This document shows, piece by piece, positions 1 through 64,000 of a stretch of 64,000 nt of DNA (position 1 is the stretch's first letter; every line of letters starts with the position of its first letter). A model generated the notes under the pieces. It did no database searches, was not told the origin of the DNA, and saw only the letters and a list, made by a program, of their open reading frames with translations. The translations under genes were made by a program, and so were the position numbers. Source of the DNA: a virus. The stretch covers positions 61,054 to 125,053 of the IMG/VR virus record IMGVR_UViG_3300024273_002055; one strand, written 5' to 3'.

Positions 1-382
1 TAACACTTTCTACATCTTGTTCACTCAACGATTGAGAAGCGACCTTTTCAGCTTCCACTTTCTGACCTTCTAAATCTACGACTCTTTGTTGAGCAGAGGA
101 TTCCAGCTCTTTTGTCAAATCCAACTGGTCTTGGGTTATCTTAACTTGTGCATCAGCCATTTTTTTATAGTCGGCACCAGTTGCTGAGGTCTGCACTTGT
201 TTATCCATTTTTAATTTCTCCGTTAGATTCTTTAGACTTTCTTTAGTTTTCTCTAAAGTATCTTTGGATAATTCAATAGCATCTTCTAAACTTGAAACAT
301 TATCAACATTAGCATCAGCTTCAAATAAGTGCGAAGCTGCTTCTTTTAGTATAAATGAGTCTATATCTTTTTTGGTAAACAT
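1..382 (-). CDS. Coiled-coil hypothetical protein, 3' end cut by window edge
   Basis: An open frame starts at ATG 382 and runs off the left edge after about 127 codons, so only the N-terminal part is visible. It reads MFTKKDIDSFILKEAASHLF and is then almost wholly charged and helical, rich in E, K, D and Q with heptad-like leucines (for example TLEKTKESLKNLTEKLK). This predicts a long coiled coil. The N-terminal stretch SFILKEAASHL resembles the short amphipathic helices at the ends of several other proteins in this window. A TATTTATA motif lies 16 bases upstream. No enzymatic motif is visible. A head scaffold, internal head or tail-associated role is possible but unproven. Confidence 0.7.
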   Translation of the reverse strand, partial: MFTKKDIDSFILKEAASHLFEADANVDNVSSLEDAIELSKDTLEKTKESLKNLTEKLKMDKQVQTSATGADYKKMADAQVKITQDQLDLTKELESSAQQRVVDLEGQKVEAEKVASQSLSEQDVESV

Positions 383-398
383 TTTAATTTATTTTTAT

Positions 399-406
399 TA
401 TAAATA
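399..406 (-). promoter_or_regulatory. Putative phage promoter (TATTTATA)
   Basis: The coding strand carries TATTTATA 16 bases before ATG 382. The same motif recurs before many transcription-unit starts in this window. Confidence 0.4.
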
Positions 407-417
407 GTTTACAAAAC

Positions 418-448
418 TAAAAAAGAGCACCTATAAGTACTCTCTTTT
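418..448 (-). terminator. Rho-independent terminator of the small basic gene
   Basis: AAAAGAG at 421-427 pairs with CTCTTTT at 442-448. On the minus strand the hairpin is followed by a short T tract. It lies just after the stop codon of the gene at 459-644. Confidence 0.55.
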
Positions 449-458
449 ATTTATTAGA

Positions 459-644
459 CTATTGTGCGCCCATTAAGCTATCGTAATGGTCTTGCCAAAC
501 CTTCTCTTCCCTTCTCTTCAAGTCCTCTCTTGACTTTGTTTTCTGTTCTAAGTGCTTTTTGGCTACTTTTTTTCTATCTACTTTTTTTTTGCCCTTTTTT
601 GCAGCTATTCTATTTTTTGTTGATTTGTTTTTAACCTTTTTCAT
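459..644 (-). CDS. Small highly basic hypothetical protein
   Basis: A 61-residue protein with about twenty lysines and repeated KK, KKGKKK and KKVAKK clusters in its N-terminal half. It becomes more balanced and helical near the end (EEKVWQDHYDSLMG). The composition suggests binding to nucleic acid or to an acidic partner, such as the very acidic protein encoded just upstream (695-2416). A terminator follows directly, so it is the last gene of its transcript. It has no recognisable family. The start is an ATG with no in-frame alternative upstream. Confidence 0.6.
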   Translation of the reverse strand: MKKVKNKSTKNRIAAKKGKKKVDRKKVAKKHLEQKTKSREDLKRREEKVWQDHYDSLMGAQ

Positions 645-694
645 ATTGCTAAATTTTTTAATAAAATTAAATTATTTTTTAACAAAGTCAACAA

Positions 695-2416
695 TTAAGA
701 CATTCTATTATTGATTTCATCTCTAATTTTAGCTGCTTTTTCATAATTTTCAAACTCTAGAGCAGATGCCAAAGAATCATTAAGCTCATCAATATTCATG
801 TCTGCCACATCTTTTTCTGCCTGTGTATCTTGATTTTCTGGAGCTTCTTCTATCTCAATTCTATTGTCACCATTCTCAATTGCTCTCAATATATCATCGG
901 TGTTATCAGAGCCAGAGTCCACAATATCTTCTGGGCTAGGTGCTTCTCCATTATTATCTTCTTGATATTCCTCTATATCTTCTTCAATCTCTTCTAACAA
1001 CTCCTCTAAAGCAGCTATACCTGCTTGACCATCATGTAGTACTTTGTCCATCAAATCTAAAAACTCATCTGGCTCTAACATTCCTAATTCATAAAGTAAC
1101 GTAGAAACTATGCTATAGTCACTATCTCTATCTTGAACTATATAATCAATAGCATCATGTAGATATTTCCAAATTCTAGGACCTAAAAGTTTCATCCAAT
1201 GCTCCTCTTGATAAGAGTCTGCTCTTCCCAATACTGCTTTTTGCATTTTCGGAGTCATATTCTCTAAACTATATGCAAATAAATACTCAACAACAGACTT
1301 TGCTACTTCGTGAAGTAAAATAGGAAATAAATGAGCGGAAGCTTTTGCGCCAGTTACAGGTCTAGCATTTTCTTCTTCATCATTTTCCCCTTCTTCATTA
1401 TCATTATCTCCGTCTTCTTCGTCTCCAAATTTCAATTCGGACTTACCCATATTAGTTCTCATACCAGTTTCTTTTGGGTCAAAACTCCAGGTCATCAACT
1501 CAACTGTTGGCATAATTTCCATATATAAAGCAAACAACTCAGGGTCAATTGCTTCTATTTCATTTCTTAAATCAGATATAGTTTTGTGACTTCTGTATCC
1601 AGCACCCATTGCTAGTGCATTTTGCATAAATCTTTTATCTAAATTTTTCTTTAATTGCTCCTGTTCTTCAGCCGTAAAATCATCTTCTATAGTCTGTTCT
1701 AGTTGCTGTTGCAAATCTTGGCCAGAGTCGTCTTCCATGTCCATGTCTGGTCCATTTTCAAGAGGTTTTAAATCAGCTTCTATCTTTTGCATTATTCTAT
1801 CTTCTACACCAAAAGTTCTCTTAACTATATCTAGAGCCAACCTTTCTAAAGCATCTTTATACCTAGCCTCTAGCATACTAGCCATCATAGTTTTTTGCAT
1901 TATAGTCATAGGATTTATAAGACCAGCTTCTTGCGCATTTCTCAATACTTCATTAAATTCTTCAGTTCCTAATTTTGATAATGTCTTAAAATCTGGTTCT
2001 CCTTTTTGAAATATTTCTATATTTTTAAATGGAGTTTCCTCACTACCTTCTTCTCCAGAAAGTCCAGACTTTATAGTTGGATGTATGTATCTATCTGCTG
2101 AAGCTTCGTCTTCTGGTCTTAATGGAGCTTCATTTATCATCCTTCTATATCTGTTGTACTCTTCTATTTTTTTGTATTTTCTTTCCAATGTATAAACACT
2201 TTCCAACTGAACACCTTCCGCCTTAGGCTTTGGCTTTTCTGATGGGTTAGGGTCTCTATCTGGAATGCCTCTTCTTTTTTTCTTTTGCTTTCCCGTATCT
2301 ATGTCGGTGTCAGTATCTGTATCTGGATTAGCCACTTCTGATTCTTCCATCCCTTTTTCCATTAGACGTTTAGCTATAGCTTCTCTTAAAAGTTTCTTTA
2401 AATCTTTTTTACTCAT
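695..2416 (-). CDS. Acidic protein with C-terminal UVR-like motif
   Basis: A 573-residue, strongly acidic protein that I do not recognise as a whole. It begins with an amphipathic helix ([16 protein letters not shown]), followed by a low-complexity [10 protein letters not shown] and basic-proline linker. Further Asp/Glu-rich tracts lie near residues 225-250 and 330-350. The last 35 residues ([18 protein letters not shown]) match the UVR motif, the short helical hairpin of UvrB, UvrC and McsA used for protein-protein contact. The centre is helical and rich in methionine. Size, acidity and the leading helix would suit a head or scaffold-type virion protein, but function is unknown. A TATTTAT motif lies 31 bases upstream. 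Confidence 0.65.
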
Positions 2417-2447
2417 TTTTATTTGTTTAATATAAAATATTACTATA

Positions 2448-2454
2448 ATAAATA
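2448..2454 (-). promoter_or_regulatory. Putative phage promoter (TATTTAT)
   Basis: TATTTAT lies 31 bases before ATG 2416, within ATATTTATTATAGTA. The identical 15-mer occurs before the gene at 18214-18525, which argues for a real, extended site. Confidence 0.5.
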
Positions 2455-2460
2455 TGTTTT

Positions 2461-2497
2461 AAAAAACAAAAAGCCCTCTACTTAAAGAAGGCTTTTT
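2461..2497 (-). terminator. Rho-independent terminator of nrdA
   Basis: AAAAAGCCCTCT (2468-2479) pairs with AGAAGGCTTTTT (2486-2497) with one mismatch around a six-base loop. On the minus strand it is followed by a T tract from the A run at 2461-2472. It lies 24 bases past the nrdA stop codon. Confidence 0.8.
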
Positions 2498-2521
2498 ATC
2501 TTTTGTTTTAAATGATAATTA

Positions 2522-5179
2522 TTAACTTCCGCAAGCTTCACAATTTTCTGGATTATCTAGGCTGCAAGCCATTTGAGACATTGCATCAGCCTCTTCTTCT
2601 GACATGTCTGTAGAAGAATTGGGCAACACAACTTCAGAAATAGATGCTGAAGGCTGAAGCCTTCCGTCACTATCTACTTTTTCAACAACTTTAATTTCAG
2701 GCATGATTTCAGTTATTACTTCTGATTTTGTGTCTGAATTTTCAGTTTTAACTTTAGGCTTTTCCTTTAAAGAATTTACATCTGTACCTAATGATTTTCT
2801 AGCTTCTGACTTTGCATTACTCCTTAAATAATACATTCCTGTCTTTAAGCCTTTAGACCACCCATAAAATAATGCTTTATTTATCTTTGCAACATTTGCA
2901 TCTCTTATGAATAGATTCATAGATTGCGATTGGTCTATGAATGCAGCTCTATCTGCAGACATGTCTATGAGGTTGCTGGCCTTCATTTCCCAAACGGTTT
3001 TGTAGGTCAACTTAATGTCTTCTGGAATTTCTGAAATAGTTTGAATAGAACCATTGTTTTGAATCATTTTTATTCTGACTTCATCATTCCATAAGTTTAA
3101 GTTTATTAAATCTTCAACCAAATGTCTGTTAACTAAAACAAATTCTCCTGACAAAACATTTCTCTTATATAAGTTGTTTGTAAAAGGTTCAAAACATTCA
3201 TTGTTTCCCAATATTTGAGCAGTAGATGCGGTTGGCATTGGAGCTACAAGTAGTGAGTTTCTTACGCCATATCTTATTACAGACTTTTTCAACTTAGACC
3301 AATTCCATAACCCAGATAAATCACCCTCTTCAATTCCCCACATATCATACTGAAAAATGCCCTTAGAAACAGGAGACCCTTTAAAGGATGAATATGCACC
3401 AGAAGTTTCGGGTGTTTGTGAGTTTACTAAAACCTCTTCTTTGTGTAATGATTTTGATATGTCATTTGAAGCTGTCATAGCTGCAAAGTATATTGTTTCA
3501 AATATATCTTTATTTAACTTTTTAGCCGCATCTGACTCAAAAGGCATGCCCATTAGAGCAAAAGTATCTGCCAAACCTTGAACTCCTAAACCTATAGGTC
3601 TATGTCTCATGTTTGAATTTCTAGCTTCTTTAGTGGGATACCAATTTACATCTATAACTTTATTTAAATTTAAAGTGGCTTGATATGTAACATCGTAAAG
3701 CTTTTGAAAATCATAATTTCTAAGCGTCTTATCTTTAGATTTAACCTTTCCAGTTGGAATTTCTACCATTTTAGGAAGGGCTATAGAAGCTAAATTACAT
3801 ACTGCAGTTTCATCCGGGGTGCTTACCTCCATGATTTCTGTACACAAATTAGAAGACTTGATTACACCTATATTTTTTTGATTGCTTTTTTTGTTTGCAG
3901 AGTCTTTATACAAAATGTAGGGAGTACCAGTCTCTATTTGAGCCTCTAAAATATGTCCCCACAACTCTCTAGCTTTCATTACTTTTTTGCCCCTACCTTC
4001 TGATTCATACTTTTCGTATAATTCAGTAAACGCCAAACTAACTTCTGATTCATTTAAAATTTCTCCATCTTTATTGTATTCAGGACACACATCATACACA
4101 TCAGACAATCCAGGACACTCATTTGGACACATTAAAGTCCAATTACCGTCATCTCTTACTCTTTGCATAAACAAGTCAGGAGTCCATAGTGCCAAAAATA
4201 AATCTCTTGCTCGCTCCTCTTCTTTACCGTGATTCTTTCTTAAGTCAATAAAACTTTCTACATCAAAATGCCAAGGCTCTAAATATATAGCAAAAGAACC
4301 TTTTCTCTTTCCTCCTTGATTTATCCACCTAGCAACTTCGTTGTAAGTTTTAAGCATAGGTAACAATCCATCAGAATTACCCCCAGTACCCTTAATGTAA
4401 GAGCCTTTAGACCTAACATTGTGAACATGAAGACCTATGCCGCCAGACCATTTTGATATTTTTGCCACATCTTTTAGAGTGTCAAATAAAGAATCTATAT
4501 CATCACCTTTATTTGCAACTAAAAAGCAAGAAGATAGCTGTGGTTTAGGCGTTCCAGAATTAAACAATGTTGGCGTGGCATGTGTAAATTGTCCTGTAGA
4601 TAATAGTTCATAAGTTTTTTGAACTTCTTTTAAATTATCACCCCATATACCCAATGCCACTCTCATGTACAAATGCTGTGGTGTTTCTACAACCTTTCCA
4701 TTTATCTTTAAAAGATAAGACCTTTCTAATGTTTTAAATCCAAAATACTCAAAATCCAAATCTCTATCATGAATAATCATAGATTCAATTTTTTTATAGT
4801 TTGACTTTACAACGTCCAACAACTCCTCAGAAACTAAAGGGGCATGCTCTTTTGTTTTTGGGTCTACATTGTTATATAGGTCACTGACCGTATCTTTAAA
4901 TGATTTTTTAGTCTCTTTCTTTACTGAAGTCAAGGCTATTCTGGCTGCAAGTATTGAATAGTCAGGATGTATTCTAGTCAAGGATGCAGATGTTTCTGCA
5001 GCTAAAGTGTCTAACTCTCTAGTTGTAACACCATCATAAACTCCTGCAATTACCTTTTTGGCAATCTCCATATAATCAATATAATCTTGGTCTAGTCCAT
5101 ATGTTTGCTTTTTAATTCTAGCTGATATTTTATCGAACTTTACAGCCTCTTCAGAGCCATCTCTTTTTATTACTTTCAT
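2522..5179 (-). CDS. nrdA: Ribonucleoside-diphosphate reductase alpha subunit (class I)
   Basis: An 885-residue large subunit of aerobic ribonucleotide reductase, which reduces NDPs to dNDPs with NrdB. An ATP-cone (residues 1 to about 95, opening MKVIKRDGSEE) gives allosteric control. C218 (SSCFL) and C461 (AVCNLAS) are the active-site redox pair, and NLCTEI at 443-448 carries the catalytic Asn-Cys-Glu triad. The C terminus ends CEACGS, the swinging CxxC (C880, C883) that re-reduces the active site. No intein or frameshift interrupts it. It lies 17 bases downstream of nrdB, in the same direction, and is followed by a strong terminator. The two genes form an operon behind a host-type promoter and supply dNTPs for phage replication. 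Confidence 0.97.
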   Translation of the reverse strand: MKVIKRDGSEEAVKFDKISARIKKQTYGLDQDYIDYMEIAKKVIAGVYDGVTTRELDTLAAETSASLTRIHPDYSILAARIALTSVKKETKKSFKDTVSDLYNNVDPKTKEHAPLVSEELLDVVKSNYKKIESMIIHDRDLDFEYFGFKTLERSYLLKINGKVVETPQHLYMRVALGIWGDNLKEVQKTYELLSTGQFTHATPTLFNSGTPKPQLSSCFLVANKGDDIDSLFDTLKDVAKISKWSGGIGLHVHNVRSKGSYIKGTGGNSDGLLPMLKTYNEVARWINQGGKRKGSFAIYLEPWHFDVESFIDLRKNHGKEEERARDLFLALWTPDLFMQRVRDDGNWTLMCPNECPGLSDVYDVCPEYNKDGEILNESEVSLAFTELYEKYESEGRGKKVMKARELWGHILEAQIETGTPYILYKDSANKKSNQKNIGVIKSSNLCTEIMEVSTPDETAVCNLASIALPKMVEIPTGKVKSKDKTLRNYDFQKLYDVTYQATLNLNKVIDVNWYPTKEARNSNMRHRPIGLGVQGLADTFALMGMPFESDAAKKLNKDIFETIYFAAMTASNDISKSLHKEEVLVNSQTPETSGAYSSFKGSPVSKGIFQYDMWGIEEGDLSGLWNWSKLKKSVIRYGVRNSLLVAPMPTASTAQILGNNECFEPFTNNLYKRNVLSGEFVLVNRHLVEDLINLNLWNDEVRIKMIQNNGSIQTISEIPEDIKLTYKTVWEMKASNLIDMSADRAAFIDQSQSMNLFIRDANVAKINKALFYGWSKGLKTGMYYLRSNAKSEARKSLGTDVNSLKEKPKVKTENSDTKSEVITEIMPEIKVVEKVDSDGRLQPSASISEVVLPNSSTDMSEEEADAMSQMACSLDNPENCEACGS

Positions 5180-5196
5180 CTATTTTTTTTTTAAAA

Positions 5197-6219
5197 TTAA
5201 AACTCGTCATCTCCACCATCGAAACTGATTGTATTTTCTGCAGTATCTCCACCAACTCCAGATTTAGAATAGTCTCCAACTCTTTTTTCGAAAAAGTTTG
5301 TTTTATTTTCCAAGGCTATATTAGACATAAAGTCAAAAGGATTTTTAGCTCCAAACATAGGTTCGCAATTTAAGTCAGACAATAAAACATCAGACACATA
5401 TTCTAAATATTCAGACATCAATTTTGAATTCATACCTATTAAGCTAACTGGTAGCGATTCTGTAATGAACTCTTTTTCTATCTCTAAAGCAGAACCTATT
5501 ATTTCTTTAATTCTTTCTTTAGAAACTTTATTTACAACATGGTTATTGTGTAAGTGAGTGGCAAAATCACAATGCAATGCCTCGTCTCTAGATATTAGCT
5601 CATTAGAGAAGCTAAGACCAGGCATAAGACCTCTACTTTTTAACCAAAAAATAGAACAAAAAGAGCCAGAAAAGAATATCCCTTCTACTGCCGCAAATGC
5701 TATAAGCCTTTCTGCGAAACTATCAGACTCAATCCACTGTAAAGCCCATTCTGCCTTTTTCTTTACAGCAGGTATTGTATCTAAAGCATTAAACAATCTA
5801 TCTTTCTCTTCCTTATTTTTAACATAAGTATCAATAAGTAATGAATATGTCTCAGAATGTATGTTTTCCATTGAAATTTGAAAACCATAGAAAAATTTAG
5901 CTTCAGCATATTGTACTTCGCTCAAAAAATTTTCTGCTAAATTTTCATTAACAATGCCATCTGATGCTGCGAAAAAGGCTAAAACATTTTTTACAAAATA
6001 TCTTTCATTTTCAGTTAACTTCTCCCAATCAACTAAGTCTTGTTGTAAGTCTATTTCTTCAGCAGTCCAAAAGCTTGCTTCTGCTTTTTTGTAAAATTGC
6101 CAAATATCATCATGTTGTATAGGAAAAACCACAAATCTATTAGGGTTATCTTTTAATATATTTTCTTCTGATATATTGTTTTTCATTTCAATTTCTTTTT
6201 CTAACATTTTTTCGTTCAT
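5197..6219 (-). CDS. nrdB: Ribonucleoside-diphosphate reductase beta subunit (R2)
   Basis: A 340-residue R2 subunit that houses the di-iron centre and tyrosyl radical needed by NrdA. The metal ligands are visible: D57 in EEIDL, E88 or nearby in the first helix pair, E118 and H121 in MENIHSETY, the later Glu in AAVEGIFF, and E/H in [11 protein letters not shown]125 (MENIHSETY) is the radical tyrosine. The wording [11 protein letters not shown] and MENIHSE is that of the eukaryote-like R2 group rather than the E. coli type. The C terminus (FDGGDDEF) is the acidic tail that docks on NrdA. It is first in the nrdBA operon, with a TTTG/TATATTTG promoter about 35 bases upstream. Confidence 0.97.
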
Positions 6220-6253
6220 ATTTTAATATTTTTATTTTAACCCTTAATCTACA

Positions 6254-6284
6254 CAAATATAATAATAGTAAATTCTTTACCAAA
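6254..6284 (-). promoter_or_regulatory. Host-type (Bacteroidota) promoter of nrdBA
   Basis: On the minus strand the -33 element TTTG (printed CAAA, 6281-6284) is 19 bases from the -7 element TATATTTG (printed CAAATATA, 6254-6261). This matches the Bacteroidota house-keeping consensus TTTG/TAnnTTTG. The start of transcription would fall near 6247, giving a leader of about 28 bases. Confidence 0.7.
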
Positions 6285-6306
6285 ATTAATTCATACTTTT
6301 TGACAT

Positions 6307-6804
6307 TTAAGTTTGTGATATTTTTTGAATATCTAAACCTGCAATATTTGAGAGCCCATAATTAGACTGATTTACATCTTGCAAAACTCTAATATCCAAG
6401 TTTGAAGTGTCAAAATGTAGGTCAACAGCAAATCCGTCTTCACCATTTCTATTTTTCAATATCATCATCTTAGCTTTGTTTACAGCTTTATCCTCTTCAG
6501 TTCTACCTATCCCCAATATTAAATCAGCAGTTTGTGCCTTACCCAAACTCTCACTAATAACCCTTAAATCAAATTTTGGTGAATTAATAGCCTCTCTATT
6601 TGCTTGAGTTGCTGTCCAAATTGGAACATTTAATTCCATAGCCATAGCTCTAAGAGTTTCGTAAATACTAGTCAAATTATACCTTCTTTCAGAATATTCA
6701 GAAGTGGACTTCATAATGTCTGCATAATCTACAAATATAACATCTGGCTTTATGCCGTGGTCTCTTTCTAAAGATTGCAAGTGAGCTCTCAACGTATTTA
6801 CTGA
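6307..6804 (-). CDS. Replicative DNA helicase, C-terminal part (frameshifted)
   Basis: About 165 residues forming the second half of a gp41/DnaB-like RecA-fold helicase. PDVIFVDYADIM is the Walker B strand. WTATQANREA and ESLGKAQTADLI are the conserved sensor and linker motifs that follow Walker B in DnaB. The frame has no ATG of its own; the earliest start-like codon is TTG 6792. The reading continues that of the gene at 6798-7709 after a -1 shift at 6804 (GCT then TCA-GTA-AAT-ACG), restoring TASVNTLRAHL. It is best seen as the same gene with one base missing rather than a separate gene. Confidence 0.85.
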   Translation of the reverse strand, partial: SVNTLRAHLQSLERDHGIKPDVIFVDYADIMKSTSEYSERRYNLTSIYETLRAMAMELNVPIWTATQANREAINSPKFDLRVISESLGKAQTADLILGIGRTEEDKAVNKAKMMILKNRNGEDGFAVDLHFDTSNLDIRVLQDVNQSNYGLSNIAGLDIQKISQT

Positions 6805-7709
6805 GCTGTACCAGTTGGAAATTCTTTTATAAAAAGTCGTCCCCCTTTATTTTTAATATACTGAGATGTTTCTTTTATTTTGTCAACATATTCAGTAACA
6901 TACTTTAATGGTATGTTATTCAAGGCTGCGTCAAATCTGTGACCTATTTTCTCTTCTTTCATTTCTAAACTATAATAAAGAGCTTTTTTACCATTTAACA
7001 TTGCATTACTAGCTAACCTTACTAATCCCATAGATTTACCACCACCTGTAGGAGCTAATATTATTGCAAGTTCACCACCAGAAAGTCCTCCACCTATAAT
7101 ATTGTCTAACCCCTCCATTGCAGCCACTGGCTCTCTGTTCTCTATTATCAACCTCTTCTCAATATCATCCAGATAGTTATGACCACTACTCTTTGGCTCT
7201 CCCAACTTCAAGCTGTCTCCTATTATAACTGATATGTTATCATAATCTTCAACTTCCCATGCTTTTGCAGCTTTTAAAAGCCCTTTTTTAAGGCCTTGTC
7301 TTTTACAAAATTCTAAAGAAATCTCCTTGACAAACTTCTGGTCGTTGTGCTTATATTTTGAAATTATATCTATTAACTCTATTAGTTGCTCTTGCTGTAT
7401 TCCAACCTCTTTGTACTTAATTAGACTTATTAAAGTTTCATAATTTGGTAAAAAATTATATTTGGCTATATATTTTGACATATGTTGAAACAATATCTTG
7501 TGTTGTATATTGTCAAAATGTTTAGCATATAAAATGTCTAATATTTGCTGTGAAAATTCCTCATCTTCGATAAAACACTTTATTAACTTAGTTTGAAAAA
7601 TAGACTCTTTCATAGCCTCTTTTCTTCCAGAGTAATCATCGACACTATCAAAAGCATCAACTATTTCATTAGTGTTAAAATCTTTTATGTTTTCTTTACT
7701 TTTTTGCAT
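6798..7709 (-). CDS. Replicative DNA helicase, N-terminal part (gp41/DnaB-like)
   Basis: A 303-residue fragment containing the helical N-terminal domain (residues 1 to about 185) and the start of the RecA-like motor. Walker A, APTGGGKSMG, is at about 219-228, and YYSLEMKEEKIGHR matches the DnaB motif 1a. It should unwind DNA at the phage fork as a hexameric 5'-3' helicase. The frame ends at TAA 6798-6800 just after FPTGTAQ, while the -1 frame continues with the expected sequence to 6307. Together the parts give about 468 residues, close to T4 gp41. A TATTTAT motif lies 20 bases upstream. If the stop is genuine, the helicase lacks Walker B and would be dead. Confidence 0.9.
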   Translation of the reverse strand: MQKSKENIKDFNTNEIVDAFDSVDDYSGRKEAMKESIFQTKLIKCFIEDEEFSQQILDILYAKHFDNIQHKILFQHMSKYIAKYNFLPNYETLISLIKYKEVGIQQEQLIELIDIISKYKHNDQKFVKEISLEFCKRQGLKKGLLKAAKAWEVEDYDNISVIIGDSLKLGEPKSSGHNYLDDIEKRLIIENREPVAAMEGLDNIIGGGLSGGELAIILAPTGGGKSMGLVRLASNAMLNGKKALYYSLEMKEEKIGHRFDAALNNIPLKYVTEYVDKIKETSQYIKNKGGRLFIKEFPTGTAQ

Positions 7710-7729
7710 TAATATTTGTTGAAGTGTTA

Positions 7730-7736
7730 ATAAATA
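7730..7736 (-). promoter_or_regulatory. Putative phage promoter (TATTTAT)
   Basis: TATTTAT on the coding strand 20 bases before the helicase start, in the 118-base gap after the exonuclease gene. The rest of that gap holds a weak hairpin near 7795-7818 and nothing else recognisable. Confidence 0.4.
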
Positions 7737-7827
7737 AGTTTTTTTTTAAGTCTTGTTTTTAATTTGTTAAAAGTTTTCTACACCACAAAGCCTAGAAAGT
7801 CTGAAAGGGACTTTTATGGTTTATAAG

Positions 7828-8868
7828 TTACCTTTTTGCTTTATCAATTATCTTAGAAGAGTATTCTTTTTCTTTAGATATCAATCTGTTAAAAGGTCTA
7901 AAAAATAAAGATAAATCATTTTTAAAAATATGCATATTAAAACCATCTTTTATAAATAAATTCATAGCATTATTTATACCTCTCTCCTGTTCTACGGAAG
8001 GCATTATGATTATACAATCCAAAATTTCACTCACGTCATCTATTGCCTTTTGATTGACCATTGGATTTCTCAAATTCATAAGCTCTCTATTCAGTTCAAT
8101 AACTTGTCTTCCATTTATGATTTGCTCATATATTTTTAGAGGCTTTTCCTTATGTTTCTCTTCAGCCTCTTTTATAAGCTCATCTAAAGTATATCTTTCG
8201 TCAAAAAACCTGGGGAAATATGTTTGCATCTTTTTCATTCCGACACCTTTCAATCCTGAAATGCAATCTGAAGTATCACCTTCTATACATTTAGCAAAAA
8301 GGGCATTTTTATGAGTGTATCCAAATATTTCCTTAAAATTATTAACAGTTATTAACTTGCCATCAGAAGGTCTTATTACAGATACGTTTTCATCAATCAA
8401 TTGGTGGAAATCTTTATCACTGCTATATATTAATACATTTTCATTTTTTGACTTATTCTTAACATATAAACCCAATAAATCATCTGCCTCTACATATTCA
8501 ACTTCCACTTGTCTTACACACAATTCTTCAAGGTAGTTTTTTACTTTTATTTTTTGTTTTAAAGTGCTGTATTTATTCTGTTTCTCCTCATCAATTTCAT
8601 CATCTGTAAAATAATACGACTCCTCATCCCAGGACTTATTTCTATTGCTCTTATATAAAGGGTAAATTTTCTGTCTAAAAATTCCTGACATAATACCGTC
8701 CCAAAAAACAACAACCCTATCAGGCATGGTTTTATCCACTATAGACCTTAGGCTATCTAAAAATCCATATGAACCTCCGCAATGTTCACCTTTGGAAAAT
8801 AAGTCTTGCCGTTTCATGAAATTCCTTTTAAGATTCCACTCTCCGTCTATTAAAAGAACTTTTTTCAT
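7828..8868 (-). CDS. 5'-3' exonuclease / flap endonuclease (T4 RNase H-like)
   Basis: A 346-residue FEN-superfamily nuclease, expected to remove RNA primers and 5' flaps during lagging-strand synthesis. The acidic metal-binding motifs appear in the family order: LLIDGE (5-10), the later FWDG, EADDLLG (127-133), SSDKDFHQL (149-157) and GDTSDCISGLKGVG (197-210). The last leads into the helix-3-turn-helix DNA-binding region. Its length is close to T4 Rnh (305 residues), with a longer C-terminal part. It shares one base with uvsX at 8868, indicating translational coupling. It complements the family A polymerase at 10849-12480, which lacks the 5' nuclease domain found in bacterial Pol I. Confidence 0.92.
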   Translation of the reverse strand: MKKVLLIDGEWNLKRNFMKRQDLFSKGEHCGGSYGFLDSLRSIVDKTMPDRVVVFWDGIMSGIFRQKIYPLYKSNRNKSWDEESYYFTDDEIDEEKQNKYSTLKQKIKVKNYLEELCVRQVEVEYVEADDLLGLYVKNKSKNENVLIYSSDKDFHQLIDENVSVIRPSDGKLITVNNFKEIFGYTHKNALFAKCIEGDTSDCISGLKGVGMKKMQTYFPRFFDERYTLDELIKEAEEKHKEKPLKIYEQIINGRQVIELNRELMNLRNPMVNQKAIDDVSEILDCIIIMPSVEQERGINNAMNLFIKDGFNMHIFKNDLSLFFRPFNRLISKEKEYSSKIIDKAKR

Positions 8869-9845
8869 TACTTTCCGCTATACTTACTCCAATCTTCATC
8901 AAATCTCAAATCCCAACCTGACCTATGGTCTTTTTTGTAATTATTCAAGTCAGCAGTAGTATCTCTAACAAAACCATGAGCAGTACATAATATTTTATCT
9001 TTCACAGATATGTTAGTAATGTGATTTTTCTCAACAACAATAGCAGTTTTAATTGCAAAAGAAACGTTAACACCTTCTTTGGTTGCGTAAACCTTAGTTG
9101 AATTAGATAAAATTCCACCCATTCTAACGATTAAACTTGCTGCCTTAGTAATACCTTTACCTCCATATGGAGTAAGTGTGTTAGCTATAGTACCTTCGTA
9201 AGCATGGTTTACAATTAACAAACTTGCACTATAAGGGAAGTCAGCACGTTTAGTTGCTGAAATTTGCTTTTCAATAACTCTATGTATCTGCTGAGTTAAT
9301 ACTTTTGCAGTTTTCATTATTGCTCCATCAACCTCTTTTTCAATAGCCTCTCTTTCAGCTTTACTAACCACATTTCCTATAGAATCTATAATAACTAAAA
9401 TATCCGTAGGCAAATTACCTTCCCTTTGGTCTTTTAGCCTGTCTCTAACAAACTTTGTAATATCCTCAACCTCTTCAATAGAGTCTACATAAAGCATGTC
9501 TTCTTGAGTAATTCCCATCTCAAGAGCATGCCCCCAATTAAACTTCTTTTCAGTATTAATAAAAATTGGTAATATATCATTATCAATAGCTCCCTTAGCA
9601 GCTTCAAGTGCCAATGTTGACTTTCCTGAATCTGGATGTCCGTAAACCATAGTCACTCCATACATTGGAATACCAGGCAATTGTGTTGTATCTTGATAGG
9701 CTCTACTCAAGGGAATCCACTCATCTTCCTTGTATATAACCTCTTCTATGTCTAACTTTTGCTTATAATCACCTATAGAAAATGTATTTTTTGATTTCAC
9801 TTTTGGTGTGTCGTCTTTATCGATATTTATTTTTTCTTTTGCCAT
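8868..9845 (-). CDS. uvsX: UvsX-like RecA recombinase
   Basis: A 325-residue RecA-fold ATPase that should form filaments on ssDNA and drive strand exchange and recombination-dependent replication. Walker A is GHPDSGKST (69-77), FINTEKKFN (about 95-103) carries the catalytic Glu, and Walker B is ILVIIDSIGN (149-158). Later SLLIVNHAYEG and the glycine-rich YGGKGITKAAS match the L2 and DNA-contact region of UvsX/RecA. The length is slightly below T4 UvsX (391) because the C-terminal region is shorter. It sits between the ssDNA-binding protein and the exonuclease, a T4-like recombination cluster. Confidence 0.95.
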   Translation of the reverse strand: MAKEKINIDKDDTPKVKSKNTFSIGDYKQKLDIEEVIYKEDEWIPLSRAYQDTTQLPGIPMYGVTMVYGHPDSGKSTLALEAAKGAIDNDILPIFINTEKKFNWGHALEMGITQEDMLYVDSIEEVEDITKFVRDRLKDQREGNLPTDILVIIDSIGNVVSKAEREAIEKEVDGAIMKTAKVLTQQIHRVIEKQISATKRADFPYSASLLIVNHAYEGTIANTLTPYGGKGITKAASLIVRMGGILSNSTKVYATKEGVNVSFAIKTAIVVEKNHITNISVKDKILCTAHGFVRDTTADLNNYKKDHRSGWDLRFDEDWSKYSGK

Positions 9846-9875
9846 TTTTAAATGTTTTAATTATTATTAATTTTA

Positions 9876-10634
9876 TTAACCTTCAGTACTTGTTGGATTT
9901 ATTGACTTATCTAGTATTTTTTTTATAGCATCATAAGGCAGTTCTATAAAAACCTCATTAAGTGGCTTAACTAAACTTCTCAAAGTATTTGTCTTTTCAT
10001 CACTTGGCAGTCCATGAGCATCAGTCATTAAAGGAGACTTTACTGGCACTGGCATTAGATTCGCAGTGTCTGAGTCCATAGGGAAAGTTATGTTAATATC
10101 ATTACCCTGTGAAACGTGAGAGATGTCTCCATAATATTTGTTTTTGTAAAAACCTGCAATAGTATTTAGTAACGTTTTTGAGAAGCCCCACCACTTTGGA
10201 CCTTCATGCTCTTTACCTCTTATTATTACTGGTAAAAAGTGTCTTGTTTTAGCAATTTTTTTCTTCTTATCATCACTGTCTGGCTGCCCACTTAAATGTT
10301 CACAAATAGGACAAGGCCTACCATACATAGATGGACATACCACCATTTTAGATGTGCCAATGTTCCAATGAAAATCAATTTTTTGATACGCCTTACCTTC
10401 TAGGGGTGGCACAATCCTTAACTCATCACCTTCTTCTGGTAATTTTCCTTTTTTTGGATTATAAGTGACTTCTCTTAAGTCTACTTTTACTCGATTGTTT
10501 TTGTCAGTAAATGAGTTAGCCTCTTCTACATCGCTTAAAAACTGCTCAACATTCATCCCTTGACTTATGGGTTGCTGGCTTGAATTTGTTCCCTCAAATT
10601 CTTCATTTGAGGGAACAGTGCTTCCTTCGTTCAT
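9876..10634 (-). CDS. Single-stranded DNA-binding protein (gp32-like)
   Basis: A 252-residue gp32 homologue that should coat ssDNA at forks and recruit UvsX and helicase. The diagnostic zinc site is present in the T4 spacing style: H89 (FHW), C100, C108 and C111 (CPSMYGRPCPIC). An OB-fold core follows (residues about 70-210). The N-terminal 30 residues are polar and disordered. The C terminus lacks the long acidic tail of T4 gp32, so partner docking may differ. It has an unusually long leader (about 90 bases after a TATTTATA motif) with a small hairpin. T4 gp32 is known to regulate its own translation through its leader. Confidence 0.9.
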   Translation of the reverse strand: MNEGSTVPSNEEFEGTNSSQQPISQGMNVEQFLSDVEEANSFTDKNNRVKVDLREVTYNPKKGKLPEEGDELRIVPPLEGKAYQKIDFHWNIGTSKMVVCPSMYGRPCPICEHLSGQPDSDDKKKKIAKTRHFLPVIIRGKEHEGPKWWGFSKTLLNTIAGFYKNKYYGDISHVSQGNDINITFPMDSDTANLMPVPVKSPLMTDAHGLPSDEKTNTLRSLVKPLNEVFIELPYDAIKKILDKSINPTSTEG

Positions 10635-10700
10635 TTTTCTCTTTTTAAAGTTTTAATCAGTCTAAAATGCTATATCTAGCTTATTGATGACCGTGTAAAC

Positions 10701-10718
10701 AACTCTCTCTATAGAGTT
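10701..10718 (-). promoter_or_regulatory. Hairpin in the gp32-like leader
   Basis: AACTCT (10701-10706) pairs with AGAGTT (10713-10718) around a six-base loop, inside the predicted 5' leader of the ssDNA-binding protein gene. It has no T tract, so it is not a terminator. An operator or translational control role is inference. Confidence 0.3.
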
Positions 10719-10723
10719 CAGTT

Positions 10724-10730
10724 ATAAATA
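10724..10730 (-). promoter_or_regulatory. Putative phage promoter (TATTTAT) of the gp32-like gene
   Basis: TATTTAT within CTATTTATAAC on the coding strand, 89 bases before ATG 10634. This is the longest leader among such sites in the window. The 214-base gap 10635-10848 otherwise holds only the hairpin at 10701-10718. Confidence 0.4.
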
Positions 10731-10848
10731 GAAATTTTTTTATTTCTTGTGACAAAGAAAGGTAAAAAAATAGGAAAAAGCAACATATTTTACAACAAAA
10801 TAAATTCACTTTTCAACATTATACACTTTGTGTTGATAACAAGTGTTT

Positions 10849-12480
10849 TTATAGACATTCCATATAGTTTTTTCCAGAAGACAAATCTACATCAAACGTC
10901 ATATCGTTATATTTAGAAAGTATTTTTGTAATATCATTAATAGAATTATAATCATCTGGGTGTATGTCCATAACAAATGAATCATGAACTTGAAACATAA
11001 ATGAAGATTTGCTATTTTTTAGCCAAACCTTTAGTTCCTGTATCTTGTCCACAACTATTTCTGTAGCCGTTGATTGTACATAATTATTAAATGCTGCATA
11101 AGACTTATTTGGCTTAATTAATGTTCCAAATGGATTTATTATATAACCCAACTCCTTATATACATTGTTTATATATTCAGAAGTTGTCAATATTGGAGAT
11201 AAAAAATTCTTAACATTAGCTAAAGACTTTTCTACATCAGAATTTTCTACTTTTGAAATTATACTCTTTATTAACTTATCACCCCCTCCGTACAGAATGG
11301 CATGGTTTACATCTTTGGCAACTTTTCTATGACTTTTAGTAATTTCCACATCTCCAAACATTGCTTTAGCGGCATTGTAATGTAAGTCTGAATTCATATT
11401 CTCTAATATAAATCCCTCGTCCCTAGATAAATACATTGAAAGCCTAGTTTCAAAAGATTTATAATCAAAAACTATAATAGTACCATCTTTATATCTAGAT
11501 ATAATTTGATTTCGAATAACGCTATCCTTAGGTAACATTTGTGGATTAAAAGAATCTACACAATTAATACGTCCTGTTATAGTTCTTTTGTCAGAATATC
11601 TTAACATTAAATATTTCTTTCCATTATCCCAAGTACTCCTAACTCCATTAGGCACTTTGAAATTAGAGTCAAAATATATTTTATTAGTAGATAGCCAAGA
11701 AGTTACTTTATCTTTTACGGTCTGCCTCATGCATGAGTTTAACTCATCTTTTGTAACTTCATGATTGTCTCTTATTATTTTCATTAAAACAGGTATATTT
11801 CTATACATATTTCTTCCTAAAAACATCCTATTAAAATCTTTTGGTTCTATATAGTGTGAATATTTAGACCAAAATATATTTTCAGTTGTCATAACATCTC
11901 TCAATTGGTCTATATATACATATTTTACAGAATTATAATAGCTAAACAAAGTGCATTCAACTTTATTTATAAGTCCTGTTAATATTTTTTTAGAATCTTT
12001 ACCAACAAAATCTAAACTAGCTATACTTATAGCGTAAGTATCTGATTCATTGTGAATGTAGCACACATTTTTATGAAAATAAATAAAAGACCTTGATTTC
12101 TTGTTGATGTTTTTTAAAAAAAAATCTCTCAAATCCCCATCTACTATAGAATCGTAGGATATGGGTTTTTTGTGAAAAAATTTCTTTATAGAATATTCCA
12201 AGAAAGACTTTATGTCAGATTTATTTTTTTCTTCTTTTTCTGTCAAACTAAAAGTCCAAAACAGATTATCGCTTATTTTGCCAGATAAAATGGACTGCTC
12301 TGGATACATTTCTTTAACCTTATTCCATCCCAATATTAGTGTTGGAACTATAATTTCAGAATTTGGGTCTATACAGTCTATTACATCTAATGCGAACTCA
12401 CCATAATGAGTATTTATGTAATCTGAATCATCTGATGAATAAGGAAGTATTTTGCAAATCTTTATTAAATTATGGAGCAT
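10849..12480 (-). CDS. Family A DNA polymerase (Pol I-like), polymerase domain only
   Basis: A 543-residue polymerase. Motif A is VFDYKSFETRLSMYLSRDE with catalytic D339, motif B is RKVAKDVNHAILYGGG (about 388-403), and motif C is FQVHDSFVMDI with D500. TGRINCVDSFNPQMLP is the usual palm/thumb segment before motif A. The N-terminal 250 residues show no recognisable 3'-5' exonuclease motifs (no DxE) and no 5' nuclease. Proofreading is therefore absent or degenerate here, while a DnaQ-type exonuclease is fused to the other polymerase of this phage. Gap filling, repair, or an auxiliary replicase role are all possible. A TATTTAT motif lies 23 bases upstream of ATG 12480. Confidence 0.9.
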   Translation of the reverse strand: MLHNLIKICKILPYSSDDSDYINTHYGEFALDVIDCIDPNSEIIVPTLILGWNKVKEMYPEQSILSGKISDNLFWTFSLTEKEEKNKSDIKSFLEYSIKKFFHKKPISYDSIVDGDLRDFFLKNINKKSRSFIYFHKNVCYIHNESDTYAISIASLDFVGKDSKKILTGLINKVECTLFSYYNSVKYVYIDQLRDVMTTENIFWSKYSHYIEPKDFNRMFLGRNMYRNIPVLMKIIRDNHEVTKDELNSCMRQTVKDKVTSWLSTNKIYFDSNFKVPNGVRSTWDNGKKYLMLRYSDKRTITGRINCVDSFNPQMLPKDSVIRNQIISRYKDGTIIVFDYKSFETRLSMYLSRDEGFILENMNSDLHYNAAKAMFGDVEITKSHRKVAKDVNHAILYGGGDKLIKSIISKVENSDVEKSLANVKNFLSPILTTSEYINNVYKELGYIINPFGTLIKPNKSYAAFNNYVQSTATEIVVDKIQELKVWLKNSKSSFMFQVHDSFVMDIHPDDYNSINDITKILSKYNDMTFDVDLSSGKNYMECL

Positions 12481-12503
12481 GTGACAAATGTATAACTTTT
12501 TTT

Positions 12504-12510
12504 ATAAATA
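12504..12510 (-). promoter_or_regulatory. Putative phage promoter (TATTTAT)
   Basis: TATTTATTTATA on the coding strand, 23 bases before the family A polymerase start. Confidence 0.35.
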
Positions 12511-12555
12511 AATAAGTTTGTATTCATTTGTTTTTTAAATATAAAAATGAATAAT

Positions 12556-15500
12556 TTATATTCTTACGTATGGGCCATCTCTAGCCCCAGAATCATAAAG
12601 AGCTTTTAGCTGTGTTGTTGACCTTCCAAATCTCATTTCATAATGAGGCTTGTCCGTAAAGGATTTCCAGTCTCCACCCCATTCAAAACCTATAGACTTT
12701 CCCAACCTTGCTATCTGTGCTTCATTTGGACTGTTATATAAAGCTTTACCATCCTTTATCTCTACTGCATCAATGGCCAAACCATAGTTGTGCAAACTTG
12801 ACCCAGCTCTAGCATAAGTTACTATAGGTCCAGACGTAGTTCTTCCTGAGTCGTACAATTTTGTCTGCTCCTCAAAAGTTCTTAAAGCTGATGTAACTCT
12901 AAGTTTTACTCCAAGTTCTTTTTCAGCACGTATTATAAACTCAGTCACTTTTGCTCTTATTTTTGGATGTAAAGTCTTTATTCTTTTATCTGTATACCTT
13001 GTGTCCCAAGTCGACCTTCCTGCATAAGAAGAGCTTGAAGAGCTTCCGTCTGTAGCACTTGAAGAGCTTCCGCCTGTATCACTTGAAGTGCCATCTGAAC
13101 CACCTGAACTCGAACTTCCATCGCCAGCGTTAGAATTTTTTTCTACCATTATTGTAACTCCTTTATTGGCAAAGTTTTTATTTATATATTCAAGAAATGC
13201 TGGGGCTCTGCTTTGAGCCTTTCTCATACCTCCAAGCGGGTCTTCTGGGCTCAACTTATGTTTTACGTTTGCCACAGTTTTACCTGGACCTGTGTTACAG
13301 TGATAGTAAAAGAATACTGCATTTTTTAAATCTGGGAATGTGACGCCATTATCAGGGCACCCATAACCATCCAGTCTACTTGTGTATCCTTTGGACTTAG
13401 TTCCAAATTTTGTAGTTTTTCTTCTACCATCAAAAAATCCAACTAAAGCGGCGGTAGCAACATCCTCTTCCAACATTCTTTCAGGATTTTTAACAAGGTC
13501 AACGCCTGAGTTTTTAGAGGCTTTTTCGTAACCAGATTTAAATGTTATTTGATTGTAACCTCTTCCTCTATATTTCCAACCATCTCCTTCCTTGGTGTTT
13601 CCATATCCATTTGACCTTACTCCAACTGGCTTTTGTGTATATACAATATTAGCAATCTTTTCTTGATACTTATCTGAATCTGCTTTCTTTGTTTTTGGAT
13701 TAACAAAACCGTTTGCTACAGGGTCATTCTTTTTGAAGTAACTCCATACTTCTGGTAACCTTGATGCGCTATAAAGAAAACCTTCTGACTTTAAATCAAA
13801 ACTACTTTCTTTACTACATATAGACAATACTGCTGCTATGGAAAAATTACTTGTAATACCTTTTTTTACACACTCTAGTATAATTTTATTTATTCTTCGT
13901 TTTTTATCCTTATTACCTAAATATCCAGCAACTGTTTTTGAACCCTTATCAGTTCCAGTTATTGCATAGTTGCCGCCGTCGCCTCCTCCGCCGCTAGCCA
14001 CGCCACCATCTCTGCCTTCACTATTTGCTAATTCATCTAACGTTGCCTGTTCTTTAGCTGACAACTTAACCTCCCCTTCAAGCGGAGCCTCTTTAACAAA
14101 ACCTGCAGCATCCTCAAAGTCTTGAAGAGTTACTGGCAATACTCCACCATAACTATTTCCTCCATATCTCATTTTTATTCCGCTCAAGTCAGTTGTCATA
14201 TCATTAGGACTAATTTTGTGAGTTACTTTAATAATTTGATAAAGACCAGTAAAAAGAGTGTGATTTTCTAAAAAGAAAAACTGAAGTGGAGATATTTGGG
14301 CATTGCCCATAGTTTCCACGCCAGCCTTATAGCTTCTACCTTCAAAAACAGACAACAAACTACAGTCAGTAGTTACAGTTTTGTTTTTGTTGTCATTATC
14401 AACAATTGCCTGTAAATTTACTATACTTTCAGCTGTAACTTTATTTTCATCAGTACTAACTTGTACATTTTTAATTATTTTATTTGTTGGGTCTCCAAAA
14501 GCAACTGGAAACGCTTGTACTTCAAACGTTCTCAAATCCTTAGCAGCAGACTGCTTCTTTTCTGTATCATTAGCTACTAAGGTTCTACTTTCTGGTGTGG
14601 GCTGAAACATTACTTGGAAAAAATTTCCTATTTGTGGACCCATCATTTCTTGAGGAGAGAAAATGTCAGTTATTTTATCATATCTTGCATTGCCACATAT
14701 GGGAAAAAACATAAAATTGTTCTTAGTACAAAGCTGCTGAAACATGTTTAAAGATGTTGTGTTTGCTTTTGCTCCATAAAGTGGCGCTAAGCTAATTAGA
14801 GCATCTTTAACTCTAACGTCACTAGCTCCAATAGCCTGAAGTGGATAATCATACCTAAAGCCGCCGCCAAGAACGCTTCCAGAACTCCTCTCTCTTGAGC
14901 TAGGAGTTTCTGAACTAGGGTTTGTCTGCCCATATGCTTTTTGAAGCTCTATTGCTACGTTTGGCGTTAACGTTTTAGGGTTGTTTACTTGATTTATTCT
15001 ACTTCCGTCTGGTCTTCCTCCCAATATTTGCCACTGATGAAATAGAGTGTGCATTTGTTTGTATATCAAGTCTTCATGCTCACCAGCCTTACCTAATATT
15101 TGTCCAAAAACCTTATCTACTTCATCTTGTATTTTCTGTATTTTAGGCAATAATCCCGATACTAGTTTTCTCAAAAAACACATAGCCATTTGACTAAATT
15201 CTCCTTCATCTTTTTCGCGATTTACACGGCGTGTGCCGAAGGTGGCCCCAACTGGAAGATAATTACCACCAGCATGTATACCTCCTGCTAATGGAATTAA
15301 ATTAGCCTCACCTTCGGGAATCGATGGATATTGAGCATATGGAGCAATAATTACTGGGTTGTTGTCTATGTTACGATAGTTTCCAGTTGCCCCTCCAGTT
15401 GAGCCCGCTTCCAAGCCTCGGGTTGGCCCAAAATATTGCCCCCAAGTAAAAAATGTAGGGTCATAAAGAAAGGACCTGCCACTTGTAAAATCTACACTTG

Positions 15501-18201
15501 ATGCTTTTTTATAGTCATACATCGTATACGCAATTCCACCACCCTCTTCTTCAGAGGTGTTACCCCAGAGGAGACCATCTTTACCGCCTGAGTAACCTGC
15601 TAATCTTTTGTTAAAAAATAACATAAATTCATTTAAGACTTTCGGTCCATCAGGCTCTTGCCTATTTTCTGGAACCTTTGTAGAATCTAGTGTCACAATA
15701 CTAGCCACATCGTTTTCTACCTGTTCATTTTCTTCTTTTTCAGCATCCTCATCCTCATCGCCTGATGGTGTTGGTGTTAATCCAGGATTTTCTAATGCGC
15801 CCCCCACTCTTGAAACGTCTCCAGCATCACTGAAGACAACATATTCTACATTGTTACCTACGCCATAAGCCCCATATCCCAAAGGGTCATCAGTTGATGG
15901 TCCAGTGTGTGCAAATACAGCACCATTCATACCTACCCAAGTACCTAAACTAGTGTCAAAATCTAACCCATTACCCCAGGTTGGAGGAATCTTTACAGAT
16001 TCATTTTCTTTGTCTCCTCTTTTATTTAAAACTCTAGTCTTAGTCGTTTGTCCAAAAAAAGCTTTCTCGGGACCAATTAAATTTCCCATAAATTGCTCAA
16101 ATGTATAAGCAATCATTCCTGCATTCTTTAGTTCTCTGCCAATTTCATTTGTTGTTGAAATCTCATTAAGTTTTTCGTCATATGCAGAACCAAATATTGG
16201 TACCAAAACTGGTTCAAAATCTCTCTTGTCAGGCCAGAAACCTCTGACCCCTCTTATAACAGACTTTGCCACAGGCGATGTAGCCAAAGACTCTAGCCCA
16301 GGATTGATTACAAAAACAGTCTTCATTACTCCATAGAAGCCAAAGTTCCAACCTTTTACGACAGAAACATCACCATCCGAACTTGTTATCCAAGATTTAA
16401 TAATAGTACAAAACTCTTTTAACTTTTGTAATCCATCAGTATCCAAACTCGCTAAAACAACATCTGTAATGTTTGCCAAATCTGCACTTGCGAGACTTCT
16501 TATTTTGTCAAAATCTCTATTTTTTTTGTAATCACCAAAATAAAATCTAGTATCACCATTAGGCTCTAAATTACCAGGATATGCAGGGGCGAAGCTCTGC
16601 GTTAAAAAGCCTACTATACCAGACCTTTTAATAATTATAGATGCTATCATAGACCAATCATTCTGACCCAAGTAAGGATTGTCTGTGCCAATTTCCATAT
16701 TATTTATAATATGTTTTATTGACTTGTCAGTCCCTTCTTGAGCCTCTTTTTGCAAAGCTCTATTTTCAGCAATACCAAAACTTATAGCTGTAATAAAGTT
16801 ATTTACAAAATTAAGTTCATAATCAACAATATTCAATGATTCATTTCTGTCTGGGATTTGGTTTCCCAAATCTTTCTTACCATTTTTAGACTCTTCAAAT
16901 ATCATAGGATAATACCTGCCTATAGTTGTGCTTTCTTCTGCTTTATTTCTTGCATCTACACTGTTAAGATATCCCTGCTCTCCAGCGTCTATTATATATC
17001 CCATTATATAAGCCGTATCTCTAGCTATTCTAGAGAAAACTTCAGAAATAGTTAACTTTTTTAGCTCGTCTTTATTTTCTTTGTATAAATTGGCTTTTAT
17101 AGTATTGTTTACTATTTCAAGATTAGCGTCTATTAAAGGGATTATAGATTTTGCTTTCTGTTTTAATTTATCTAGCTCTTCAGGGGTGGGGGTGGAGCCA
17201 AACTTAGGCAAGCCGTCAATTGATTTCCCGAAAAAGCCTTCTGGCTCTCCGCTTGGGATGGAATATAATTGGACTTTAAAATTTTCTGTTTGACGCATAT
17301 TAGGACTAAGCCCTCTTAATGCAGGAATCAATATTTCTTCAGTCTCTCGATAAGCATTGTCAGACGGTTTTGTAACTTTTATTTGCGTAAATCCAGGAAT
17401 CTCACCACGACCCGGCACTTTGCTTGATATAATATTTTCACCTCCATCGGGGTTAAAAGTTAAGGAGCCACTTACTATTCCTGTAATAGGGTCTCTTTTC
17501 AACAGCTCCAACTTACTAACTATTTCATCATATTCTTTAGTTAAATTATCAGTTTCTACCTCTATAGATTTACCAATGTACATTAAGTCAACAATACTTT
17601 CTGTGGCTTCTTGATATTCTTTAGTGTCTTTTCCTATAGTAGGGTCTAGCCTATCAGCTCTCAATTTTTTTGCAGCATACAAATATAAAAATGGTATGTC
17701 TGCAAACATTCCCCACTGATTAGGGACAAAAGTCGCTTTTATAGTATAACTTCCATCATCTGAATTATATTGAGTAGATGTAGTTTTCATATTTAAAAGC
17801 CAAGTTACAGGAGCGCCTAAATACCCTTTAAATGTAAACAAAAACTTAGGTGGAGGCCACTGAAAAAGTGCAGCATAACTGATTCCATCAGCCTCTGCTC
17901 CATAATTTTCTCCAAATACTGTTTTTCCAAACACATCCTTAAATTCTATTTCTACAATAGGTTGAAGCGATGTGTTTGTTTCAACTTTTACGTTAGTAAT
18001 TCCAAAACCTACCTGCTCTCTAAAAAAACCTGTCTTAAAAGTGGGAAAGCCCGTAAAGTCCTCAACAGAATTAACTATCAAACCAGTGTCTGGGTCTGTT
18101 GTTACCTTTCCCTCATTACTTATTGTAGTCAAACGAACGTCTAAATATAAATCTTTCTCGTTAAACTGTAATTCAGATATATTTTCTGGTATTACTGGCA
18201 T
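12556..18201 (-). CDS. Giant baseplate protein with GH19-like and M15 peptidase domains
   Basis: A 1881-residue protein, probably the baseplate hub and cell-puncturing component. Residues 1 to about 1430 are beta-rich and of unknown fold. Residues about 1440-1680 resemble a GH19 chitinase/lysozyme: ICSKESSFD holds the likely catalytic Glu, and GWKYRGRGYNQITFKSGYE is the hallmark substrate-cleft segment. A serine/glycine linker (about 1685-1725, SSSSGGSDGTSS-like) leads to a D,D- or L,D-carboxypeptidase of family M15/VanY. Its LRVTSALRTFEEQ, SSLHNYGLAIDA and DKPHYEM provide the zinc ligands (His, Asp, His). Together these would cut glycan strands and stem peptides during DNA entry. It is 12 bases downstream of the LysM-like gene, in one operon. 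No second endolysin gene is seen in the window, so late lysis may use another gene. Confidence 0.9.
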   Translation of the reverse strand: MPVIPENISELQFNEKDLYLDVRLTTISNEGKVTTDPDTGLIVNSVEDFTGFPTFKTGFFREQVGFGITNVKVETNTSLQPIVEIEFKDVFGKTVFGENYGAEADGISYAALFQWPPPKFLFTFKGYLGAPVTWLLNMKTTSTQYNSDDGSYTIKATFVPNQWGMFADIPFLYLYAAKKLRADRLDPTIGKDTKEYQEATESIVDLMYIGKSIEVETDNLTKEYDEIVSKLELLKRDPITGIVSGSLTFNPDGGENIISSKVPGRGEIPGFTQIKVTKPSDNAYRETEEILIPALRGLSPNMRQTENFKVQLYSIPSGEPEGFFGKSIDGLPKFGSTPTPEELDKLKQKAKSIIPLIDANLEIVNNTIKANLYKENKDELKKLTISEVFSRIARDTAYIMGYIIDAGEQGYLNSVDARNKAEESTTIGRYYPMIFEESKNGKKDLGNQIPDRNESLNIVDYELNFVNNFITAISFGIAENRALQKEAQEGTDKSIKHIINNMEIGTDNPYLGQNDWSMIASIIIKRSGIVGFLTQSFAPAYPGNLEPNGDTRFYFGDYKKNRDFDKIRSLASADLANITDVVLASLDTDGLQKLKEFCTIIKSWITSSDGDVSVVKGWNFGFYGVMKTVFVINPGLESLATSPVAKSVIRGVRGFWPDKRDFEPVLVPIFGSAYDEKLNEISTTNEIGRELKNAGMIAYTFEQFMGNLIGPEKAFFGQTTKTRVLNKRGDKENESVKIPPTWGNGLDFDTSLGTWVGMNGAVFAHTGPSTDDPLGYGAYGVGNNVEYVVFSDAGDVSRVGGALENPGLTPTPSGDEDEDAEKEENEQVENDVASIVTLDSTKVPENRQEPDGPKVLNEFMLFFNKRLAGYSGGKDGLLWGNTSEEEGGGIAYTMYDYKKASSVDFTSGRSFLYDPTFFTWGQYFGPTRGLEAGSTGGATGNYRNIDNNPVIIAPYAQYPSIPEGEANLIPLAGGIHAGGNYLPVGATFGTRRVNREKDEGEFSQMAMCFLRKLVSGLLPKIQKIQDEVDKVFGQILGKAGEHEDLIYKQMHTLFHQWQILGGRPDGSRINQVNNPKTLTPNVAIELQKAYGQTNPSSETPSSRERSSGSVLGGGFRYDYPLQAIGASDVRVKDALISLAPLYGAKANTTSLNMFQQLCTKNNFMFFPICGNARYDKITDIFSPQEMMGPQIGNFFQVMFQPTPESRTLVANDTEKKQSAAKDLRTFEVQAFPVAFGDPTNKIIKNVQVSTDENKVTAESIVNLQAIVDNDNKNKTVTTDCSLLSVFEGRSYKAGVETMGNAQISPLQFFFLENHTLFTGLYQIIKVTHKISPNDMTTDLSGIKMRYGGNSYGGVLPVTLQDFEDAAGFVKEAPLEGEVKLSAKEQATLDELANSEGRDGGVASGGGGDGGNYAITGTDKGSKTVAGYLGNKDKKRRINKIILECVKKGITSNFSIAAVLSICSKESSFDLKSEGFLYSASRLPEVWSYFKKNDPVANGFVNPKTKKADSDKYQEKIANIVYTQKPVGVRSNGYGNTKEGDGWKYRGRGYNQITFKSGYEKASKNSGVDLVKNPERMLEEDVATAALVGFFDGRRKTTKFGTKSKGYTSRLDGYGCPDNGVTFPDLKNAVFFYYHCNTGPGKTVANVKHKLSPEDPLGGMRKAQSRAPAFLEYINKNFANKGVTIMVEKNSNAGDGSSSSGGSDGTSSDTGGSSSSATDGSSSSSSYAGRSTWDTRYTDKRIKTLHPKIRAKVTEFIIRAEKELGVKLRVTSALRTFEEQTKLYDSGRTTSGPIVTYARAGSSLHNYGLAIDAVEIKDGKALYNSPNEAQIARLGKSIGFEWGGDWKSFTDKPHYEMRFGRSTTQLKALYDSGARDGPYVRI

Positions 18202-18213
18202 TTTTATATATAT

Positions 18214-18525
18214 TTAATTTTTTAACTTTTTTCTTAACATTTTACCTTCCACTTCAGTCAAAACCTCTCTCAAGGGTAATGGCACTCTAACAACTGTATC
18301 TTTGGGTATGTCAAATTCCATGAAATATTCTGGGTTTGCCAATAAAATAAGCCAACCATAAGTATCATCTTCATAAACTTCTGCAGAAATCCTATCTAAT
18401 CTAGTCTTATCAGAATTATAAACCCTAAATACATCAGTATTTCTTTCGTTTATTTTTATAGGAGGCATTATGTCTGTGCCCTTACCATTTTTTTTTCTCA
18501 ATAACTTATATCTATCTTTTCCCAT
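18214..18525 (-). CDS. Baseplate protein, LysM / gp53 or tail protein X-like
   Basis: A 103-residue protein. The segment RISAEVYEDDTYGWLILLANPE then FDIPKDTVVRVPLP follows the pattern of phage LysM-like baseplate proteins (T4 gp53, P2 gpX): a short helix, the YGW-LI-AN motif, and a terminal strand reading V-R-P. The family bridges hub and wedge. It lies immediately upstream of the giant baseplate protein and shares its promoter. An extended ATATTTATTATAGTA element lies 22 bases before the ATG. Confidence 0.7.
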   Translation of the reverse strand: MGKDRYKLLRKKNGKGTDIMPPIKINERNTDVFRVYNSDKTRLDRISAEVYEDDTYGWLILLANPEYFMEFDIPKDTVVRVPLPLREVLTEVEGKMLRKKLKN

Positions 18526-18547
18526 AATAAATTAAATGTATACTATA

Positions 18548-18554
18548 ATAAATA
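18548..18554 (-). promoter_or_regulatory. Putative phage promoter (TATTTAT)
   Basis: TATTTAT, 22 bases before ATG 18525, in the 15-mer ATATTTATTATAGTA that is identical to the one at 2441-2455. Confidence 0.5.
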
Positions 18555-18619
18555 TTATTAGTTATTTTTTACAGTGCGATAAAAATAATGTAAAAAATAA
18601 AAATGTAAAGAGAAGTTAA

Positions 18620-21600
18620 CTATGTACTTTGCCTTCTAGTAAAGTATCCTCCAACATCTGTAGATAATGGTGGGTCATCATTAGCATCGGCTCCGAAAGC
18701 GCCAATTATATTAAATGACAAAGTTACCTTACACCACATCGGCTGTACTTTTCCGCCATCAAAGGTCCACGGAGAGCTGGCATAGTCATAAGCAACACTA
18801 TTAACTAATATGTCATGGTCTAGCCAATCACCTAAAGTTAAATGACAAACTGGTGGTCTTGAAAATGAAAATCCAGCCTGCTGCCTATCTGACGCTCTAT
18901 TTCTCGCTGGTCGAGTCATTTTAGAAATAAACTCCATTCTTTTTACAAAATCCACTTTACTGCCCGAAAAATAAGAGGGTTGAAATATGCTTCTTTTTTT
19001 CATTTCAGATAATTTATCCATAGTATTTTCTACAGAACTTTCAACATAGTTTTCTTTTTTCTCTGTCGTACCAAATGAGTCAAATAATTTATATATATTT
19101 ACTCCATCAGACGTTCTCTCTGTGAAAGTTTGTGCTCTCTGAGCAGCTAAATTAGCTGACTCTTGTGCTGCATCTGCAGCTTCATCTAAAGCTGCAGCCT
19201 GTCTATTTAACTCTTGATTTTCACTAAGTCGAGTTTTTTCTTTTTCTCCACCTCTCCAAGGGGGAAACGGTGGAGGCGGAGGTGGCTGCCTATTATTCAT
19301 TGTAGCATTGGCTTCCGCTCTTAACTCATCTGCCTGAGCACTATCTTGAGTTCTTATTGATGAAAACTTATTATTAAATGTTTCAGTTATCTTACTAACC
19401 TGTCCCGTCTCTTCGCTAAACTCATAACCAATATCTACCTCAGTTGCAAAATCAGTCAAAACCCAAAAAGAAACACTTCCATCCCTAGAGGAAGAGCCAT
19501 ATGTGTATATTGGTTCAGGTCTACCCAGGAAAGTTGTGGAATTCCAAGTTGCACTATCTCCATGATTAAAAGACTCTATATATGCGGGAAATGACATTGC
19601 AGAACCTTCTATTGCTGGTATAGAGTAATTTGTTAAAACAAACCTCAAAGTCTCTGCACCTTGTGGAGCATATGGATTCTTAATGCTATATCTATTATAC
19701 GACTTTTTTAAAGTTCCATCAGATTTTTTACCCAAAACAAAAACGCTAGACGTACCTTCTGAACCTTGCACGTTGAAATTTTGTGCAAATTCAATCCTAT
19801 CATCGGAGGCTATAGTATCTATGATATGCCTAACACCCCTTCTTCTACTACCGCCTTTGTCAAAATCAATCTCTATTGAATCTGAAGTATTTGTTTGGGA
19901 CGCCATATCTACACCTGAACCCAAACCATCTTCATTGTCTAAGTTTGATATTGCCGTAGGCCTTAATAGCCTTTCTGCAGAATCAGATAAATACGTTCCT
20001 TGATTTTCTGCAATAACTTCTGCAGGTGTAGTATTGGTTCTAACTTGCAGCCTCTTTTGTATTCCAGTCTTGCTTATTAATTCTTGAAATCCAGAAGAGC
20101 CAAAATTTCTCAACCCTTCAATTGCACCTTGTACTCCTTTATCATAAGTTTCTCCCGGTCTACTTTGAAAAGTATTTTGTTGTATATTATGTAATGAAAT
20201 TAAGTTCGTTACAAAACCTACGCTAGAAGGAGATGAGTAAAATCCTAGACCGTCATCAACCCTAGATGTGTCATCCACCAAAGAAGTACCGTAGGTTCCA
20301 ATGATGTTTTCTCCACCTTCTATTTTTGACAAACTACTTAAAGAATTTCTTTGATTTAGATATTCTCTACCTCCTGGACTTAGTTGTGTAGATGATGCTT
20401 CATCTAAAAACTTTATAGACTCTTCATCATCAAAAACAGATTTTAAATTTTCTTTATCACCATTTAACAACTTTTGAGTAGTTCTAAATATAGCTCCTGA
20501 AATCTCTAGCCTAGACACCCCAACAAAAGTGCTAGTACCTTCAAGTATAATGTTGGCACCCAAATTAAATCTGCTAGGATTTTTTGCTAACTGGTCATTT
20601 CTAAAGACTTTAGAAATTTGAGACACATCTTTAGCATTAGAAACATTAGAAGACGTTTGACTTTCTCTGTCAGGCTTAGAAACTTCTCCTAAATCTGTAT
20701 CATTATCTATGTTATTATTTGTGTTACTATCTCTAAATCCTATAGAATTATTTGCCAAGTCTTCAGGCTGAGCTATATTGCTATATAAATTATTTAATCT
20801 ATCTGCAGCTGAATCTTCCTCTAAATTACTATCACCAGGGACATTAGTGGCTAAGCTAGTAGAAAGATATTGAAAACTATCTCCAACTAGTTCAGAGTTT
20901 GAAGGAACATTTGGCACTAAATTAGAATCTCTAAAAGCCTCTGAGTCATCTTCTAAGCTAGAGTCTATAGGAGAGTTGGAAGATATATCGTCATTCCTAA
21001 AAACAATAGAATCTTCTGACAAATCAGTTTTCACAGGCTTGTTTGAAGATAAGTCTTCTTGCCTGAACTCTTCAGATTGATTCTCTAGATTTGTATTTTT
21101 TATTTTGTTACTAGACAAATCTTCTTCCCTAAAAGGAAAGCTATCTGACTCTAAATCAGTTTTGCTGGGTGTGTTGTAAGATAGGTCGTCCTGCCTGTAA
21201 ACGCCAGAGTCAAAATCTAAATTTGATGTAATCTTATTATTTGAAGATAAGTCGTCTTCTCTAAGTTCAATAGAATCATTTTCTAAATTTGTATTGTTAG
21301 GAACATTATTTTGAAGGTCTTCCTGCCTAAAACCTTTTGAGTCGTCTTCTAAGTTTGTAGTTTTTAATTTATTTCTAGAGGTGGATTCGTTTCTAAAAGG
21401 CTCAGAATCGCTGTCTAAATTAATTTCTATATTTTCATTTTTTGAATCTATAGAATTTCTGTAAACTGATGAGTCTGATTCTAAATCACTTTTTATTTTA
21501 ATATTTTTACTTAAAACTTCACTTCTAAAAGGTTCAGAATCTCCATCTAAACTCGTTTTAGATTTATCATTTTTAGCTAAAGTGTCTGCTCTATAATTTT

Positions 21601-22561
21601 GACTTTCTTTTTCTAAGTTAGAATTTTTATTATTATTATTTGACTCATTTGAACTCCTATAGACAATGGAATCATTCTCTAAGTTAGTACCATTTTCTAC
21701 ATTGTTCTTTAATGAATTAGACCTATACAAAGAGCTTTCAGACTCTAGATTTGTATTATTTTTTGTATTTTTTGCCTCATTATTGACTCTAATTTCTTCT
21801 GAACTAGATTCGATGCTTAAATTCTCTTCTTTGTTTTTTAAAATTAAAGAGTTTCTTTTAGACTCTGAGACATTAAGCAAGTCATTATTTTTACTTAAAT
21901 TCTTTGATTCATTATTTTCTCTAGGAGTATTAGAGTCTACTTCTAAATTTGTTAATTTTCTTACATTGTTTTTAACATTATCATGTCTAGCTGTTTCATT
22001 TTCTATCTCAACTCTAGAATTGTAAGGGTCGTTATCTGATATGATATTTTTTAATAATGATTTCTCTCTATATTCTGCAGAAGATGATTCAATGTTTGAA
22101 TTTTCTTTTTTATTTTTTCTAAAGTTTTCATTTCTAGCTTCTTTAGATATTGAATCTATATTTTTAAATATGCTAATATTTTTACTGACAGCACTCTTTC
22201 TAGATTCTTCTGCAAAATCTTCTAAACTTTTAGACGATTCTACCAATCTATTTTTAGATTCTAACCTTTTTCTTTGTAAGTCCCCACTTTCTTCAAGACT
22301 TTTTTGATTAGATACAAGATTTCTTGTTAAAGCTTCTCTTATTATTTGAGAATCTATTTCTAAGTCGCTATTTGAAATGACATTTTTTGAAAGATTACCC
22401 TCTCTAGTCTGTGAATATAAGACATCATATATGTCTTTAGGTTTCTCTAAGTTCTTAGATAGTAATTTACCTCTTACTTCGTTTGAGTAATCAGAAAAGA
22501 AAGCATCTAGCCCATTCCTTCTTTCAAATTCTTCAAATGTTTCATCGTAAGGTACACCCAT
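18620..22561 (-). CDS. Baseplate/tail protein with ~29 copies of a 22-residue repeat
   Basis: A 1313-residue structural protein. Residues about 30-665 consist of some 29 head-to-tail 22-residue repeats of the type R-x-x-x-L-S-x-N-x-x-x-x-(T/S)-(N/D)-L-E-x-(D/E)-S-x-x-(F/Y), rich in Asn, Ser, Glu and Asp. A middle region follows. The C-terminal 450 residues are globular and beta-rich, with NPYAPQGAETLRFVLTNYSI, PIYTYGSSSRDGSVSFWV and VCHLTLGDWLDHDILVNSVAYDY, consistent with a baseplate component. A short proline run (RQPPPPPPFPPW) separates two parts of that region, followed by an Ala/Glu-rich coiled coil. It lies between the tape measure and the LysM-like gene. The repeats probably form a long fibrous or solenoid arm. 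A TATTTAT motif lies 17 bases upstream. Confidence 0.75.
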   Translation of the reverse strand: MGVPYDETFEEFERRNGLDAFFSDYSNEVRGKLLSKNLEKPKDIYDVLYSQTREGNLSKNVISNSDLEIDSQIIREALTRNLVSNQKSLEESGDLQRKRLESKNRLVESSKSLEDFAEESRKSAVSKNISIFKNIDSISKEARNENFRKNKKENSNIESSSAEYREKSLLKNIISDNDPYNSRVEIENETARHDNVKNNVRKLTNLEVDSNTPRENNESKNLSKNNDLLNVSESKRNSLILKNKEENLSIESSSEEIRVNNEAKNTKNNTNLESESSLYRSNSLKNNVENGTNLENDSIVYRSSNESNNNNKNSNLEKESQNYRADTLAKNDKSKTSLDGDSEPFRSEVLSKNIKIKSDLESDSSVYRNSIDSKNENIEINLDSDSEPFRNESTSRNKLKTTNLEDDSKGFRQEDLQNNVPNNTNLENDSIELREDDLSSNNKITSNLDFDSGVYRQDDLSYNTPSKTDLESDSFPFREEDLSSNKIKNTNLENQSEEFRQEDLSSNKPVKTDLSEDSIVFRNDDISSNSPIDSSLEDDSEAFRDSNLVPNVPSNSELVGDSFQYLSTSLATNVPGDSNLEEDSAADRLNNLYSNIAQPEDLANNSIGFRDSNTNNNIDNDTDLGEVSKPDRESQTSSNVSNAKDVSQISKVFRNDQLAKNPSRFNLGANIILEGTSTFVGVSRLEISGAIFRTTQKLLNGDKENLKSVFDDEESIKFLDEASSTQLSPGGREYLNQRNSLSSLSKIEGGENIIGTYGTSLVDDTSRVDDGLGFYSSPSSVGFVTNLISLHNIQQNTFQSRPGETYDKGVQGAIEGLRNFGSSGFQELISKTGIQKRLQVRTNTTPAEVIAENQGTYLSDSAERLLRPTAISNLDNEDGLGSGVDMASQTNTSDSIEIDFDKGGSRRRGVRHIIDTIASDDRIEFAQNFNVQGSEGTSSVFVLGKKSDGTLKKSYNRYSIKNPYAPQGAETLRFVLTNYSIPAIEGSAMSFPAYIESFNHGDSATWNSTTFLGRPEPIYTYGSSSRDGSVSFWVLTDFATEVDIGYEFSEETGQVSKITETFNNKFSSIRTQDSAQADELRAEANATMNNRQPPPPPPFPPWRGGEKEKTRLSENQELNRQAAALDEAADAAQESANLAAQRAQTFTERTSDGVNIYKLFDSFGTTEKKENYVESSVENTMDKLSEMKKRSIFQPSYFSGSKVDFVKRMEFISKMTRPARNRASDRQQAGFSFSRPPVCHLTLGDWLDHDILVNSVAYDYASSPWTFDGGKVQPMWCKVTLSFNIIGAFGADANDDPPLSTDVGGYFTRRQST
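20580..22480 (-). repeat. Tandem 66-base (22-codon) repeat array
   Basis: About 29 in-frame degenerate units inside the preceding gene. Each unit holds an Arg, then three residues, a conserved Asn about 7 residues on, then (N/D)LE and a Ser before the next Arg. Units in the middle (for example EEDLSSNKIKNTNLENQSEE) are most alike; edge units are diverged. Confidence 0.85.
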
Positions 22562-22578
22562 CTCTTTGTTCTTTATAT

Positions 22579-22585
22579 ATAAATA
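22579..22585 (-). promoter_or_regulatory. Putative phage promoter (TATTTAT)
   Basis: AATATTTATATATAA on the coding strand, 17 bases before ATG 22561. Confidence 0.4.
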
Positions 22586-22615
22586 TTTTTAAATAAAAAT
22601 AATGTACCTTAATTA

Positions 22616-25600
22616 TTAACTGCTATGCTTAGTGTCTTTTAGAATTATTTCTTGAAGTTGTTTACCGTCTATTTGAAGTTGTACAATATGAGTTACTTTT
22701 GAAGATTCTGCTTTATTTACTTCTGCAACAAACTTACCCATCTCAGCACCACCTTCAGCCATTATTTCAGCTAATTGCTCTAACTTCTTAACATTCATCC
22801 CCTTCACTGCAGACTCTAGCTGTATAACTCCTGCGGCCATTCTTTCAATTCCGTCAGCTCCCATAGCTAAGTTTGGACCCAAACTAACCATGGTGCCCTT
22901 AAGTTCATGTAGAGCCCCTAACATCATTGACATACCATACAAAGCAATCGGATTAAACATCAGCATACCTGCTATCGCAAAAAGAGCAAGAGCTGGTCCT
23001 AACGTAGCTAACCCATTTGCCAAACTAGTCAATCCTGACCAATTTGGTTTTGTCAACCCTATTAATAAAGGGGCTGCAAGGGCCAACATTGGGGCGGCTG
23101 AAGCTAACAGGGCAGCGCCTACAAGCAAGCTAAATCCTGACCAAATAATTCCTATACCAAATGAGCCAATCGCCTCTGCAAATGGAGCTAAACCACTCCA
23201 GTCTGCATCTTTTATCTGCTCTAAGGGCTCCATTGCAGAAACTAAGTACTCTCCTGCTTGAGCCATTGCGTAGGCGCCAATCAATAATGCAATACCTGCT
23301 ATAGCCAAAGCTCCTGCCCCTATCAATAAGAAAGGCATTGCAAACGCCATTCCCACACCCAACAAAGTTAATAGTCCAACAACTAGAATTGCTACACCCA
23401 CACCAGCAAGCACATTCAACCAATCTACATCAGACAGCATTTGTGCAGCATATGCAAATGGTATTAATGCAATTCCCATTATGCCCATAGCCGCAGCTCC
23501 CATCATAACGTCTTTCATTTTCATTTTGCCAAGTATTTTCATTGCTAACCACAAACCACCAGCCATAATTACCATAGATGCTGCAGCTGCAGCAAGTTGA
23601 GCTCCGTCAGGACTTCCTGAAGCAGCTATTCCTAACATAAACAGACCAACTGAAGCTCCGATTACCGTTAGTGCAACTCCAAGTTTTAAAATGTCTTGAT
23701 ATTTAACTGATTTAAATGATTTTATACCCATAGCTAAAGACTTTATCCAACCTCCACTCGCAGATTTACCTGGGCTTGCTGGAGGTTTCGGCCCCTGAAG
23801 GTTTTCAGTTACAGGGTCACCTCCGCCACCACCGGGTAACAGACTTTTAAGCCCCTTCATAAGACCTCCTCCTGACGAACCTATAGCAAAACCTTTACCT
23901 TGCATAATACCATTTGCAAAAGCCTTGGCTGGTCCGAACAAAACTGCCATAGCTACCATCAACACTCCAAAAACACCCTTAAGAAATGGTCCTGCAGAAT
24001 TAATTGACTGAATCACGTCTGTCAATATCTGTATAACAGGTTGGAAAAATGGCACTAAAGTGTTGATGACAGACTGTTTTAAAGCTTCAACAGAATCCTT
24101 AAGACCTTGATTTTGTTTAGCTTGGTCTTCTAATGTCTTCTTCTTTTTTTCTTCAGCAGCAATTGCATCCTTAATAGAACCTGCTGATATATCTGAAAAC
24201 TCATCAATACCTTCCATTTCACCCATAAACTCAAGTTTACCTCCCTCTCCAACTTTAGTCATTTGCATTAAATACGCTTTTTGCTTGTCATCTAAACCAT
24301 CCAAGCTCGCACCAAGACCTCCAAGTAGGTCCGTTTTATTCATATCTTCTGCATTTTGACCAATCATATTAGTCAAACTTTCCATAGATTGACCAGTTGC
24401 ATCTGAAACCATTTGTAGTCTGTCAGTATCTACTGCATCAAACTCTAATTTCCCAGTTTCAGAGTTAAACGTACCTATGTCTTTACCCATTTCACCCAAC
24501 AACTTCTGAAGTTCCTCTGGACCTTTACGTGCAGCAGAAAGCAATTGCATTGGGTCTATAGCAGCAAAAGAGCCTCCTGCCAACTGCAGTTCTGCAGCCA
24601 TCTCCATTGCACCCTCTATATTTCTTGCTCTTTTACCAGTTTCAAAAATGTCATCAACGTTCATACCTAAGCGCTTAGACTCTAAAACCATCCTTCTCAT
24701 GGAGGCTTCTCCTCCTACAAATCCCATTGTACGCATTTTAGACATGTTTTTGGACATCTCTTTCATTACTTCATTTCCACTAACTCCATAAGCTGCAGCG
24801 TCTTTCATAGTTTGTGCTGCATCTTCCTCCATCTGTTTTATACCTCCACCAAACTTCACATATTCCTTTGATAGCTTAGACATTTCTGCTGTATTCAACC
24901 CAGTTGACTTACCCATTGCAGCCATACTTTCAGCAGCTTCAGCCAACACTTCAAAATTTGTAGTACGAAGGTCTTGACTTAACTGACCCATAGCTTCAGC
25001 AGTTTCTCCTACGCTCATTCCAAATCTAGCCGTTTCAGAGGTTAGTGCAGCCATTCCAGCAGTGTTTTCACTAAAATTTATGCTCGTTTTCATTTGAGCA
25101 TCTTTTATTGTTCTGTCGTATTCTAAAGCCGAACCTATTAAAGCATCTAACTTAAATGACTTAGTCAATTTGGCACCCATTGCACTCAACCCTTTACCCA
25201 TGTCGAAAACGGTCTCTTGAACGTCATCCATCTGGTCTTTAGTTATATCTAGTTGAGTATTTAAATCTTGACTCTCAGCCAAAGCATTTTGAAAGGGTTC
25301 TACTAAATTTGCTGGCAAATCTGCTTCATTAACTATTTTGTTAACTAAATCATCTCCATAATCACCCATCTCTTGTAATACAGCACTAATACTAACACCC
25401 TCACCTCCAGCTTTTTCAAAAGCTTCTGCAAGTTTCTCTGCCTCCTCAGTGCTTAGCCCTAACTTATCAGCTAACTCTCCAGAACTTTCTAAAGATACTC
25501 CTAGACCTTCTGCTATATCATTAAAAGTTTTATCTAAAGCAGCTGAAGCAGTTTGGGCATCAGCCTCAATAGATTTAGCTGTGGCTTCCAATTCTGCCAA

Positions 25601-25792
25601 TTTTGCATTATATTCATCGTTAGTTAGGTTTCTAAAAAACTCATTTCCTCCAATACCAAGAAAAGTATTTGAAAGCGAATTAACCATAGTTTGCTGTTGC
25701 TCCATAGATTTTGAAGCTTGTTCCATGGCAGCATTATATGCCTGAGCTCTCTTAAGAGCGTCACCACTAATTCCTTTTTCGTTTGCTGCCAT
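22616..25792 (-). CDS. Tape measure protein
   Basis: A 1058-residue protein with the composition of a tail tape measure. The N-terminal 550 residues are helical and Ala/Glu/Lys/Met-rich. A Gly-rich hinge follows (near LLPGGGGGDPVTE). Several hydrophobic segments between about 600 and 990 could insert in the host membrane on ejection (for example GVLMVAMAVLFG, MVIMAGGLWLAMKIL, VAILVVGLLTLLGVGMAF and ALAIAGIALLIGAYAM). It would set tail length and help form the DNA entry channel. Position between tail membrane protein and baseplate genes supports this. The C-terminal 60 residues are again hydrophilic. A TATTTAT motif precedes it. Confidence 0.85.
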   Translation of the reverse strand: MAANEKGISGDALKRAQAYNAAMEQASKSMEQQQTMVNSLSNTFLGIGGNEFFRNLTNDEYNAKLAELEATAKSIEADAQTASAALDKTFNDIAEGLGVSLESSGELADKLGLSTEEAEKLAEAFEKAGGEGVSISAVLQEMGDYGDDLVNKIVNEADLPANLVEPFQNALAESQDLNTQLDITKDQMDDVQETVFDMGKGLSAMGAKLTKSFKLDALIGSALEYDRTIKDAQMKTSINFSENTAGMAALTSETARFGMSVGETAEAMGQLSQDLRTTNFEVLAEAAESMAAMGKSTGLNTAEMSKLSKEYVKFGGGIKQMEEDAAQTMKDAAAYGVSGNEVMKEMSKNMSKMRTMGFVGGEASMRRMVLESKRLGMNVDDIFETGKRARNIEGAMEMAAELQLAGGSFAAIDPMQLLSAARKGPEELQKLLGEMGKDIGTFNSETGKLEFDAVDTDRLQMVSDATGQSMESLTNMIGQNAEDMNKTDLLGGLGASLDGLDDKQKAYLMQMTKVGEGGKLEFMGEMEGIDEFSDISAGSIKDAIAAEEKKKKTLEDQAKQNQGLKDSVEALKQSVINTLVPFFQPVIQILTDVIQSINSAGPFLKGVFGVLMVAMAVLFGPAKAFANGIMQGKGFAIGSSGGGLMKGLKSLLPGGGGGDPVTENLQGPKPPASPGKSASGGWIKSLAMGIKSFKSVKYQDILKLGVALTVIGASVGLFMLGIAASGSPDGAQLAAAAASMVIMAGGLWLAMKILGKMKMKDVMMGAAAMGIMGIALIPFAYAAQMLSDVDWLNVLAGVGVAILVVGLLTLLGVGMAFAMPFLLIGAGALAIAGIALLIGAYAMAQAGEYLVSAMEPLEQIKDADWSGLAPFAEAIGSFGIGIIWSGFSLLVGAALLASAAPMLALAAPLLIGLTKPNWSGLTSLANGLATLGPALALFAIAGMLMFNPIALYGMSMMLGALHELKGTMVSLGPNLAMGADGIERMAAGVIQLESAVKGMNVKKLEQLAEIMAEGGAEMGKFVAEVNKAESSKVTHIVQLQIDGKQLQEIILKDTKHSS

Positions 25793-25812
25793 TTTATAAA
25801 CTTATATTAATA

Positions 25813-25819
25813 ATAAATA
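25813..25819 (-). promoter_or_regulatory. Putative phage promoter (TATTTAT)
   Basis: ATATTTATTATTAATA on the coding strand, 20 bases before the tape measure start. Confidence 0.4.
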
Positions 25820-25858
25820 TAGTTCAATAAAAATAATTAATTTTAAATTAAAGTAAAC

Positions 25859-25890
25859 AAAAAAAAAGGATGACACATGCCATCCTTTTT
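25859..25890 (-). terminator. Rho-independent terminator
   Basis: AAAAAGGATG (25863-25872) pairs perfectly with CATCCTTTTT (25881-25890) around an eight-base loop. A T tract follows on the minus strand. It ends the transcript of the membrane protein gene 25919-26482 and isolates the tape measure unit. Confidence 0.8.
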
Positions 25891-25918
25891 AAATATATTT
25901 TAAACAATTTTATCAATT

Positions 25919-26482
25919 TCACTTTTTCCCTCCATGAAAATCTCTTAAATAACTTTCTCTTTGATTTGGTGTCATTGATTGCATTTTAGAATTCATCCAA
26001 GAGGTTGTTGCGCCCATAGCGTCCTCTAAATGGTTTGTATTTGTTTTGTAATAAGCTCTAGAGCCACCTCTTCTAATGCCGCCCGCTCCAGGTACAACGT
26101 TAAGAGGTCTTCCAACTGGGTTTTGGTTCCATCCACCAATTATCCAAATTCCTCTAATACACTGAATAATTAAATATATACAAAATACGCCACGCATTAA
26201 CACTTGCGTGCCCTCTCCAAAGTTGAAAAAATCTAACAAAGAATTGAACATACTTTGATTAAATAAAAGAAATGCATTTACACTCAAGAAGAACAATCCC
26301 ATGACAATTACAGCTAATGGATTTCTCCAATTCTTGTTTGGTCCTGTAAAAAATAACTGAAAAACAAAAGCAATAAATGTTGCTACTAAATTAGAGTTAA
26401 CATCATTTTTAGTATCATCAGATACCACATTATCACCTGGGTGTTTGCCGTATCTTTTTTCATATTCTTTAAACTTGCTCAT
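25919..26482 (-). CDS. Membrane protein of unknown function in the tail cluster
   Basis: A 187-residue protein with a hydrophilic N terminus (to about residue 30) and three hydrophobic segments: VATFIAFVFQLFF, LAVIVMGLFFLSVNAFLLF and GVFCIYLIIQCIRGIWII. A Gly/Arg-rich stretch (GAGGIRRGGSRAYY) and a polar tail follow. It has no signal peptide or recognisable family. It has its own upstream promoter-like motif and its own terminator, so it may be expressed independently. A virion membrane-penetration or superinfection-related role is possible; neither can be shown. Confidence 0.65.
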   Translation of the reverse strand: MSKFKEYEKRYGKHPGDNVVSDDTKNDVNSNLVATFIAFVFQLFFTGPNKNWRNPLAVIVMGLFFLSVNAFLLFNQSMFNSLLDFFNFGEGTQVLMRGVFCIYLIIQCIRGIWIIGGWNQNPVGRPLNVVPGAGGIRRGGSRAYYKTNTNHLEDAMGATTSWMNSKMQSMTPNQRESYLRDFHGGKK

Positions 26483-26505
26483 AACTTTATTTTTAATGGT
26501 TATTA

Positions 26506-26512
26506 TATAAAC
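26506..26512 (-). promoter_or_regulatory. Variant putative phage promoter (GTTTATA)
   Basis: CGTTTATATAATAA on the coding strand, 23 bases before ATG 26482. This is one mismatch from the TATTTATA form, at the spacing seen elsewhere. Confidence 0.25.
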
Positions 26513-26538
26513 GAATTATTATGAAAAATATTACAATA

Positions 26539-28065
26539 TTAAATAACTTTTTTTAAAATTTTAGATATTGACAACTTTAAACCATCCTCTTTAAGTATGC
26601 CCTGCACTATCTGACTAGGACTTGGTCTTTTGGACTTAGATGTTTTGGCTGCTTTTTTTGTAACCTTTTTGACCTTTGGTTTTGAATTTATTTCTTTTTT
26701 TATGCTATCCATATAGCGTTGAGACACATTGTCAGCAACTATATTATTAATGACTTGTTGTCTAAAATTAGAAAAATAAGACATTATCCTATCTCTTTCT
26801 GCATCTTTATCCTTAAAAGTTTCGCCCTTTTGTTTAGGATATAAGAAAGCTAATGCTGGGTAATTTCCATAACCATCTATCCTGCCTTCTTTTGCTAGTC
26901 TTTTAAAAAAGTTTATATACTTAAAAAACCTTTCAGAATCTATATCTTCTATAAATTTTAAAACTTTTTCTGACAACTCTTTATCGTTATTTAAGTCTAT
27001 TTTATATCCACCAGGCATAGTTTTAAAGCCTGCTCTTTTTGTTTTTAAACTTAATTTACTAAGAACCTCTTCTTCAGAAGAAGACTCTTCACCCTTTTCC
27101 ATCTTCTTCTCTTCGTAATCAGATGTTTTTACCTCTATTGACTGGACGCCTTTGTCTATATTCACAATTCCAGGTATTTGAAAATTACTTCCAATAGTTA
27201 CATAAGACTTTTCAAAGTCTCCAGCACTTCTGTTGTACATTTCCCAAGATACATCTATATCATTTATTTTCATATTCAAAGAGTCATAATCAACTCCTTT
27301 ATCTATTTTGAGCAAATGTTCTGTATCATTATTGTCCACTATTTTTATTTGCAAACCTTTCTTTACTTGTATAATAGATAACTTTTTGTGTTTAGTATTT
27401 TCCTTCGCCATTCTAAGTCCCATAACAAATCCAGAACCAATAGATGAGCCTCCTGACTTAAAGTCCCAAGGCTCTATTTTGTAACCATCTGCACTTCCCA
27501 AATAATAACCATCTACCATCTGACCACCTGTAATGGCACCACCTTTAAAAACGCCCATAAAAGCGCCACTCAGCCACTCTCCTCTAAATGTAATTAACTG
27601 CCCTTTTACTGCACCTCTAGCCTTTCTTTTAGATTTAGTCAACCCTAAAGTCTCAGCCTTCCAAGAGCCTTTAAATATCCAAACTAAAGATGGATGCAAC
27701 TTTTCAACTTTTGCTTGATTTGAAGTATGAACTAATGTTCCCTTTGCACTCGTTTCTTCCTCATCAACTTCAAAAGCTAAATAAGGAATTAATAAGTCGT
27801 CAATTTTTTTTGAATAATTTTCTCCAACCTTATAAAGTCCTGGCTTTCCCATGACTGCCTTTTGTTCGCTATCCGAACCACTTGAAGCTACATATTTTAG
27901 ATAATCTTGATTTGGAGTTTTAGGAGTAGAGCCCTTTGCATCAGAGTCCGTATACCTATTACCGCCTAAACCACCAACAAAAGACTTTAATTTATGACCA
28001 ATGTTGCCCAAAATCTCATCTAACCTTTTTTCAATGTCTTCTATATTGTCTTCGTAATTTTCCAT
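26539..28065 (-). CDS. Hypothetical virion-associated protein
   Basis: A 508-residue protein that I do not recognise. The N terminus is a short acidic helix (NIEDIEKRLDEILGNIG). Residues about 95-240 look beta-rich with many Gly and Trp (IFKGSWKAETL, ITFRGEWLSGAFMGVFKGG, GYYLGSADGYKIEPWDF), as in small beta-barrel or SH3-like repeats. The C-terminal third is helical and basic (VKKVTKKAAKTSKSKRPSPS) and ends in two amphipathic helices (QIVQGILKEDG, SISKILKKVI). It lies 7 bases after the gene 28073-28564 and must share its transcript. Placement within the tail genes suggests a structural or assembly role. Confidence 0.6.
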   Translation of the reverse strand: MENYEDNIEDIEKRLDEILGNIGHKLKSFVGGLGGNRYTDSDAKGSTPKTPNQDYLKYVASSGSDSEQKAVMGKPGLYKVGENYSKKIDDLLIPYLAFEVDEEETSAKGTLVHTSNQAKVEKLHPSLVWIFKGSWKAETLGLTKSKRKARGAVKGQLITFRGEWLSGAFMGVFKGGAITGGQMVDGYYLGSADGYKIEPWDFKSGGSSIGSGFVMGLRMAKENTKHKKLSIIQVKKGLQIKIVDNNDTEHLLKIDKGVDYDSLNMKINDIDVSWEMYNRSAGDFEKSYVTIGSNFQIPGIVNIDKGVQSIEVKTSDYEEKKMEKGEESSSEEEVLSKLSLKTKRAGFKTMPGGYKIDLNNDKELSEKVLKFIEDIDSERFFKYINFFKRLAKEGRIDGYGNYPALAFLYPKQKGETFKDKDAERDRIMSYFSNFRQQVINNIVADNVSQRYMDSIKKEINSKPKVKKVTKKAAKTSKSKRPSPSQIVQGILKEDGLKLSISKILKKVI

Positions 28066-28072
28066 TTTGTTA

Positions 28073-28564
28073 CTATTTAAGTTGTAGCCAATTTCTTACA
28101 TAGTTATTTAAAGCTGCAGTAGGAGTTTTTTTAGACAACAATTTTTTGGTATTTAAAGACAAGTTTCTCAAGTCGTTAATAAGACTTGCACTTATAGCCC
28201 CATTCCTACCAGCTACATCATCAAAGCCTCTTTGCATTAATGATTTATATTGTTTAAATAAATCTTTTATTTTTTCAGAAAAAGATTCCTTATCACCACC
28301 AAAATATGAAGACAACAAAATAGACTCAATTTTTTCAAAAGCATCTTTCATCATCTTTTCACTTTTTTTATCTAAAATATTACTCTTATCAAAAACGGGA
28401 TGTTCGTACCAAGTTTTAACATCTTTTAAATCCTTACTAGATGAATTATTAATACCTTTATCATTTTTTTTTAAATGCTTGAAATTTCCAAACATACCCC
28501 CAGGAGGAGCTTCATTTAAAAATGATTCTCTAATCAACTTTCTTACATAAGATTTACTATTCAT
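28073..28564 (-). CDS. Hypothetical protein with N-terminal LIRE-type helix
   Basis: A 163-residue helical protein that begins SKSYVRKLIRESFLNEAPPG, then a flexible linker and a charged helical body (residues 60-163) with leucine spacing suggestive of a helical bundle. The N-terminal amphipathic helix resembles that of the 573-residue protein at 695-2416 and the C-terminal helix of 42140-42748. No known domain. It is the first gene of a two-gene unit with 26539-28065. A TATTTATA motif lies 23 bases upstream. Confidence 0.6.
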   Translation of the reverse strand: MNSKSYVRKLIRESFLNEAPPGGMFGNFKHLKKNDKGINNSSSKDLKDVKTWYEHPVFDKSNILDKKSEKMMKDAFEKIESILLSSYFGGDKESFSEKIKDLFKQYKSLMQRGFDDVAGRNGAISASLINDLRNLSLNTKKLLSKKTPTAALNNYVRNWLQLK

Positions 28565-28587
28565 AACAATACAGTTTATATATAGAT

Positions 28588-28594
28588 ATAAATA
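28588..28594 (-). promoter_or_regulatory. Putative phage promoter (TATTTAT)
   Basis: CTATTTATATC on the coding strand, 23 bases before ATG 28564 and directly after the terminator of the preceding unit. Confidence 0.45.
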
Positions 28595-28606
28595 GTAAAA
28601 TTTTTA

Positions 28607-28636
28607 TAAAAAAAAAGCTCAAATTTTAATTTGAGC
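28607..28636 (-). terminator. Rho-independent terminator
   Basis: GCTCAAATT (28617-28625) and AATTTGAGC (28628-28636) form a perfect nine-base stem with a two-base spacer. A long A run at 28608-28616 gives a T tract on the minus strand. It ends the 28886/28666 gene pair. Confidence 0.8.
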
Positions 28637-28665
28637 CTTATATAATATAGTTTTTTTTATTTTCT

Positions 28666-28881
28666 TTATCTAAAGTCTTTAACTTCTATAACACTATAAA
28701 GCCAGCCACTGTCAGTGTTTGAATTTAATATGTCGCACATTCTATTAACCTCTTTAATATCATCAGATTCGTAAACCTCAGAATTTCCATCTAGCATCAA
28801 AACATGAGCAGGCCTTCCATTAGGTTGTTTCATAAGTTTCTTTATTTGGTAAGAGCTTTTTTTGATTGCTTTACTCAACAT
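28666..28881 (-). CDS. Small hypothetical protein
   Basis: A 71-residue protein with a basic N terminus (KAIKKSSYQIKKLMKQPNG) and a small alpha/beta body (HVLMLDGNSEVYESDD, VNRMCDILNSNTDSGWLYSVIEV). The pattern of a strand, Glu-rich turn, long helix and final strand with a Trp suggests a compact single domain, but no family is recognised. It is 4 bases downstream of the gene 28886-29263 and followed by a terminator. Confidence 0.55.
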   Translation of the reverse strand: MLSKAIKKSSYQIKKLMKQPNGRPAHVLMLDGNSEVYESDDIKEVNRMCDILNSNTDSGWLYSVIEVKDFR

Positions 28882-28885
28882 AACA

Positions 28886-29263
28886 CTATTGATTTACTAA
28901 GTGATAAAATTCACTCTCTTTTGACTCAACAATAGACTTCACTTTATCATTCAATAAACTATTTCTTGAACTAGTAAATAAATTTGCTAAAGAATCAAAT
29001 TCAGATTGATTCATTGAGAAATCTTTATAATTTACAAACTCCCCAAAAACTACACCTAAAGAATAGTCATAACCAGTCGTTCCTTTTGTGGTTTCTTGTG
29101 CAGATATATAAAGAGATATTCCATCTGATATATTTAGCACATAATAAGGACTTCCATCAGAACCCTCCACCAAAAATGAAGTATCTTGACTTAAACTATT
29201 ACACATCCTTGTCCATAAAGATAGTATCTGCTCTTTTCTGAGGGTTGATTTTTCGTGTCTCAT
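28886..29263 (-). CDS. Hypothetical protein
   Basis: A 125-residue alpha/beta protein: a short basic N terminus, a helix (RKEQILSLWTRMCNSL), beta strands (TSFLVEGSDGSPYYVLNIS, GISLYISAQ) and a C-terminal helical pair (SEFDSLANLFTSSRNSLL). No known domain or catalytic motif is visible. It forms a two-gene unit with 28666-28881. The 96-base gap upstream is very AT-rich and holds no clear promoter of either class seen elsewhere. Confidence 0.55.
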   Translation of the reverse strand: MRHEKSTLRKEQILSLWTRMCNSLSQDTSFLVEGSDGSPYYVLNISDGISLYISAQETTKGTTGYDYSLGVVFGEFVNYKDFSMNQSEFDSLANLFTSSRNSLLNDKVKSIVESKESEFYHLVNQ

Positions 29264-29359
29264 TTTAATTTTTTTTTTAATTATATGCTAATTTACGTAT
29301 AAAATTCTATTATACAAAAATTTATTTAAATTTAATATTTTTAAACTCTTGATTTATCT

Positions 29360-30343
29360 TTATTTAGACTTAGCTTGGCTTCTTGCTTTGTTTGATGCCT
29401 GTCTGTCTGCTGCATTTTTCTTTTCCACCTCTTCTTGTATTCTTTGCATTACCCACCTTCTTTCGTAAACTGGCATATTAAAAACATCATCTCTTGAAAA
29501 TCCACCTTTTCCGTAGTATGTAATTAAAAACACTTCATCCATCATATGCTGTCTATATTCGGGATTTAATCCAAAAAAGTTAGTATCTATAGGTATTTTA
29601 TTTTCTATAACATGTCCACAAGAATTGCAAGCCGTCCTTACAGTGTTGTCAACACCTGGCTCTACTTCATCCATGTAAGCCCTTAACTTAGCAGAATCAC
29701 CTAATGGCATTGACTTTATCACCCTTTTGATAAGACCTACGTCTCTCACGCCATTTATGCTAGTTATTTGATTTCTATAAGTGACTTCTATTCTATTTTC
29801 CAACTTTAAGTCTCCAATTTTTCTCGCTTCTTTTTCAACAGTTTTTATTATCCTTCTTTCGTCTGCCAATGTTTTAGGCTTAAACTTAATGACAACACTT
29901 TCTCCTTTTATTTTCATTGTAGGCATTACAAATGTATACTCTAAATTTTCATCTGGCATGTCTTTAATTTCTTTCATTTCTAGCCCAGACAAGTTGAAGC
30001 TTGATTCTGATTCCACTTGGCAATTAGAGCACTTGATGGTAAATGAAATTTTATCACCATAAGAGGTAGACCTTAGGTACACCATAAAAGCGTCCCTATC
30101 TCCTATTAATAGCTTGTCTATATCACCTTCCCAATCCAACAAAGAAGAGCTCATTAACATCTCCAAGGCTCTGCCAGAATCTATTAAGGTCGGAGAAGTT
30201 AACAAATTTTCCTCTTTAGCAGTAATATACTTGACTAGAAATGTTTCTTTTTTGTCCTCATAAAAAATGCCCCTTGATGGGATGGAAATCTCATCAAAGG
30301 GCACACTGTTTTCTCTTACTATTTTCCTGTGAGATTCAGACAT
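29360..30343 (-). CDS. Baseplate hub protein, T4 gp26-like (paralogue 1)
   Basis: A 327-residue member of the T4 gp26-type baseplate family. The shared core begins ISIPSRGIFYEDKKETFLVKY and continues with ITAKEENLLTSPTLIDSG and LLIGDRDAFMVYLRSTSYGD, all closely matched by the upstream neighbour. Two CxxC pairs (IKCSNCQ near 122 and ACNSCGHVIE near 240) would bind one zinc ion. The C terminus is a basic Ala/Lys tail. It overlaps the neighbour by one base (stop/start TAATG), so the two are co-translated and probably assemble together. Confidence 0.8.
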   Translation of the reverse strand: MSESHRKIVRENSVPFDEISIPSRGIFYEDKKETFLVKYITAKEENLLTSPTLIDSGRALEMLMSSSLLDWEGDIDKLLIGDRDAFMVYLRSTSYGDKISFTIKCSNCQVESESSFNLSGLEMKEIKDMPDENLEYTFVMPTMKIKGESVVIKFKPKTLADERRIIKTVEKEARKIGDLKLENRIEVTYRNQITSINGVRDVGLIKRVIKSMPLGDSAKLRAYMDEVEPGVDNTVRTACNSCGHVIENKIPIDTNFFGLNPEYRQHMMDEVFLITYYGKGGFSRDDVFNMPVYERRWVMQRIQEEVEKKNAADRQASNKARSQAKSK

Positions 30344-31245
30344 TAAACCTTAGCATTAGGCCAAAAAAGTTTAGCAGTTATAGGAACCTCTTGAGCATAT
30401 AGGGCTCCACAACTATTGCACTGAAAATCGTAATTTAAATCTATACCAGGCTCCATGTGTCTTAGATATTCTCTAAAAAAGAAACTGTCTGCTATAGGCA
30501 TAACTCCTATGAATTTTTTAATATAAGTTTTGTCTCTATTTCCATTAACATCCATTATTTGTAACAAATACCTCTCAGTAAGCACAGTTGCAACCTTGAA
30601 CTTTCCTCTCATAGTCTTTTTGCCAGTTTCACCAATCTTTTGTAACCTAGTCTCATCCGCTCCTGTCAAAAGTCTAAATTTAATATTTGCTTTAGACTTA
30701 GGTAGCATAACACTAAAGAACCCCTCTGAGTCTGGTGAGTCCTTAATTTCCTTGTCGCCTAATGACGAAAGTAGTATAGTGTTCACGTTAGTTTCATCGC
30801 AAGTAGGACAGCTTGTCTTAGTTTCATACTCATCACCGTATCCAGTGATTCTTAAGTTAATTAATACAGCATTTCTGTCCCCAGTAAGCATTTCTTCTGG
30901 CGTTATTTCTTTGTCAATCAACGCATTTTGTAACAAAACATCTAAAACCTTACCACTTTTAATAAGGTCGGTACTTGTTAAAATGTTTTCATCATCAGCC
31001 GTTAAATACTTTACTTCAACAGTTTTTTTTCCATTTGGATAAAATGCGCCATTAGAAGGTAGGTCTATAAAATCGGTTGGAACTTCAAATTCAGTATCTA
31101 TAAATTGAGCTGGTATATCGTGTTTTGCAGCAACATTTTGAGCTCTAGACTGAGGCTCTGTATGCGTCTGGGCCGTTGAGCCCTGACCTTGTGAAGGGTT
31201 AGTTCTTGATTGAACTGTTGGTTCTAAAGGATTATTTTCTTCCAT
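30343..31245 (-). CDS. Baseplate hub protein, T4 gp26-like (paralogue 2)
   Basis: A 300-residue paralogue of the next gene. After a polar Gln/Thr/Ser-rich leader (residues 1-45) come FIDLPSNGAFYPNGKKTVEVKY, YLTADDENILTSTDLIKSG and MLTGDRNAVLINLRITGYGDE, aligning line by line with its neighbour. The zinc-type pairs CPTCDE (near 147) and CNSCGALY (near 280) are conserved. T4 has a single gp26, so this is a duplication. A TATTTATA motif lies 22 bases before ATG 31245, making it the first gene of the pair. Confidence 0.8.
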   Translation of the reverse strand: MEENNPLEPTVQSRTNPSQGQGSTAQTHTEPQSRAQNVAAKHDIPAQFIDTEFEVPTDFIDLPSNGAFYPNGKKTVEVKYLTADDENILTSTDLIKSGKVLDVLLQNALIDKEITPEEMLTGDRNAVLINLRITGYGDEYETKTSCPTCDETNVNTILLSSLGDKEIKDSPDSEGFFSVMLPKSKANIKFRLLTGADETRLQKIGETGKKTMRGKFKVATVLTERYLLQIMDVNGNRDKTYIKKFIGVMPIADSFFFREYLRHMEPGIDLNYDFQCNSCGALYAQEVPITAKLFWPNAKV

Positions 31246-31267
31246 AATTTATTTTTATTTATTAATT

Positions 31268-31274
31268 ATAAATA
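31268..31274 (-). promoter_or_regulatory. Putative phage promoter (TATTTAT)
   Basis: ACTATTTATAATTAATA on the coding strand, 22 bases before ATG 31245. Confidence 0.45.
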
Positions 31275-31334
31275 GTATTGTCTAATTTTTATCAAATTTA
31301 ACAATGCATTACCAAAAGTAAATAGTAGTTTATC

Positions 31335-31802
31335 ATGAATGAAGAAGAGAAAAAGAAAAAAGTAGCATCTATATTGAGAAGAACAAAAAGGCAATTACTT
31401 AAGCCGAAAAATAAAATAAAAAAAATAAAATACCTTCAAGCTCAAGCTTATAGAATGAGTAAGAATACGACTTGGCCAGAAAAAGAGTTTGAGTCAGTTC
31501 TGAAAGAGATGAATATAGAATACGAATCTCAAAAAATATTAAAAGGAAAAATATTTGACTATTACATACCATCATGTAATGTACTATGCGAGGTTGATGG
31601 AGATTATTATCATGGAAATGAGGAAAAATATGATGTATTAAGTGAAATGCAAAAAAAAATAAAGCAAAATGACAGATACAAAAACATTATATCTAAAGGC
31701 ATGGGGTATGGTATATTTAGAGTTTGGGAATCAGAACTAAAAGACAATAGAGAACTTGTAAAGGAAAGGATTAGAAATGAAATATTAATTCAAAAACTCT
31801 AA
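31335..31802 (+). CDS. Free-standing Vsr-like (EDxHD-type) endonuclease
   Basis: A 155-residue nuclease on the strand opposite to its neighbours. After a basic N terminus (KKKKVASILRRTKRQLLKPK), residues about 48-145 follow the Vsr/DUF559 fold: TWPEKEFESVLKEM (first acidic residue), IFDYYIPSCNVLCEVDGDYYHGN (core Asp and His), QNDRYKNI and GIFRVWESELKDNRE. It aligns with the endonuclease between the two dnaE halves (EV-GDY-H-N, later D-K-I, WE, NRE). The family includes free-standing homing endonucleases of phages. Its 3' end overlaps the recD2 3' end by 18 bases in convergent orientation, as expected for an inserted selfish gene. No intein or intron is seen next to it. Confidence 0.75.
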   Translation: MNEEEKKKKVASILRRTKRQLLKPKNKIKKIKYLQAQAYRMSKNTTWPEKEFESVLKEMNIEYESQKILKGKIFDYYIPSCNVLCEVDGDYYHGNEEKYDVLSEMQKKIKQNDRYKNIISKGMGYGIFRVWESELKDNRELVKERIRNEILIQKL

Positions 31803-34097
31803 TTCAGCCTCTGTCTCTTCATAGTGTTCTTTTAAAAACTTCTTTAAAGACGTCTGTCTATAGTTGGGATTTATATTATTCACCCCTCTACTAAACGCAT
31901 CTCTTTCACCTATTAGTATAGCCATACTCCTAGCCCTAGTTATGCCTGTGTATATTAAGTTTCTATATAACATAATATTATGCTCACTAAGTACAGGCAT
32001 TATTACAACTTGAAACTCTGAACCTTGAGATTTGTGTATACTAATGCTGTAAGCTAATTCTATTTCTAAAATGTTGTTTCTTTCATATTGTACCAATTTT
32101 GAACTACTAACATTTTCATAACTTATAATTAAACTAGCGTCTTTTGAGTTTATTGTTTTTATGTAACCTATATCACCATTAAAAACATTTAGGTCATAAT
32201 TATTTGAAGTCTGTATGACTCTATCACCCTCCCTATAAACCCTATCTCCTATTTTAATTTCTTTTCTATTCTTTGATTCAGGATTTACCTCTTGTTGAAT
32301 TCTTTTATTTATTTCTTTAGTTCCTATAGAACCTTTATTCATAGGTGTGAGTATTTGTATTTCACATTTTTCTCCCATATATTTTTTTACAGTATCAGAA
32401 TACAGCTTGACAATCATATCAAGAGCATTCATTCCATATTTAAACGTAGAAAAATCAACTGACTTACACATTCTTTTATCCATAGAAGAATCTATAAACA
32501 TACAATCAACACCATCTTTCCATATGCTAGGAGATTTTATTGGAGTTTCTATACTGGGTGTTTGGCCTTTATTTATTTGGTGTGCGTAACTAATTATTTG
32601 AGACTTTTCAGCTTGTCTAAAAACTTTCTGTAAATTATAAATCTTTATGCAGTTACTTTCAATTAAATCTGACATCAAATTTCCAATACCAACAGATGGC
32701 AATTGGTCCTTATCTCCAACTAACAATATTTGAGTACTTGGAGATATAGCTCTAAAAAAAGATGCGGCCAGCCTTATGTCTATCATAGATGATTCATCAA
32801 GAATGATAAAGTCACAATCTAACATATCTTTTTCCGACTTCCTAAAATTACTATTACCAGCATCCCACTTTAAAAGTCTGTGAATAGTTTTAGATTGAGA
32901 ACCTATAACCTCTGACATTCTTTGTGCAGCCCTACCTGTTGGTGCGGCCAACAAGACTTCTTTGCCCATAGAGATAAGCATGTCGTAAACATATTTAACC
33001 GCTGTTGTCTTACCTACCCCTGGGCCTCCCGTCAAAACAGACAAACCATTTGATAATACACCTATCACAGAACTTAGCTGCTCATCACTTAAACTTATGT
33101 CAGACAAGTCTAGCATGGCGTTTAACTTTTTTTGTAAACCTTCTTTATTATTTGCATATACTTTTTTAGACAGTCTAATCACTTTTTCAGCAACATACTT
33201 TTCGTCATAATAAACATCTCTTGAATAATATCTTTTATCTTCTAAATTATCTGTTTGAAATTTAACACAAACTATACTTTCTTCCAACTCTTCTTTTTCT
33301 AATATTTTAGATATTTTTTCTGACGAATCTATATTTATTAATTTATATAACCTTTTTTTAATTTGTTTTTTAGTTAAATAACAATGTCCATCAGATTGAT
33401 TATTTGATAATATATAATGAATAGCAGCAGATACTCTTTCTTCGCTGTCTTTTTTGAATCCCAAGCTTATAGCTAACTTATCTGCCATAATAAATCCAAA
33501 CCCACTAATATCTGTAGCTGATTTGTAAGGATTCTTTTTTAATATAGGTATTGAACTTATTCCGTACTCTTTATAAATTTTCACTGAGAAAACAGTACTA
33601 ATCATATGCTCCTGCAAGAACAACATAATATTATTCATTTCCTGATTGCTCTTCCAACTATCTTTTAGAACTTTCAACTTACTTACGTGTATGCCAGAAA
33701 CTTCTGTAAGCCTGTGTATGTTATTTCTAAACACATCTAACGCCTCATCTCCAAAGTATTTTACAATCTTTTTTGCAGTGACAGGACCTATTCCTGGAAA
33801 GAATCCAGAGCTAAGATATTTAATAACAGCTTCTGTTGTTGCTGGAGGTATCTCTTGACAGGAATCAGCCTTAAATTGATGTCCAAACTTAGGGTGCTTA
33901 GTCCATGAGCCAGAAAATTTCATAGTCACCCCCTCAAATATCTTAGGCTGGTTGACGGTTACTGTCACATTGTCTTTTGCTTCTTTTTCTCCAACAATTT
34001 CTACGCTTAAAATTCCATACCCATTTAATGGATTGTGAAACTTAACTCTTTTTATAACACCTTCAAAAGATTTTGGTTTTTTTTCTAAGTAATTCAT
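31785..34097 (-). CDS. recD2: RecD2-like SF1 DNA helicase
   Basis: About 770 residues from ATG 34097; an in-frame GTG 21 bases earlier would overlap the upstream gene. The N-terminal OB-like and helix-hairpin-helix region (FEGVIKRVKFHNPLNGYGIL, FPGIGPVTAKKIVKYFG) is typical of RecD2. Walker A (motif I) is TGGPGVGKTTAV, motif Ia AAPTGRAAQRM, motif II FIILDESSMID, motif III ILLVGDKDQLPSVG, and motif VI AYSISIHKSQGSEF. It would unwind DNA 5'-3' in recombination or fork restart. It starts 1 base after the stop codon of 34099-35235, in one operon with three unknown genes. Confidence 0.92.
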   Translation of the reverse strand: MNYLEKKPKSFEGVIKRVKFHNPLNGYGILSVEIVGEKEAKDNVTVTVNQPKIFEGVTMKFSGSWTKHPKFGHQFKADSCQEIPPATTEAVIKYLSSGFFPGIGPVTAKKIVKYFGDEALDVFRNNIHRLTEVSGIHVSKLKVLKDSWKSNQEMNNIMLFLQEHMISTVFSVKIYKEYGISSIPILKKNPYKSATDISGFGFIMADKLAISLGFKKDSEERVSAAIHYILSNNQSDGHCYLTKKQIKKRLYKLINIDSSEKISKILEKEELEESIVCVKFQTDNLEDKRYYSRDVYYDEKYVAEKVIRLSKKVYANNKEGLQKKLNAMLDLSDISLSDEQLSSVIGVLSNGLSVLTGGPGVGKTTAVKYVYDMLISMGKEVLLAAPTGRAAQRMSEVIGSQSKTIHRLLKWDAGNSNFRKSEKDMLDCDFIILDESSMIDIRLAASFFRAISPSTQILLVGDKDQLPSVGIGNLMSDLIESNCIKIYNLQKVFRQAEKSQIISYAHQINKGQTPSIETPIKSPSIWKDGVDCMFIDSSMDKRMCKSVDFSTFKYGMNALDMIVKLYSDTVKKYMGEKCEIQILTPMNKGSIGTKEINKRIQQEVNPESKNRKEIKIGDRVYREGDRVIQTSNNYDLNVFNGDIGYIKTINSKDASLIISYENVSSSKLVQYERNNILEIELAYSISIHKSQGSEFQVVIMPVLSEHNIMLYRNLIYTGITRARSMAILIGERDAFSRGVNNINPNYRQTSLKKFLKEHYEETEAELEFLN

Positions 34098-34098
34098 T

Positions 34099-35235
34099 TT
34101 AAAAGTTTTTAATTTCACTATCTATATCATCAACCAAAAACATGCCCAAAGACTTCATTCCCAATGATAAATCTTCCATCATTCCTGACAAAAACGTTCT
34201 AACATTGTCATCTTGATGCAAATCGTATTCTGATTTGTTTAATATTTTATTTATGTTTTCACAATGATTAATTAAAGATTTATATAAAATATTAGGATTA
34301 TAATACCATGAAGACTTATCTTTATGATATGATAAAACATTAGAATTAAAGGTGTCTTTTCCATCTGTAAATATATCCATATCTAACAACTTAAGGTAGG
34401 TTTCAGTAATTAAAAAACCTCCACAATCAAAATGATTACCTTTTTTAGGTATATCTATTTCTATTTCTGAAGATGTAAAGTCATTAGAAAATATTTCTCC
34501 TACTATTATATTGTAATATACTTTGAAATTTTCTACTCCAAAAATGTCATTTAGACGATTTATTATATCTTCAAAATAATCACCATTTAAACCCTTTACC
34601 TTTAAGCCAGGTAAGTATACTTTTTTAATTTGAGAGTCTGTACGTTCTTTAAGTATTTTTTCTTTGTTTTTTTTAACATATTCTTGCGTAAATATTTGTA
34701 ATACACTTTTATCAGGGTCTGCACCCAAAAGTCTACCTTTAACATAATCAATCGGCTCTACATTTGACTTTAAATCTTCTGTAAATATTAAATTATCTGA
34801 TTTATTCTTAAAAGCACCACTCATTGTATGGAAGTATTTTAGTCTTGACTTTGAGTAACTGTTGTCTGAGTAATTGAAGATATATGAATAACTTTTTTCA
34901 CATATTCCTGAAGATTTTAAAAACTTAGAAAAAACAAATGCCATAAAATCATCTTTAGACATTTTTTTACCCTTAGTCTTATTAAATCCTGAAACATACG
35001 TGAATGGCTTTCTTTTTTCAAAATATTTTGATATATCAAAAGAGCTTGGATATAAAATGTCACACCTTTCATTATTTATGACGTTGTATTTAAGCCCAGC
35101 ATCTTTCAGCCACATCAAATTTCTAACAATGTCAGGATTTTTTTTAGTATCTAAGTTGTGTGGAAAATATAATTTTAATTTACCTCCCTCTATCTCATCA
35201 AACACATAATTGTGTAAAATTTTTACTTCACTCAT
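34099..35235 (-). CDS. Hypothetical protein upstream of recD2
   Basis: A 378-residue protein of unknown family. It opens with a beta/alpha region (VKILHNYVFDEIEGGKLKLYFPHN, then PDIVRNLMWLKDAGLKYNVI). This is followed by a polar middle rich in Lys, Ser and Tyr, including FHTMSGAFKNKS and GADPDKSVLQIF, and an acidic C-terminal helix. There is no Walker motif or obvious nuclease signature. It is translationally coupled on both sides (4-base overlap with 35232-35612, 1-base gap to recD2), so a role with the helicase in DNA metabolism is plausible by context only. Confidence 0.6.
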   Translation of the reverse strand: MSEVKILHNYVFDEIEGGKLKLYFPHNLDTKKNPDIVRNLMWLKDAGLKYNVINNERCDILYPSSFDISKYFEKRKPFTYVSGFNKTKGKKMSKDDFMAFVFSKFLKSSGICEKSYSYIFNYSDNSYSKSRLKYFHTMSGAFKNKSDNLIFTEDLKSNVEPIDYVKGRLLGADPDKSVLQIFTQEYVKKNKEKILKERTDSQIKKVYLPGLKVKGLNGDYFEDIINRLNDIFGVENFKVYYNIIVGEIFSNDFTSSEIEIDIPKKGNHFDCGGFLITETYLKLLDMDIFTDGKDTFNSNVLSYHKDKSSWYYNPNILYKSLINHCENINKILNKSEYDLHQDDNVRTFLSGMMEDLSLGMKSLGMFLVDDIDSEIKNF

Positions 35236-35612
35236 AATTGATTGTTTTCATCATTTTCATTGTCTTGCTCTATAATTTCTGCATTTATAGCCTCTTGATA
35301 AATGTCTATAGCCTGAGAACTAAAAACAACATAATTAGCAACTCCACTTATCCTTTCGCCTCCTCTTTCGCTAATTATTCTAGAACACTCTTGAATGCCA
35401 TCACTCAACTGCCTTCCCCATTCTTTATTCATATCTTCTATGATTTTTTTGTTAAAAAACTCTAACAACAAAAATCTTTTATTTGAATTATTTGAAGCAG
35501 CAATAGATTTGTTTGATTTAGAAAATGGTGACTCAAATTTCTTTTTAGACATGTCCCAAAGGGAGCTTTTGTCCTTATCTTCACGATTTTCTCCTTCTCT
35601 TTTTAACATCAT
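35232..35612 (-). CDS. Hypothetical protein
   Basis: A 126-residue, highly charged and mostly helical protein. The N terminus is basic and polar (LKREGENREDKDKSSLWDMSKKKFESPFSK). The body (FLLLEFFNKKIIEDMNKEWG, IQECSRIISERGGERISGV) looks like two helices with a possible coiled contact, and the tail is acidic (NDENNQL). Its ATG pair at 35612-35607 makes the exact start uncertain by one codon. It overlaps the next gene by 4 bases (ATGA-type coupling). Confidence 0.55.
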   Translation of the reverse strand: MMLKREGENREDKDKSSLWDMSKKKFESPFSKSNKSIAASNNSNKRFLLLEFFNKKIIEDMNKEWGRQLSDGIQECSRIISERGGERISGVANYVVFSSQAIDIYQEAINAEIIEQDNENDENNQL

Positions 35613-35613
35613 T

Positions 35614-35982
35614 TCACTTTTTTGCCGTTAGAACATGTGGACCATCTTTTATTATCTTATGATTTTTAACACCATCTTTTTTAAAAGACTTTTGCTTTAC
35701 TCTTTTGTAATCTAATCCTAAATCATTAAAATACTCTTCCATAGTTGGTAGTGCTAGATTGAAATAGTCACATATGGTTTCTTCATACTCTTTTATCTCA
35801 TCTGATTCCAAGTCATCAGTGTTTATTTCAAATCCAGAAACATAATTTACTTGTTCTTTATCTATTTCAGTAAAAGAATTAAAAGATTCTTTTAAAAATT
35901 TTGGCGCAATAATGTTTCTCACAGATTCTTCACCATCTTTTTTGATATAATCGAATGTTATTTTCCTTATAAAATCAGTCAT
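35614..35982 (-). CDS. Hypothetical protein
   Basis: A 122-residue acidic protein of unknown family, helical with aromatic residues (FNSFTEIDKEQVNYVSGFEI, EETICDYFNLALPTMEEYFNDLG) and a basic C-terminal tail (YKRVKQKSFKKDGVKNHKI). It is the first gene of the four-gene unit ending in recD2, and divergent from the holin. A Bacteroidota-like -7 octamer (TATTTTTG, 36026-36033) lies upstream, but without a clear -33 partner. Confidence 0.55.
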   Translation of the reverse strand: MTDFIRKITFDYIKKDGEESVRNIIAPKFLKESFNSFTEIDKEQVNYVSGFEINTDDLESDEIKEYEETICDYFNLALPTMEEYFNDLGLDYKRVKQKSFKKDGVKNHKIIKDGPHVLTAKK

Positions 35983-36009
35983 TTTTGAATATTTATGAAT
36001 ATTATCAAC

Positions 36010-36016
36010 TATTTAT
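36010..36016 (+). promoter_or_regulatory. Putative phage promoter (TATTTAT) of the holin
   Basis: CAACTATTTATATATAAC on the plus strand, 34 bases before ATG 36051. As at the minus-strand genes, the motif is TATTTAT on the coding strand, which supports directionality. Confidence 0.45.
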
Positions 36017-36050
36017 ATATAACAACAAAAATACGAAAAATAATATTGAT

Positions 36051-36533
36051 ATGAAAGAGAATAAGCTAATTTTAGGCTTTGGGAGTGTTAAGGAATTGAT
36101 GGATTCTGTACTCGGACTAAAGAACTCACTTGTAAATTTTGTACTTGCCGCATGCACAGCTTTAACATCATTTATAACACAATATATATGGGATGATGCT
36201 TCTGCGGTATATTTTATGTTGTTTTTAATTTTAATTGACGCATCTACTGGTGTATGGAAATCTATTGTAAACAGAAGTTTTAGCAGCAGTAAATTGCCTA
36301 GGATTTTTGTAATTTCCATAATATATGTTTTAATGCTATCTATAAGCTGGCATGCCGCAAAGCACTCAAGCTTGTTTGTCTGGTTGCCTGGTATGGTTTA
36401 TGGGGGACTAATTGGAACTCCTTTAGTTTCTATATATGAAAACTTTGCCGAATTAGGCTATGTACCCAAAGGGTTAGTTTATGATATTAAAGAAAAAATA
36501 AAAAATTACTTTAACAAAAAACATAACAACTAG
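36051..36533 (+). CDS. Holin (phage_holin_4 / TcdE-like)
   Basis: About 160 residues from ATG 36051; an in-frame TTG at 35985 gives a polar extension that I do not favour. Hydrophobic segments are FVLAACTALTSFITQYIW, AVYFMLFLILIDASTGVW, LPRIFVISIIYVLMLSISW and LFVWLPGMVYGGLIGTPL. The LILIDASTGVWKSI signature and the following SSSKLPR are characteristic of the phage_holin_4 family, which makes membrane lesions at the end of infection. The basic, amphipathic C terminus (EKIKNYFNKKHNN) faces the cytoplasm in the family. It is one of few plus-strand genes and converges on dnaE with a 4-base overlap. Confidence 0.75.
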   Translation: MKENKLILGFGSVKELMDSVLGLKNSLVNFVLAACTALTSFITQYIWDDASAVYFMLFLILIDASTGVWKSIVNRSFSSSKLPRIFVISIIYVLMLSISWHAAKHSSLFVWLPGMVYGGLIGTPLVSIYENFAELGYVPKGLVYDIKEKIKNYFNKKHNN

Positions 36534-38746
36534 TATACCCTCCTAAATTGACATCCATCCTGAAATTTTAACCAATTTCTTTCTTTGGAAAACTTAGTCA
36601 AATATATACCTCCCTTTTCCACTAAATCCTTTATTCTATCATAAGCATCTGACCAAACTACCATCTTAACAGATGCACCTCCATCGCTGAGTTCTAGAGA
36701 CCAATATTTTTTGTTGTTTTTAGATATTTTTTCTACAACATCTTTTATCACAAAATAATAATATTTATCAGGATTTTCATAAGAAGTAACGGGTTCAACG
36801 TTAAAGTCATACTCTTCTTTAAATTGCTTCTTTATCTTAGATATTTTATCAAAAAGCTGTAAATCCAAACTACAAACATCTATAAAATCTTTGTACTTAA
36901 TATCCTTGGGAGTTGGCTCAAACTTCTCCTTAAGACTCTCCTCTATAATGTCAAATCTATTTTGACCAAACAAGTCCATTTGCATAGTATTGCTTTTTAT
37001 TTTAAACTTACGAAACTCCATAAGCTCTTCTCTAGACTCTGACCAATCATCAAAAACTCCTGCCTTTAAGCAGGCTTCAAAGTTTGCTTTATTGAATTTA
37101 GAAAATTTATGCATAAAAAACTTATCCTTACCAACATTAGAAATATCGACTTTTTGCAATTCTTCATAGGCAATTTCTCCCATACCATTTATACTAGAAA
37201 AACCCATTAAAATAGTTTCTTCATCTAACATACCCCATTCCCATTTTGACTTTCTATTAGGAGGCAAAACTTTTATACCCTTAGTGAAAGCGCCCATTAT
37301 AGCCGATGAAAGCCAAGACTCATCATCTTTAGCATGATTTAATAGAGCTGCATAGAATTCAGTAGGATAGTACCTCTTCATAAACAGGGTTTGCATAGCA
37401 ACATAACTGTAACTCACTGAGTGTGAGCGATTAAAGGAATATCCTAAATACTTTACTAACCACTCTTCTATGTCTTTAACTTCATTTTCCTTAAGCCCCT
37501 TTTCTTTACAGCCTGACTTAAACTTTTCCCAAAGTGTCAAATACTCTTTATAGTTCTTATTATTATATTCTTTTTCTTCCAATTTATCTCCTGACAAATT
37601 CTTTTTTATGATTTTTGAGGCCTTATCCATAACTTTCCTCAAATTATCACCCTCACCAAGAGTCATGCCTGCCAGCTCATGAGCTATAAACATTAGTTGC
37701 TCTTGAAATATTAGTACACCATTAGTATTTCTAAGTAAAGGCTCTAGAGATGGGTGCACCAAACTTATTTCTTCTGGGTTTTTCTTATTTCTGATGTACT
37801 CCTCGTGAGCACCAACTCCCATAGGTCCAGGTCTGTATAATGCATTTGCAGCCACCATCTCTTCGAAGCTCTCTATGTGCATTCTTTTTATCAGTTTAGA
37901 CATACCATCAGACTCAAATTGAAACACCCCTTGATTGTTTCCGCTTCTAATCTCTTCAAACAAATCAGAATTGTCTAAATCAACATACTTTACCTGCTCA
38001 GAAACATCTATACCCCTATTCTCTTTAACTAACCTTATAGCTTGTTTAAGTATGTTTAATGTTGTTAAATTTAATCTGTCTAACTTTAATATACCTAAGT
38101 CAGATAAGTCTTTACCACTACCAGACTCTTGAAATCCAGAAACAGTGACTCCTTTTACCATATTTACAGGCATATATTCCCAAACAGGGCCTGGAGTTAT
38201 GACTATGCCTGCGGCATGTTTTCCCAAATTTCTAACTTGACCCTGTAGAGTGAGTGTTGTATCTATTGTTTTTTTGTTACTGGGGCTTTCTATCCATTTC
38301 TTAACCAAGTCAGAAGCTTCAGGTGTATTAGGGTGTTGTTCTAGCCAATCTTTTAAATCGCCATCATATTTCATAAACATTTTTGGCATTTCCTTGGTAA
38401 CTGCAAATATTTCAGAATCAAACCCTCCGTCTCCTCCAAATGCCTTGACTACATCTTTTATACAACCCTTCTCATTAAATGTTGAAAATGTTATTACTGG
38501 GAAAACGCATTCTTTTCCATATTTGTTATACAAGAACTCATCAGTCTTTACGTCTGAACCAGTCTCAAAATCTATGTCAATATCTGGTGGAGAATTGTGT
38601 ATTAACACACTGGAAATCAACGTGTTATGGCACTCACTTAAATCTTTACTTGAAGAGAAGAATAAATTATCTTTATCAAAAGATAGGTCATACACCTTTC
38701 CTTTATAAGGAATTTTTTTTATACTTCTAATTTTAGATATTTTCAT
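36530..38746 (-). CDS. dnaE: Split DnaE: C-terminal intein half + C-terminal polymerase part
   Basis: 738 residues from ATG 38746; a TTG three codons earlier is unlikely. Residues 1-51 are a C-terminal split-intein half: GKVYDLSFDKDNLFF is block F, and LIHN|S is block G with penultimate His50, terminal Asn51 and nucleophile Ser52. Block F and G are separated by 16 extra residues including a decoy CHN. The C-extein begins SPPDIDIDF, the DNA polymerase III alpha active site (Asp55 and Asp57), with the third catalytic Asp at about 223 (LKLDRLNL). Further family C landmarks are QFESDGMSKLIKRM, ALYRPGPMGVGAHEE and FNRSHSVSYSYVAMQTL. The OB-like tail ends at 36530. Splicing to the product of 39864-42068 would rebuild one replicase. 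It overlaps the endonuclease gene by 14 bases. Confidence 0.9.
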   Translation of the reverse strand: MKISKIRSIKKIPYKGKVYDLSFDKDNLFFSSSKDLSECHNTLISSVLIHNSPPDIDIDFETGSDVKTDEFLYNKYGKECVFPVITFSTFNEKGCIKDVVKAFGGDGGFDSEIFAVTKEMPKMFMKYDGDLKDWLEQHPNTPEASDLVKKWIESPSNKKTIDTTLTLQGQVRNLGKHAAGIVITPGPVWEYMPVNMVKGVTVSGFQESGSGKDLSDLGILKLDRLNLTTLNILKQAIRLVKENRGIDVSEQVKYVDLDNSDLFEEIRSGNNQGVFQFESDGMSKLIKRMHIESFEEMVAANALYRPGPMGVGAHEEYIRNKKNPEEISLVHPSLEPLLRNTNGVLIFQEQLMFIAHELAGMTLGEGDNLRKVMDKASKIIKKNLSGDKLEEKEYNNKNYKEYLTLWEKFKSGCKEKGLKENEVKDIEEWLVKYLGYSFNRSHSVSYSYVAMQTLFMKRYYPTEFYAALLNHAKDDESWLSSAIMGAFTKGIKVLPPNRKSKWEWGMLDEETILMGFSSINGMGEIAYEELQKVDISNVGKDKFFMHKFSKFNKANFEACLKAGVFDDWSESREELMEFRKFKIKSNTMQMDLFGQNRFDIIEESLKEKFEPTPKDIKYKDFIDVCSLDLQLFDKISKIKKQFKEEYDFNVEPVTSYENPDKYYYFVIKDVVEKISKNNKKYWSLELSDGGASVKMVVWSDAYDRIKDLVEKGGIYLTKFSKERNWLKFQDGCQFRRVY

Positions 38747-39833
38747 AAGACTCAACTATATTTTTAATCATTATTATAATATTTTCCCTATTCTCTTTCC
38801 AGTCGTTCTCCCAAATTTCAATAAAATTACATTTGAGAATATTTATTATCTCATTTTTTCTCTTTCTGTCATCCTTCCAAATTTCACTTGCATATTTGTT
38901 TTTATTTTTATGATAAAAACTATTTTCATAAATTAAAGGATTACAATGCCAATAGTCTCCCATAACCTCTATCACTATATTGTATTCTTCATTATAATAA
39001 TCAATCTTATAGAATTTATTTTTATTTATAACTAATATCTTCTGCCCTAAAGGTGATTTTTTAAAAAAAGAGTCTCCTGGGACTTCTTTTGATATTTCAG
39101 CAATAATTTCTCTTTCCAACTTAGATGTCTCTCCAAAATTTTTATTTACCTTTTTAGCATTTGCAAGCTGCCATTCATCAGAATAAAATAAATTATCTAC
39201 TCCAAATTTTTCTTGCATAGAAATCGTTACTGCAGAATAATGACAACCTCTCTCTAAAAACCATTTAACACCATATTTATTCTCTATTGTTTTTGAAATT
39301 TTATCTCTAATCTCTTTTATTTGAACAGGGGATGTCATTCCAGTAACTCCATAATTTTCATTTAAACTCCTATTAAAAGAGTCTCTATATTCTCTAGTTT
39401 TATAGTAAAGTGATTTATAATCTTTCTCCGAAATTATATAACCATGTGACCAAAATTTTACTCCCCCACGAGATGGATGTAATTTAACTAAAACATTTTT
39501 TTTACTAAACCTATCATAAATCTGAATCTTCGCATCTGTTATTGAAATCTCTTTATTTAAATCAGTTTTTACTCTAACTGACTTCTGACCCCTTCCGCTT
39601 TTTCCAAAAAAACACCTTGTTGCTTTTCCAATATTTACCTCTCCTACAAAGACAAACTTTCCAACCACATTTTCCAAAGAAATAAATAAATCACTCTTAT
39701 ATTCCCAATCTCTTTTTTCTTCTTCAGATGCTAACTTTAGCTCTTGAAAGCCAACTAAAGCTTCACACAAATCTTTTTGTGTATCAAAATTATTATTTTC
39801 TATTTCTTCTTTTTTCATTTTACTATAATCCAT
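38733..39833 (-). CDS. Vsr-like homing endonuclease between the split dnaE halves
   Basis: A 366-residue protein lying between the two intein halves, in the same direction. The C-terminal nuclease (about 245-360) reads KSPLGQKILV, YKIDYYNEEYNIVIEVMGDYWHCNP, IWKDDRKRKNEI and FIEIWENDWKENRE. This is the fold and motif order of Vsr and the EDxHD homing-endonuclease family. Before it, KISKTIENKYGVKWFLERG and MQEKFGVDNLFYSDEWQ are two short GV-type modules that serve DNA recognition in large-phage homing endonucleases. It should cut intein-less alleles of dnaE and promote spread of the whole cassette. An ATATTTAT-like element touches its start (39838-39844); Met6 at 39818 is an alternative start. 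Confidence 0.85.
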   Translation of the reverse strand: MDYSKMKKEEIENNNFDTQKDLCEALVGFQELKLASEEEKRDWEYKSDLFISLENVVGKFVFVGEVNIGKATRCFFGKSGRGQKSVRVKTDLNKEISITDAKIQIYDRFSKKNVLVKLHPSRGGVKFWSHGYIISEKDYKSLYYKTREYRDSFNRSLNENYGVTGMTSPVQIKEIRDKISKTIENKYGVKWFLERGCHYSAVTISMQEKFGVDNLFYSDEWQLANAKKVNKNFGETSKLEREIIAEISKEVPGDSFFKKSPLGQKILVINKNKFYKIDYYNEEYNIVIEVMGDYWHCNPLIYENSFYHKNKNKYASEIWKDDRKRKNEIINILKCNFIEIWENDWKENRENIIIMIKNIVESYENI

Positions 39834-39863
39834 GTCTATAAATATAGATAAAAACTTTAAACT

Positions 39864-42068
39864 TTAAAAAGAAAACAGTAAGTCTGTTTCTTTTATTTCA
39901 TCAACTCTTATTTCAATTCTTTTTTTATCTCTGAAAACAGGAATTATATGACACCCTGTGAGCTGAACAACAGAACCGTCTTCAGTCTCTATCTCAAATA
40001 TATTCTCATGCTCTTCCAGCTCTCTCTCATGCTTCTGAACCAAGACTCCTTTTCCAGTTTCAGTCTGCACTGGGTCTCCGACTTTAACATCCACTACATT
40101 TTTATAAGAACCATCTTTCATCATAACATTACAATTATCTGTAAGACAATTTCTGGCTGGATTTAAGAATCTTTCAAAATACAAATCAAACCTTATCGGG
40201 TCAATCTTTGTTATGTCTAAGCACCAAGAAAGTAAAGAGCCTGCCGCACTTCCCCTTCCTGGCCCTACCTCTATATCGTTGTCGGCACAAAACCTTATAA
40301 GCTCCCAAACCACAAGAAAATAATCCAACATTTTCTTTTCTTTTATAACCTCCAGCTCATAGTCTAGCCTTTCTCTGTACTTAGAAATTTTATCATCATC
40401 TATTTCAACAGGCCCACGCTCTTTATATATATTAAGCTTTTGATTAAGCTTAGCATGTGACAACCTTCTTATTATCTCTTCTCCATCATTGGTTTTAAAA
40501 AAGTCATAAACATCTTTAGTTGGCTTATATTTCGGATATTTCTCTACGTCTGTTTCAAAGTCAAAATTACATATAGAAGCAATTTTTTCACTTGTAATCA
40601 TACACATTTTTATGAATTCTTCACTATAATTAAATCCATAATTCTTGTTCATTTCTAATATCTCAGACTCGTCAACGTAGTACATGTCCCTACTGTCTTT
40701 GGTCCTAGCTCTTTTTATAGACCTTTTTTGATTTATTGAAATCAATACATCTTGTAGTACTTTATCCTTTTTTTCTGGGTAGTATATGTCATTAGAAATT
40801 ATTACAGCCATACTATATTTGTCTGACATGTTAATTATGAAGTCATTATAATTCCTTTGTACCTCATTGTCCTCAAGGGAAATTTCGGCTATATAAGACT
40901 TTTTTCCAAATGCACTTAACATGCTCACTAGATAATCTTCAGCATCTTTATATTTGCCCATTTGCAAATATTTACATATTGTTCCGTTTTTAGATGAAGT
41001 TGTTAATATCAAACCCTCTTTATTCTCCAAAATCCATGAAGTTTTTATTCTAGGAACTCTATAAAAACCTTCAGCAAATGATAAATAATTTATTTTATTA
41101 ATATTAACAAAACCCTCTTTATTTGTAACTATTATTTTTTGAAGAACATTTTTATCTTGTTGCTTAGGCTCATACTCACCACCAATACTATCGTTTAAAT
41201 GAAATTCACATCCTATTATCGGTTTTATGTTTTTAGATTTACACTTTTGATAAAAAGAAAAAGCACCAGACAAGCTACCTTTATCTGTCAAAACTAAAGA
41301 TTTGTGATTATACTTTTTGGCTAAATCAATATAATCAGAAGTTGAACCAGCACCTTCTAGTACAGAATGATAAGTGTGAACTCCAAAATTTACCATAGAG
41401 AAGTCGTTATTAAAATCTCCATTTTTTGACTTCCACTTATTAATTATATTTTGTTCAGAATCAACTGAAGACATATGTGTTTTGAAGTCATCCCCAAAAC
41501 CTAATCCACCTATTCTTCTGAGCTCGAAAAAACATCTAGCCAACGCCTCAACATCAACCAGTGCATCATGAGCATCTTCAAAAGCCTTGTTAAACAACTT
41601 CTTGTGCAATTCTGTAAGAGTAGGAGGCTTAAGTCCCATCTTGCCTTGTATTCTACAAAAATCTATAGTAGAATTCATAGTGCATATATTCACTATGTTT
41701 CTCATTGAATTTTTCATTTTTAATCTAAAAAACTCAGAAGCCGTAACTTTATTGTCGAAACTTACATTGTGTGCAACAATAAAATTAGAATTCTCTATAT
41801 CTTTAGAAAATTCTTTCAAGACATCAGAAATTAAAACACCATCTCTGTTAGCTCGTTCATTAGTTATTCTATGAATTCTAATGCTATCATCTGGTATGAC
41901 AAAACCGTCTGGTTTTATAATTTTATTATTAGAGCTTATGACTTTACCATTTATGTCATACACCTTCCATGCCAACTGAACTATTCTGGGCCAATTGTCC
42001 GTATCGCTAACTGGTGCGCTAAAATCTTCAGGAAGCCCTGTGGTTTCTGTATCAAATACTATAAACAT
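39864..42068 (-). CDS. dnaE: Split DnaQ-DnaE fusion: exonuclease, PHP, polymerase N-part + N-terminal intein half
   Basis: 734 residues from ATG 42068 (MFIVFDTETTG). Residues 1 to about 190 are a DEDDh DnaQ-type 3'-5' exonuclease (FDTETTG, HNVSFDNK, HDALVDVEA). Next comes a PHP domain of degenerate sequence (FGVHTYHSVLEGA, VLTDKGSL where family members have HG). Then the polymerase N-part (EVGPGRGSAAGSLLSW, FDLYFERFLNPARN). The last 94 residues are an N-terminal intein half: Cys1 (CLTDNC), block A (KDGSYKNVVDVKVGD) and block B (GSVVQLTGCHIIPV, with Thr and His). It ends without block F or G. Its partner is 36530-38746. A host-type promoter lies directly upstream, implying early transcription. 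Confidence 0.92.
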   Translation of the reverse strand: MFIVFDTETTGLPEDFSAPVSDTDNWPRIVQLAWKVYDINGKVISSNNKIIKPDGFVIPDDSIRIHRITNERANRDGVLISDVLKEFSKDIENSNFIVAHNVSFDNKVTASEFFRLKMKNSMRNIVNICTMNSTIDFCRIQGKMGLKPPTLTELHKKLFNKAFEDAHDALVDVEALARCFFELRRIGGLGFGDDFKTHMSSVDSEQNIINKWKSKNGDFNNDFSMVNFGVHTYHSVLEGAGSTSDYIDLAKKYNHKSLVLTDKGSLSGAFSFYQKCKSKNIKPIIGCEFHLNDSIGGEYEPKQQDKNVLQKIIVTNKEGFVNINKINYLSFAEGFYRVPRIKTSWILENKEGLILTTSSKNGTICKYLQMGKYKDAEDYLVSMLSAFGKKSYIAEISLEDNEVQRNYNDFIINMSDKYSMAVIISNDIYYPEKKDKVLQDVLISINQKRSIKRARTKDSRDMYYVDESEILEMNKNYGFNYSEEFIKMCMITSEKIASICNFDFETDVEKYPKYKPTKDVYDFFKTNDGEEIIRRLSHAKLNQKLNIYKERGPVEIDDDKISKYRERLDYELEVIKEKKMLDYFLVVWELIRFCADNDIEVGPGRGSAAGSLLSWCLDITKIDPIRFDLYFERFLNPARNCLTDNCNVMMKDGSYKNVVDVKVGDPVQTETGKGVLVQKHERELEEHENIFEIETEDGSVVQLTGCHIIPVFRDKKRIEIRVDEIKETDLLFSF

Positions 42069-42086
42069 AATAAATTTTATATCATA

Positions 42087-42117
42087 CAAATATAATAATT
42101 AAAGTTATTGAGTACAA
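42087..42117 (-). promoter_or_regulatory. Host-type (Bacteroidota) promoter of the dnaE N-half
   Basis: On the minus strand TATATTTG (printed CAAATATA, 42087-42094) with TTG (printed CAA, 42115-42117) 20 bases upstream. It shares the 13-base core CAAATATAATAAT (as printed) with the nrdBA promoter. It supports ATG 42068 as the start. Confidence 0.65.
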
Positions 42118-42128
42118 TTTTTTTGTAA

Positions 42129-42135
42129 TATTTAT
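42129..42135 (+). promoter_or_regulatory. TATTTAT motif before the repeat protein
   Basis: AATATTTATTATTATG on the plus strand, only 4 bases before ATG 42140. As a promoter it would give a leaderless or nearly leaderless message, so this site is weaker evidence than the others. Confidence 0.25.
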
Positions 42136-42139
42136 TATT

Positions 42140-42748
42140 ATGAACTTAATTTCTACAAGTGAATATAAATCATTAGAGCCAAAAGAAAAATCTAAATTTC
42201 TTGATTATTTAGTTTATCTAAAAGCCCCAGTTGGTCTTTATTTTTTTAAAAATTTTAGCAACAAACAAAAGCAGGACTACATAGAAAATAGAATAAAATC
42301 AGCAGATTGGTTAGAGGATTATGAATTTACTATAATGTCTAATGACCAAAAGCAAAGATATATATTTAGAAAGAGATTTTTAACTAATTCTGAATTCTTA
42401 AAACTTAATGAAAAACTTCAAGAATATTATTTGCAAATGGCTTCTTATATTAAGTTACAACTTAATGATAGTGAGTTTAAAATATTAAGCCCAAAAATGA
42501 AAAAAATATATTGCAATTTTACTTTTGAGTTCCCTTTAGTTTTAGATGTTGAAAAGGTTCAGTTTTTAAGCAAAAAGAATCAAAAAAGATATATAGAAAA
42601 ACAAGTCGAAAGAGGAGTTTCTTTTTCGGAGGCACAATATAAGACTTTACCTCCCATAGCAAAAGTTGAGTATAATAAAATAAAAAATTCTAATTTAAAT
42701 GAAGTTAGAATTTTTATTAGAAAAATTTTAAAAGAGACTTTATGTTAA
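42140..42748 (+). CDS. Hypothetical protein of degenerate helical repeats
   Basis: A 202-residue plus-strand protein made of about six degenerate 28-residue units, each with LS-x-K/D-x-(K)QK-x-YI and a following short helix (examples FSNKQKQDYIENR, MSNDQKQRYIFRK, LSKKNQKRYIEKQ). The pattern suggests an all-helical repeat protein. The C terminus NEVRIFIRKILKETLC matches the short amphipathic helix at the N termini of the proteins at 695-2416 and 28073-28564. No known family. It stands between dnaE and the portal cluster, opposite to both, overlapping the gene 42745-43044 by 4 bases tail to tail. Confidence 0.6.
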   Translation: MNLISTSEYKSLEPKEKSKFLDYLVYLKAPVGLYFFKNFSNKQKQDYIENRIKSADWLEDYEFTIMSNDQKQRYIFRKRFLTNSEFLKLNEKLQEYYLQMASYIKLQLNDSEFKILSPKMKKIYCNFTFEFPLVLDVEKVQFLSKKNQKRYIEKQVERGVSFSEAQYKTLPPIAKVEYNKIKNSNLNEVRIFIRKILKETLC

Positions 42749-43044
42749 GAGTAATCACTTTGATTATCTTCTCTCTGCTTTAACAGGCTAGCCCTCAACT
42801 CTATACAAAGCTTTCTTATTTCATTTAGATTATTTCTAGCATCTATTGAGGCATCCACAGTTCCTTTGAACATAAACTTATATAACCTAGGCTCTGTTTT
42901 TTCAATTAAAAATTTTATTTTTTGAAAAATTTCATCAATACCATATTCATCGTCTTCAACATTTTTATCACTCAAAGAGTTTGAATTCTTTTTTAAACCC
43001 AATCTTTTATCTCTTATTTGCTTTTTTAAATCATCGTAATCCAT
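42745..43044 (-). CDS. Small hypothetical protein downstream of the portal gene
   Basis: A 99-residue protein with a charged N-terminal helix (DDLKKQIRDKRLGLKK), an acidic linker and a helical pair (DEIFQKIKFLIEKTEPRLYKFMFKG, DARNNLNEIRKLCIELRASLLKQRED). No domain is recognised. It is 30 bases downstream of the portal gene and co-oriented, so a head assembly role is suggested only by position. Confidence 0.55.
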   Translation of the reverse strand: MDYDDLKKQIRDKRLGLKKNSNSLSDKNVEDDEYGIDEIFQKIKFLIEKTEPRLYKFMFKGTVDASIDARNNLNEIRKLCIELRASLLKQREDNQSDYS

Positions 43045-43074
43045 AAAATATTTTTTAATAATTAGTCATTAGAA

Positions 43075-44898
43075 TCAAATAGTATTTCCTTCATTTAACA
43101 AATCATTTCCTTCATCATCTAACCCAGTCTTTTCGTCTATGCTGTTTAACTTAGAGGTTATAGAGTCAATTAAATTTTTTGTTTTAGTATTTAAATTCTT
43201 ATTTTTTTTGTTCAAAATGTTAACGTTTTTACTTGCATTAACCTTATCATCTATTGTTGCTATGTTTAAATCCTTTAAATCTTGCTCCAAAAATAAAACA
43301 CTCTCTTCTAGAGGCTCATCTACAGCAGGCTCATCAACAGACGGCTCATCTACAGCAGGCTCATCAAAACTTGCATCATCTCCAGCATCTCCAGCATCTC
43401 CAGAAAGAGTATCTTCTGCTGCCTTAAACTTTTCGTCTATATCAGCAAAAAGACCAGTTTGCATATACTCCTCTGGTGCAGTCTCTATTTCTGAGAACAT
43501 TTTTTTCTCTACTTTTTTCTGTCTTAATATTTGTTTTATTTCCGCCTTGGAGAATCCCATAACATACTCCATAGCCCAAGTGTAGGATACTGGCGAAGTT
43601 GGTTCTGCAGTGTACATTTCCTTAAAAACTTCAAGCCTAGCCTTCATTGTCTCTAACTTTAACAACTCCTGCTGTGTGGATGGATTAGTTAACTTTAGGT
43701 TGAAATTGTCCATATCATCCTCAAATCCCAAAAGAAATAGGTGAACGTTTGCAATTCTTCTAAGCTCTATTATTATATTTTCTTGTATTCTATTTATAGT
43801 TCTACTGAACCTCAAATCAGCCTGAGATAAAGCTGAACCACCAGGCATAGATTCTGCATAATTCAAATAAGGCTTAGGCACTTTCAGTGCTGCAAACAAT
43901 TTATTTTGCAAATATTCCACATCTTGTATCTCCCCTAGATTAGATGCTCCAGGAAGCGTTTCTATCCTAGAAGACTTATCCCCTCTAATGGGAAGAAAGT
44001 AATCTTCCTCCATTGTTAAGGGATTGTATTTTAAATTCATTTGACCAGTCTTCTGGTCAACAATAGGAGATTTTTTTAATTCTCTTTTTATTCTTTCAAC
44101 ATATTGTTGTACATCTGCAGACTCTAAGTTACCAACTTCAATATAATGAACCCTTCTCTCAGGGGCTCTAATAATTCTATATACTAACATGGCATCTTCT
44201 GCTAGCTGAAGTTGTTTCCAAAGCTTTCTGGCAGGGTCTAAAACGCTTCTACCATAAGGTAATTTTGTACCATCTGAAACTAACCTAAAGTGAGCTATTT
44301 GAAACTCTTCAAAGTACATGTTATTAATGTCCCACTTAAATCTAGAGGAATTTACATTACCATCAAAAGCTTCTTCTCTATGAATTTCTGCAACAGGCAA
44401 CATTCTTACATCGTATATTCCTTCTTGTTGGTCTATTTCCAATTTAGCAAAAGCATCTCCGAACTTAATCATTTCTCTAATCCAAAAAGTCAAATTATAT
44501 TCTATATTTAATCTGTCATGAAACAAATCTTTTAGAATAGTTTTGATTCTATCATTTTCAGAATATATTGACAATATATCACCCCTTTCATCTCTAGTTA
44601 CAGTTTCATCTGTAATTATATCTAATGCTGCAGAAACTTCAGGAGACATGTCCATGGCTCTATAATCATTATATGCACCAAGCCTATCTGTGTCATAATA
44701 AACACTTCTAGAATATATATCTTGAGCAATTTTTTGAGACTGCACATCTAGAAAGTCTTGCTGCCTCTGTTGTACTGGTGTAGATTGAGGGCTAGAAATA
44801 TTCCCAGAAATAACTTGCTTCTCTTGAGGCAGTGGCCTAGAAGTCCTTCCCCTCTTCAGTCTGTCCAATAAATTTATAAATACACTTTCGTCTGCCAT
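43075..44898 (-). CDS. Portal protein (T4 gp20-like)
   Basis: A 607-residue portal that should form the dodecameric gateway at the head vertex, docking terminase and tail. The gp20-type core is evident: YYDTDRLGAYNDYRAMDMSPEV near the N terminus, SAALDIITDETVTRDERGD, LDPARKLWKQLQLAEDAMLVYRIIRAPERR (wing and stem), and VEYLQNKLFAALKVPKPYLNY. The C-terminal 130 residues are acidic and low-complexity with a pentapeptide repeat (VDEPA/S) and helical tails not found in T4. It is 11 bases downstream of the terminase-like ATPase, in a packaging cluster. A TATTTAT motif lies 14 bases upstream. Confidence 0.92.
   Translation of the reverse strand: MADESVFINLLDRLKRGRTSRPLPQEKQVISGNISSPQSTPVQQRQQDFLDVQSQKIAQDIYSRSVYYDTDRLGAYNDYRAMDMSPEVSAALDIITDETVTRDERGDILSIYSENDRIKTILKDLFHDRLNIEYNLTFWIREMIKFGDAFAKLEIDQQEGIYDVRMLPVAEIHREEAFDGNVNSSRFKWDINNMYFEEFQIAHFRLVSDGTKLPYGRSVLDPARKLWKQLQLAEDAMLVYRIIRAPERRVHYIEVGNLESADVQQYVERIKRELKKSPIVDQKTGQMNLKYNPLTMEEDYFLPIRGDKSSRIETLPGASNLGEIQDVEYLQNKLFAALKVPKPYLNYAESMPGGSALSQADLRFSRTINRIQENIIIELRRIANVHLFLLGFEDDMDNFNLKLTNPSTQQELLKLETMKARLEVFKEMYTAEPTSPVSYTWAMEYVMGFSKAEIKQILRQKKVEKKMFSEIETAPEEYMQTGLFADIDEKFKAAEDTLSGDAGDAGDDASFDEPAVDEPSVDEPAVDEPLEESVLFLEQDLKDLNIATIDDKVNASKNVNILNKKNKNLNTKTKNLIDSITSKLNSIDEKTGLDDEGNDLLNEGNTI
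43313..43372 (-). repeat. 15-base repeats encoding DEPAV-type pentapeptides in the portal tail
   Basis: Four in-frame 15-base units (as printed GGCTCATCTACAGCA and close variants) encode DEPAV/DEPSV in the acidic portal tail. Three short CCAGCATCT units follow at about 43382-43402. Such tracts change length easily. Confidence 0.75.
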
Positions 44899-44909
44899 TT
44901 TTCTTTTTA

Positions 44910-45626
44910 TTAATAAATATTAAGTTTTTCTTTTTTAAGCTCTGTAGAGGGGTTTTTATAACACCTTACATCAACTAAATGAGGTGCTCTCATGTGAAAC
45001 ACGCTACTTCCATTACTAATAGAATATTTTTTATGTTTCTTTTCTATTAATAAATCTTTTTTATAAAAAGACAAAGCGTCACTTAATTTTAAGTGAAAAT
45101 TTTTAAAAGCCATATCACACATCCCCCCAGTTGATGACAAACAAATTAACTTACCACCTTCAACCAAAGACTGTGATGAGTACGTTAATATATTTTCTAA
45201 ATCTTGATGATAAGCGGCCTCGTCTATAATAATAACATCAAACCTAGAACCTCTTAACTTATAGTAGTCATTAAAAGTTCTAAAACAAGAGCCTTCAAGA
45301 TGTAAATCTTTCGCACCCCCTCTAAGCTTGTCTTCAGGATAGCCCCTTAATAAAAATCCTAGATGAGTTAAACATTCTGTTGACTCAAAAGGTGAAGCTC
45401 CAATAAAAGCTATTTCTTTTCTATCGTATGAACTCCTCATTAAATTGGCTACATAATATAAAATCACAGAGGTCATACCCGACTGCCTACTTTTCAGTAT
45501 GGATATAACATTATTTCTATCAATAGTGTGTAATACTGATTTTTGATTTAAATCAAAATATTCAGGAATAACGCCCTTACTTTTAGAGTGTAAAAAATCT
45601 TTTATATTTGTTAAAAAACTTGTCAT
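44910..45626 (-). CDS. Terminase-like ATPase without nuclease domain
   Basis: 238 residues from ATG 45626; a TTG three codons earlier is less likely. Residues about 40-200 resemble the ATPase half of a large terminase: SILKSRQSGMTSVILYY is a deviant Walker A (about 41-57), ATVES-type contacts are replaced by FIGASPFESTE, and DVIIIDEAAYHQDLENIL is Walker B with the catalytic Glu. LICLSSTGG is the coupling motif. It parallels the neighbouring large terminase (LKSRQMGLS, LILDETAF, IMISTPKG) but ends before any RNase H-like nuclease domain. It may be a paralogue that aids packaging or a degenerate copy. It sits between TerL and portal, co-oriented with both. Confidence 0.7.
   Translation of the reverse strand: MTSFLTNIKDFLHSKSKGVIPEYFDLNQKSVLHTIDRNNVISILKSRQSGMTSVILYYVANLMRSSYDRKEIAFIGASPFESTECLTHLGFLLRGYPEDKLRGGAKDLHLEGSCFRTFNDYYKLRGSRFDVIIIDEAAYHQDLENILTYSSQSLVEGGKLICLSSTGGMCDMAFKNFHLKLSDALSFYKKDLLIEKKHKKYSISNGSSVFHMRAPHLVDVRCYKNPSTELKKEKLNIY
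44913..44919 (-). promoter_or_regulatory. Putative phage promoter (TATTTAT) of the portal gene
   Basis: TAATATTTATTAATAA on the coding strand, 14 bases before ATG 44898. It lies inside the 3' end of the preceding gene. Confidence 0.4.
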
Positions 45627-45665
45627 CAATGACAATAAAGGACTTTTTATAAAAAAGTAAATAGA

Positions 45666-47327
45666 CTATGCTTTTATTGGCCCGTATAACCAAGAAGTGT
45701 CATTCAAATCGTCATCATCATCCCAACTATCTTTATTTGAACCATCTAAACTTAATGAGCTAACGTCTTTTTGGCTAAAACTTATCATATCTAACATTTC
45801 TTTAGTTCTTTTCTTATTCCAAAATACAGATTCAAACTCAGTATCTCTAATTAACAGCGCAATAGCCATTCCAAATATTAAATCATCATTAAATCCATTT
45901 TCATGCTCTGCCTTATCTCCTTTGTAAACAAAAGTTTCAAACTCTACAAGCAATCTTAGAGAGTTTATTTTAATTTCCATTTCTCTCATATATTTTACCA
46001 ACGAACTCATGAGTAAAGGTCTAGTTTTTACCGTTGTCTGAAATCCTGGAACATCTGTATCTTTGTCAACAACATAATTGTGAGTTCTATTGTATAATTT
46101 AACTGCAGATTTAGATATATACATTCTTTCTTTAGGATATTTCAAGGTATTCTTTAGCATTAACGTTGTTGCTAAACCAAAACTGTTACACTCAACTGCC
46201 ATAAAAGCATTATTATAATCCGTTCCCACCTTGTAAAGAAGTTCTGCAAATACATCAGGAACTATTTTTCCTTGAAATTCACCAACTTGCTCTAAGCTGT
46301 CAGCGTCTATTATTTGAACTGTAGAGAAATCGGCACCATCTCCTCTACCAACGTCAGACCCAATTATATAGTTCCCACCTTCTTTTGGTTTTTTCCATAT
46401 ATGAAAAGATGTTACATATTCACAAAAACTGCCATCTTTTTTCTTAAAATCATAATAGCATACAGGCTTTTTATCGCCTATGTCTTTGACATATTTTTGT
46501 ATTATTGAACTATCTATGACAACAGCGGTTGAGCCTTCAAAAGACAAATCTAATTCTTGTGCAATTTTAATTGTATTATGGTGCATTCTTTGACACTCTC
46601 CATCATACCATGGGCTCCATGGATATTCTTTTCCATCAGAGTCTATTCTAGTCTCTAACCCTTTAGATAATATAGGATGTATAGACCAATGCAACTTTAT
46701 AGGAAAGAAGTTGCCCCTACCCTTATTTGCTTGAGTCCATGTTTGGTGATAAAGATTTCCAGTACCCTTAGGTGTAGAAATCATAATACACTTACCTTGG
46801 GTAGCAGCCAAAGCCAGCCCAGCCCCCATCCATATATCTTGAGCATGCTCAATAAACGCGGTCTCATCTAATATCAGGCAAGTTAAAGATTCTCCTCTAC
46901 CAGCCTGCTTACTACTGGCAACAGCCTTAACCCAAGAGCCATTAGAAAAAGATATTTGCTTTGTATTATTTATTAAAGTTTCTTCTGGTAGCATCCAATC
47001 TGGTAATCTGTCCAAAAATTGTTTAACGGTATTCAAAAACCTAACGGCACCATTGCCACTATCAGCAACTACCAATATTCTTTCATCAGGACAAAAGGTC
47101 AACCTCCAGGCAACATATAAAGCTGATATGACTGACAGGCCCATCTGTCTAGATTTTAAAACTATTGAGTTTTGACTATCATTAAACTGATTAAGACAAT
47201 CTTCCTGATAGGGAAAACACGTCATTTTCCCCATCTGCTGTTTCTCCATGTCAAAAACATATCCATATGTATTCGCAAAATATACTGGGCTTTTTGCGCA
47301 AGAAACGTATTCTTCAATATAATTCAT
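45666..47327 (-). CDS. terL: Large terminase subunit (T4 gp17-like)
   Basis: A 553-residue packaging motor and nuclease. Walker A is LKSRQMGLS (57-65), the adenine and motor region VVADSGNGAVRFLNTV follows, Walker B is CLILDETAF (150-158), and the coupling motif is MISTPKGTG. The C-terminal RNase H-like nuclease starts with GSDVGRGDGADFS near residue 320, whose Asp residues bind the metals, and continues with AVECNSFG and NGFNDDLIFGMAIAL, the later acidic motifs. Length is close to T4 gp17 (610). It belongs to a packaging cluster with the ATPase paralogue and portal. A TATTTAT motif lies 18 bases upstream. Confidence 0.94.
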   Translation of the reverse strand: MNYIEEYVSCAKSPVYFANTYGYVFDMEKQQMGKMTCFPYQEDCLNQFNDSQNSIVLKSRQMGLSVISALYVAWRLTFCPDERILVVADSGNGAVRFLNTVKQFLDRLPDWMLPEETLINNTKQISFSNGSWVKAVASSKQAGRGESLTCLILDETAFIEHAQDIWMGAGLALAATQGKCIMISTPKGTGNLYHQTWTQANKGRGNFFPIKLHWSIHPILSKGLETRIDSDGKEYPWSPWYDGECQRMHHNTIKIAQELDLSFEGSTAVVIDSSIIQKYVKDIGDKKPVCYYDFKKKDGSFCEYVTSFHIWKKPKEGGNYIIGSDVGRGDGADFSTVQIIDADSLEQVGEFQGKIVPDVFAELLYKVGTDYNNAFMAVECNSFGLATTLMLKNTLKYPKERMYISKSAVKLYNRTHNYVVDKDTDVPGFQTTVKTRPLLMSSLVKYMREMEIKINSLRLLVEFETFVYKGDKAEHENGFNDDLIFGMAIALLIRDTEFESVFWNKKRTKEMLDMISFSQKDVSSLSLDGSNKDSWDDDDDLNDTSWLYGPIKA

Positions 47328-47345
47328 AGTTCACTATTATTAAAT

Positions 47346-47352
47346 ATAAATA
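47346..47352 (-). promoter_or_regulatory. Putative phage promoter (TATTTAT) of terL
   Basis: TAATATTTATATTTAATAA on the coding strand, 18 bases before ATG 47327. Confidence 0.45.
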
Positions 47353-47402
47353 TTAAGCAATTATTAAAATACTATACAGAGTCTGAATCGCATTTTTTTA
47401 AT

Positions 47403-47930
47403 CTAAAAATCATAACTTTTGTTGGATAAGTTTTTTATTGTCTTAGGCTCTAGCGTTACAGACATTTGCTTCTGAATGTTTTGTCCCCTATAGTAAAATA
47501 TTGGGTTTTTTGGTATGCAGGATATTAAATTAATTTTTATTATTTTTTTTAAACTTTTATTAATAGCGTAAACATGTATATCTTTAGCTTTTTTATTGAA
47601 AATATTTTGTTCGTAATATTTATTTTTCTTGTTATAAAAGCTATGTATCCAATCGTTTATTTCTGAACCATCTGTAGAGCCATTGTTGCTAATAATATGA
47701 AACTTATAACTATAATCTTTATATACCTCTGGTGCAAATGATGAATTTATTAATCGATTATAATCTAATGAAAAGGCTAAAACTTGACTATTTGTATTAG
47801 AATATGGGTCAAAATCAATAATAACATAATTTTCCCATAGATTATCTTTGTCAATCTTTTCTGTTAACAAATAACTTTTAGAGTATAAACCTTTATATAA
47901 TGGAAGAAAAGAAAATTTTGACCTTTTCAT
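47403..47930 (-). CDS. Hypothetical virion protein, possibly tail-tube-fold
   Basis: A 175-residue protein. The C-terminal half (DIHVYAINKSLKKIIKINLISCIPKNPIFYY, later QKQMSVTLEPKTI) resembles the end of gp19-type tube proteins, including the tube at 62993-63481 (WTMIGCFITNASFD, then VKINVQPD): two long strands, then a turn, then a strand ending in (Q/E)P. The N-terminal half is polar with aromatic strands (ENYVIIDFDPYSN, YKFHIISNNGS). It could be a tail completion or tube-terminator protein. The assignment is weak. It has no clear promoter motif of its own. Confidence 0.5.
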   Translation of the reverse strand: MKRSKFSFLPLYKGLYSKSYLLTEKIDKDNLWENYVIIDFDPYSNTNSQVLAFSLDYNRLINSSFAPEVYKDYSYKFHIISNNGSTDGSEINDWIHSFYNKKNKYYEQNIFNKKAKDIHVYAINKSLKKIIKINLISCIPKNPIFYYRGQNIQKQMSVTLEPKTIKNLSNKSYDF

Positions 47931-47969
47931 ATACTAATAATAATTATTATATTAAAAAAGTAAATAAAA

Positions 47970-48287
47970 CTATAGGCCTACATATATTGTTGGAGAAGGG
48001 TTGATTTCGGAATCAGTTTTAACGCTATATATTTCAGAAACGTAAACAACACTAGTTGTAGTGTTTTCTATGTTTAACTGATAAGTTCCTAAAGTAGATG
48101 CTGACCAAGATATTGAGTACATGCCTTCTGATGCACTTGACAAAAAAGAACTAACTGTCACCCCAGTATTAATTATACCATCAACATAAACAGTTGAACT
48201 AAAAGTTGCTGGTGTTACTGGTGTGTTGGTTGTTGGATTAAATGACCTTACCAATTCGTGTATTGTTTGACCTGTAGATATATTCAT
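47970..48287 (-). CDS. Small beta-rich hypothetical virion protein
   Basis: A 105-residue Thr/Ser/Val-rich protein with an immunoglobulin-like strand pattern (SFNPTTNTPVTPATFSSTVY, GMYSISWSASTLGTYQLNIE, SVVYVSEIYSV). The GxYxIxWxxxxxGTYxLxIE pattern is similar in style to the small proteins at 62170 and 62534 that flank the fibres. It is probably a fibre-attachment or decoration protein. A TATTTATA motif lies only 5 bases upstream of ATG 48287. Confidence 0.5.
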   Translation of the reverse strand: MNISTGQTIHELVRSFNPTTNTPVTPATFSSTVYVDGIINTGVTVSSFLSSASEGMYSISWSASTLGTYQLNIENTTTSVVYVSEIYSVKTDSEINPSPTIYVGL

Positions 48288-48292
48288 CTTTT

Positions 48293-48299
48293 ATAAATA
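48293..48299 (-). promoter_or_regulatory. TATTTAT motif before the beta-rich gene
   Basis: CTATTTATAAAAG on the coding strand, 5 bases before ATG 48287. The close spacing makes a promoter role less certain. Confidence 0.25.
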
Positions 48300-48331
48300 G
48301 AGATAAAAACTTAAATAATATAGATATAATG

Positions 48332-48735
48332 TTATTTAAAATTAAATAATTCTGTATTTACTATTGCTCTGTTAATTTCATAGTTTAAAAATAATTCTTC
48401 TTCTTTTTCTATATCTCTAAAAGAATAAAAAACTAATATTTTATTTTCAATATCCCATGTATATACTACATTAGGGTCATTAGAAGAATTAAATAAGGCA
48501 CCATAACCAAAAGGTATCACATATGGGAAGGTTCCACTATCGTCTACTCTTATTGTATTTATTTTTATTGGCCTTAAGTGATGAGTGTATGAAGCTTCAT
48601 CTTCTGTCATATATAAACAATGACACTCTTCTAAAATCTCTCCTTTACTTATTTTTTCTTTTGAAAAAACCCCCAGCCATGAATGTCACTCTTTCTAGGC
48701 TCAATAGATTTATTTTTATATAAAACATTTTTCAT
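48332..48735 (-). pseudogene. SET-domain protein methyltransferase-like, -1 frameshift
   Basis: Reading from ATG 48735 gives MKNVLYKNKSIEPRKSDIHG, then WGFFQKKK and a stop at 48651-48649. The -1 frame from codon 48652 (A6 run at 48652-48657) continues with ISKGEILEECHCLYMT and runs to 48332. The composite of about 134 residues has the SET-domain layout: an IHGWGFF entry, IPFGYGALFNSSNDPN (the NHS-PN active-site and knot segment, here NSS), and FYSFRDIEKEEELFLNYE (the ELFLNY pseudoknot motif). SET proteins methylate lysine, using S-adenosylmethionine. A missing base in the A run, a true pseudogene, or programmed slippage are all possible. An ATG at 48610 could yield only the catalytic C-terminal part. 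Confidence 0.7.
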
Positions 48736-48892
48736 AAATAAAGTATAATGATAAAAATAAAAAAGTAAATTATTTTTTAATATACTTTTCTTTCTATTTC
48801 ACACCATCACCCATCTACAATTAGCAGTGTGGGTTCGATACTATTAATTAATCACCCTAAACTATTAATAGATGTTAACTATATTTTATTAA

Positions 48893-49075
48893 TTAAGTTA
48901 CTGATGACCCAAATAAGGATTTGATACGTTCAGTAATTTCTTCTGAAGTTGTATATTGTTCGACATATACCTCATCTTTAAAACTTGTAATAGTAAATGT
49001 AAAATTAACATTATCTGTAACAGATTCTTTTATTGAAACTATCTTTGTTGTGTCTTTTATTAATGCGTATACCAT
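48893..49075 (-). CDS. Small hypothetical protein
   Basis: A 60-residue protein with beta strands (VYALIKDTTKIVSIKE, NFTFTITSFKDEVYVEQYTT) and a short C-terminal helix (EEITERIKSLFG). No family recognised. It lies 35 bases downstream of the 850-residue fibre-like gene and is followed by a 157-base stretch (48736-48892) in which I see nothing coding. It could be a minor fibre-associated protein. Confidence 0.45.
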   Translation of the reverse strand: MVYALIKDTTKIVSIKESVTDNVNFTFTITSFKDEVYVEQYTTSEEITERIKSLFGSSVT

Positions 49076-49110
49076 ATTATTATATTTTTATTATCTTATT
49101 ATTTTATTCG

Positions 49111-51663
49111 TTAAAAATCTTCAACCCAAACAAGTCCTATCGACATATCATTCGCACCACCAAGTGTTCGGGCAACAAACGAATATATACTACCAGGCCT
49201 CATTGCGATACCCAAATCAAAAATGGTTGACGAATCACCATTATCCTTTCCAACACCACCTACCCATAGTAACTTACCACCAGTTACTGTAGTTCCAGCC
49301 GTATCTTGTGAGATAACAGAGGTATTTGCGTTAATATCAGTGTAAGAGGGTGTCCCCCCTATAGTGGCGTTTTCATAAATGCTGAATGTTCCAGCACCGT
49401 TACTGTCATTTATTAGTGATATTGATTGTAATATTGCTGATACTTTATTGTTTCCAGTAGCCCCACCGAAGACGGTTGATTTATTTTGGAGATTAAATAA
49501 ACAAGTATCTGTAGACCCAATATTTTTTTCATTCTGAAAGGCATTAATCACCCCCGTACTTTTATTACTTCCTTGTATGAAAGATGACATATCAGCGACT
49601 TTCATCACATAGTCATTAGCGTCTGCTGTTCCATCTTTGAATACCTCTGACCTTAAAGCGAATGTTGGGTTATAAGACGAAGGTGTTGTTCTTATGTTTG
49701 AAAGATGTAAGGTATGTACTAAAACCATATGTCCCGTACTTTGACTTTCAATAGAGAAATAAACACATCCAAAACCACTACCGTAACTTACTTGATAAAC
49801 ATTACCCTTAGTTACGTCTAATAACATTCCCGATGGATTACTTGAACTTGATGTTCCATCCATAACATCACCGTTCCATAATGACTGAGTAACACTTGTT
49901 TGAACTCCATTTGTTCTGTAAGTCACATTTAATTCAGAAGAAGTACCTGCCATAGTATATCCAAAACCATCATTAGCATCTCCTAACCCTATTCCTTGTA
50001 CACTTGTTGCTCCGTTAGGTGCGAAGTCTGTAAATAAACAAGAGAACCTACCCACAGCACCTTCACCAGCTCTAAATGTAATTGTTTTTACAGATTCTAA
50101 GGCTGCTGATTCTGTTGCTGTTGATGCTGAACTTGTAGCAACACAAGCCATATTTTCTGATTGTGTTACAGTTCCAGAACCTAATAGAAAGACGTTGGTT
50201 AAATCGGTATTGATATTATATGGGAAATGTAATTGAGATATTGCAGTAAACTCAGAAACAGGAAACTCATCATAAGTAACTCTATTGTTGGCTGCATCAA
50301 CTTTTAAATGATTTTGATTGTCCGTAACAACATTATTAAAATTACCAGCGTCATTCTTTCCTACCAACACATTCCTACCTAAGTTAGCAACCATAGATGG
50401 GGAAATAAAATCTTCCATACCCAATATTTGACCACTAATAGATTTAGTTGTAAACTTTGTATCAAAATAAAAGTCTGTCATACCAGTTGTTGTACTAGTA
50501 AAATTATATCTAACATACGGTGTAAAAGCTGGTGCTGAAAACATTTTAAACCCACTACCACCAACATATGGGATAGATAATTCCCTCACCACATCTGTAC
50601 CAGCAGCATCTCTAATAAATTCAATGTCTATTGTACCACTACCATCTGATGTTACATCTGTTTGTACTTGCGTATAATCCGACATATCTAGTATTCCACT
50701 ACTATATGTTGCACCAGAAACCAAAACGTCAAATGTAGAAAACCCTAAACCATCATGTGGTGAATTATTATAAGTACCATCTGGTTGTTGACCAACAGAT
50801 ACTGATTTAACAGTGTTAGCAAGTGTGTTATCACTAATCGGTATATTAACGGGTAGTGTTGGTAACATTTGGGGTGATGTTTCAAACTTTATAGAAGCAG
50901 TAAATCCAGTTTGTGCTACCGCACCATTAATATATTTCAGTCTAAAATATTTTGTAGATGCTGGTATCAGATAAATAACACCTTGTGGGTTATCTGCCGA
51001 TATATATGAAAAACTAATAACCCTTTCATCTGTAACACCATCACTTGAATGTATAATTTGAAACCCTTTTGTCGCTGAATCTTGGTCAGATTTAACAAAT
51101 ATTGAAGTGGATACGTAACCATCAGTATTAACAAATGTACCCTCAAAAACTCCAGTACCCGATAGTGGAGTTGTGCTTGAATTACCATCGTCTATACCCC
51201 CATTTGGTACATTAACGAAAGTACCATTAACATCTTGACCAACTTGAATGTTTCTTCCCAAAGAAGTAACCATTGAAGGTGCAATAAAAGCTTCTGTTGT
51301 TAATAATTGTGGACTTATCGCTGTCGTTAAAATCTTTGTTGTATAATAAAAATCTGTTTGTGTTACCGTACCATTGTTAGTAAACTTGTATTCAATAAAG
51401 TTTCCAAAGGCTGGTGCTGCAAATAATTGATATCCATTTGATGCAACATAAGGTATTGATAAACTTCTAACGACATCAGTACATCCTGAATCAGCACAAA
51501 ATGAGATAGCGATTGTGCCGTCATGTGATGCCAATATTTCCGTTTGGACTTGTGAATAACCATTAACATCGACTGCTGAAGATGTAAAGGTTGCCCCACT
51601 CGCTAATGGGGTTGTTGTTTTGAACGCTGTCACTTCAGCTTCTAAAGGTGGAGTATAACTCAT
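49111..51663 (-). CDS. Fibre-like structural protein with three paralogous beta domains
   Basis: An 850-residue virion protein. The first 420 residues hold three related beta-domains of about 105-130 residues. Each carries a Ser/Thr lead, a YxQVQT or equivalent strand, GTIxIxF, the (T)DVVRxLSIPYVxxxGxxxF signature, and a final APAF-x-YxFT element (copies start near residues 10, 165 and 315; the middle one is most diverged). Two GRNxxVGxxxxGxFNN segments link them. The C-terminal half is a larger beta domain (FRAGEGAVGRFSCLFTDFAPNG, GVQTSVTQSLWNGDVMDG). It probably lies on the fibre or baseplate periphery. It starts 31 bases after the stop codon of the 1931-residue fibre. Confidence 0.65.
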   Translation of the reverse strand: MSYTPPLEAEVTAFKTTTPLASGATFTSSAVDVNGYSQVQTEILASHDGTIAISFCADSGCTDVVRSLSIPYVASNGYQLFAAPAFGNFIEYKFTNNGTVTQTDFYYTTKILTTAISPQLLTTEAFIAPSMVTSLGRNIQVGQDVNGTFVNVPNGGIDDGNSSTTPLSGTGVFEGTFVNTDGYVSTSIFVKSDQDSATKGFQIIHSSDGVTDERVISFSYISADNPQGVIYLIPASTKYFRLKYINGAVAQTGFTASIKFETSPQMLPTLPVNIPISDNTLANTVKSVSVGQQPDGTYNNSPHDGLGFSTFDVLVSGATYSSGILDMSDYTQVQTDVTSDGSGTIDIEFIRDAAGTDVVRELSIPYVGGSGFKMFSAPAFTPYVRYNFTSTTTGMTDFYFDTKFTTKSISGQILGMEDFISPSMVANLGRNVLVGKNDAGNFNNVVTDNQNHLKVDAANNRVTYDEFPVSEFTAISQLHFPYNINTDLTNVFLLGSGTVTQSENMACVATSSASTATESAALESVKTITFRAGEGAVGRFSCLFTDFAPNGATSVQGIGLGDANDGFGYTMAGTSSELNVTYRTNGVQTSVTQSLWNGDVMDGTSSSSNPSGMLLDVTKGNVYQVSYGSGFGCVYFSIESQSTGHMVLVHTLHLSNIRTTPSSYNPTFALRSEVFKDGTADANDYVMKVADMSSFIQGSNKSTGVINAFQNEKNIGSTDTCLFNLQNKSTVFGGATGNNKVSAILQSISLINDSNGAGTFSIYENATIGGTPSYTDINANTSVISQDTAGTTVTGGKLLWVGGVGKDNGDSSTIFDLGIAMRPGSIYSFVARTLGGANDMSIGLVWVEDF

Positions 51664-51694
51664 ATTATTTTATTTTTATTATTTTCATTATTTT

Positions 51695-54600
51695 TTATAT
51701 TACTATCCAATTTGCTCCATCTGATTGAACTGTTCTACTTATATATTGTGTTGATAAATCAATAGTTAAAGAACCGTTTATCGTTTCTGTTCCGTTTGCA
51801 TCCAATGTTATAACACCTGTACCACTATTAACAAGTGTGTATGTTGTTCCTTGTATACCCACCGCAGTTGGTAAGTTTATTATAAAAGTTCCAGATGTAC
51901 AGTTTATAGTTTCATTAGCCGTTGAGAAGGTATCTGTGGAAGATACATTTCTCAATGTAGGTCCACCACCAGCAGCTTGCCAATTAGCATTTCCCGAAGC
52001 ATCCGAAGTCAACACATACCCATTTGTCGGACTACTAGTTACTTGTAGTTGTGTTGTTATAACTTTACCACTAACCGTTAACCCAGTCATAGTATTAATT
52101 GTCACTGGGAATGTATCACCCACATTGTCAGATATGGTTAATGTATTCGCATCGTCATATGTAAACCCTGTGACATAGGTGTTCATTCCAGCTGGAATTG
52201 TGACATCTAATTTAATCTGATTTGTTGATGGGTTTGAAAGTGTTACATTTGTACCTCCAGAGAGTTTAAATATTTCAGTACCATCATTTCTTGTTAATGT
52301 GGCTTGATTACTAGCGAATGTTGTTCCAGATGTATATGTATCTTCAAAAGGTAGTGTTCTAGGTATACCATCAGAATCTTTATATAACAACCCTATAGTA
52401 CCACCATTACTATTATCAGTAGCTGGTAAGTTAATAGTTCCTCCAGTAACATATGTGTTAGTAACTCCTGTTACATTTACAAAGTTCCCATCATTTCTTA
52501 GTAAGGCAATGGTATTTGTAGAATCTACGTAAGTTCCTCCAACAACAAAAGTATCCCCACTAACCGAACTAACCAAACCAGTTAAATCTACATCAAAAGT
52601 AGTTTCTGTGGAATTACCACTAAAGTTAATATTATTTGTTGTATCATTATACGTACCACCACTAACAAATGTGTTTAAATCTGGTGTGATACCACTAACT
52701 GGTCTATAATCTACTACACCTGTGGTTGAATTTCTTACTAATATGTCAGTACCAGTGGGGTTGAGTGCTACGGTGTTTAATTGTAATGTGTCACCACTAA
52801 TATTATTAAAAGATGAATTACCTTCTCCTGTTATAAATGCGTTAACCGTACCATCATTTTGTTGGAATCTAATTAAATTATCTGAATCTGAACCAGAACC
52901 CACTCTAAAATCAACTGACTCATTTGTTGCATCTGTTAATATTTCGGGATTAGGTATGGAGTTATCATACACAGATTGGAGTGTATCTGGTGACGTTCCA
53001 CCTCCACCTGTTCCAGCAAATTTTCCTTGTGGTATAACTAAAGCATTATCTAAATTTACATCACCTTTTTTATAAATTAATACCGCAACAAGATACGCAT
53101 TTACATCTAACCCTGGTGGGGAGGTGTAATTTTCATTAGGGAAACTATCTCTAGCAAGTGATTGTGTAGAGTAAGAAAATTGTGCGTATTGAAATACTAA
53201 AACGTTATTTATAGGTGCGTGCCATATTCTAGTCGCAACATAGTTAGACCCAGGTATAGAACTAATAGTACCCAATCCATTTGAGTCGTAGTTTTGCACG
53301 TCTACCGTTGTACCACTCTGACCTAAAACAGCAGTACCTTTTGCGTAAACAAGTGTAGAACCAGATAAAACCCCCGATTGTATATTTGATGGTATTTTAT
53401 TGTTGTTGGATAGGTTACCACCAAAAACAAATGAGTTTCCAGATGATTTTTGTAATTCCAGAGTGCCCGTAATATTGCTAACCCTATTTCCACTTTTACT
53501 AAATGGTCCAATAGATGAAGTTAAGTCTTCTAATTGATTTATGGGTGAAACAACTTGAATTGGTGTATTAAAAATATTGTTTACTACTGTGTTACTAGCG
53601 TGTCCAATAATACCTAGAAATATATTATCTCTTTTATCAGATTGTTGTGGCGGTGTTTGCAATGGGAATTGTAATGTACCTCCACTTGAGTTTATAAATA
53701 TGTAGGTTCCTTGACTTCCAGTTAAACTAGTTAATGTAACACCTGTTATTGTATCCCAAACCACCTCTGTAAGTAAAGGAGTATTAGCATCGGTGAAGTT
53801 ATCCATAACAGTACCACTACCCGCAGAGATGTCAAACTTACTATTATCACCACCATTCACAGTCATAAACCCACCATTTCTAGTTCCTGTAGATGCATTG
53901 TTTTGAGTTAGAACATCAATTTCTTTGGTTGATAATACGGATACCGATTCATTAGAAAGTTCAACAAGAATTCTACCTGTCGTTGTTCCCGTAGCAATTA
54001 CATAACCTATTTGGGAAATTCTAGACGAATTTGTAGTTGGTAGTTCATACACTAATTTACCAGCTATTTGGTCTGAAAGAAAAATAGCTGAACCAGGTGT
54101 GGTTCCAGTTATATTTAAATCTCTAACCAATCCAATGTTAGTTATAAATCCAGTTGTTCCATTTGGAATGTTGTGAGTAGCTATCCCAGTAACTTCATAA
54201 CTTGTGTCAGATGTGTCTGTTGTTCCACTTGCTATTGCCAGCTTTACTGTCGCCACACCATTAAACTCACCACTAAGATGACAAGCCTGTCCATTGTTTA
54301 TTTGAATGCCAGTATTGTTATAAACTCTCGTAACCCCTTCTTGACCAATATTAATTGTGACATCCATATTTGGTGTCTCTGGGAAATATGATAAAGCGTT
54401 TTCTGATACATCGTAATATGTTCTACCACTAACCGCTAATGGGTCAGTAGTGTTGGCGTAGTTTATAAAGTTTGTTGTGGTTAACCCACTAACTTGATTA
54501 ATAGTAGAACTAAGTGAACCACCATTATCGTCAGTTATAGTAAATGTATTATTATCATTATATGTAAACCCAGTAGTAGTTATACCCACATCTGTTCTAA

Positions 54601-57490
54601 TAACTTCTTGTGGTGTATCACTACCATTACCAACCCATAAATAATCTGTTGTTAAGTTTGGTAAACCAGCAGTACGTGCCGTGTTAAACGCAAATAACTG
54701 ACCATCTACTGTACCCACTTTTAACACCTTAGCAATCCTTTGTATTTGTGTGTCTGAACCTGTAGGTCTAACTTTAGTTAGCCCACCAGTAGTTGTTGAT
54801 ACATATAGTTCATCATTAATTACCCATGTTTCACCATTAGGGTTAAGTGTTGTTGTACCACTACTTGTATTAATACCCGTTAATTTACCAAAAGTAACAA
54901 TTGGGTTGGTATTTGTATTATCAAAACTCTCAGATGTAAATCCAATTACTGGCATTGTTGTACCTGTTGATGAGTTGGCTAGCTCTACCTCATGGATATC
55001 ATTGTCAAATCCCACAATATAAACAGGAAGACCCTTATCTATTGTTCCAGCAGACCCTTTTTTGCCCCATATGGTAACAGTACCTGTTGATACGTATTCT
55101 TCTGTAGTTAACCACTCATTAGACGCTACGTCAAAATACATCATTCTACCTTGATATGAATTGTCTGGTGTGGCGGGAATATTAGATGTTACATCATCTA
55201 AACTATTAAGAGTGATACCTGTATATGTTGATGCGGAAAATATTCCATCAACCGTTAATCCTGTAACAGATTCTATTGTTGAACTTAATGTAACTCCATC
55301 ATTTCTAGATATAGTAAAGGTGTTAGCATTGTTGTAAGTAAATCCTGTAACAAAAGTGTCTCCAGTAGTAAATGCAGAAAGGGCTGGGCTTAAATCTACA
55401 TTATAAAAGTTAGAACCTTGTATATTGTTATCAAACTCTATTAAATTTCCATTAAGATTGGCAGCATTAGTATAACTGTCTGTCATGCCAGTAGTGAAAC
55501 CGCCAACATTAAAAGTTCCTCCGCTAGAATTTGTGTAAGTAACAACCCCAGTGGAAGGACTATAAACACCACTAATAACAAAAATGTCAGAAGCCAACAC
55601 TGATAAGTCAGAATTTAAAACACTTCCATCATTTAAAGAAGAAGTTAATATGTAGTTTGAATTATTAAAAGTTTGACCCGTTAAATAAAAATCATTTATA
55701 CCTGATAAATTAGAGCCGTCTCCATAAAAAGTGCCTCCGCTTATTGTGGTTGCAGAAACAGAAATTAAAGAGATGTCATCATCAAGATTTACAATAGGAT
55801 TATTTGCAGTGCCTCCTGTATTTATGTTATTTCCAGGCTGAACTCTTGTAATATCGTTTCCATCTGCTGTGGTTAAAAATATGTCAGAAAGGTCTGTGCT
55901 TCCAGAGTAAAAAGTTGTTGCAGATACTGATGTTCCACTAATAGATGGAGACTCAATTTCAAATCCAGCATATAAAGAGTTTGCCGTAACAGCATTTGTG
56001 GCATCTAAATTTGTGGTGTATATTTCTCTCCACCTGAGGGAGGGTGCTCCCAAATCTACAATATTATCAACATTCGGCTCTAAATCATTACCTATAGTAG
56101 TAGTTCCAGAAATTAAAGTATTACCAGTAACGGTAAAGTTAGAATTTATAGTAGTTTGTCCAGAAGTTATTAATGAATTAAAGACTGGTGAATCGTCTAC
56201 ATTAATAATTGGATTGTTTGCAGTTCCACCAGTTGTTATATTTGTTCCAGGTTGAACTCTTGTAATATCGTTACCATCTGCTGTAGTTAAAAATATGTCA
56301 GAAAGGTCAGTGCTTCCAGAATATATCGTTCCACCACTTAATGTTGTTGCAGAAACAGAACTTAATAAAATATCATCATCAAGATTTACAGTCGGATTGT
56401 TTGCAGTTCCACCAGTTGATATGTTTATTCCTCCCGAAACTCTTGTTATGTCGTTACCATCATTTGTAGTTAAGAATATATCAGATAAATCAGTTGAGCC
56501 AGAATATAAAGTTCCACCACTTAAATTAGTTGCAGAAACAGAATTTAATGAAATGTCACTGTCAAGACTTACAATAGGACTGTTTACAGTTCCACCAGTT
56601 GTTATGTTTGTTCCGCCTTGAACTCTTGTAATATCTGTCTCAACATCTATATTAACAATGTCCCCTACGGTTGTTATTGTTGCATTTGTTCCCCCGCTTA
56701 TTGTTCTAAAATAAAAATCCGTTCCAGACTTTCCACTAAAAATTTCATTAGCACTTCCTAAATTGATTCCGTTTTCAATTTTTGCACTTAACTGATTAGA
56801 TACATCTCCACTATATGAATTAAAAGCAGAAACATCTAACTTATCATCTAATTCACTTTGTAAATTAATAACTTCAGATATAGAGTGTGTATGTGCTGTG
56901 CTAACTAAATTTCCAAACGATGTTTGGTGTGGATTGACAGTATTGGCAGTATGGGAATTAAATAAAGATAGATTTGTTTTACCACTTAGGGCTGGAGTTA
57001 AGTTAACGTTGTAATAGTTTGAGCCTAATATGTTGTTATCGAATTGTATTGATTCTCCCACCAATGTAGAACCAGTTGTATAACTGTCAGTTATTCCCGT
57101 AACAAAACCACAAACATCAAATGTAGTCCCGCTATTTGTTGCAAACGTAACACAGCCAGTGCTCGGATTGTAGGTACCTCCTGTAACGTTAATGTCATTA
57201 TCTGAGAATAGTGCTGCCGAATTTGCAACGGTAAAAGTTCCTCCTGTGTTGTAAGTAAAACTTAATTGTGATGTAGCTGAATCCGCATTACCAGAAACAA
57301 CATATGTATCAGCAGAGACCGAGCCAACAATTGATGAAACATCTATATACTCTACATTACCACTAACAGAATTTTTTCCCAATATTTGAGTTAGTGAGTT
57401 ATTGTTGTTTACTGTTAATATATTTAATGTATCACCAGTTATGTTATCATTAACATGCAAAGAACCATATATATTGTGTTTTGTACTCAT
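51695..57490 (-). CDS. Giant tail fibre protein (1931 residues)
   Basis: A long, Thr/Asn/Ser/Gly-rich repetitive fibre. Residues about 20-280 form a module nearly identical to one inside the 1468-residue fibre (57762-62168), containing THSISEVINLQSELDDKL. Residues about 280-585 carry four ~61-residue repeats around GNDITRVQPGTNITTGGTAN, with YSGSTDLSDIFLTT. The middle and C-terminal parts hold many short FVTGFTYNDANTFT-type strands, as in trimeric fibre shafts. The tip resembles other phage fibre ends (SSPTNGYVLTSDASGNANWQ, then NLPTAVGIQGTTYTLVNSG). It should contact the host surface. It lies 2 bases after the small gene 57493-57756, in one operon with the other fibre gene. Confidence 0.85.
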   Translation of the reverse strand: MSTKHNIYGSLHVNDNITGDTLNILTVNNNNSLTQILGKNSVSGNVEYIDVSSIVGSVSADTYVVSGNADSATSQLSFTYNTGGTFTVANSAALFSDNDINVTGGTYNPSTGCVTFATNSGTTFDVCGFVTGITDSYTTGSTLVGESIQFDNNILGSNYYNVNLTPALSGKTNLSLFNSHTANTVNPHQTSFGNLVSTAHTHSISEVINLQSELDDKLDVSAFNSYSGDVSNQLSAKIENGINLGSANEIFSGKSGTDFYFRTISGGTNATITTVGDIVNIDVETDITRVQGGTNITTGGTVNSPIVSLDSDISLNSVSATNLSGGTLYSGSTDLSDIFLTTNDGNDITRVSGGINISTGGTANNPTVNLDDDILLSSVSATTLSGGTIYSGSTDLSDIFLTTADGNDITRVQPGTNITTGGTANNPIINVDDSPVFNSLITSGQTTINSNFTVTGNTLISGTTTIGNDLEPNVDNIVDLGAPSLRWREIYTTNLDATNAVTANSLYAGFEIESPSISGTSVSATTFYSGSTDLSDIFLTTADGNDITRVQPGNNINTGGTANNPIVNLDDDISLISVSATTISGGTFYGDGSNLSGINDFYLTGQTFNNSNYILTSSLNDGSVLNSDLSVLASDIFVISGVYSPSTGVVTYTNSSGGTFNVGGFTTGMTDSYTNAANLNGNLIEFDNNIQGSNFYNVDLSPALSAFTTGDTFVTGFTYNNANTFTISRNDGVTLSSTIESVTGLTVDGIFSASTYTGITLNSLDDVTSNIPATPDNSYQGRMMYFDVASNEWLTTEEYVSTGTVTIWGKKGSAGTIDKGLPVYIVGFDNDIHEVELANSSTGTTMPVIGFTSESFDNTNTNPIVTFGKLTGINTSSGTTTLNPNGETWVINDELYVSTTTGGLTKVRPTGSDTQIQRIAKVLKVGTVDGQLFAFNTARTAGLPNLTTDYLWVGNGSDTPQEVIRTDVGITTTGFTYNDNNTFTITDDNGGSLSSTINQVSGLTTTNFINYANTTDPLAVSGRTYYDVSENALSYFPETPNMDVTINIGQEGVTRVYNNTGIQINNGQACHLSGEFNGVATVKLAIASGTTDTSDTSYEVTGIATHNIPNGTTGFITNIGLVRDLNITGTTPGSAIFLSDQIAGKLVYELPTTNSSRISQIGYVIATGTTTGRILVELSNESVSVLSTKEIDVLTQNNASTGTRNGGFMTVNGGDNSKFDISAGSGTVMDNFTDANTPLLTEVVWDTITGVTLTSLTGSQGTYIFINSSGGTLQFPLQTPPQQSDKRDNIFLGIIGHASNTVVNNIFNTPIQVVSPINQLEDLTSSIGPFSKSGNRVSNITGTLELQKSSGNSFVFGGNLSNNNKIPSNIQSGVLSGSTLVYAKGTAVLGQSGTTVDVQNYDSNGLGTISSIPGSNYVATRIWHAPINNVLVFQYAQFSYSTQSLARDSFPNENYTSPPGLDVNAYLVAVLIYKKGDVNLDNALVIPQGKFAGTGGGGTSPDTLQSVYDNSIPNPEILTDATNESVDFRVGSGSDSDNLIRFQQNDGTVNAFITGEGNSSFNNISGDTLQLNTVALNPTGTDILVRNSTTGVVDYRPVSGITPDLNTFVSGGTYNDTTNNINFSGNSTETTFDVDLTGLVSSVSGDTFVVGGTYVDSTNTIALLRNDGNFVNVTGVTNTYVTGGTINLPATDNSNGGTIGLLYKDSDGIPRTLPFEDTYTSGTTFASNQATLTRNDGTEIFKLSGGTNVTLSNPSTNQIKLDVTIPAGMNTYVTGFTYDDANTLTISDNVGDTFPVTINTMTGLTVSGKVITTQLQVTSSPTNGYVLTSDASGNANWQAAGGGPTLRNVSSTDTFSTANETINCTSGTFIINLPTAVGIQGTTYTLVNSGTGVITLDANGTETINGSLTIDLSTQYISRTVQSDGANWIVI
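55735..56650 (-). repeat. Four ~180-base repeats in the giant fibre gene
   Basis: Copies around 56640, 56455, 56270 and 55860 each encode (D)ITRV(Q/S)xGxNIxTGGTxNxPxVxLDDD followed by SVSATxxSGGTxYSGSTDL. The repeats are largely identical in sequence, so assembly copy number deserves care. Confidence 0.8.
56641..57411 (-). repeat. Fibre module shared with 59652-60419 (copy 1)
   Basis: About 770 bases at the 5' end of the 1931-residue fibre gene. It is highly similar to an internal part of the 1468-residue fibre gene; for example ISEVINLQSELDDKL versus ISEVLNLQNELDDKL, and NLGSANEIFSGKSGTDFYF identical. It indicates duplication or gene conversion. Confidence 0.85.
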
Positions 57491-57492
57491 CT

Positions 57493-57756
57493 TTAGTTAA
57501 CTTTATTACATTTACAAAATCCTGATTGAACATATAAAATACCATATTCAGCATTTTCATCACCATAACCAACTATAGTGAACATAGCACTACTTGGTAC
57601 AATTAAATATTCTTCAGAAACAATTATTTCGTCTCCTGTGTAATTATAAAAATCACCACCAACAATAAAGGCACATGGGTAATCAAAATTACTCATTATA
57701 TCGACACCCTCACTAACAGCATCAAACTCTATAAATATTTTAACTACTATATCCAT
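57493..57756 (-). CDS. Small hypothetical protein between the fibre genes
   Basis: An 87-residue, hydrophobic-strand-rich protein (MDIVVKIFIEFDAVSEG, CAFIVGGDFYNYTGDEIIVSEEYLIVP, SAMFTIVGYGDENAEYGILYVQSG) ending in a Cys pair (CKC). The layout suggests a small beta-barrel. It is packed between two giant fibre genes (5 and 2 bases from its neighbours) and so must be co-transcribed and probably virion-associated. No family recognised. Confidence 0.55.
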   Translation of the reverse strand: MDIVVKIFIEFDAVSEGVDIMSNFDYPCAFIVGGDFYNYTGDEIIVSEEYLIVPSSAMFTIVGYGDENAEYGILYVQSGFCKCNKVN

Positions 57757-57761
57757 CTCTA

Positions 57762-60700
57762 TTATTTTATGTCTAATTCAGTTATTTCAGTTATTGTGCC
57801 ACTAACATTAGTAGCGATAATTGGTTTATTTGTTGTAACATTTGTAACTGTTAATGGTACATTACCACTAATGTTAATAGTATTACCTGAAACACAAACT
57901 AAACTACTATTTTGTATTTGTAATTCCCCGACATTTGTTGTGTTAGTAAATATGTCAGATGTACCAACGTTTTTAATGTTTGAATTTAAAATGTATGTGT
58001 CCATATATCTCCCATCATATAAATTAGATGTGGAATTATTTAATATTATAGTACTATTTCTTAATGATGTAATGCCGCTTGTTGTTGTCACATCATTACC
58101 AAATAAAGTAGCTCCATCTATAGTTGAGTTAATATTGGTGTTGTTTACTATCAGGTTACCATTTCTTACATTACCTATTTTACCACCAAATGTCCCAATT
58201 ACATTACCCTCAAAAGTTAAGTCACTATCAGATAGTAAATTAATCATATTGGATGTGGTTGGTAAACTGCTTTCATATAAGATGTCCCCATTGAAAATCA
58301 TAGTATTATTTGGTTGACTTATTTGTACAACTCTTCTACCAGCTCCCGCTGTGACAAATGGCTTAACAACACCATTAAATATTGTTTTACTTGTACCAAC
58401 TGAGTATATGTCAAAAATTGGGCTAGTACTATTCCCAACATTGTCTATTACAGTACCGTTTAATATGGTTGTAGCAGATGTGTTGTTATCAATTTGTAAA
58501 AACTTAGTAGTAAAATAAGCTTCTTGAAAACTTATATTAACATTACCAATTAAATTCCTATTTCTAATAACAGTACTTCCATTACCTACTAATTTTTTAG
58601 AGTTAAGATTTAAGTTAAAACCTGTTTGGGTAACGAAATTTCTTAAATAAAGTGTGTGAACACTACTTCTAATCTCATTAGTGTTAATGTTAATATATTG
58701 TTTACCACCACCTAACAAAAAAATCCCAGCACCACTACCAGACTGACCTTGTGTGTAATCACAAGCTATGGTTTCAGCTTTTAAATTAAAATAAGTTGTT
58801 GTAGAACCAGTATGAACACTACCACAATCTATTGGCTGTGAAGATGTTGATATTGCAGACTTGAATTCAATATTACAACTATAGGCTTCATACTCTGTAA
58901 TGCCTCCATCTATATGGAAAATATATGTATAACCATTAGATGAATTAGAACCCACTGAACTACCTTCCCACTCTAATTCTCCGTAAATATTACAAGTTTC
59001 ATAACTATAACTCTTAGGAGAAAATAAGTACATACGCTCTCCAGTAATTGTTTGATTATAAAATATTACTTTAGTCCCTGGTGAAAAGTAATAGTTTACA
59101 CCATCTTTCCACAAATTAACTAAAGTTTCTATTTGACCATTATATGGGCTACCTGCAGAAGTTCTGTTGTCATATTCCCAAGTTCCAGGAAAAACGTAAA
59201 CCGTGTCCCCTGATGTTGAAGCACTTTTTGCTGCGTATAAATTTCTATATGGTTTATGTATATCACCTTTTGATGCCGTAATATCATCTCCTGTTGTTGA
59301 AACAAATAATATTTGCCCCAAATCTGAGTCTGGTATAATAGAACTTAAGTCGGTTGTAATGTCAACACTATCGTTTCTGCTTAAAACCAAAGTATTTCCA
59401 CTTAATGTGCTTCCAGTAATAAATGTATCGTTAACGTCTATTGAAGATAGGTCAACACTGTATGTAGTGCCATTATTTTTTGTAAATGTAATTAATGAAG
59501 TTCCGTTGTCATACGTACCTCCAGTAGTGAAGGTGTCGGTAACACCTGTAATGTCGACTGTTAAAGCATCGTTTCTATCTAATGTGATAGTATCTGTAGA
59601 TTCGTTATATGTACCTCCAGTTACAAATGTGTTTGTGTCAACTGGAACTACTACATCTACGTTAATAACATCTCCTACAGTAGTTATTGTTGTATTTGTT
59701 CCCCCGCTTATTGTTCTAAAATAAAAATCCGTTCCAGACTTTCCGCTAAAAATTTCATTAGCACTTCCTAAGTTAATTCCATTTTCAACTTTTGTACTTA
59801 ATTGAGTAGAAACGTTTCCGCTATATATATTAAATACAGAAGTTTCTAATTTATCATCTAGTTCATTTTGTAAATTAAGAACTTCAGATATAGTATGAGT
59901 ATGTGCTGTACTGGTTAAACTGCTAAAAGAGGTTTGATGCGGATTGCTAGTGTTCGCAGTGTGAGAATTAAATAAAGTTAAATTTGTTTTCCCACTTAGA
60001 ACTGGAGTTAGATTAACGTTGTAATAATCTGAGCCTAAAACATTGCTGTCAAAATTTATTGTTTCTCCTGCTAAAGTAGCTCCAGTAGTGTAACTGTCAG
60101 TTATTCCAGTAACAAATCCACAAACGTCAAATGTAGTTCCACTATTTGTTGCAAACGTAACGCAACCAGTGCTTGGATTATAAGTTCCTCCCGTAACGTT
60201 AATGTCATTATCTGAAAATAGTGCTGCCGAATTTGCAACAGTAAAAGTTCCTCCCGTGTTGTAAGTGAAGCTTAGTTGTGATGTGGCTGCATCTGCATTA
60301 CCAGAGACAACATATGTATCTGCTGAAGCTGCGCCAATAATAGAGCTAACATCTCTGTATTTTATTAGACCATCTGAGCTGTCTCTAGAGAGTATTTGTG
60401 TTAATGAATTATCGTTTGTTGGTGTATTATATATATTTAAATCACCATCATATGTTGTACCTGTAAATGTGTATTGGCCAGTTGTTGGTACCGTTAATGG
60501 TTTATCTATATATAAATTATTTAATATTTCTATTGAGCCTGTACCTGTAACAGAACTACCACTAAAATTCTCTACACTAAACGACCCGATATTTAATTGG
60601 GTCCCAATGGAAACATTAATACCATCAGTACCATTACCAACACCATTCAATGAACCGTTCAATCGTATAGTACCACTTGCTAATTCTATACCTAACGTAT

Positions 60701-62168
60701 TAGGCGTTATTATATTACCGTTATATGTTAAAGTGTGGTCTGTTGTATTAGAGTTAAGTGTGTTAATCGCTCTTAATCCACAATCTATATCACAGTTTAT
60801 AACTAACTCACCACCAGTAGATTGTCTATTATATACACCATTACCCGTTGTTAACATATTCCCATTAACAGTGAATTTACCCCCACTTTGTAATCTATTA
60901 CTTATTACGTAATTTGTGCTACTACCTTCGTGTCTAATGATACCAGCGTTAATAACAACGTCCATACCATCACCACAACTCTCATTAAAAATCGCTTGGT
61001 TAGTTGAATACCCTATTAACTCATCAACAGTCACGTAAGATATACCATTAAATGTTCTATAATGTATTGTTTGTCCACCAGACGGACCAATAAGTTTTTT
61101 AATGTCTAAATAAGTTTGTGAATCATCTTGTTGTCTTATACAATATTGTCCAGTTTGACCATCAATTTCGATACCTCTAGCAAATAACTTTGAATTGTTC
61201 CAGGGAACTAAACCAAACCCATTACCAATATTTATTTTATTGAATTCAAAAATAGATTCAGAATCACCTCTCATAAAATGAGCAACACTCAAACTGCCAC
61301 CACCTAAATTAATGTCAACATGTCCGTAAATATTACATGTGTCGGCAGTGTAAATATTTGGTTGTATTGTGTTATCAGCACCTAAGTTAAAAACGCCTAT
61401 TAATAAACCGCCTCTATCGGGTTGGTTTATCGTTGCACCAGGTTCAAAATAAAAGTTACCATTTTCATATTGAATCTCGTCCTCTGAATAACTACCAGGG
61501 TAAACATGAATAAGTGTATCACCAGTTACTGTTGATGCGGATAATTCAGACACAACAGTGTTTCTAGCTGCGGTTATTGTTTTAAATGGATTATGTAAAT
61601 CACCTCTAATCGCAGTTGAGTCATCACCTTTTGGTGAGACGAAGTAAGTATTATAAATATCGATATTAGAACTGATACCACTTAATGAGACGTTAAATGT
61701 AGTCTCAACACTATTCCCACTAAAATCTATTGATGTCGTACCTTCGTTATAGGTGCCACCGCTAACATAGAAGTTATCGGTAGTAATTCCAGACAACATA
61801 GAGCCGTCACCATAATAAGTTGTTGCTGATATAGTTGTTGCCGACAACTCATCTATACTAGCGTTAAATGTTGTTCCGCTATTGTCGCTTATACTAAAAG
61901 TGTTAATGTTGTCATATGTAAATCCAGTTACATATGTATCTTGTGATGTGGCCGCACTTATTATTGACTGAACATCTCTGTATTCAACATTTCCACTTAC
62001 AGAATTTCTTGCCAAAATTTGACTTAGAGAATCGTCATTGTTTGGCGTATTAACTAAACTTAAAGTATCAGCAGATAAGATGGCTTGAATATATGTGTTG
62101 CCACTTACCGTACCTCCACTTAGAGGTAAAAACTTATCATCTATTTTAAAAAAATATTGTCCAGCCAC
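57762..62168 (-). CDS. Giant tail fibre protein with two beta-helix domains (1468 residues)
   Basis: Starts at GTG 62168 one base after the preceding stop codon; no in-frame ATG is near. An N-terminal shaft (FLPLSGGTVSGNTYIQ, later NSVSGNVEYRD) precedes a first right-handed beta-helix of pectate-lyase type (residues about 175-560, opening YFVSPKGDDSTAIRGDLHNP, with DTLIHVYPGSYSE). A shaft module shared with the 1931-residue fibre follows (about 585-840). Then comes a second beta-helix (about 965-1460, opening ILFVSTTGDDITASKGDIHK, with DTVYVFPGTWEYDNR). Such domains bind or degrade surface polysaccharide. The two beta-helix parts and the shaft look different in base composition, suggesting mosaic assembly. 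It is flanked by the BppU-like and small virion genes. Confidence 0.85.
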   Translation of the reverse strand: MAGQYFFKIDDKFLPLSGGTVSGNTYIQAILSADTLSLVNTPNNDDSLSQILARNSVSGNVEYRDVQSIISAATSQDTYVTGFTYDNINTFSISDNSGTTFNASIDELSATTISATTYYGDGSMLSGITTDNFYVSGGTYNEGTTSIDFSGNSVETTFNVSLSGISSNIDIYNTYFVSPKGDDSTAIRGDLHNPFKTITAARNTVVSELSASTVTGDTLIHVYPGSYSEDEIQYENGNFYFEPGATINQPDRGGLLIGVFNLGADNTIQPNIYTADTCNIYGHVDINLGGGSLSVAHFMRGDSESIFEFNKINIGNGFGLVPWNNSKLFARGIEIDGQTGQYCIRQQDDSQTYLDIKKLIGPSGGQTIHYRTFNGISYVTVDELIGYSTNQAIFNESCGDGMDVVINAGIIRHEGSSTNYVISNRLQSGGKFTVNGNMLTTGNGVYNRQSTGGELVINCDIDCGLRAINTLNSNTTDHTLTYNGNIITPNTLGIELASGTIRLNGSLNGVGNGTDGINVSIGTQLNIGSFSVENFSGSSVTGTGSIEILNNLYIDKPLTVPTTGQYTFTGTTYDGDLNIYNTPTNDNSLTQILSRDSSDGLIKYRDVSSIIGAASADTYVVSGNADAATSQLSFTYNTGGTFTVANSAALFSDNDINVTGGTYNPSTGCVTFATNSGTTFDVCGFVTGITDSYTTGATLAGETINFDSNVLGSDYYNVNLTPVLSGKTNLTLFNSHTANTSNPHQTSFSSLTSTAHTHTISEVLNLQNELDDKLETSVFNIYSGNVSTQLSTKVENGINLGSANEIFSGKSGTDFYFRTISGGTNTTITTVGDVINVDVVVPVDTNTFVTGGTYNESTDTITLDRNDALTVDITGVTDTFTTGGTYDNGTSLITFTKNNGTTYSVDLSSIDVNDTFITGSTLSGNTLVLSRNDSVDITTDLSSIIPDSDLGQILFVSTTGDDITASKGDIHKPYRNLYAAKSASTSGDTVYVFPGTWEYDNRTSAGSPYNGQIETLVNLWKDGVNYYFSPGTKVIFYNQTITGERMYLFSPKSYSYETCNIYGELEWEGSSVGSNSSNGYTYIFHIDGGITEYEAYSCNIEFKSAISTSSQPIDCGSVHTGSTTTYFNLKAETIACDYTQGQSGSGAGIFLLGGGKQYININTNEIRSSVHTLYLRNFVTQTGFNLNLNSKKLVGNGSTVIRNRNLIGNVNISFQEAYFTTKFLQIDNNTSATTILNGTVIDNVGNSTSPIFDIYSVGTSKTIFNGVVKPFVTAGAGRRVVQISQPNNTMIFNGDILYESSLPTTSNMINLLSDSDLTFEGNVIGTFGGKIGNVRNGNLIVNNTNINSTIDGATLFGNDVTTTSGITSLRNSTIILNNSTSNLYDGRYMDTYILNSNIKNVGTSDIFTNTTNVGELQIQNSSLVCVSGNTINISGNVPLTVTNVTTNKPIIATNVSGTITEITELDIK
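59652..60419 (-). repeat. Fibre module shared with 56641-57411 (copy 2)
   Basis: This copy sits between the two beta-helix domains of the 1468-residue fibre, whereas copy 1 is N-terminal in its gene. Differences are scattered single bases, mainly synonymous by inspection. Confidence 0.85.
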
Positions 62169-62169
62169 T

Positions 62170-62529
62170 TTATATATTATTTATATCTTCTTCTATCCTA
62201 ATGTTTATCCCACCTTCTCTAGGTAATGACATTTTTGTTCCGTCAGCAAAAAACAACTCAAATTCGCCAACAAAATTCCCGGCCACAGAAGTGTCTCCTT
62301 CTTTCCAAGAATATTGAATTATTCCACTATTTGCAGATACCGTTTGTGCAGATTGAGAAGATATCATTAAAGCCCCACAATCATCTGCCATTGAGAAATC
62401 AACCCTAGTTACTGCGCTTAAGTTTAATCTATTCCAACCACCTAAACATCCTTTATCGTATACAGTTGCTATTAAAGCTGGTGCTGTATCATTTCTTTTC
62501 ATTATAAATGGTTTTTCTCCTCTTGCCAT
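62170..62529 (-). CDS. Baseplate upper protein N-domain-like (BppU_N-type) protein
   Basis: A 119-residue protein with the strand order of the BppU N-terminal domain: KRNDTAPALIATVYDKG, LSAVTRVDFSMADDCGALM, SAQTVSANSGIIQYSWKEGD, then VAGNFVGEFELFFADGTKMS and REGGINIRIEEDI. The W-x-x-GDT step before the GxxxGEFE strand is characteristic. BppU anchors receptor-binding proteins to the baseplate in Gram-positive phages; here it would attach the large fibres encoded directly downstream (1-base gap). Confidence 0.7.
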   Translation of the reverse strand: MARGEKPFIMKRNDTAPALIATVYDKGCLGGWNRLNLSAVTRVDFSMADDCGALMISSQSAQTVSANSGIIQYSWKEGDTSVAGNFVGEFELFFADGTKMSLPREGGINIRIEEDINNI

Positions 62530-62533
62530 AATT

Positions 62534-62896
62534 TTAACTATTAACTATCTCCAGTCTTATATCTTGATTATTAAGTCTTATATCTACATTTTGACCAACT
62601 ACAACAGGATTTAATTTAAATCTTGTTATTAACTTTTTTTCTGGGCTAGGTGTTGTGTACTTCACAACCCAATTCATCTCATATACATCGTCTATATTAT
62701 ATAGACCTGGTGTTAGGTTTACATAATATCTACCTTGAGATTCGTTGATTATATCCAAACTTTCAACTACAGACACGCTGCCTTCAGGCGTCACAAATCC
62801 AGATATCTCTTCAACATTTATAGAATTGTAAGTTTCTCCACTCAAAATTGATGAATTTATACAATAAAAATCTCTATAAAGCCTTAAATAAGTCAT
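62534..62896 (-). CDS. Small virion protein of the fibre operon
   Basis: A 120-residue beta-rich protein (INVEEISGFVTPEGSVSV, QGRYYVNLTPGLYNIDDVYEMNWVVKY, KKLITRFKLNPVVVGQNVDI). It ends in a short strand, DIRLNNQDIRLEI. The GxYYVNLTPGLY pattern recalls the beta domains of the neighbouring small virion proteins. It is the first gene of the fibre operon (4-base gap to the BppU-like gene). A TATTTAT motif is 27 bases upstream, followed further upstream by the tube gene's terminator. Confidence 0.55.
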   Translation of the reverse strand: MTYLRLYRDFYCINSSILSGETYNSINVEEISGFVTPEGSVSVVESLDIINESQGRYYVNLTPGLYNIDDVYEMNWVVKYTTPSPEKKLITRFKLNPVVVGQNVDIRLNNQDIRLEIVNS

Positions 62897-62923
62897 ACTT
62901 AAAAAAAAGATATTTCTTCTTAA

Positions 62924-62930
62924 ATAAATA
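62924..62930 (-). promoter_or_regulatory. Putative phage promoter (TATTTAT) of the fibre operon
   Basis: ACTATTTATTTAAG on the coding strand, 27 bases before ATG 62896. The fibre genes down to 57490 have gaps of a few bases and no further motif. Confidence 0.45.
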
Positions 62931-62934
62931 GTAA

Positions 62935-62970
62935 CAAAAAAGGAGACTGTATCTAAACAGTCTCCTTTTT
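62935..62970 (-). terminator. Rho-independent terminator of the tail tube gene
   Basis: A 14-base perfect stem (AAAAAGGAGACTGT at 62937-62950 with its complement at 62957-62970) around a six-base loop, followed on the minus strand by a T tract. It is the strongest terminator in the window, as fits a very highly expressed structural gene. Confidence 0.88.
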
Positions 62971-62992
62971 AATAATAATTTATTTTAATGTA

Positions 62993-63481
62993 TTAAGCGT
63001 TAAGTAGACATCTGTCTGGCTGTACATTAATTTTAACTTTAGATATGTCATCTGCACTATAATCGTAACTGTCGAAAGAAGCGTTTGTTATAAAACATCC
63101 AATCATTGTCCATTTTTCAACCTCAACTCCTACTGGGTCCAGCGCTTTTAAAACTAAGTTCTTTTTATATCCAACTGCATAACCCATTCTACCTGTAGCA
63201 GATTCAGCATGAAGCCTTACCCATTCCATTACTTTTTGAGTAGTAGATGGTCCGATAACATCAATAAACTCAATGTCAATTGCTGACCACTTATATCTAC
63301 CAGCAACGAATGTACTAGTGTTCATATACTGAATTTCAGTACTACCGATTTCTATTGTAGGTTTTCCAGAAGTTTGAACATTAAATGATTCAATTCCTAA
63401 TTCTGAAGGAAATTCTAATACGAATCTATTTTTTCTCTTTGGTTCCTGCTCAACAGGAACTGGTCTAAACATTGTAGCCAT
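62993..63481 (-). CDS. Tail tube protein (T4 gp19-like)
   Basis: A 162-residue protein of gp19 size and style (T4 gp19 has 163 residues). After a short polar start, NRFVLEFPSELGIESFNVQT opens the fold. WSAIDIEFIDVIGPSTTQKV, EWVRLHAESATGRMGYAVGY (the family helix) and WTMIGCFITNASFDSYDYSADD then follow, and it ends KVKINVQPDRCLLNA. Hundreds of copies stack into the inner tail tube around the tape measure. It has its own promoter motif (30 bases upstream) and a strong terminator, a monocistronic unit. Confidence 0.9.
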   Translation of the reverse strand: MATMFRPVPVEQEPKRKNRFVLEFPSELGIESFNVQTSGKPTIEIGSTEIQYMNTSTFVAGRYKWSAIDIEFIDVIGPSTTQKVMEWVRLHAESATGRMGYAVGYKKNLVLKALDPVGVEVEKWTMIGCFITNASFDSYDYSADDISKVKINVQPDRCLLNA

Positions 63482-63511
63482 CTTATCGTTATTTAATTTT
63501 GTTTAACATCT

Positions 63512-63518
63512 ATAAATA
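63512..63518 (-). promoter_or_regulatory. Putative phage promoter (TATTTAT) of the tail tube gene
   Basis: TAATATTTATAGATG on the coding strand, 30 bases before ATG 63481. Confidence 0.5.
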
Positions 63519-63595
63519 TTAAGCAAAAAAAATTATTTGACTATATTTAGATTTTTTTTTAAAAAGAAGGATTATTTATTAGATTTTATCTTCAA

Positions 63596-64000
63596 TTATA
63601 AAGCTTTAATAAAACCTTTGATTTCAGATTTATCAATTAATGCACAAAATTCTAATCCTGAATCTCTAACTGATTGCCATTTAGTATCATTTATATTTTG
63701 TAACTCTAAATCTTTTCCGTTTTTATTATAAGTCCATCCAGATTTTATTTCTATTTGCTTACCTTTAAATTTAAAATCAACATGATATGAATGTATTTTG
63801 TTTTCTAAAACATATTCAAACGTGTCTCCATTTAAAACTTCCCCCAATAAACCTTTATCTTCCATTAGTTCAAGAAACAACTTTTCATAAGAGCCTTGAT
63901 AATGAAGTTCCGTTTCTTTATATTTAAACATCTTAAACTGAGCCTTAAAGTGCTTTTGAAACATTTCACCATCCTTAAGATGATGCTCTACTCCAAAATT
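63596..64000 (-). CDS. PD-(D/E)XK-type homing endonuclease-like protein, 5' end cut by window edge
   Basis: The frame is open to base 64000, so the start lies outside the window; ATG 63964 is internal. The first visible residues NFGVEHHLKDGEMFQKHF are one of the short FGVE-type modules that large-phage homing endonucleases use for DNA recognition. The nuclease part follows: ELHYQGSYEKLFLELM (first acidic residue), then SYHVDFKFKGKQIEIKSGW (Asp and E-x-K of the PD-(D/E)XK core) and SGLEFCALIDK. It resembles the YQGxYExxFL nucleases of large phages. It does not look Vsr-like, so it is a second endonuclease type beside those at 31335 and 38733. It sits beyond the tail tube gene. Confidence 0.6.
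   Translation of the reverse strand, partial: NFGVEHHLKDGEMFQKHFKAQFKMFKYKETELHYQGSYEKLFLELMEDKGLLGEVLNGDTFEYVLENKIHSYHVDFKFKGKQIEIKSGWTYNKNGKDLELQNINDTKWQSVRDSGLEFCALIDKSEIKGFIKAL

What the first reader, a model, noticed from the sequence alone, without database searches (positions are those of the whole stretch)
36530..42068. Fractured replicase: split-intein DnaE with a homing endonuclease gene between the halves
Seen: the product of 39864-42068 ends in an N-intein half (Cys1 after RFLNPARN; blocks A and B). The product of 36530-38746 begins with a C-intein half (block F, then LIHN|S) and continues SPPDIDIDF. Joined exteins read RFLNPARN-SPPDIDIDF, the family C core at its usual length. 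The intervening ORF is a Vsr-like nuclease. Established: 'fractured genes' with split inteins and EDxHD endonucleases were described from environmental phage-like loci (gp41, NrdA, NrdJ, IMPDH). Inference: here the same arrangement captures a phage DnaQ-DnaE replicase exactly at the catalytic aspartates, so replication depends on trans-splicing.
Basis: partly seen in the sequence, partly recalled or inferred. Interest (0 to 1): 0.93.

Follow-up and report, generated by a model that had tools for sequence, protein, structure and literature searches.

The report
Phage DNA polymerase split by inteins
A phage's DNA polymerase gene is broken just before its catalytic core by a two-part protein-splicing element with a DNA-cutting 'homing' gene between the halves, and relatives carry the same polymerase intact or in two, three or even four pieces, which makes the origin and spread of split inteins directly testable.

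Summary
Confirmed. In a 125-kb IMG/VR phage contig the DnaQ-DnaE polymerase gene is interrupted by a 1,555-nt insert (38594-40148): a 94-aa N-intein, a free-standing EDxHD (Vsr-like) endonuclease gene, and a 51-aa C-intein. Joined exteins give 1,327 aa, the exact length of the intact orthologue L003 (about 98% identical over the catalytic region), whose empty site is RFLNPARN|SPPDIDIDF. Splicing residues are invariant in nine loci, and intein and nuclease are under purifying selection. The nuclease profile hits I-Bth0305I (E 3.6e-11). This is a 'fractured gene', a kind described in 2009; that paper was not held, so I could not check whether DnaE is among its eight enzyme types. One phage (L106/L183) encodes DnaE in four pieces; two near-identical phages differ by one split-intein insertion next to a 12-nt cluster of synonymous changes. 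'Replication depends on splicing' is unproven: a family-A polymerase is also encoded, and no splicing or cutting was tested.

The parts
39864..42068 (-). N-terminal half gene, 734 aa: DnaQ-type 3'-5' exonuclease + PHP + first part of the DnaE palm + N-intein
   Evidence: Pfam RNase_T 5.2e-15, PHP 2.9e-28, DNA_pol3_alpha 2.5e-33; NCBIfam DnaE models to residue 644
40149..42068 (-). N-extein, 640 aa, ending RFLNPARN
   Evidence: Aligns to intact orthologues up to the junction
39867..40148 (-). N-intein, 94 aa (Cys1; block B T64..H67)
   Evidence: Invariant C1, T64, H67 in nine loci; Pfam Hint/Intein_splicing; dN/dS about 0.05 for L014-L017
38733..39833 (-). Free-standing endonuclease gene, 366 aa, EDxHD (Vsr-like) homing endonuclease
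   Evidence: Weak DUF7487 match in Pfam, homing endonuclease family in PHROGs; conserved at the same site in several phage lineages; dN/dS about 0.09 for L014-L017; G+C 27% against 36% for the extein
38736..39161 (-). C-terminal catalytic domain of the endonuclease, residues 225-366
   Evidence: Invariant D54, E65, G68, H72 and near-invariant D69, D98 in 39 sequences; profile hits PDB 3r3p 3.6e-11 and Vsr 1cw0 1.1e-4; model pLDDT 91
38733..38746 (-). 14-nt overlap of the endonuclease 3' end with the start of the C-half gene
   Evidence: Sequence; the same 14-nt overlap in L019 and L042, 4 nt in L014 and L017
38594..38746 (-). C-intein, 51 aa, ending LIHN
   Evidence: Invariant Y113-D114 and H144-N145 (numbering of the joined intein) in nine loci
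36530..38593 (-). C-extein, 687 aa plus stop: SPPDIDIDF, rest of palm, fingers, HHH, OB fold
   Evidence: Pfam DNA_pol3_finger 1.2e-44, DNA_pol3_alpha 4.4e-26, HHH_6; 95-96% identical to L003/L004
38594..40148 (-). Whole insert, 1,555 nt, absent from the empty alleles
   Evidence: Exact boundaries against L003, L004, L008, L010

Best explanation
This is a mobile 'fractured gene' element in a phage DnaQ-DnaE replicase. The two halves are made as separate polypeptides; the 94-aa and 51-aa intein pieces associate, Cys1 is attacked into a thioester, Ser+1 takes over the chain, Asn cyclises, and a seamless 1,327-aa polymerase results. The endonuclease encoded between the halves cuts intein-less dnaE alleles at RFLNPARN|SPPDIDIDF during co-infection, and repair copies the whole insert into the cut site. 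The insertion point is one of the least changeable stretches of the protein, so the phage cannot easily escape by mutation and can lose the intein only by exact deletion. Shown here: anatomy, exact empty site, conservation of all splicing and nuclease motifs, purifying selection, sporadic distribution, nuclease family. Inferred: the splicing reaction, the cutting, the copying, and dependence of replication on splicing.
For: Exact empty sites and equal joined length. Invariant C1, T64, H67, D114, H144, N145 in nine loci. Joined intein over Pfam's cut-off; profile reaches the gp41-1 split intein in PDB, 2.6e-6. Nuclease motif conserved in 39 sequences, I-Bth0305I 3.6e-11, model pLDDT 91 with I-Bth0305I and Vsr among the top fold matches, though no fold match reaches E 0.001. 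dN/dS about 0.05 (N-intein) and 0.09 (HEG) for L014-L017. Same arrangement in about eleven phage lineages, scattered among empty alleles: at least 8 changes on the tree, the window nested among empty relatives. Extein tree rejects window+L014+L017 as a clade (p 0.021) while the HEG tree groups them (81/83). At a second site of the same gene, L005 and L011 are 99.98% identical over 8,367 nt, then L011 has a split intein preceded by four synonymous changes in 12 nt.
Against: No splicing or cutting measured. No co-conversion tract visible around the window's own insertion, but flanks are already about 15% diverged. Foldseek matches of the nuclease model are individually weak (E above 0.05). A family-A polymerase is also encoded, so dependence of replication on this gene is open. 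HEG-tree support is moderate (81/83).
Confidence: 0.9

Rival explanations
1. The two halves act as a non-covalent two-subunit polymerase and the intein pieces are vestigial tails that no longer splice.
For: Distant phage DnaEs (L054, L063, L075, L079, L081) are encoded in two or more genes broken close to this junction with no intein at that break.
Against: All splicing residues invariant across loci down to about 50% intein identity; N-intein dN/dS about 0.05; those distant broken genes carry extra sequence at the break rather than intein pieces.
Confidence: 0.05
2. Trans-splicing is kept as a useful control step (timing or stress sensing) and not only as a parasite's safeguard.
For: Split inteins persist after loss of the endonuclease: L005/L009 have no HEG at site 1, L183 keeps only 3' remnants of all three, L100 has a 1,011-bp deletion removing most of the HEG.
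Against: Persistence without HEG is expected anyway, since only exact deletion of intein and HEG restores the gene; close relatives exist without any intein.
Confidence: 0.15
3. DnaE is dispensable in this phage and the family-A polymerase replicates the genome, so the fractured gene is tolerated because it hardly matters.
For: Family-A polymerase in ORF 10849-12480 and a FEN-type nuclease at 7828-8868.
Against: The DnaE exteins evolve under strong constraint (window against L003: dN 0.012, dS about 1.25), with catalytic DIDID intact in the close relatives.
Confidence: 0.1
4. Assembly artefact or pseudogene.
For: None beyond the metagenomic origin.
Against: Separate contig L002 with 2 differences in 5.7 kb; the same architecture in other phages at 41-58% HEG identity; open, constrained frames.
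Confidence: 0.01

Closest known systems
Fractured genes with split inteins and Vsr-like/EDxHD endonucleases (Dassa et al. 2009, NAR 37:2560; paper not held, features from my own knowledge and from citing papers)
   Same: Conserved replication enzyme broken by a split intein, free-standing Vsr-like endonuclease gene between the halves, phage setting.
   Different: Whether DnaE is among the eight enzyme types of that paper could not be checked. Three insertion sites in one gene and a four-piece polymerase in a relative are not features I know from it.
Cyanobacterial split DnaE inteins (Ssp/Npu DnaE) and the multi-intein split dnaE of Trichodesmium (Liu & Yang 2003, cited in PMC5874633)
   Same: Split intein in a bacterial-type DnaE; several inteins in one DnaE.
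   Different: Insertion site differs (site 3 of the relatives, SFN[RK]|SHS, lies a few residues from the cyanobacterial Y|CFNKSHS site by my recollection; sites 1 and 2 are elsewhere); there the halves lie far apart in the genome without an endonuclease gene between them, here they are adjacent around one.
gp41-1 split intein (PDB 6qaz)
   Same: Naturally split phage-type intein; detectable profile similarity (E 2.6e-6).
   Different: Remote in sequence; different host protein.
I-Bth0305I (PDB 3r3p), type member of EDxHD homing endonucleases
   Same: Catalytic domain with the EDxHD motif (profile E 3.6e-11).
   Different: Intron-encoded; the window enzyme has its own N-terminal part of about 220 residues.
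Pseudomonas phage MIJ3 split PolB (PMC6892783)
   Same: Phage DNA polymerase broken by a split intein with an endonuclease gene between the halves.
   Different: Family-B polymerase and an HNH endonuclease.

Membership tests
Fractured gene (Dassa 2009) | Conserved enzyme gene broken in two by a split intein | tested here: met
   Exact boundaries against intact orthologues
Fractured gene (Dassa 2009) | Free-standing endonuclease gene between the halves | tested here: met
   ORF 38733-39833 between the halves, same strand
Fractured gene (Dassa 2009) | Enzyme of DNA synthesis or repair, mainly in phages | tested here: met
   DnaQ-DnaE; contig with portal, terminase and baseplate genes
Split intein (class 1) | Cys1, block B Thr and His, block F Asp, terminal His-Asn, Ser/Thr/Cys at +1 | tested here: met
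   Invariant in nine loci; Ser+1
Split intein (class 1) | Ligates its exteins in trans | not testable with these tools
   Needs co-expression
EDxHD homing endonuclease | E...D..H...D motif in a Vsr-like catalytic domain | tested here: met
   E65, H72 invariant and D69, D98 nearly so in 39 sequences; 3r3p 3.6e-11, Vsr 1cw0 1.1e-4; fold match weak but consistent
EDxHD homing endonuclease | Cuts the empty allele of its host gene | not testable with these tools
   Needs a cleavage assay
Mobile (homing) element | Presence/absence polymorphism at one exact site with empty alleles | tested here: met
Mobile (homing) element | Co-conversion of flanks at the insertion | tested here: inconclusive
   Not visible at the window's site; a 12-nt cluster of four synonymous changes beside the site-3 insertion in L011 against L005, upstream flank only
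Bacterial-type DnaE (family C) | PHP, palm with catalytic DxD, fingers, HHH | tested here: met
Cyanobacterial split DnaE intein | Inserted at the Y|CFNKSHS junction, halves distant in the genome | tested here: not met
   Window intein lies at RFLNPARN|SPPDIDIDF and the halves are adjacent

The most novel reading that the evidence does not exclude
In this phage group a replicative polymerase is assembled from up to four polypeptides by three different, mutually selective trans-splicing reactions. L183/G001 encodes DnaE as four genes, one a 164-aa piece holding only 34 residues of polymerase between two intein fragments. The three sites carry different inteins with their own endonuclease genes, and two of the sites carry either split or cis versions of the same intein in different phages, so cis-to-split conversion and homing of split inteins can be followed in one gene.
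Probability: 0.7. Interest if true: 0.82.

Novelty: new variant of a known kind. Interest (0 to 1): 0.7.

Why it matters
It places split inteins and their homing endonucleases inside the catalytic core of a phage replicase and gives, in one gene family, every state needed to study how split inteins arise and spread: empty alleles, cis inteins, split inteins with intact endonuclease, split inteins with deleted or decayed endonuclease, and multiply split genes. The four-piece DnaE would be a natural case of assembly by several selective inteins, which protein engineers try to build (a three-segment scheme: PMC12707363, abstract). The window's N-intein has no match in 50,697 phage records, so these are also new split-intein pairs to test.

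Tried and rejected
Ordinary extein: excluded by intact orthologues. Assembly chimera: made unlikely by L002. Intein at this site in cellular DnaE: a degenerate pattern for HN + two residues + PD-x-D-x-DF over 84,980 genomes gave one match, an unrelated TPR protein; inteins not ending in His-Asn or shifted by a residue would be missed. Matches in the phage records: none for the N-intein; only the nuclease domain, about 35% identity, in Lak phages. Structure of the full endonuclease with six sequences: moderate model, no useful match; redone for the catalytic domain with 39 sequences. PDB sequence search with the endonuclease alone or a six-sequence profile: nothing relevant. Co-conversion at the window's own site: not seen. 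No Rfam match or tRNA in the window. Promoter scan: 43 matches against 31 expected in shuffles, not interpretable.

Full report
The observation. All three genes are present at the stated coordinates on the minus strand. The N-half (39864-42068) is a DnaQ-type exonuclease joined to the PHP domain and the first part of a DnaE palm; the C-half (36530-38746) carries the rest of palm, fingers, HHH and OB fold. Orthologues L003, L004, L008 and L010 have the gene unbroken and read RFLNPARN|SPPDIDIDF at the junction. The insert is exactly 38594-40148. Joined exteins give 1,327 aa, the length of L003. A separate contig, L002, has the same locus with 2 differences in 5.7 kb.

The intein. Joined, the 94-aa and 51-aa segments exceed Pfam's cut-off for Intein_splicing. 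In nine loci Cys1, block-B Thr and His, block-F Asp and the terminal His-Asn are invariant, with overall identity to the window of 49-76%. A profile reaches the gp41-1 split intein in PDB at 2.6e-6. For the pair L014-L017 dN/dS is about 0.05 for the N-intein and 0.09 for the endonuclease; dS there is 1.3-1.8, so the ratios are approximate.

The endonuclease. Only weak family matches were found with the window protein itself. A 39-sequence alignment of the catalytic domain has invariant D54, E65, G68, H72, W117, E118 and nearly invariant D69 and D98; its profile matches PDB 3r3p, the catalytic domain of I-Bth0305I, at 3.6e-11 and Vsr at 1.1e-4. The model (pLDDT 91) has Vsr, I-Bth0305I and related nucleases among its best fold matches, none individually significant. 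EDxHD/Vsr-like is therefore supported mainly by the sequence profile. Relatives that match over most of the protein were found only between dnaE halves in the contigs that I read; the catalytic domain alone is widespread. The endonuclease gene has 27% G+C against 36% in the neighbouring extein and overlaps the C-half start by 14 nt.

Spread. The same arrangement at the same site occurs in about eleven phage lineages (window/L002; L014-L016; L017; L018; L019; L042/L043; L096 with L100, L102, L105, L107; L097; L106; L108; L191), while about twenty related contigs have the site empty. The grouping into lineages is mine, by near-identical ORF layout. On a tree of the polymerase the site-2 state needs at least 8 changes, and the window sits among empty relatives 98% identical to it. 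The extein tree rejects window+L014+L017 as a clade (p 0.021), whereas the endonuclease tree shows it with moderate support. The window's N-intein is 76% identical to L014's while the extein is 56%. Together this favours horizontal transfer; no co-conversion tract is visible at the window's own site.

Beyond the window. The same polymerase has two further insertion sites, GPGRG|SAAGS (site 1) and YSFN[RK]|SHS (site 3), each with its own intein (cross-site N-intein identity 20-32%). Site 1 and 3 inteins are split in some phages and cis in others: G005 (L181) has cis inteins at sites 1 and 3 around a split site 2, G006 (L182) a cis intein at site 3, L213 likewise. L019 and the L096 group are split at sites 2 and 3, L011 at 1 and 3. 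L106/L183 is split at all three: ORFs 147-2252, 2684-3178, 3876-5483 and 5943-7031 together cover DnaE from end to end with no stop inside; the 164-aa second piece holds only 34 residues of polymerase. In that phage the endonucleases are reduced to 3' remnants that overlap each next start. L100 differs from L096 by a 1,011-bp deletion that removes most of the site-2 endonuclease and leaves the intein pieces intact. L005 and L011 are 99.98% identical over 8,367 nt and diverge where L011 carries the site-3 split intein, preceded by four synonymous changes in 12 nt; this is what homing with short co-conversion would leave, seen on the upstream side only because the contig ends.

How it most likely works. 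Shown: anatomy, exact empty site, conservation, selection, scattered distribution, nuclease family. Inferred from the known chemistry of class-1 inteins and of homing endonucleases: trans-splicing to a 1,327-aa polymerase, cutting of the empty allele, copying of the insert. Replication depending on splicing is plausible but open, because the contig also encodes a family-A polymerase and a distant phage group has DnaE in separate genes broken near the same place without an intein there.

Known or new. Fractured genes with split inteins and Vsr-like endonucleases were described by Dassa et al. 2009; the paper is not in the library, so its list of eight enzyme types (my recollection of its abstract) could not be checked for DnaE. 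Split DnaE inteins are well known in cyanobacteria, at another site. I know of no natural protein in four pieces joined by three split inteins, but the literature search was limited to open papers. I therefore rate the window locus as at least a new member, and the gene family as a new variant, of a known kind.

Noticed in passing
L183 (G001:C1:17400-24700), ORFs 147-2252, 2684-3178, 3876-5483, 5943-7031: DnaE encoded in four pieces with three different split inteins; all three endonuclease genes decayed to 3' remnants.
   Followed up: yes
L005 and L011, around position 8367: Two phage contigs 99.98% identical over 8,367 nt; L011 then carries a site-3 split intein, preceded by four synonymous changes in 12 nt.
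   Followed up: partly
L181 (reverse complement) and L182 (reverse complement), sites 1 and 3: Cis mini-inteins homologous to the split inteins that occupy the same sites in sister phages.
   Followed up: partly
L054, L063, L075, L079, L081: Distant phage DnaEs broken into separate genes near the same junction (before SPPDIDIDF) with no intein there; some also carry an N-intein at a cyanobacterial-type site (FADY|C).
   Followed up: partly
window 10849-12480: Family-A DNA polymerase gene in the same genome, with a separate FEN-type nuclease at 7828-8868.
   Followed up: partly
window 6307-7709: DnaB-like helicase read in two frames (303 + 161 aa): a frameshift, an assembly error or a split gene.
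   Followed up: partly
window 63596-64000: A second DUF7487 match, cut off by the contig end; possibly another homing endonuclease.
   Followed up: no
L005:11454-14789: RecD2-like helicase with a cis intein in its P-loop (GVGK|C...HN|TTT) carrying a LAGLIDADG-like motif.
   Followed up: no
L018, L019, L029: long ORFs upstream of dnaE (1311, 1345, 1482 aa): Portal-type genes about twice the usual length, probably with inteins.
   Followed up: no
window and relatives, gene starts: A+T-rich leaders without clear Shine-Dalgarno sequences in the starts looked at; a Bacteroidota host is a possible reading.
   Followed up: no
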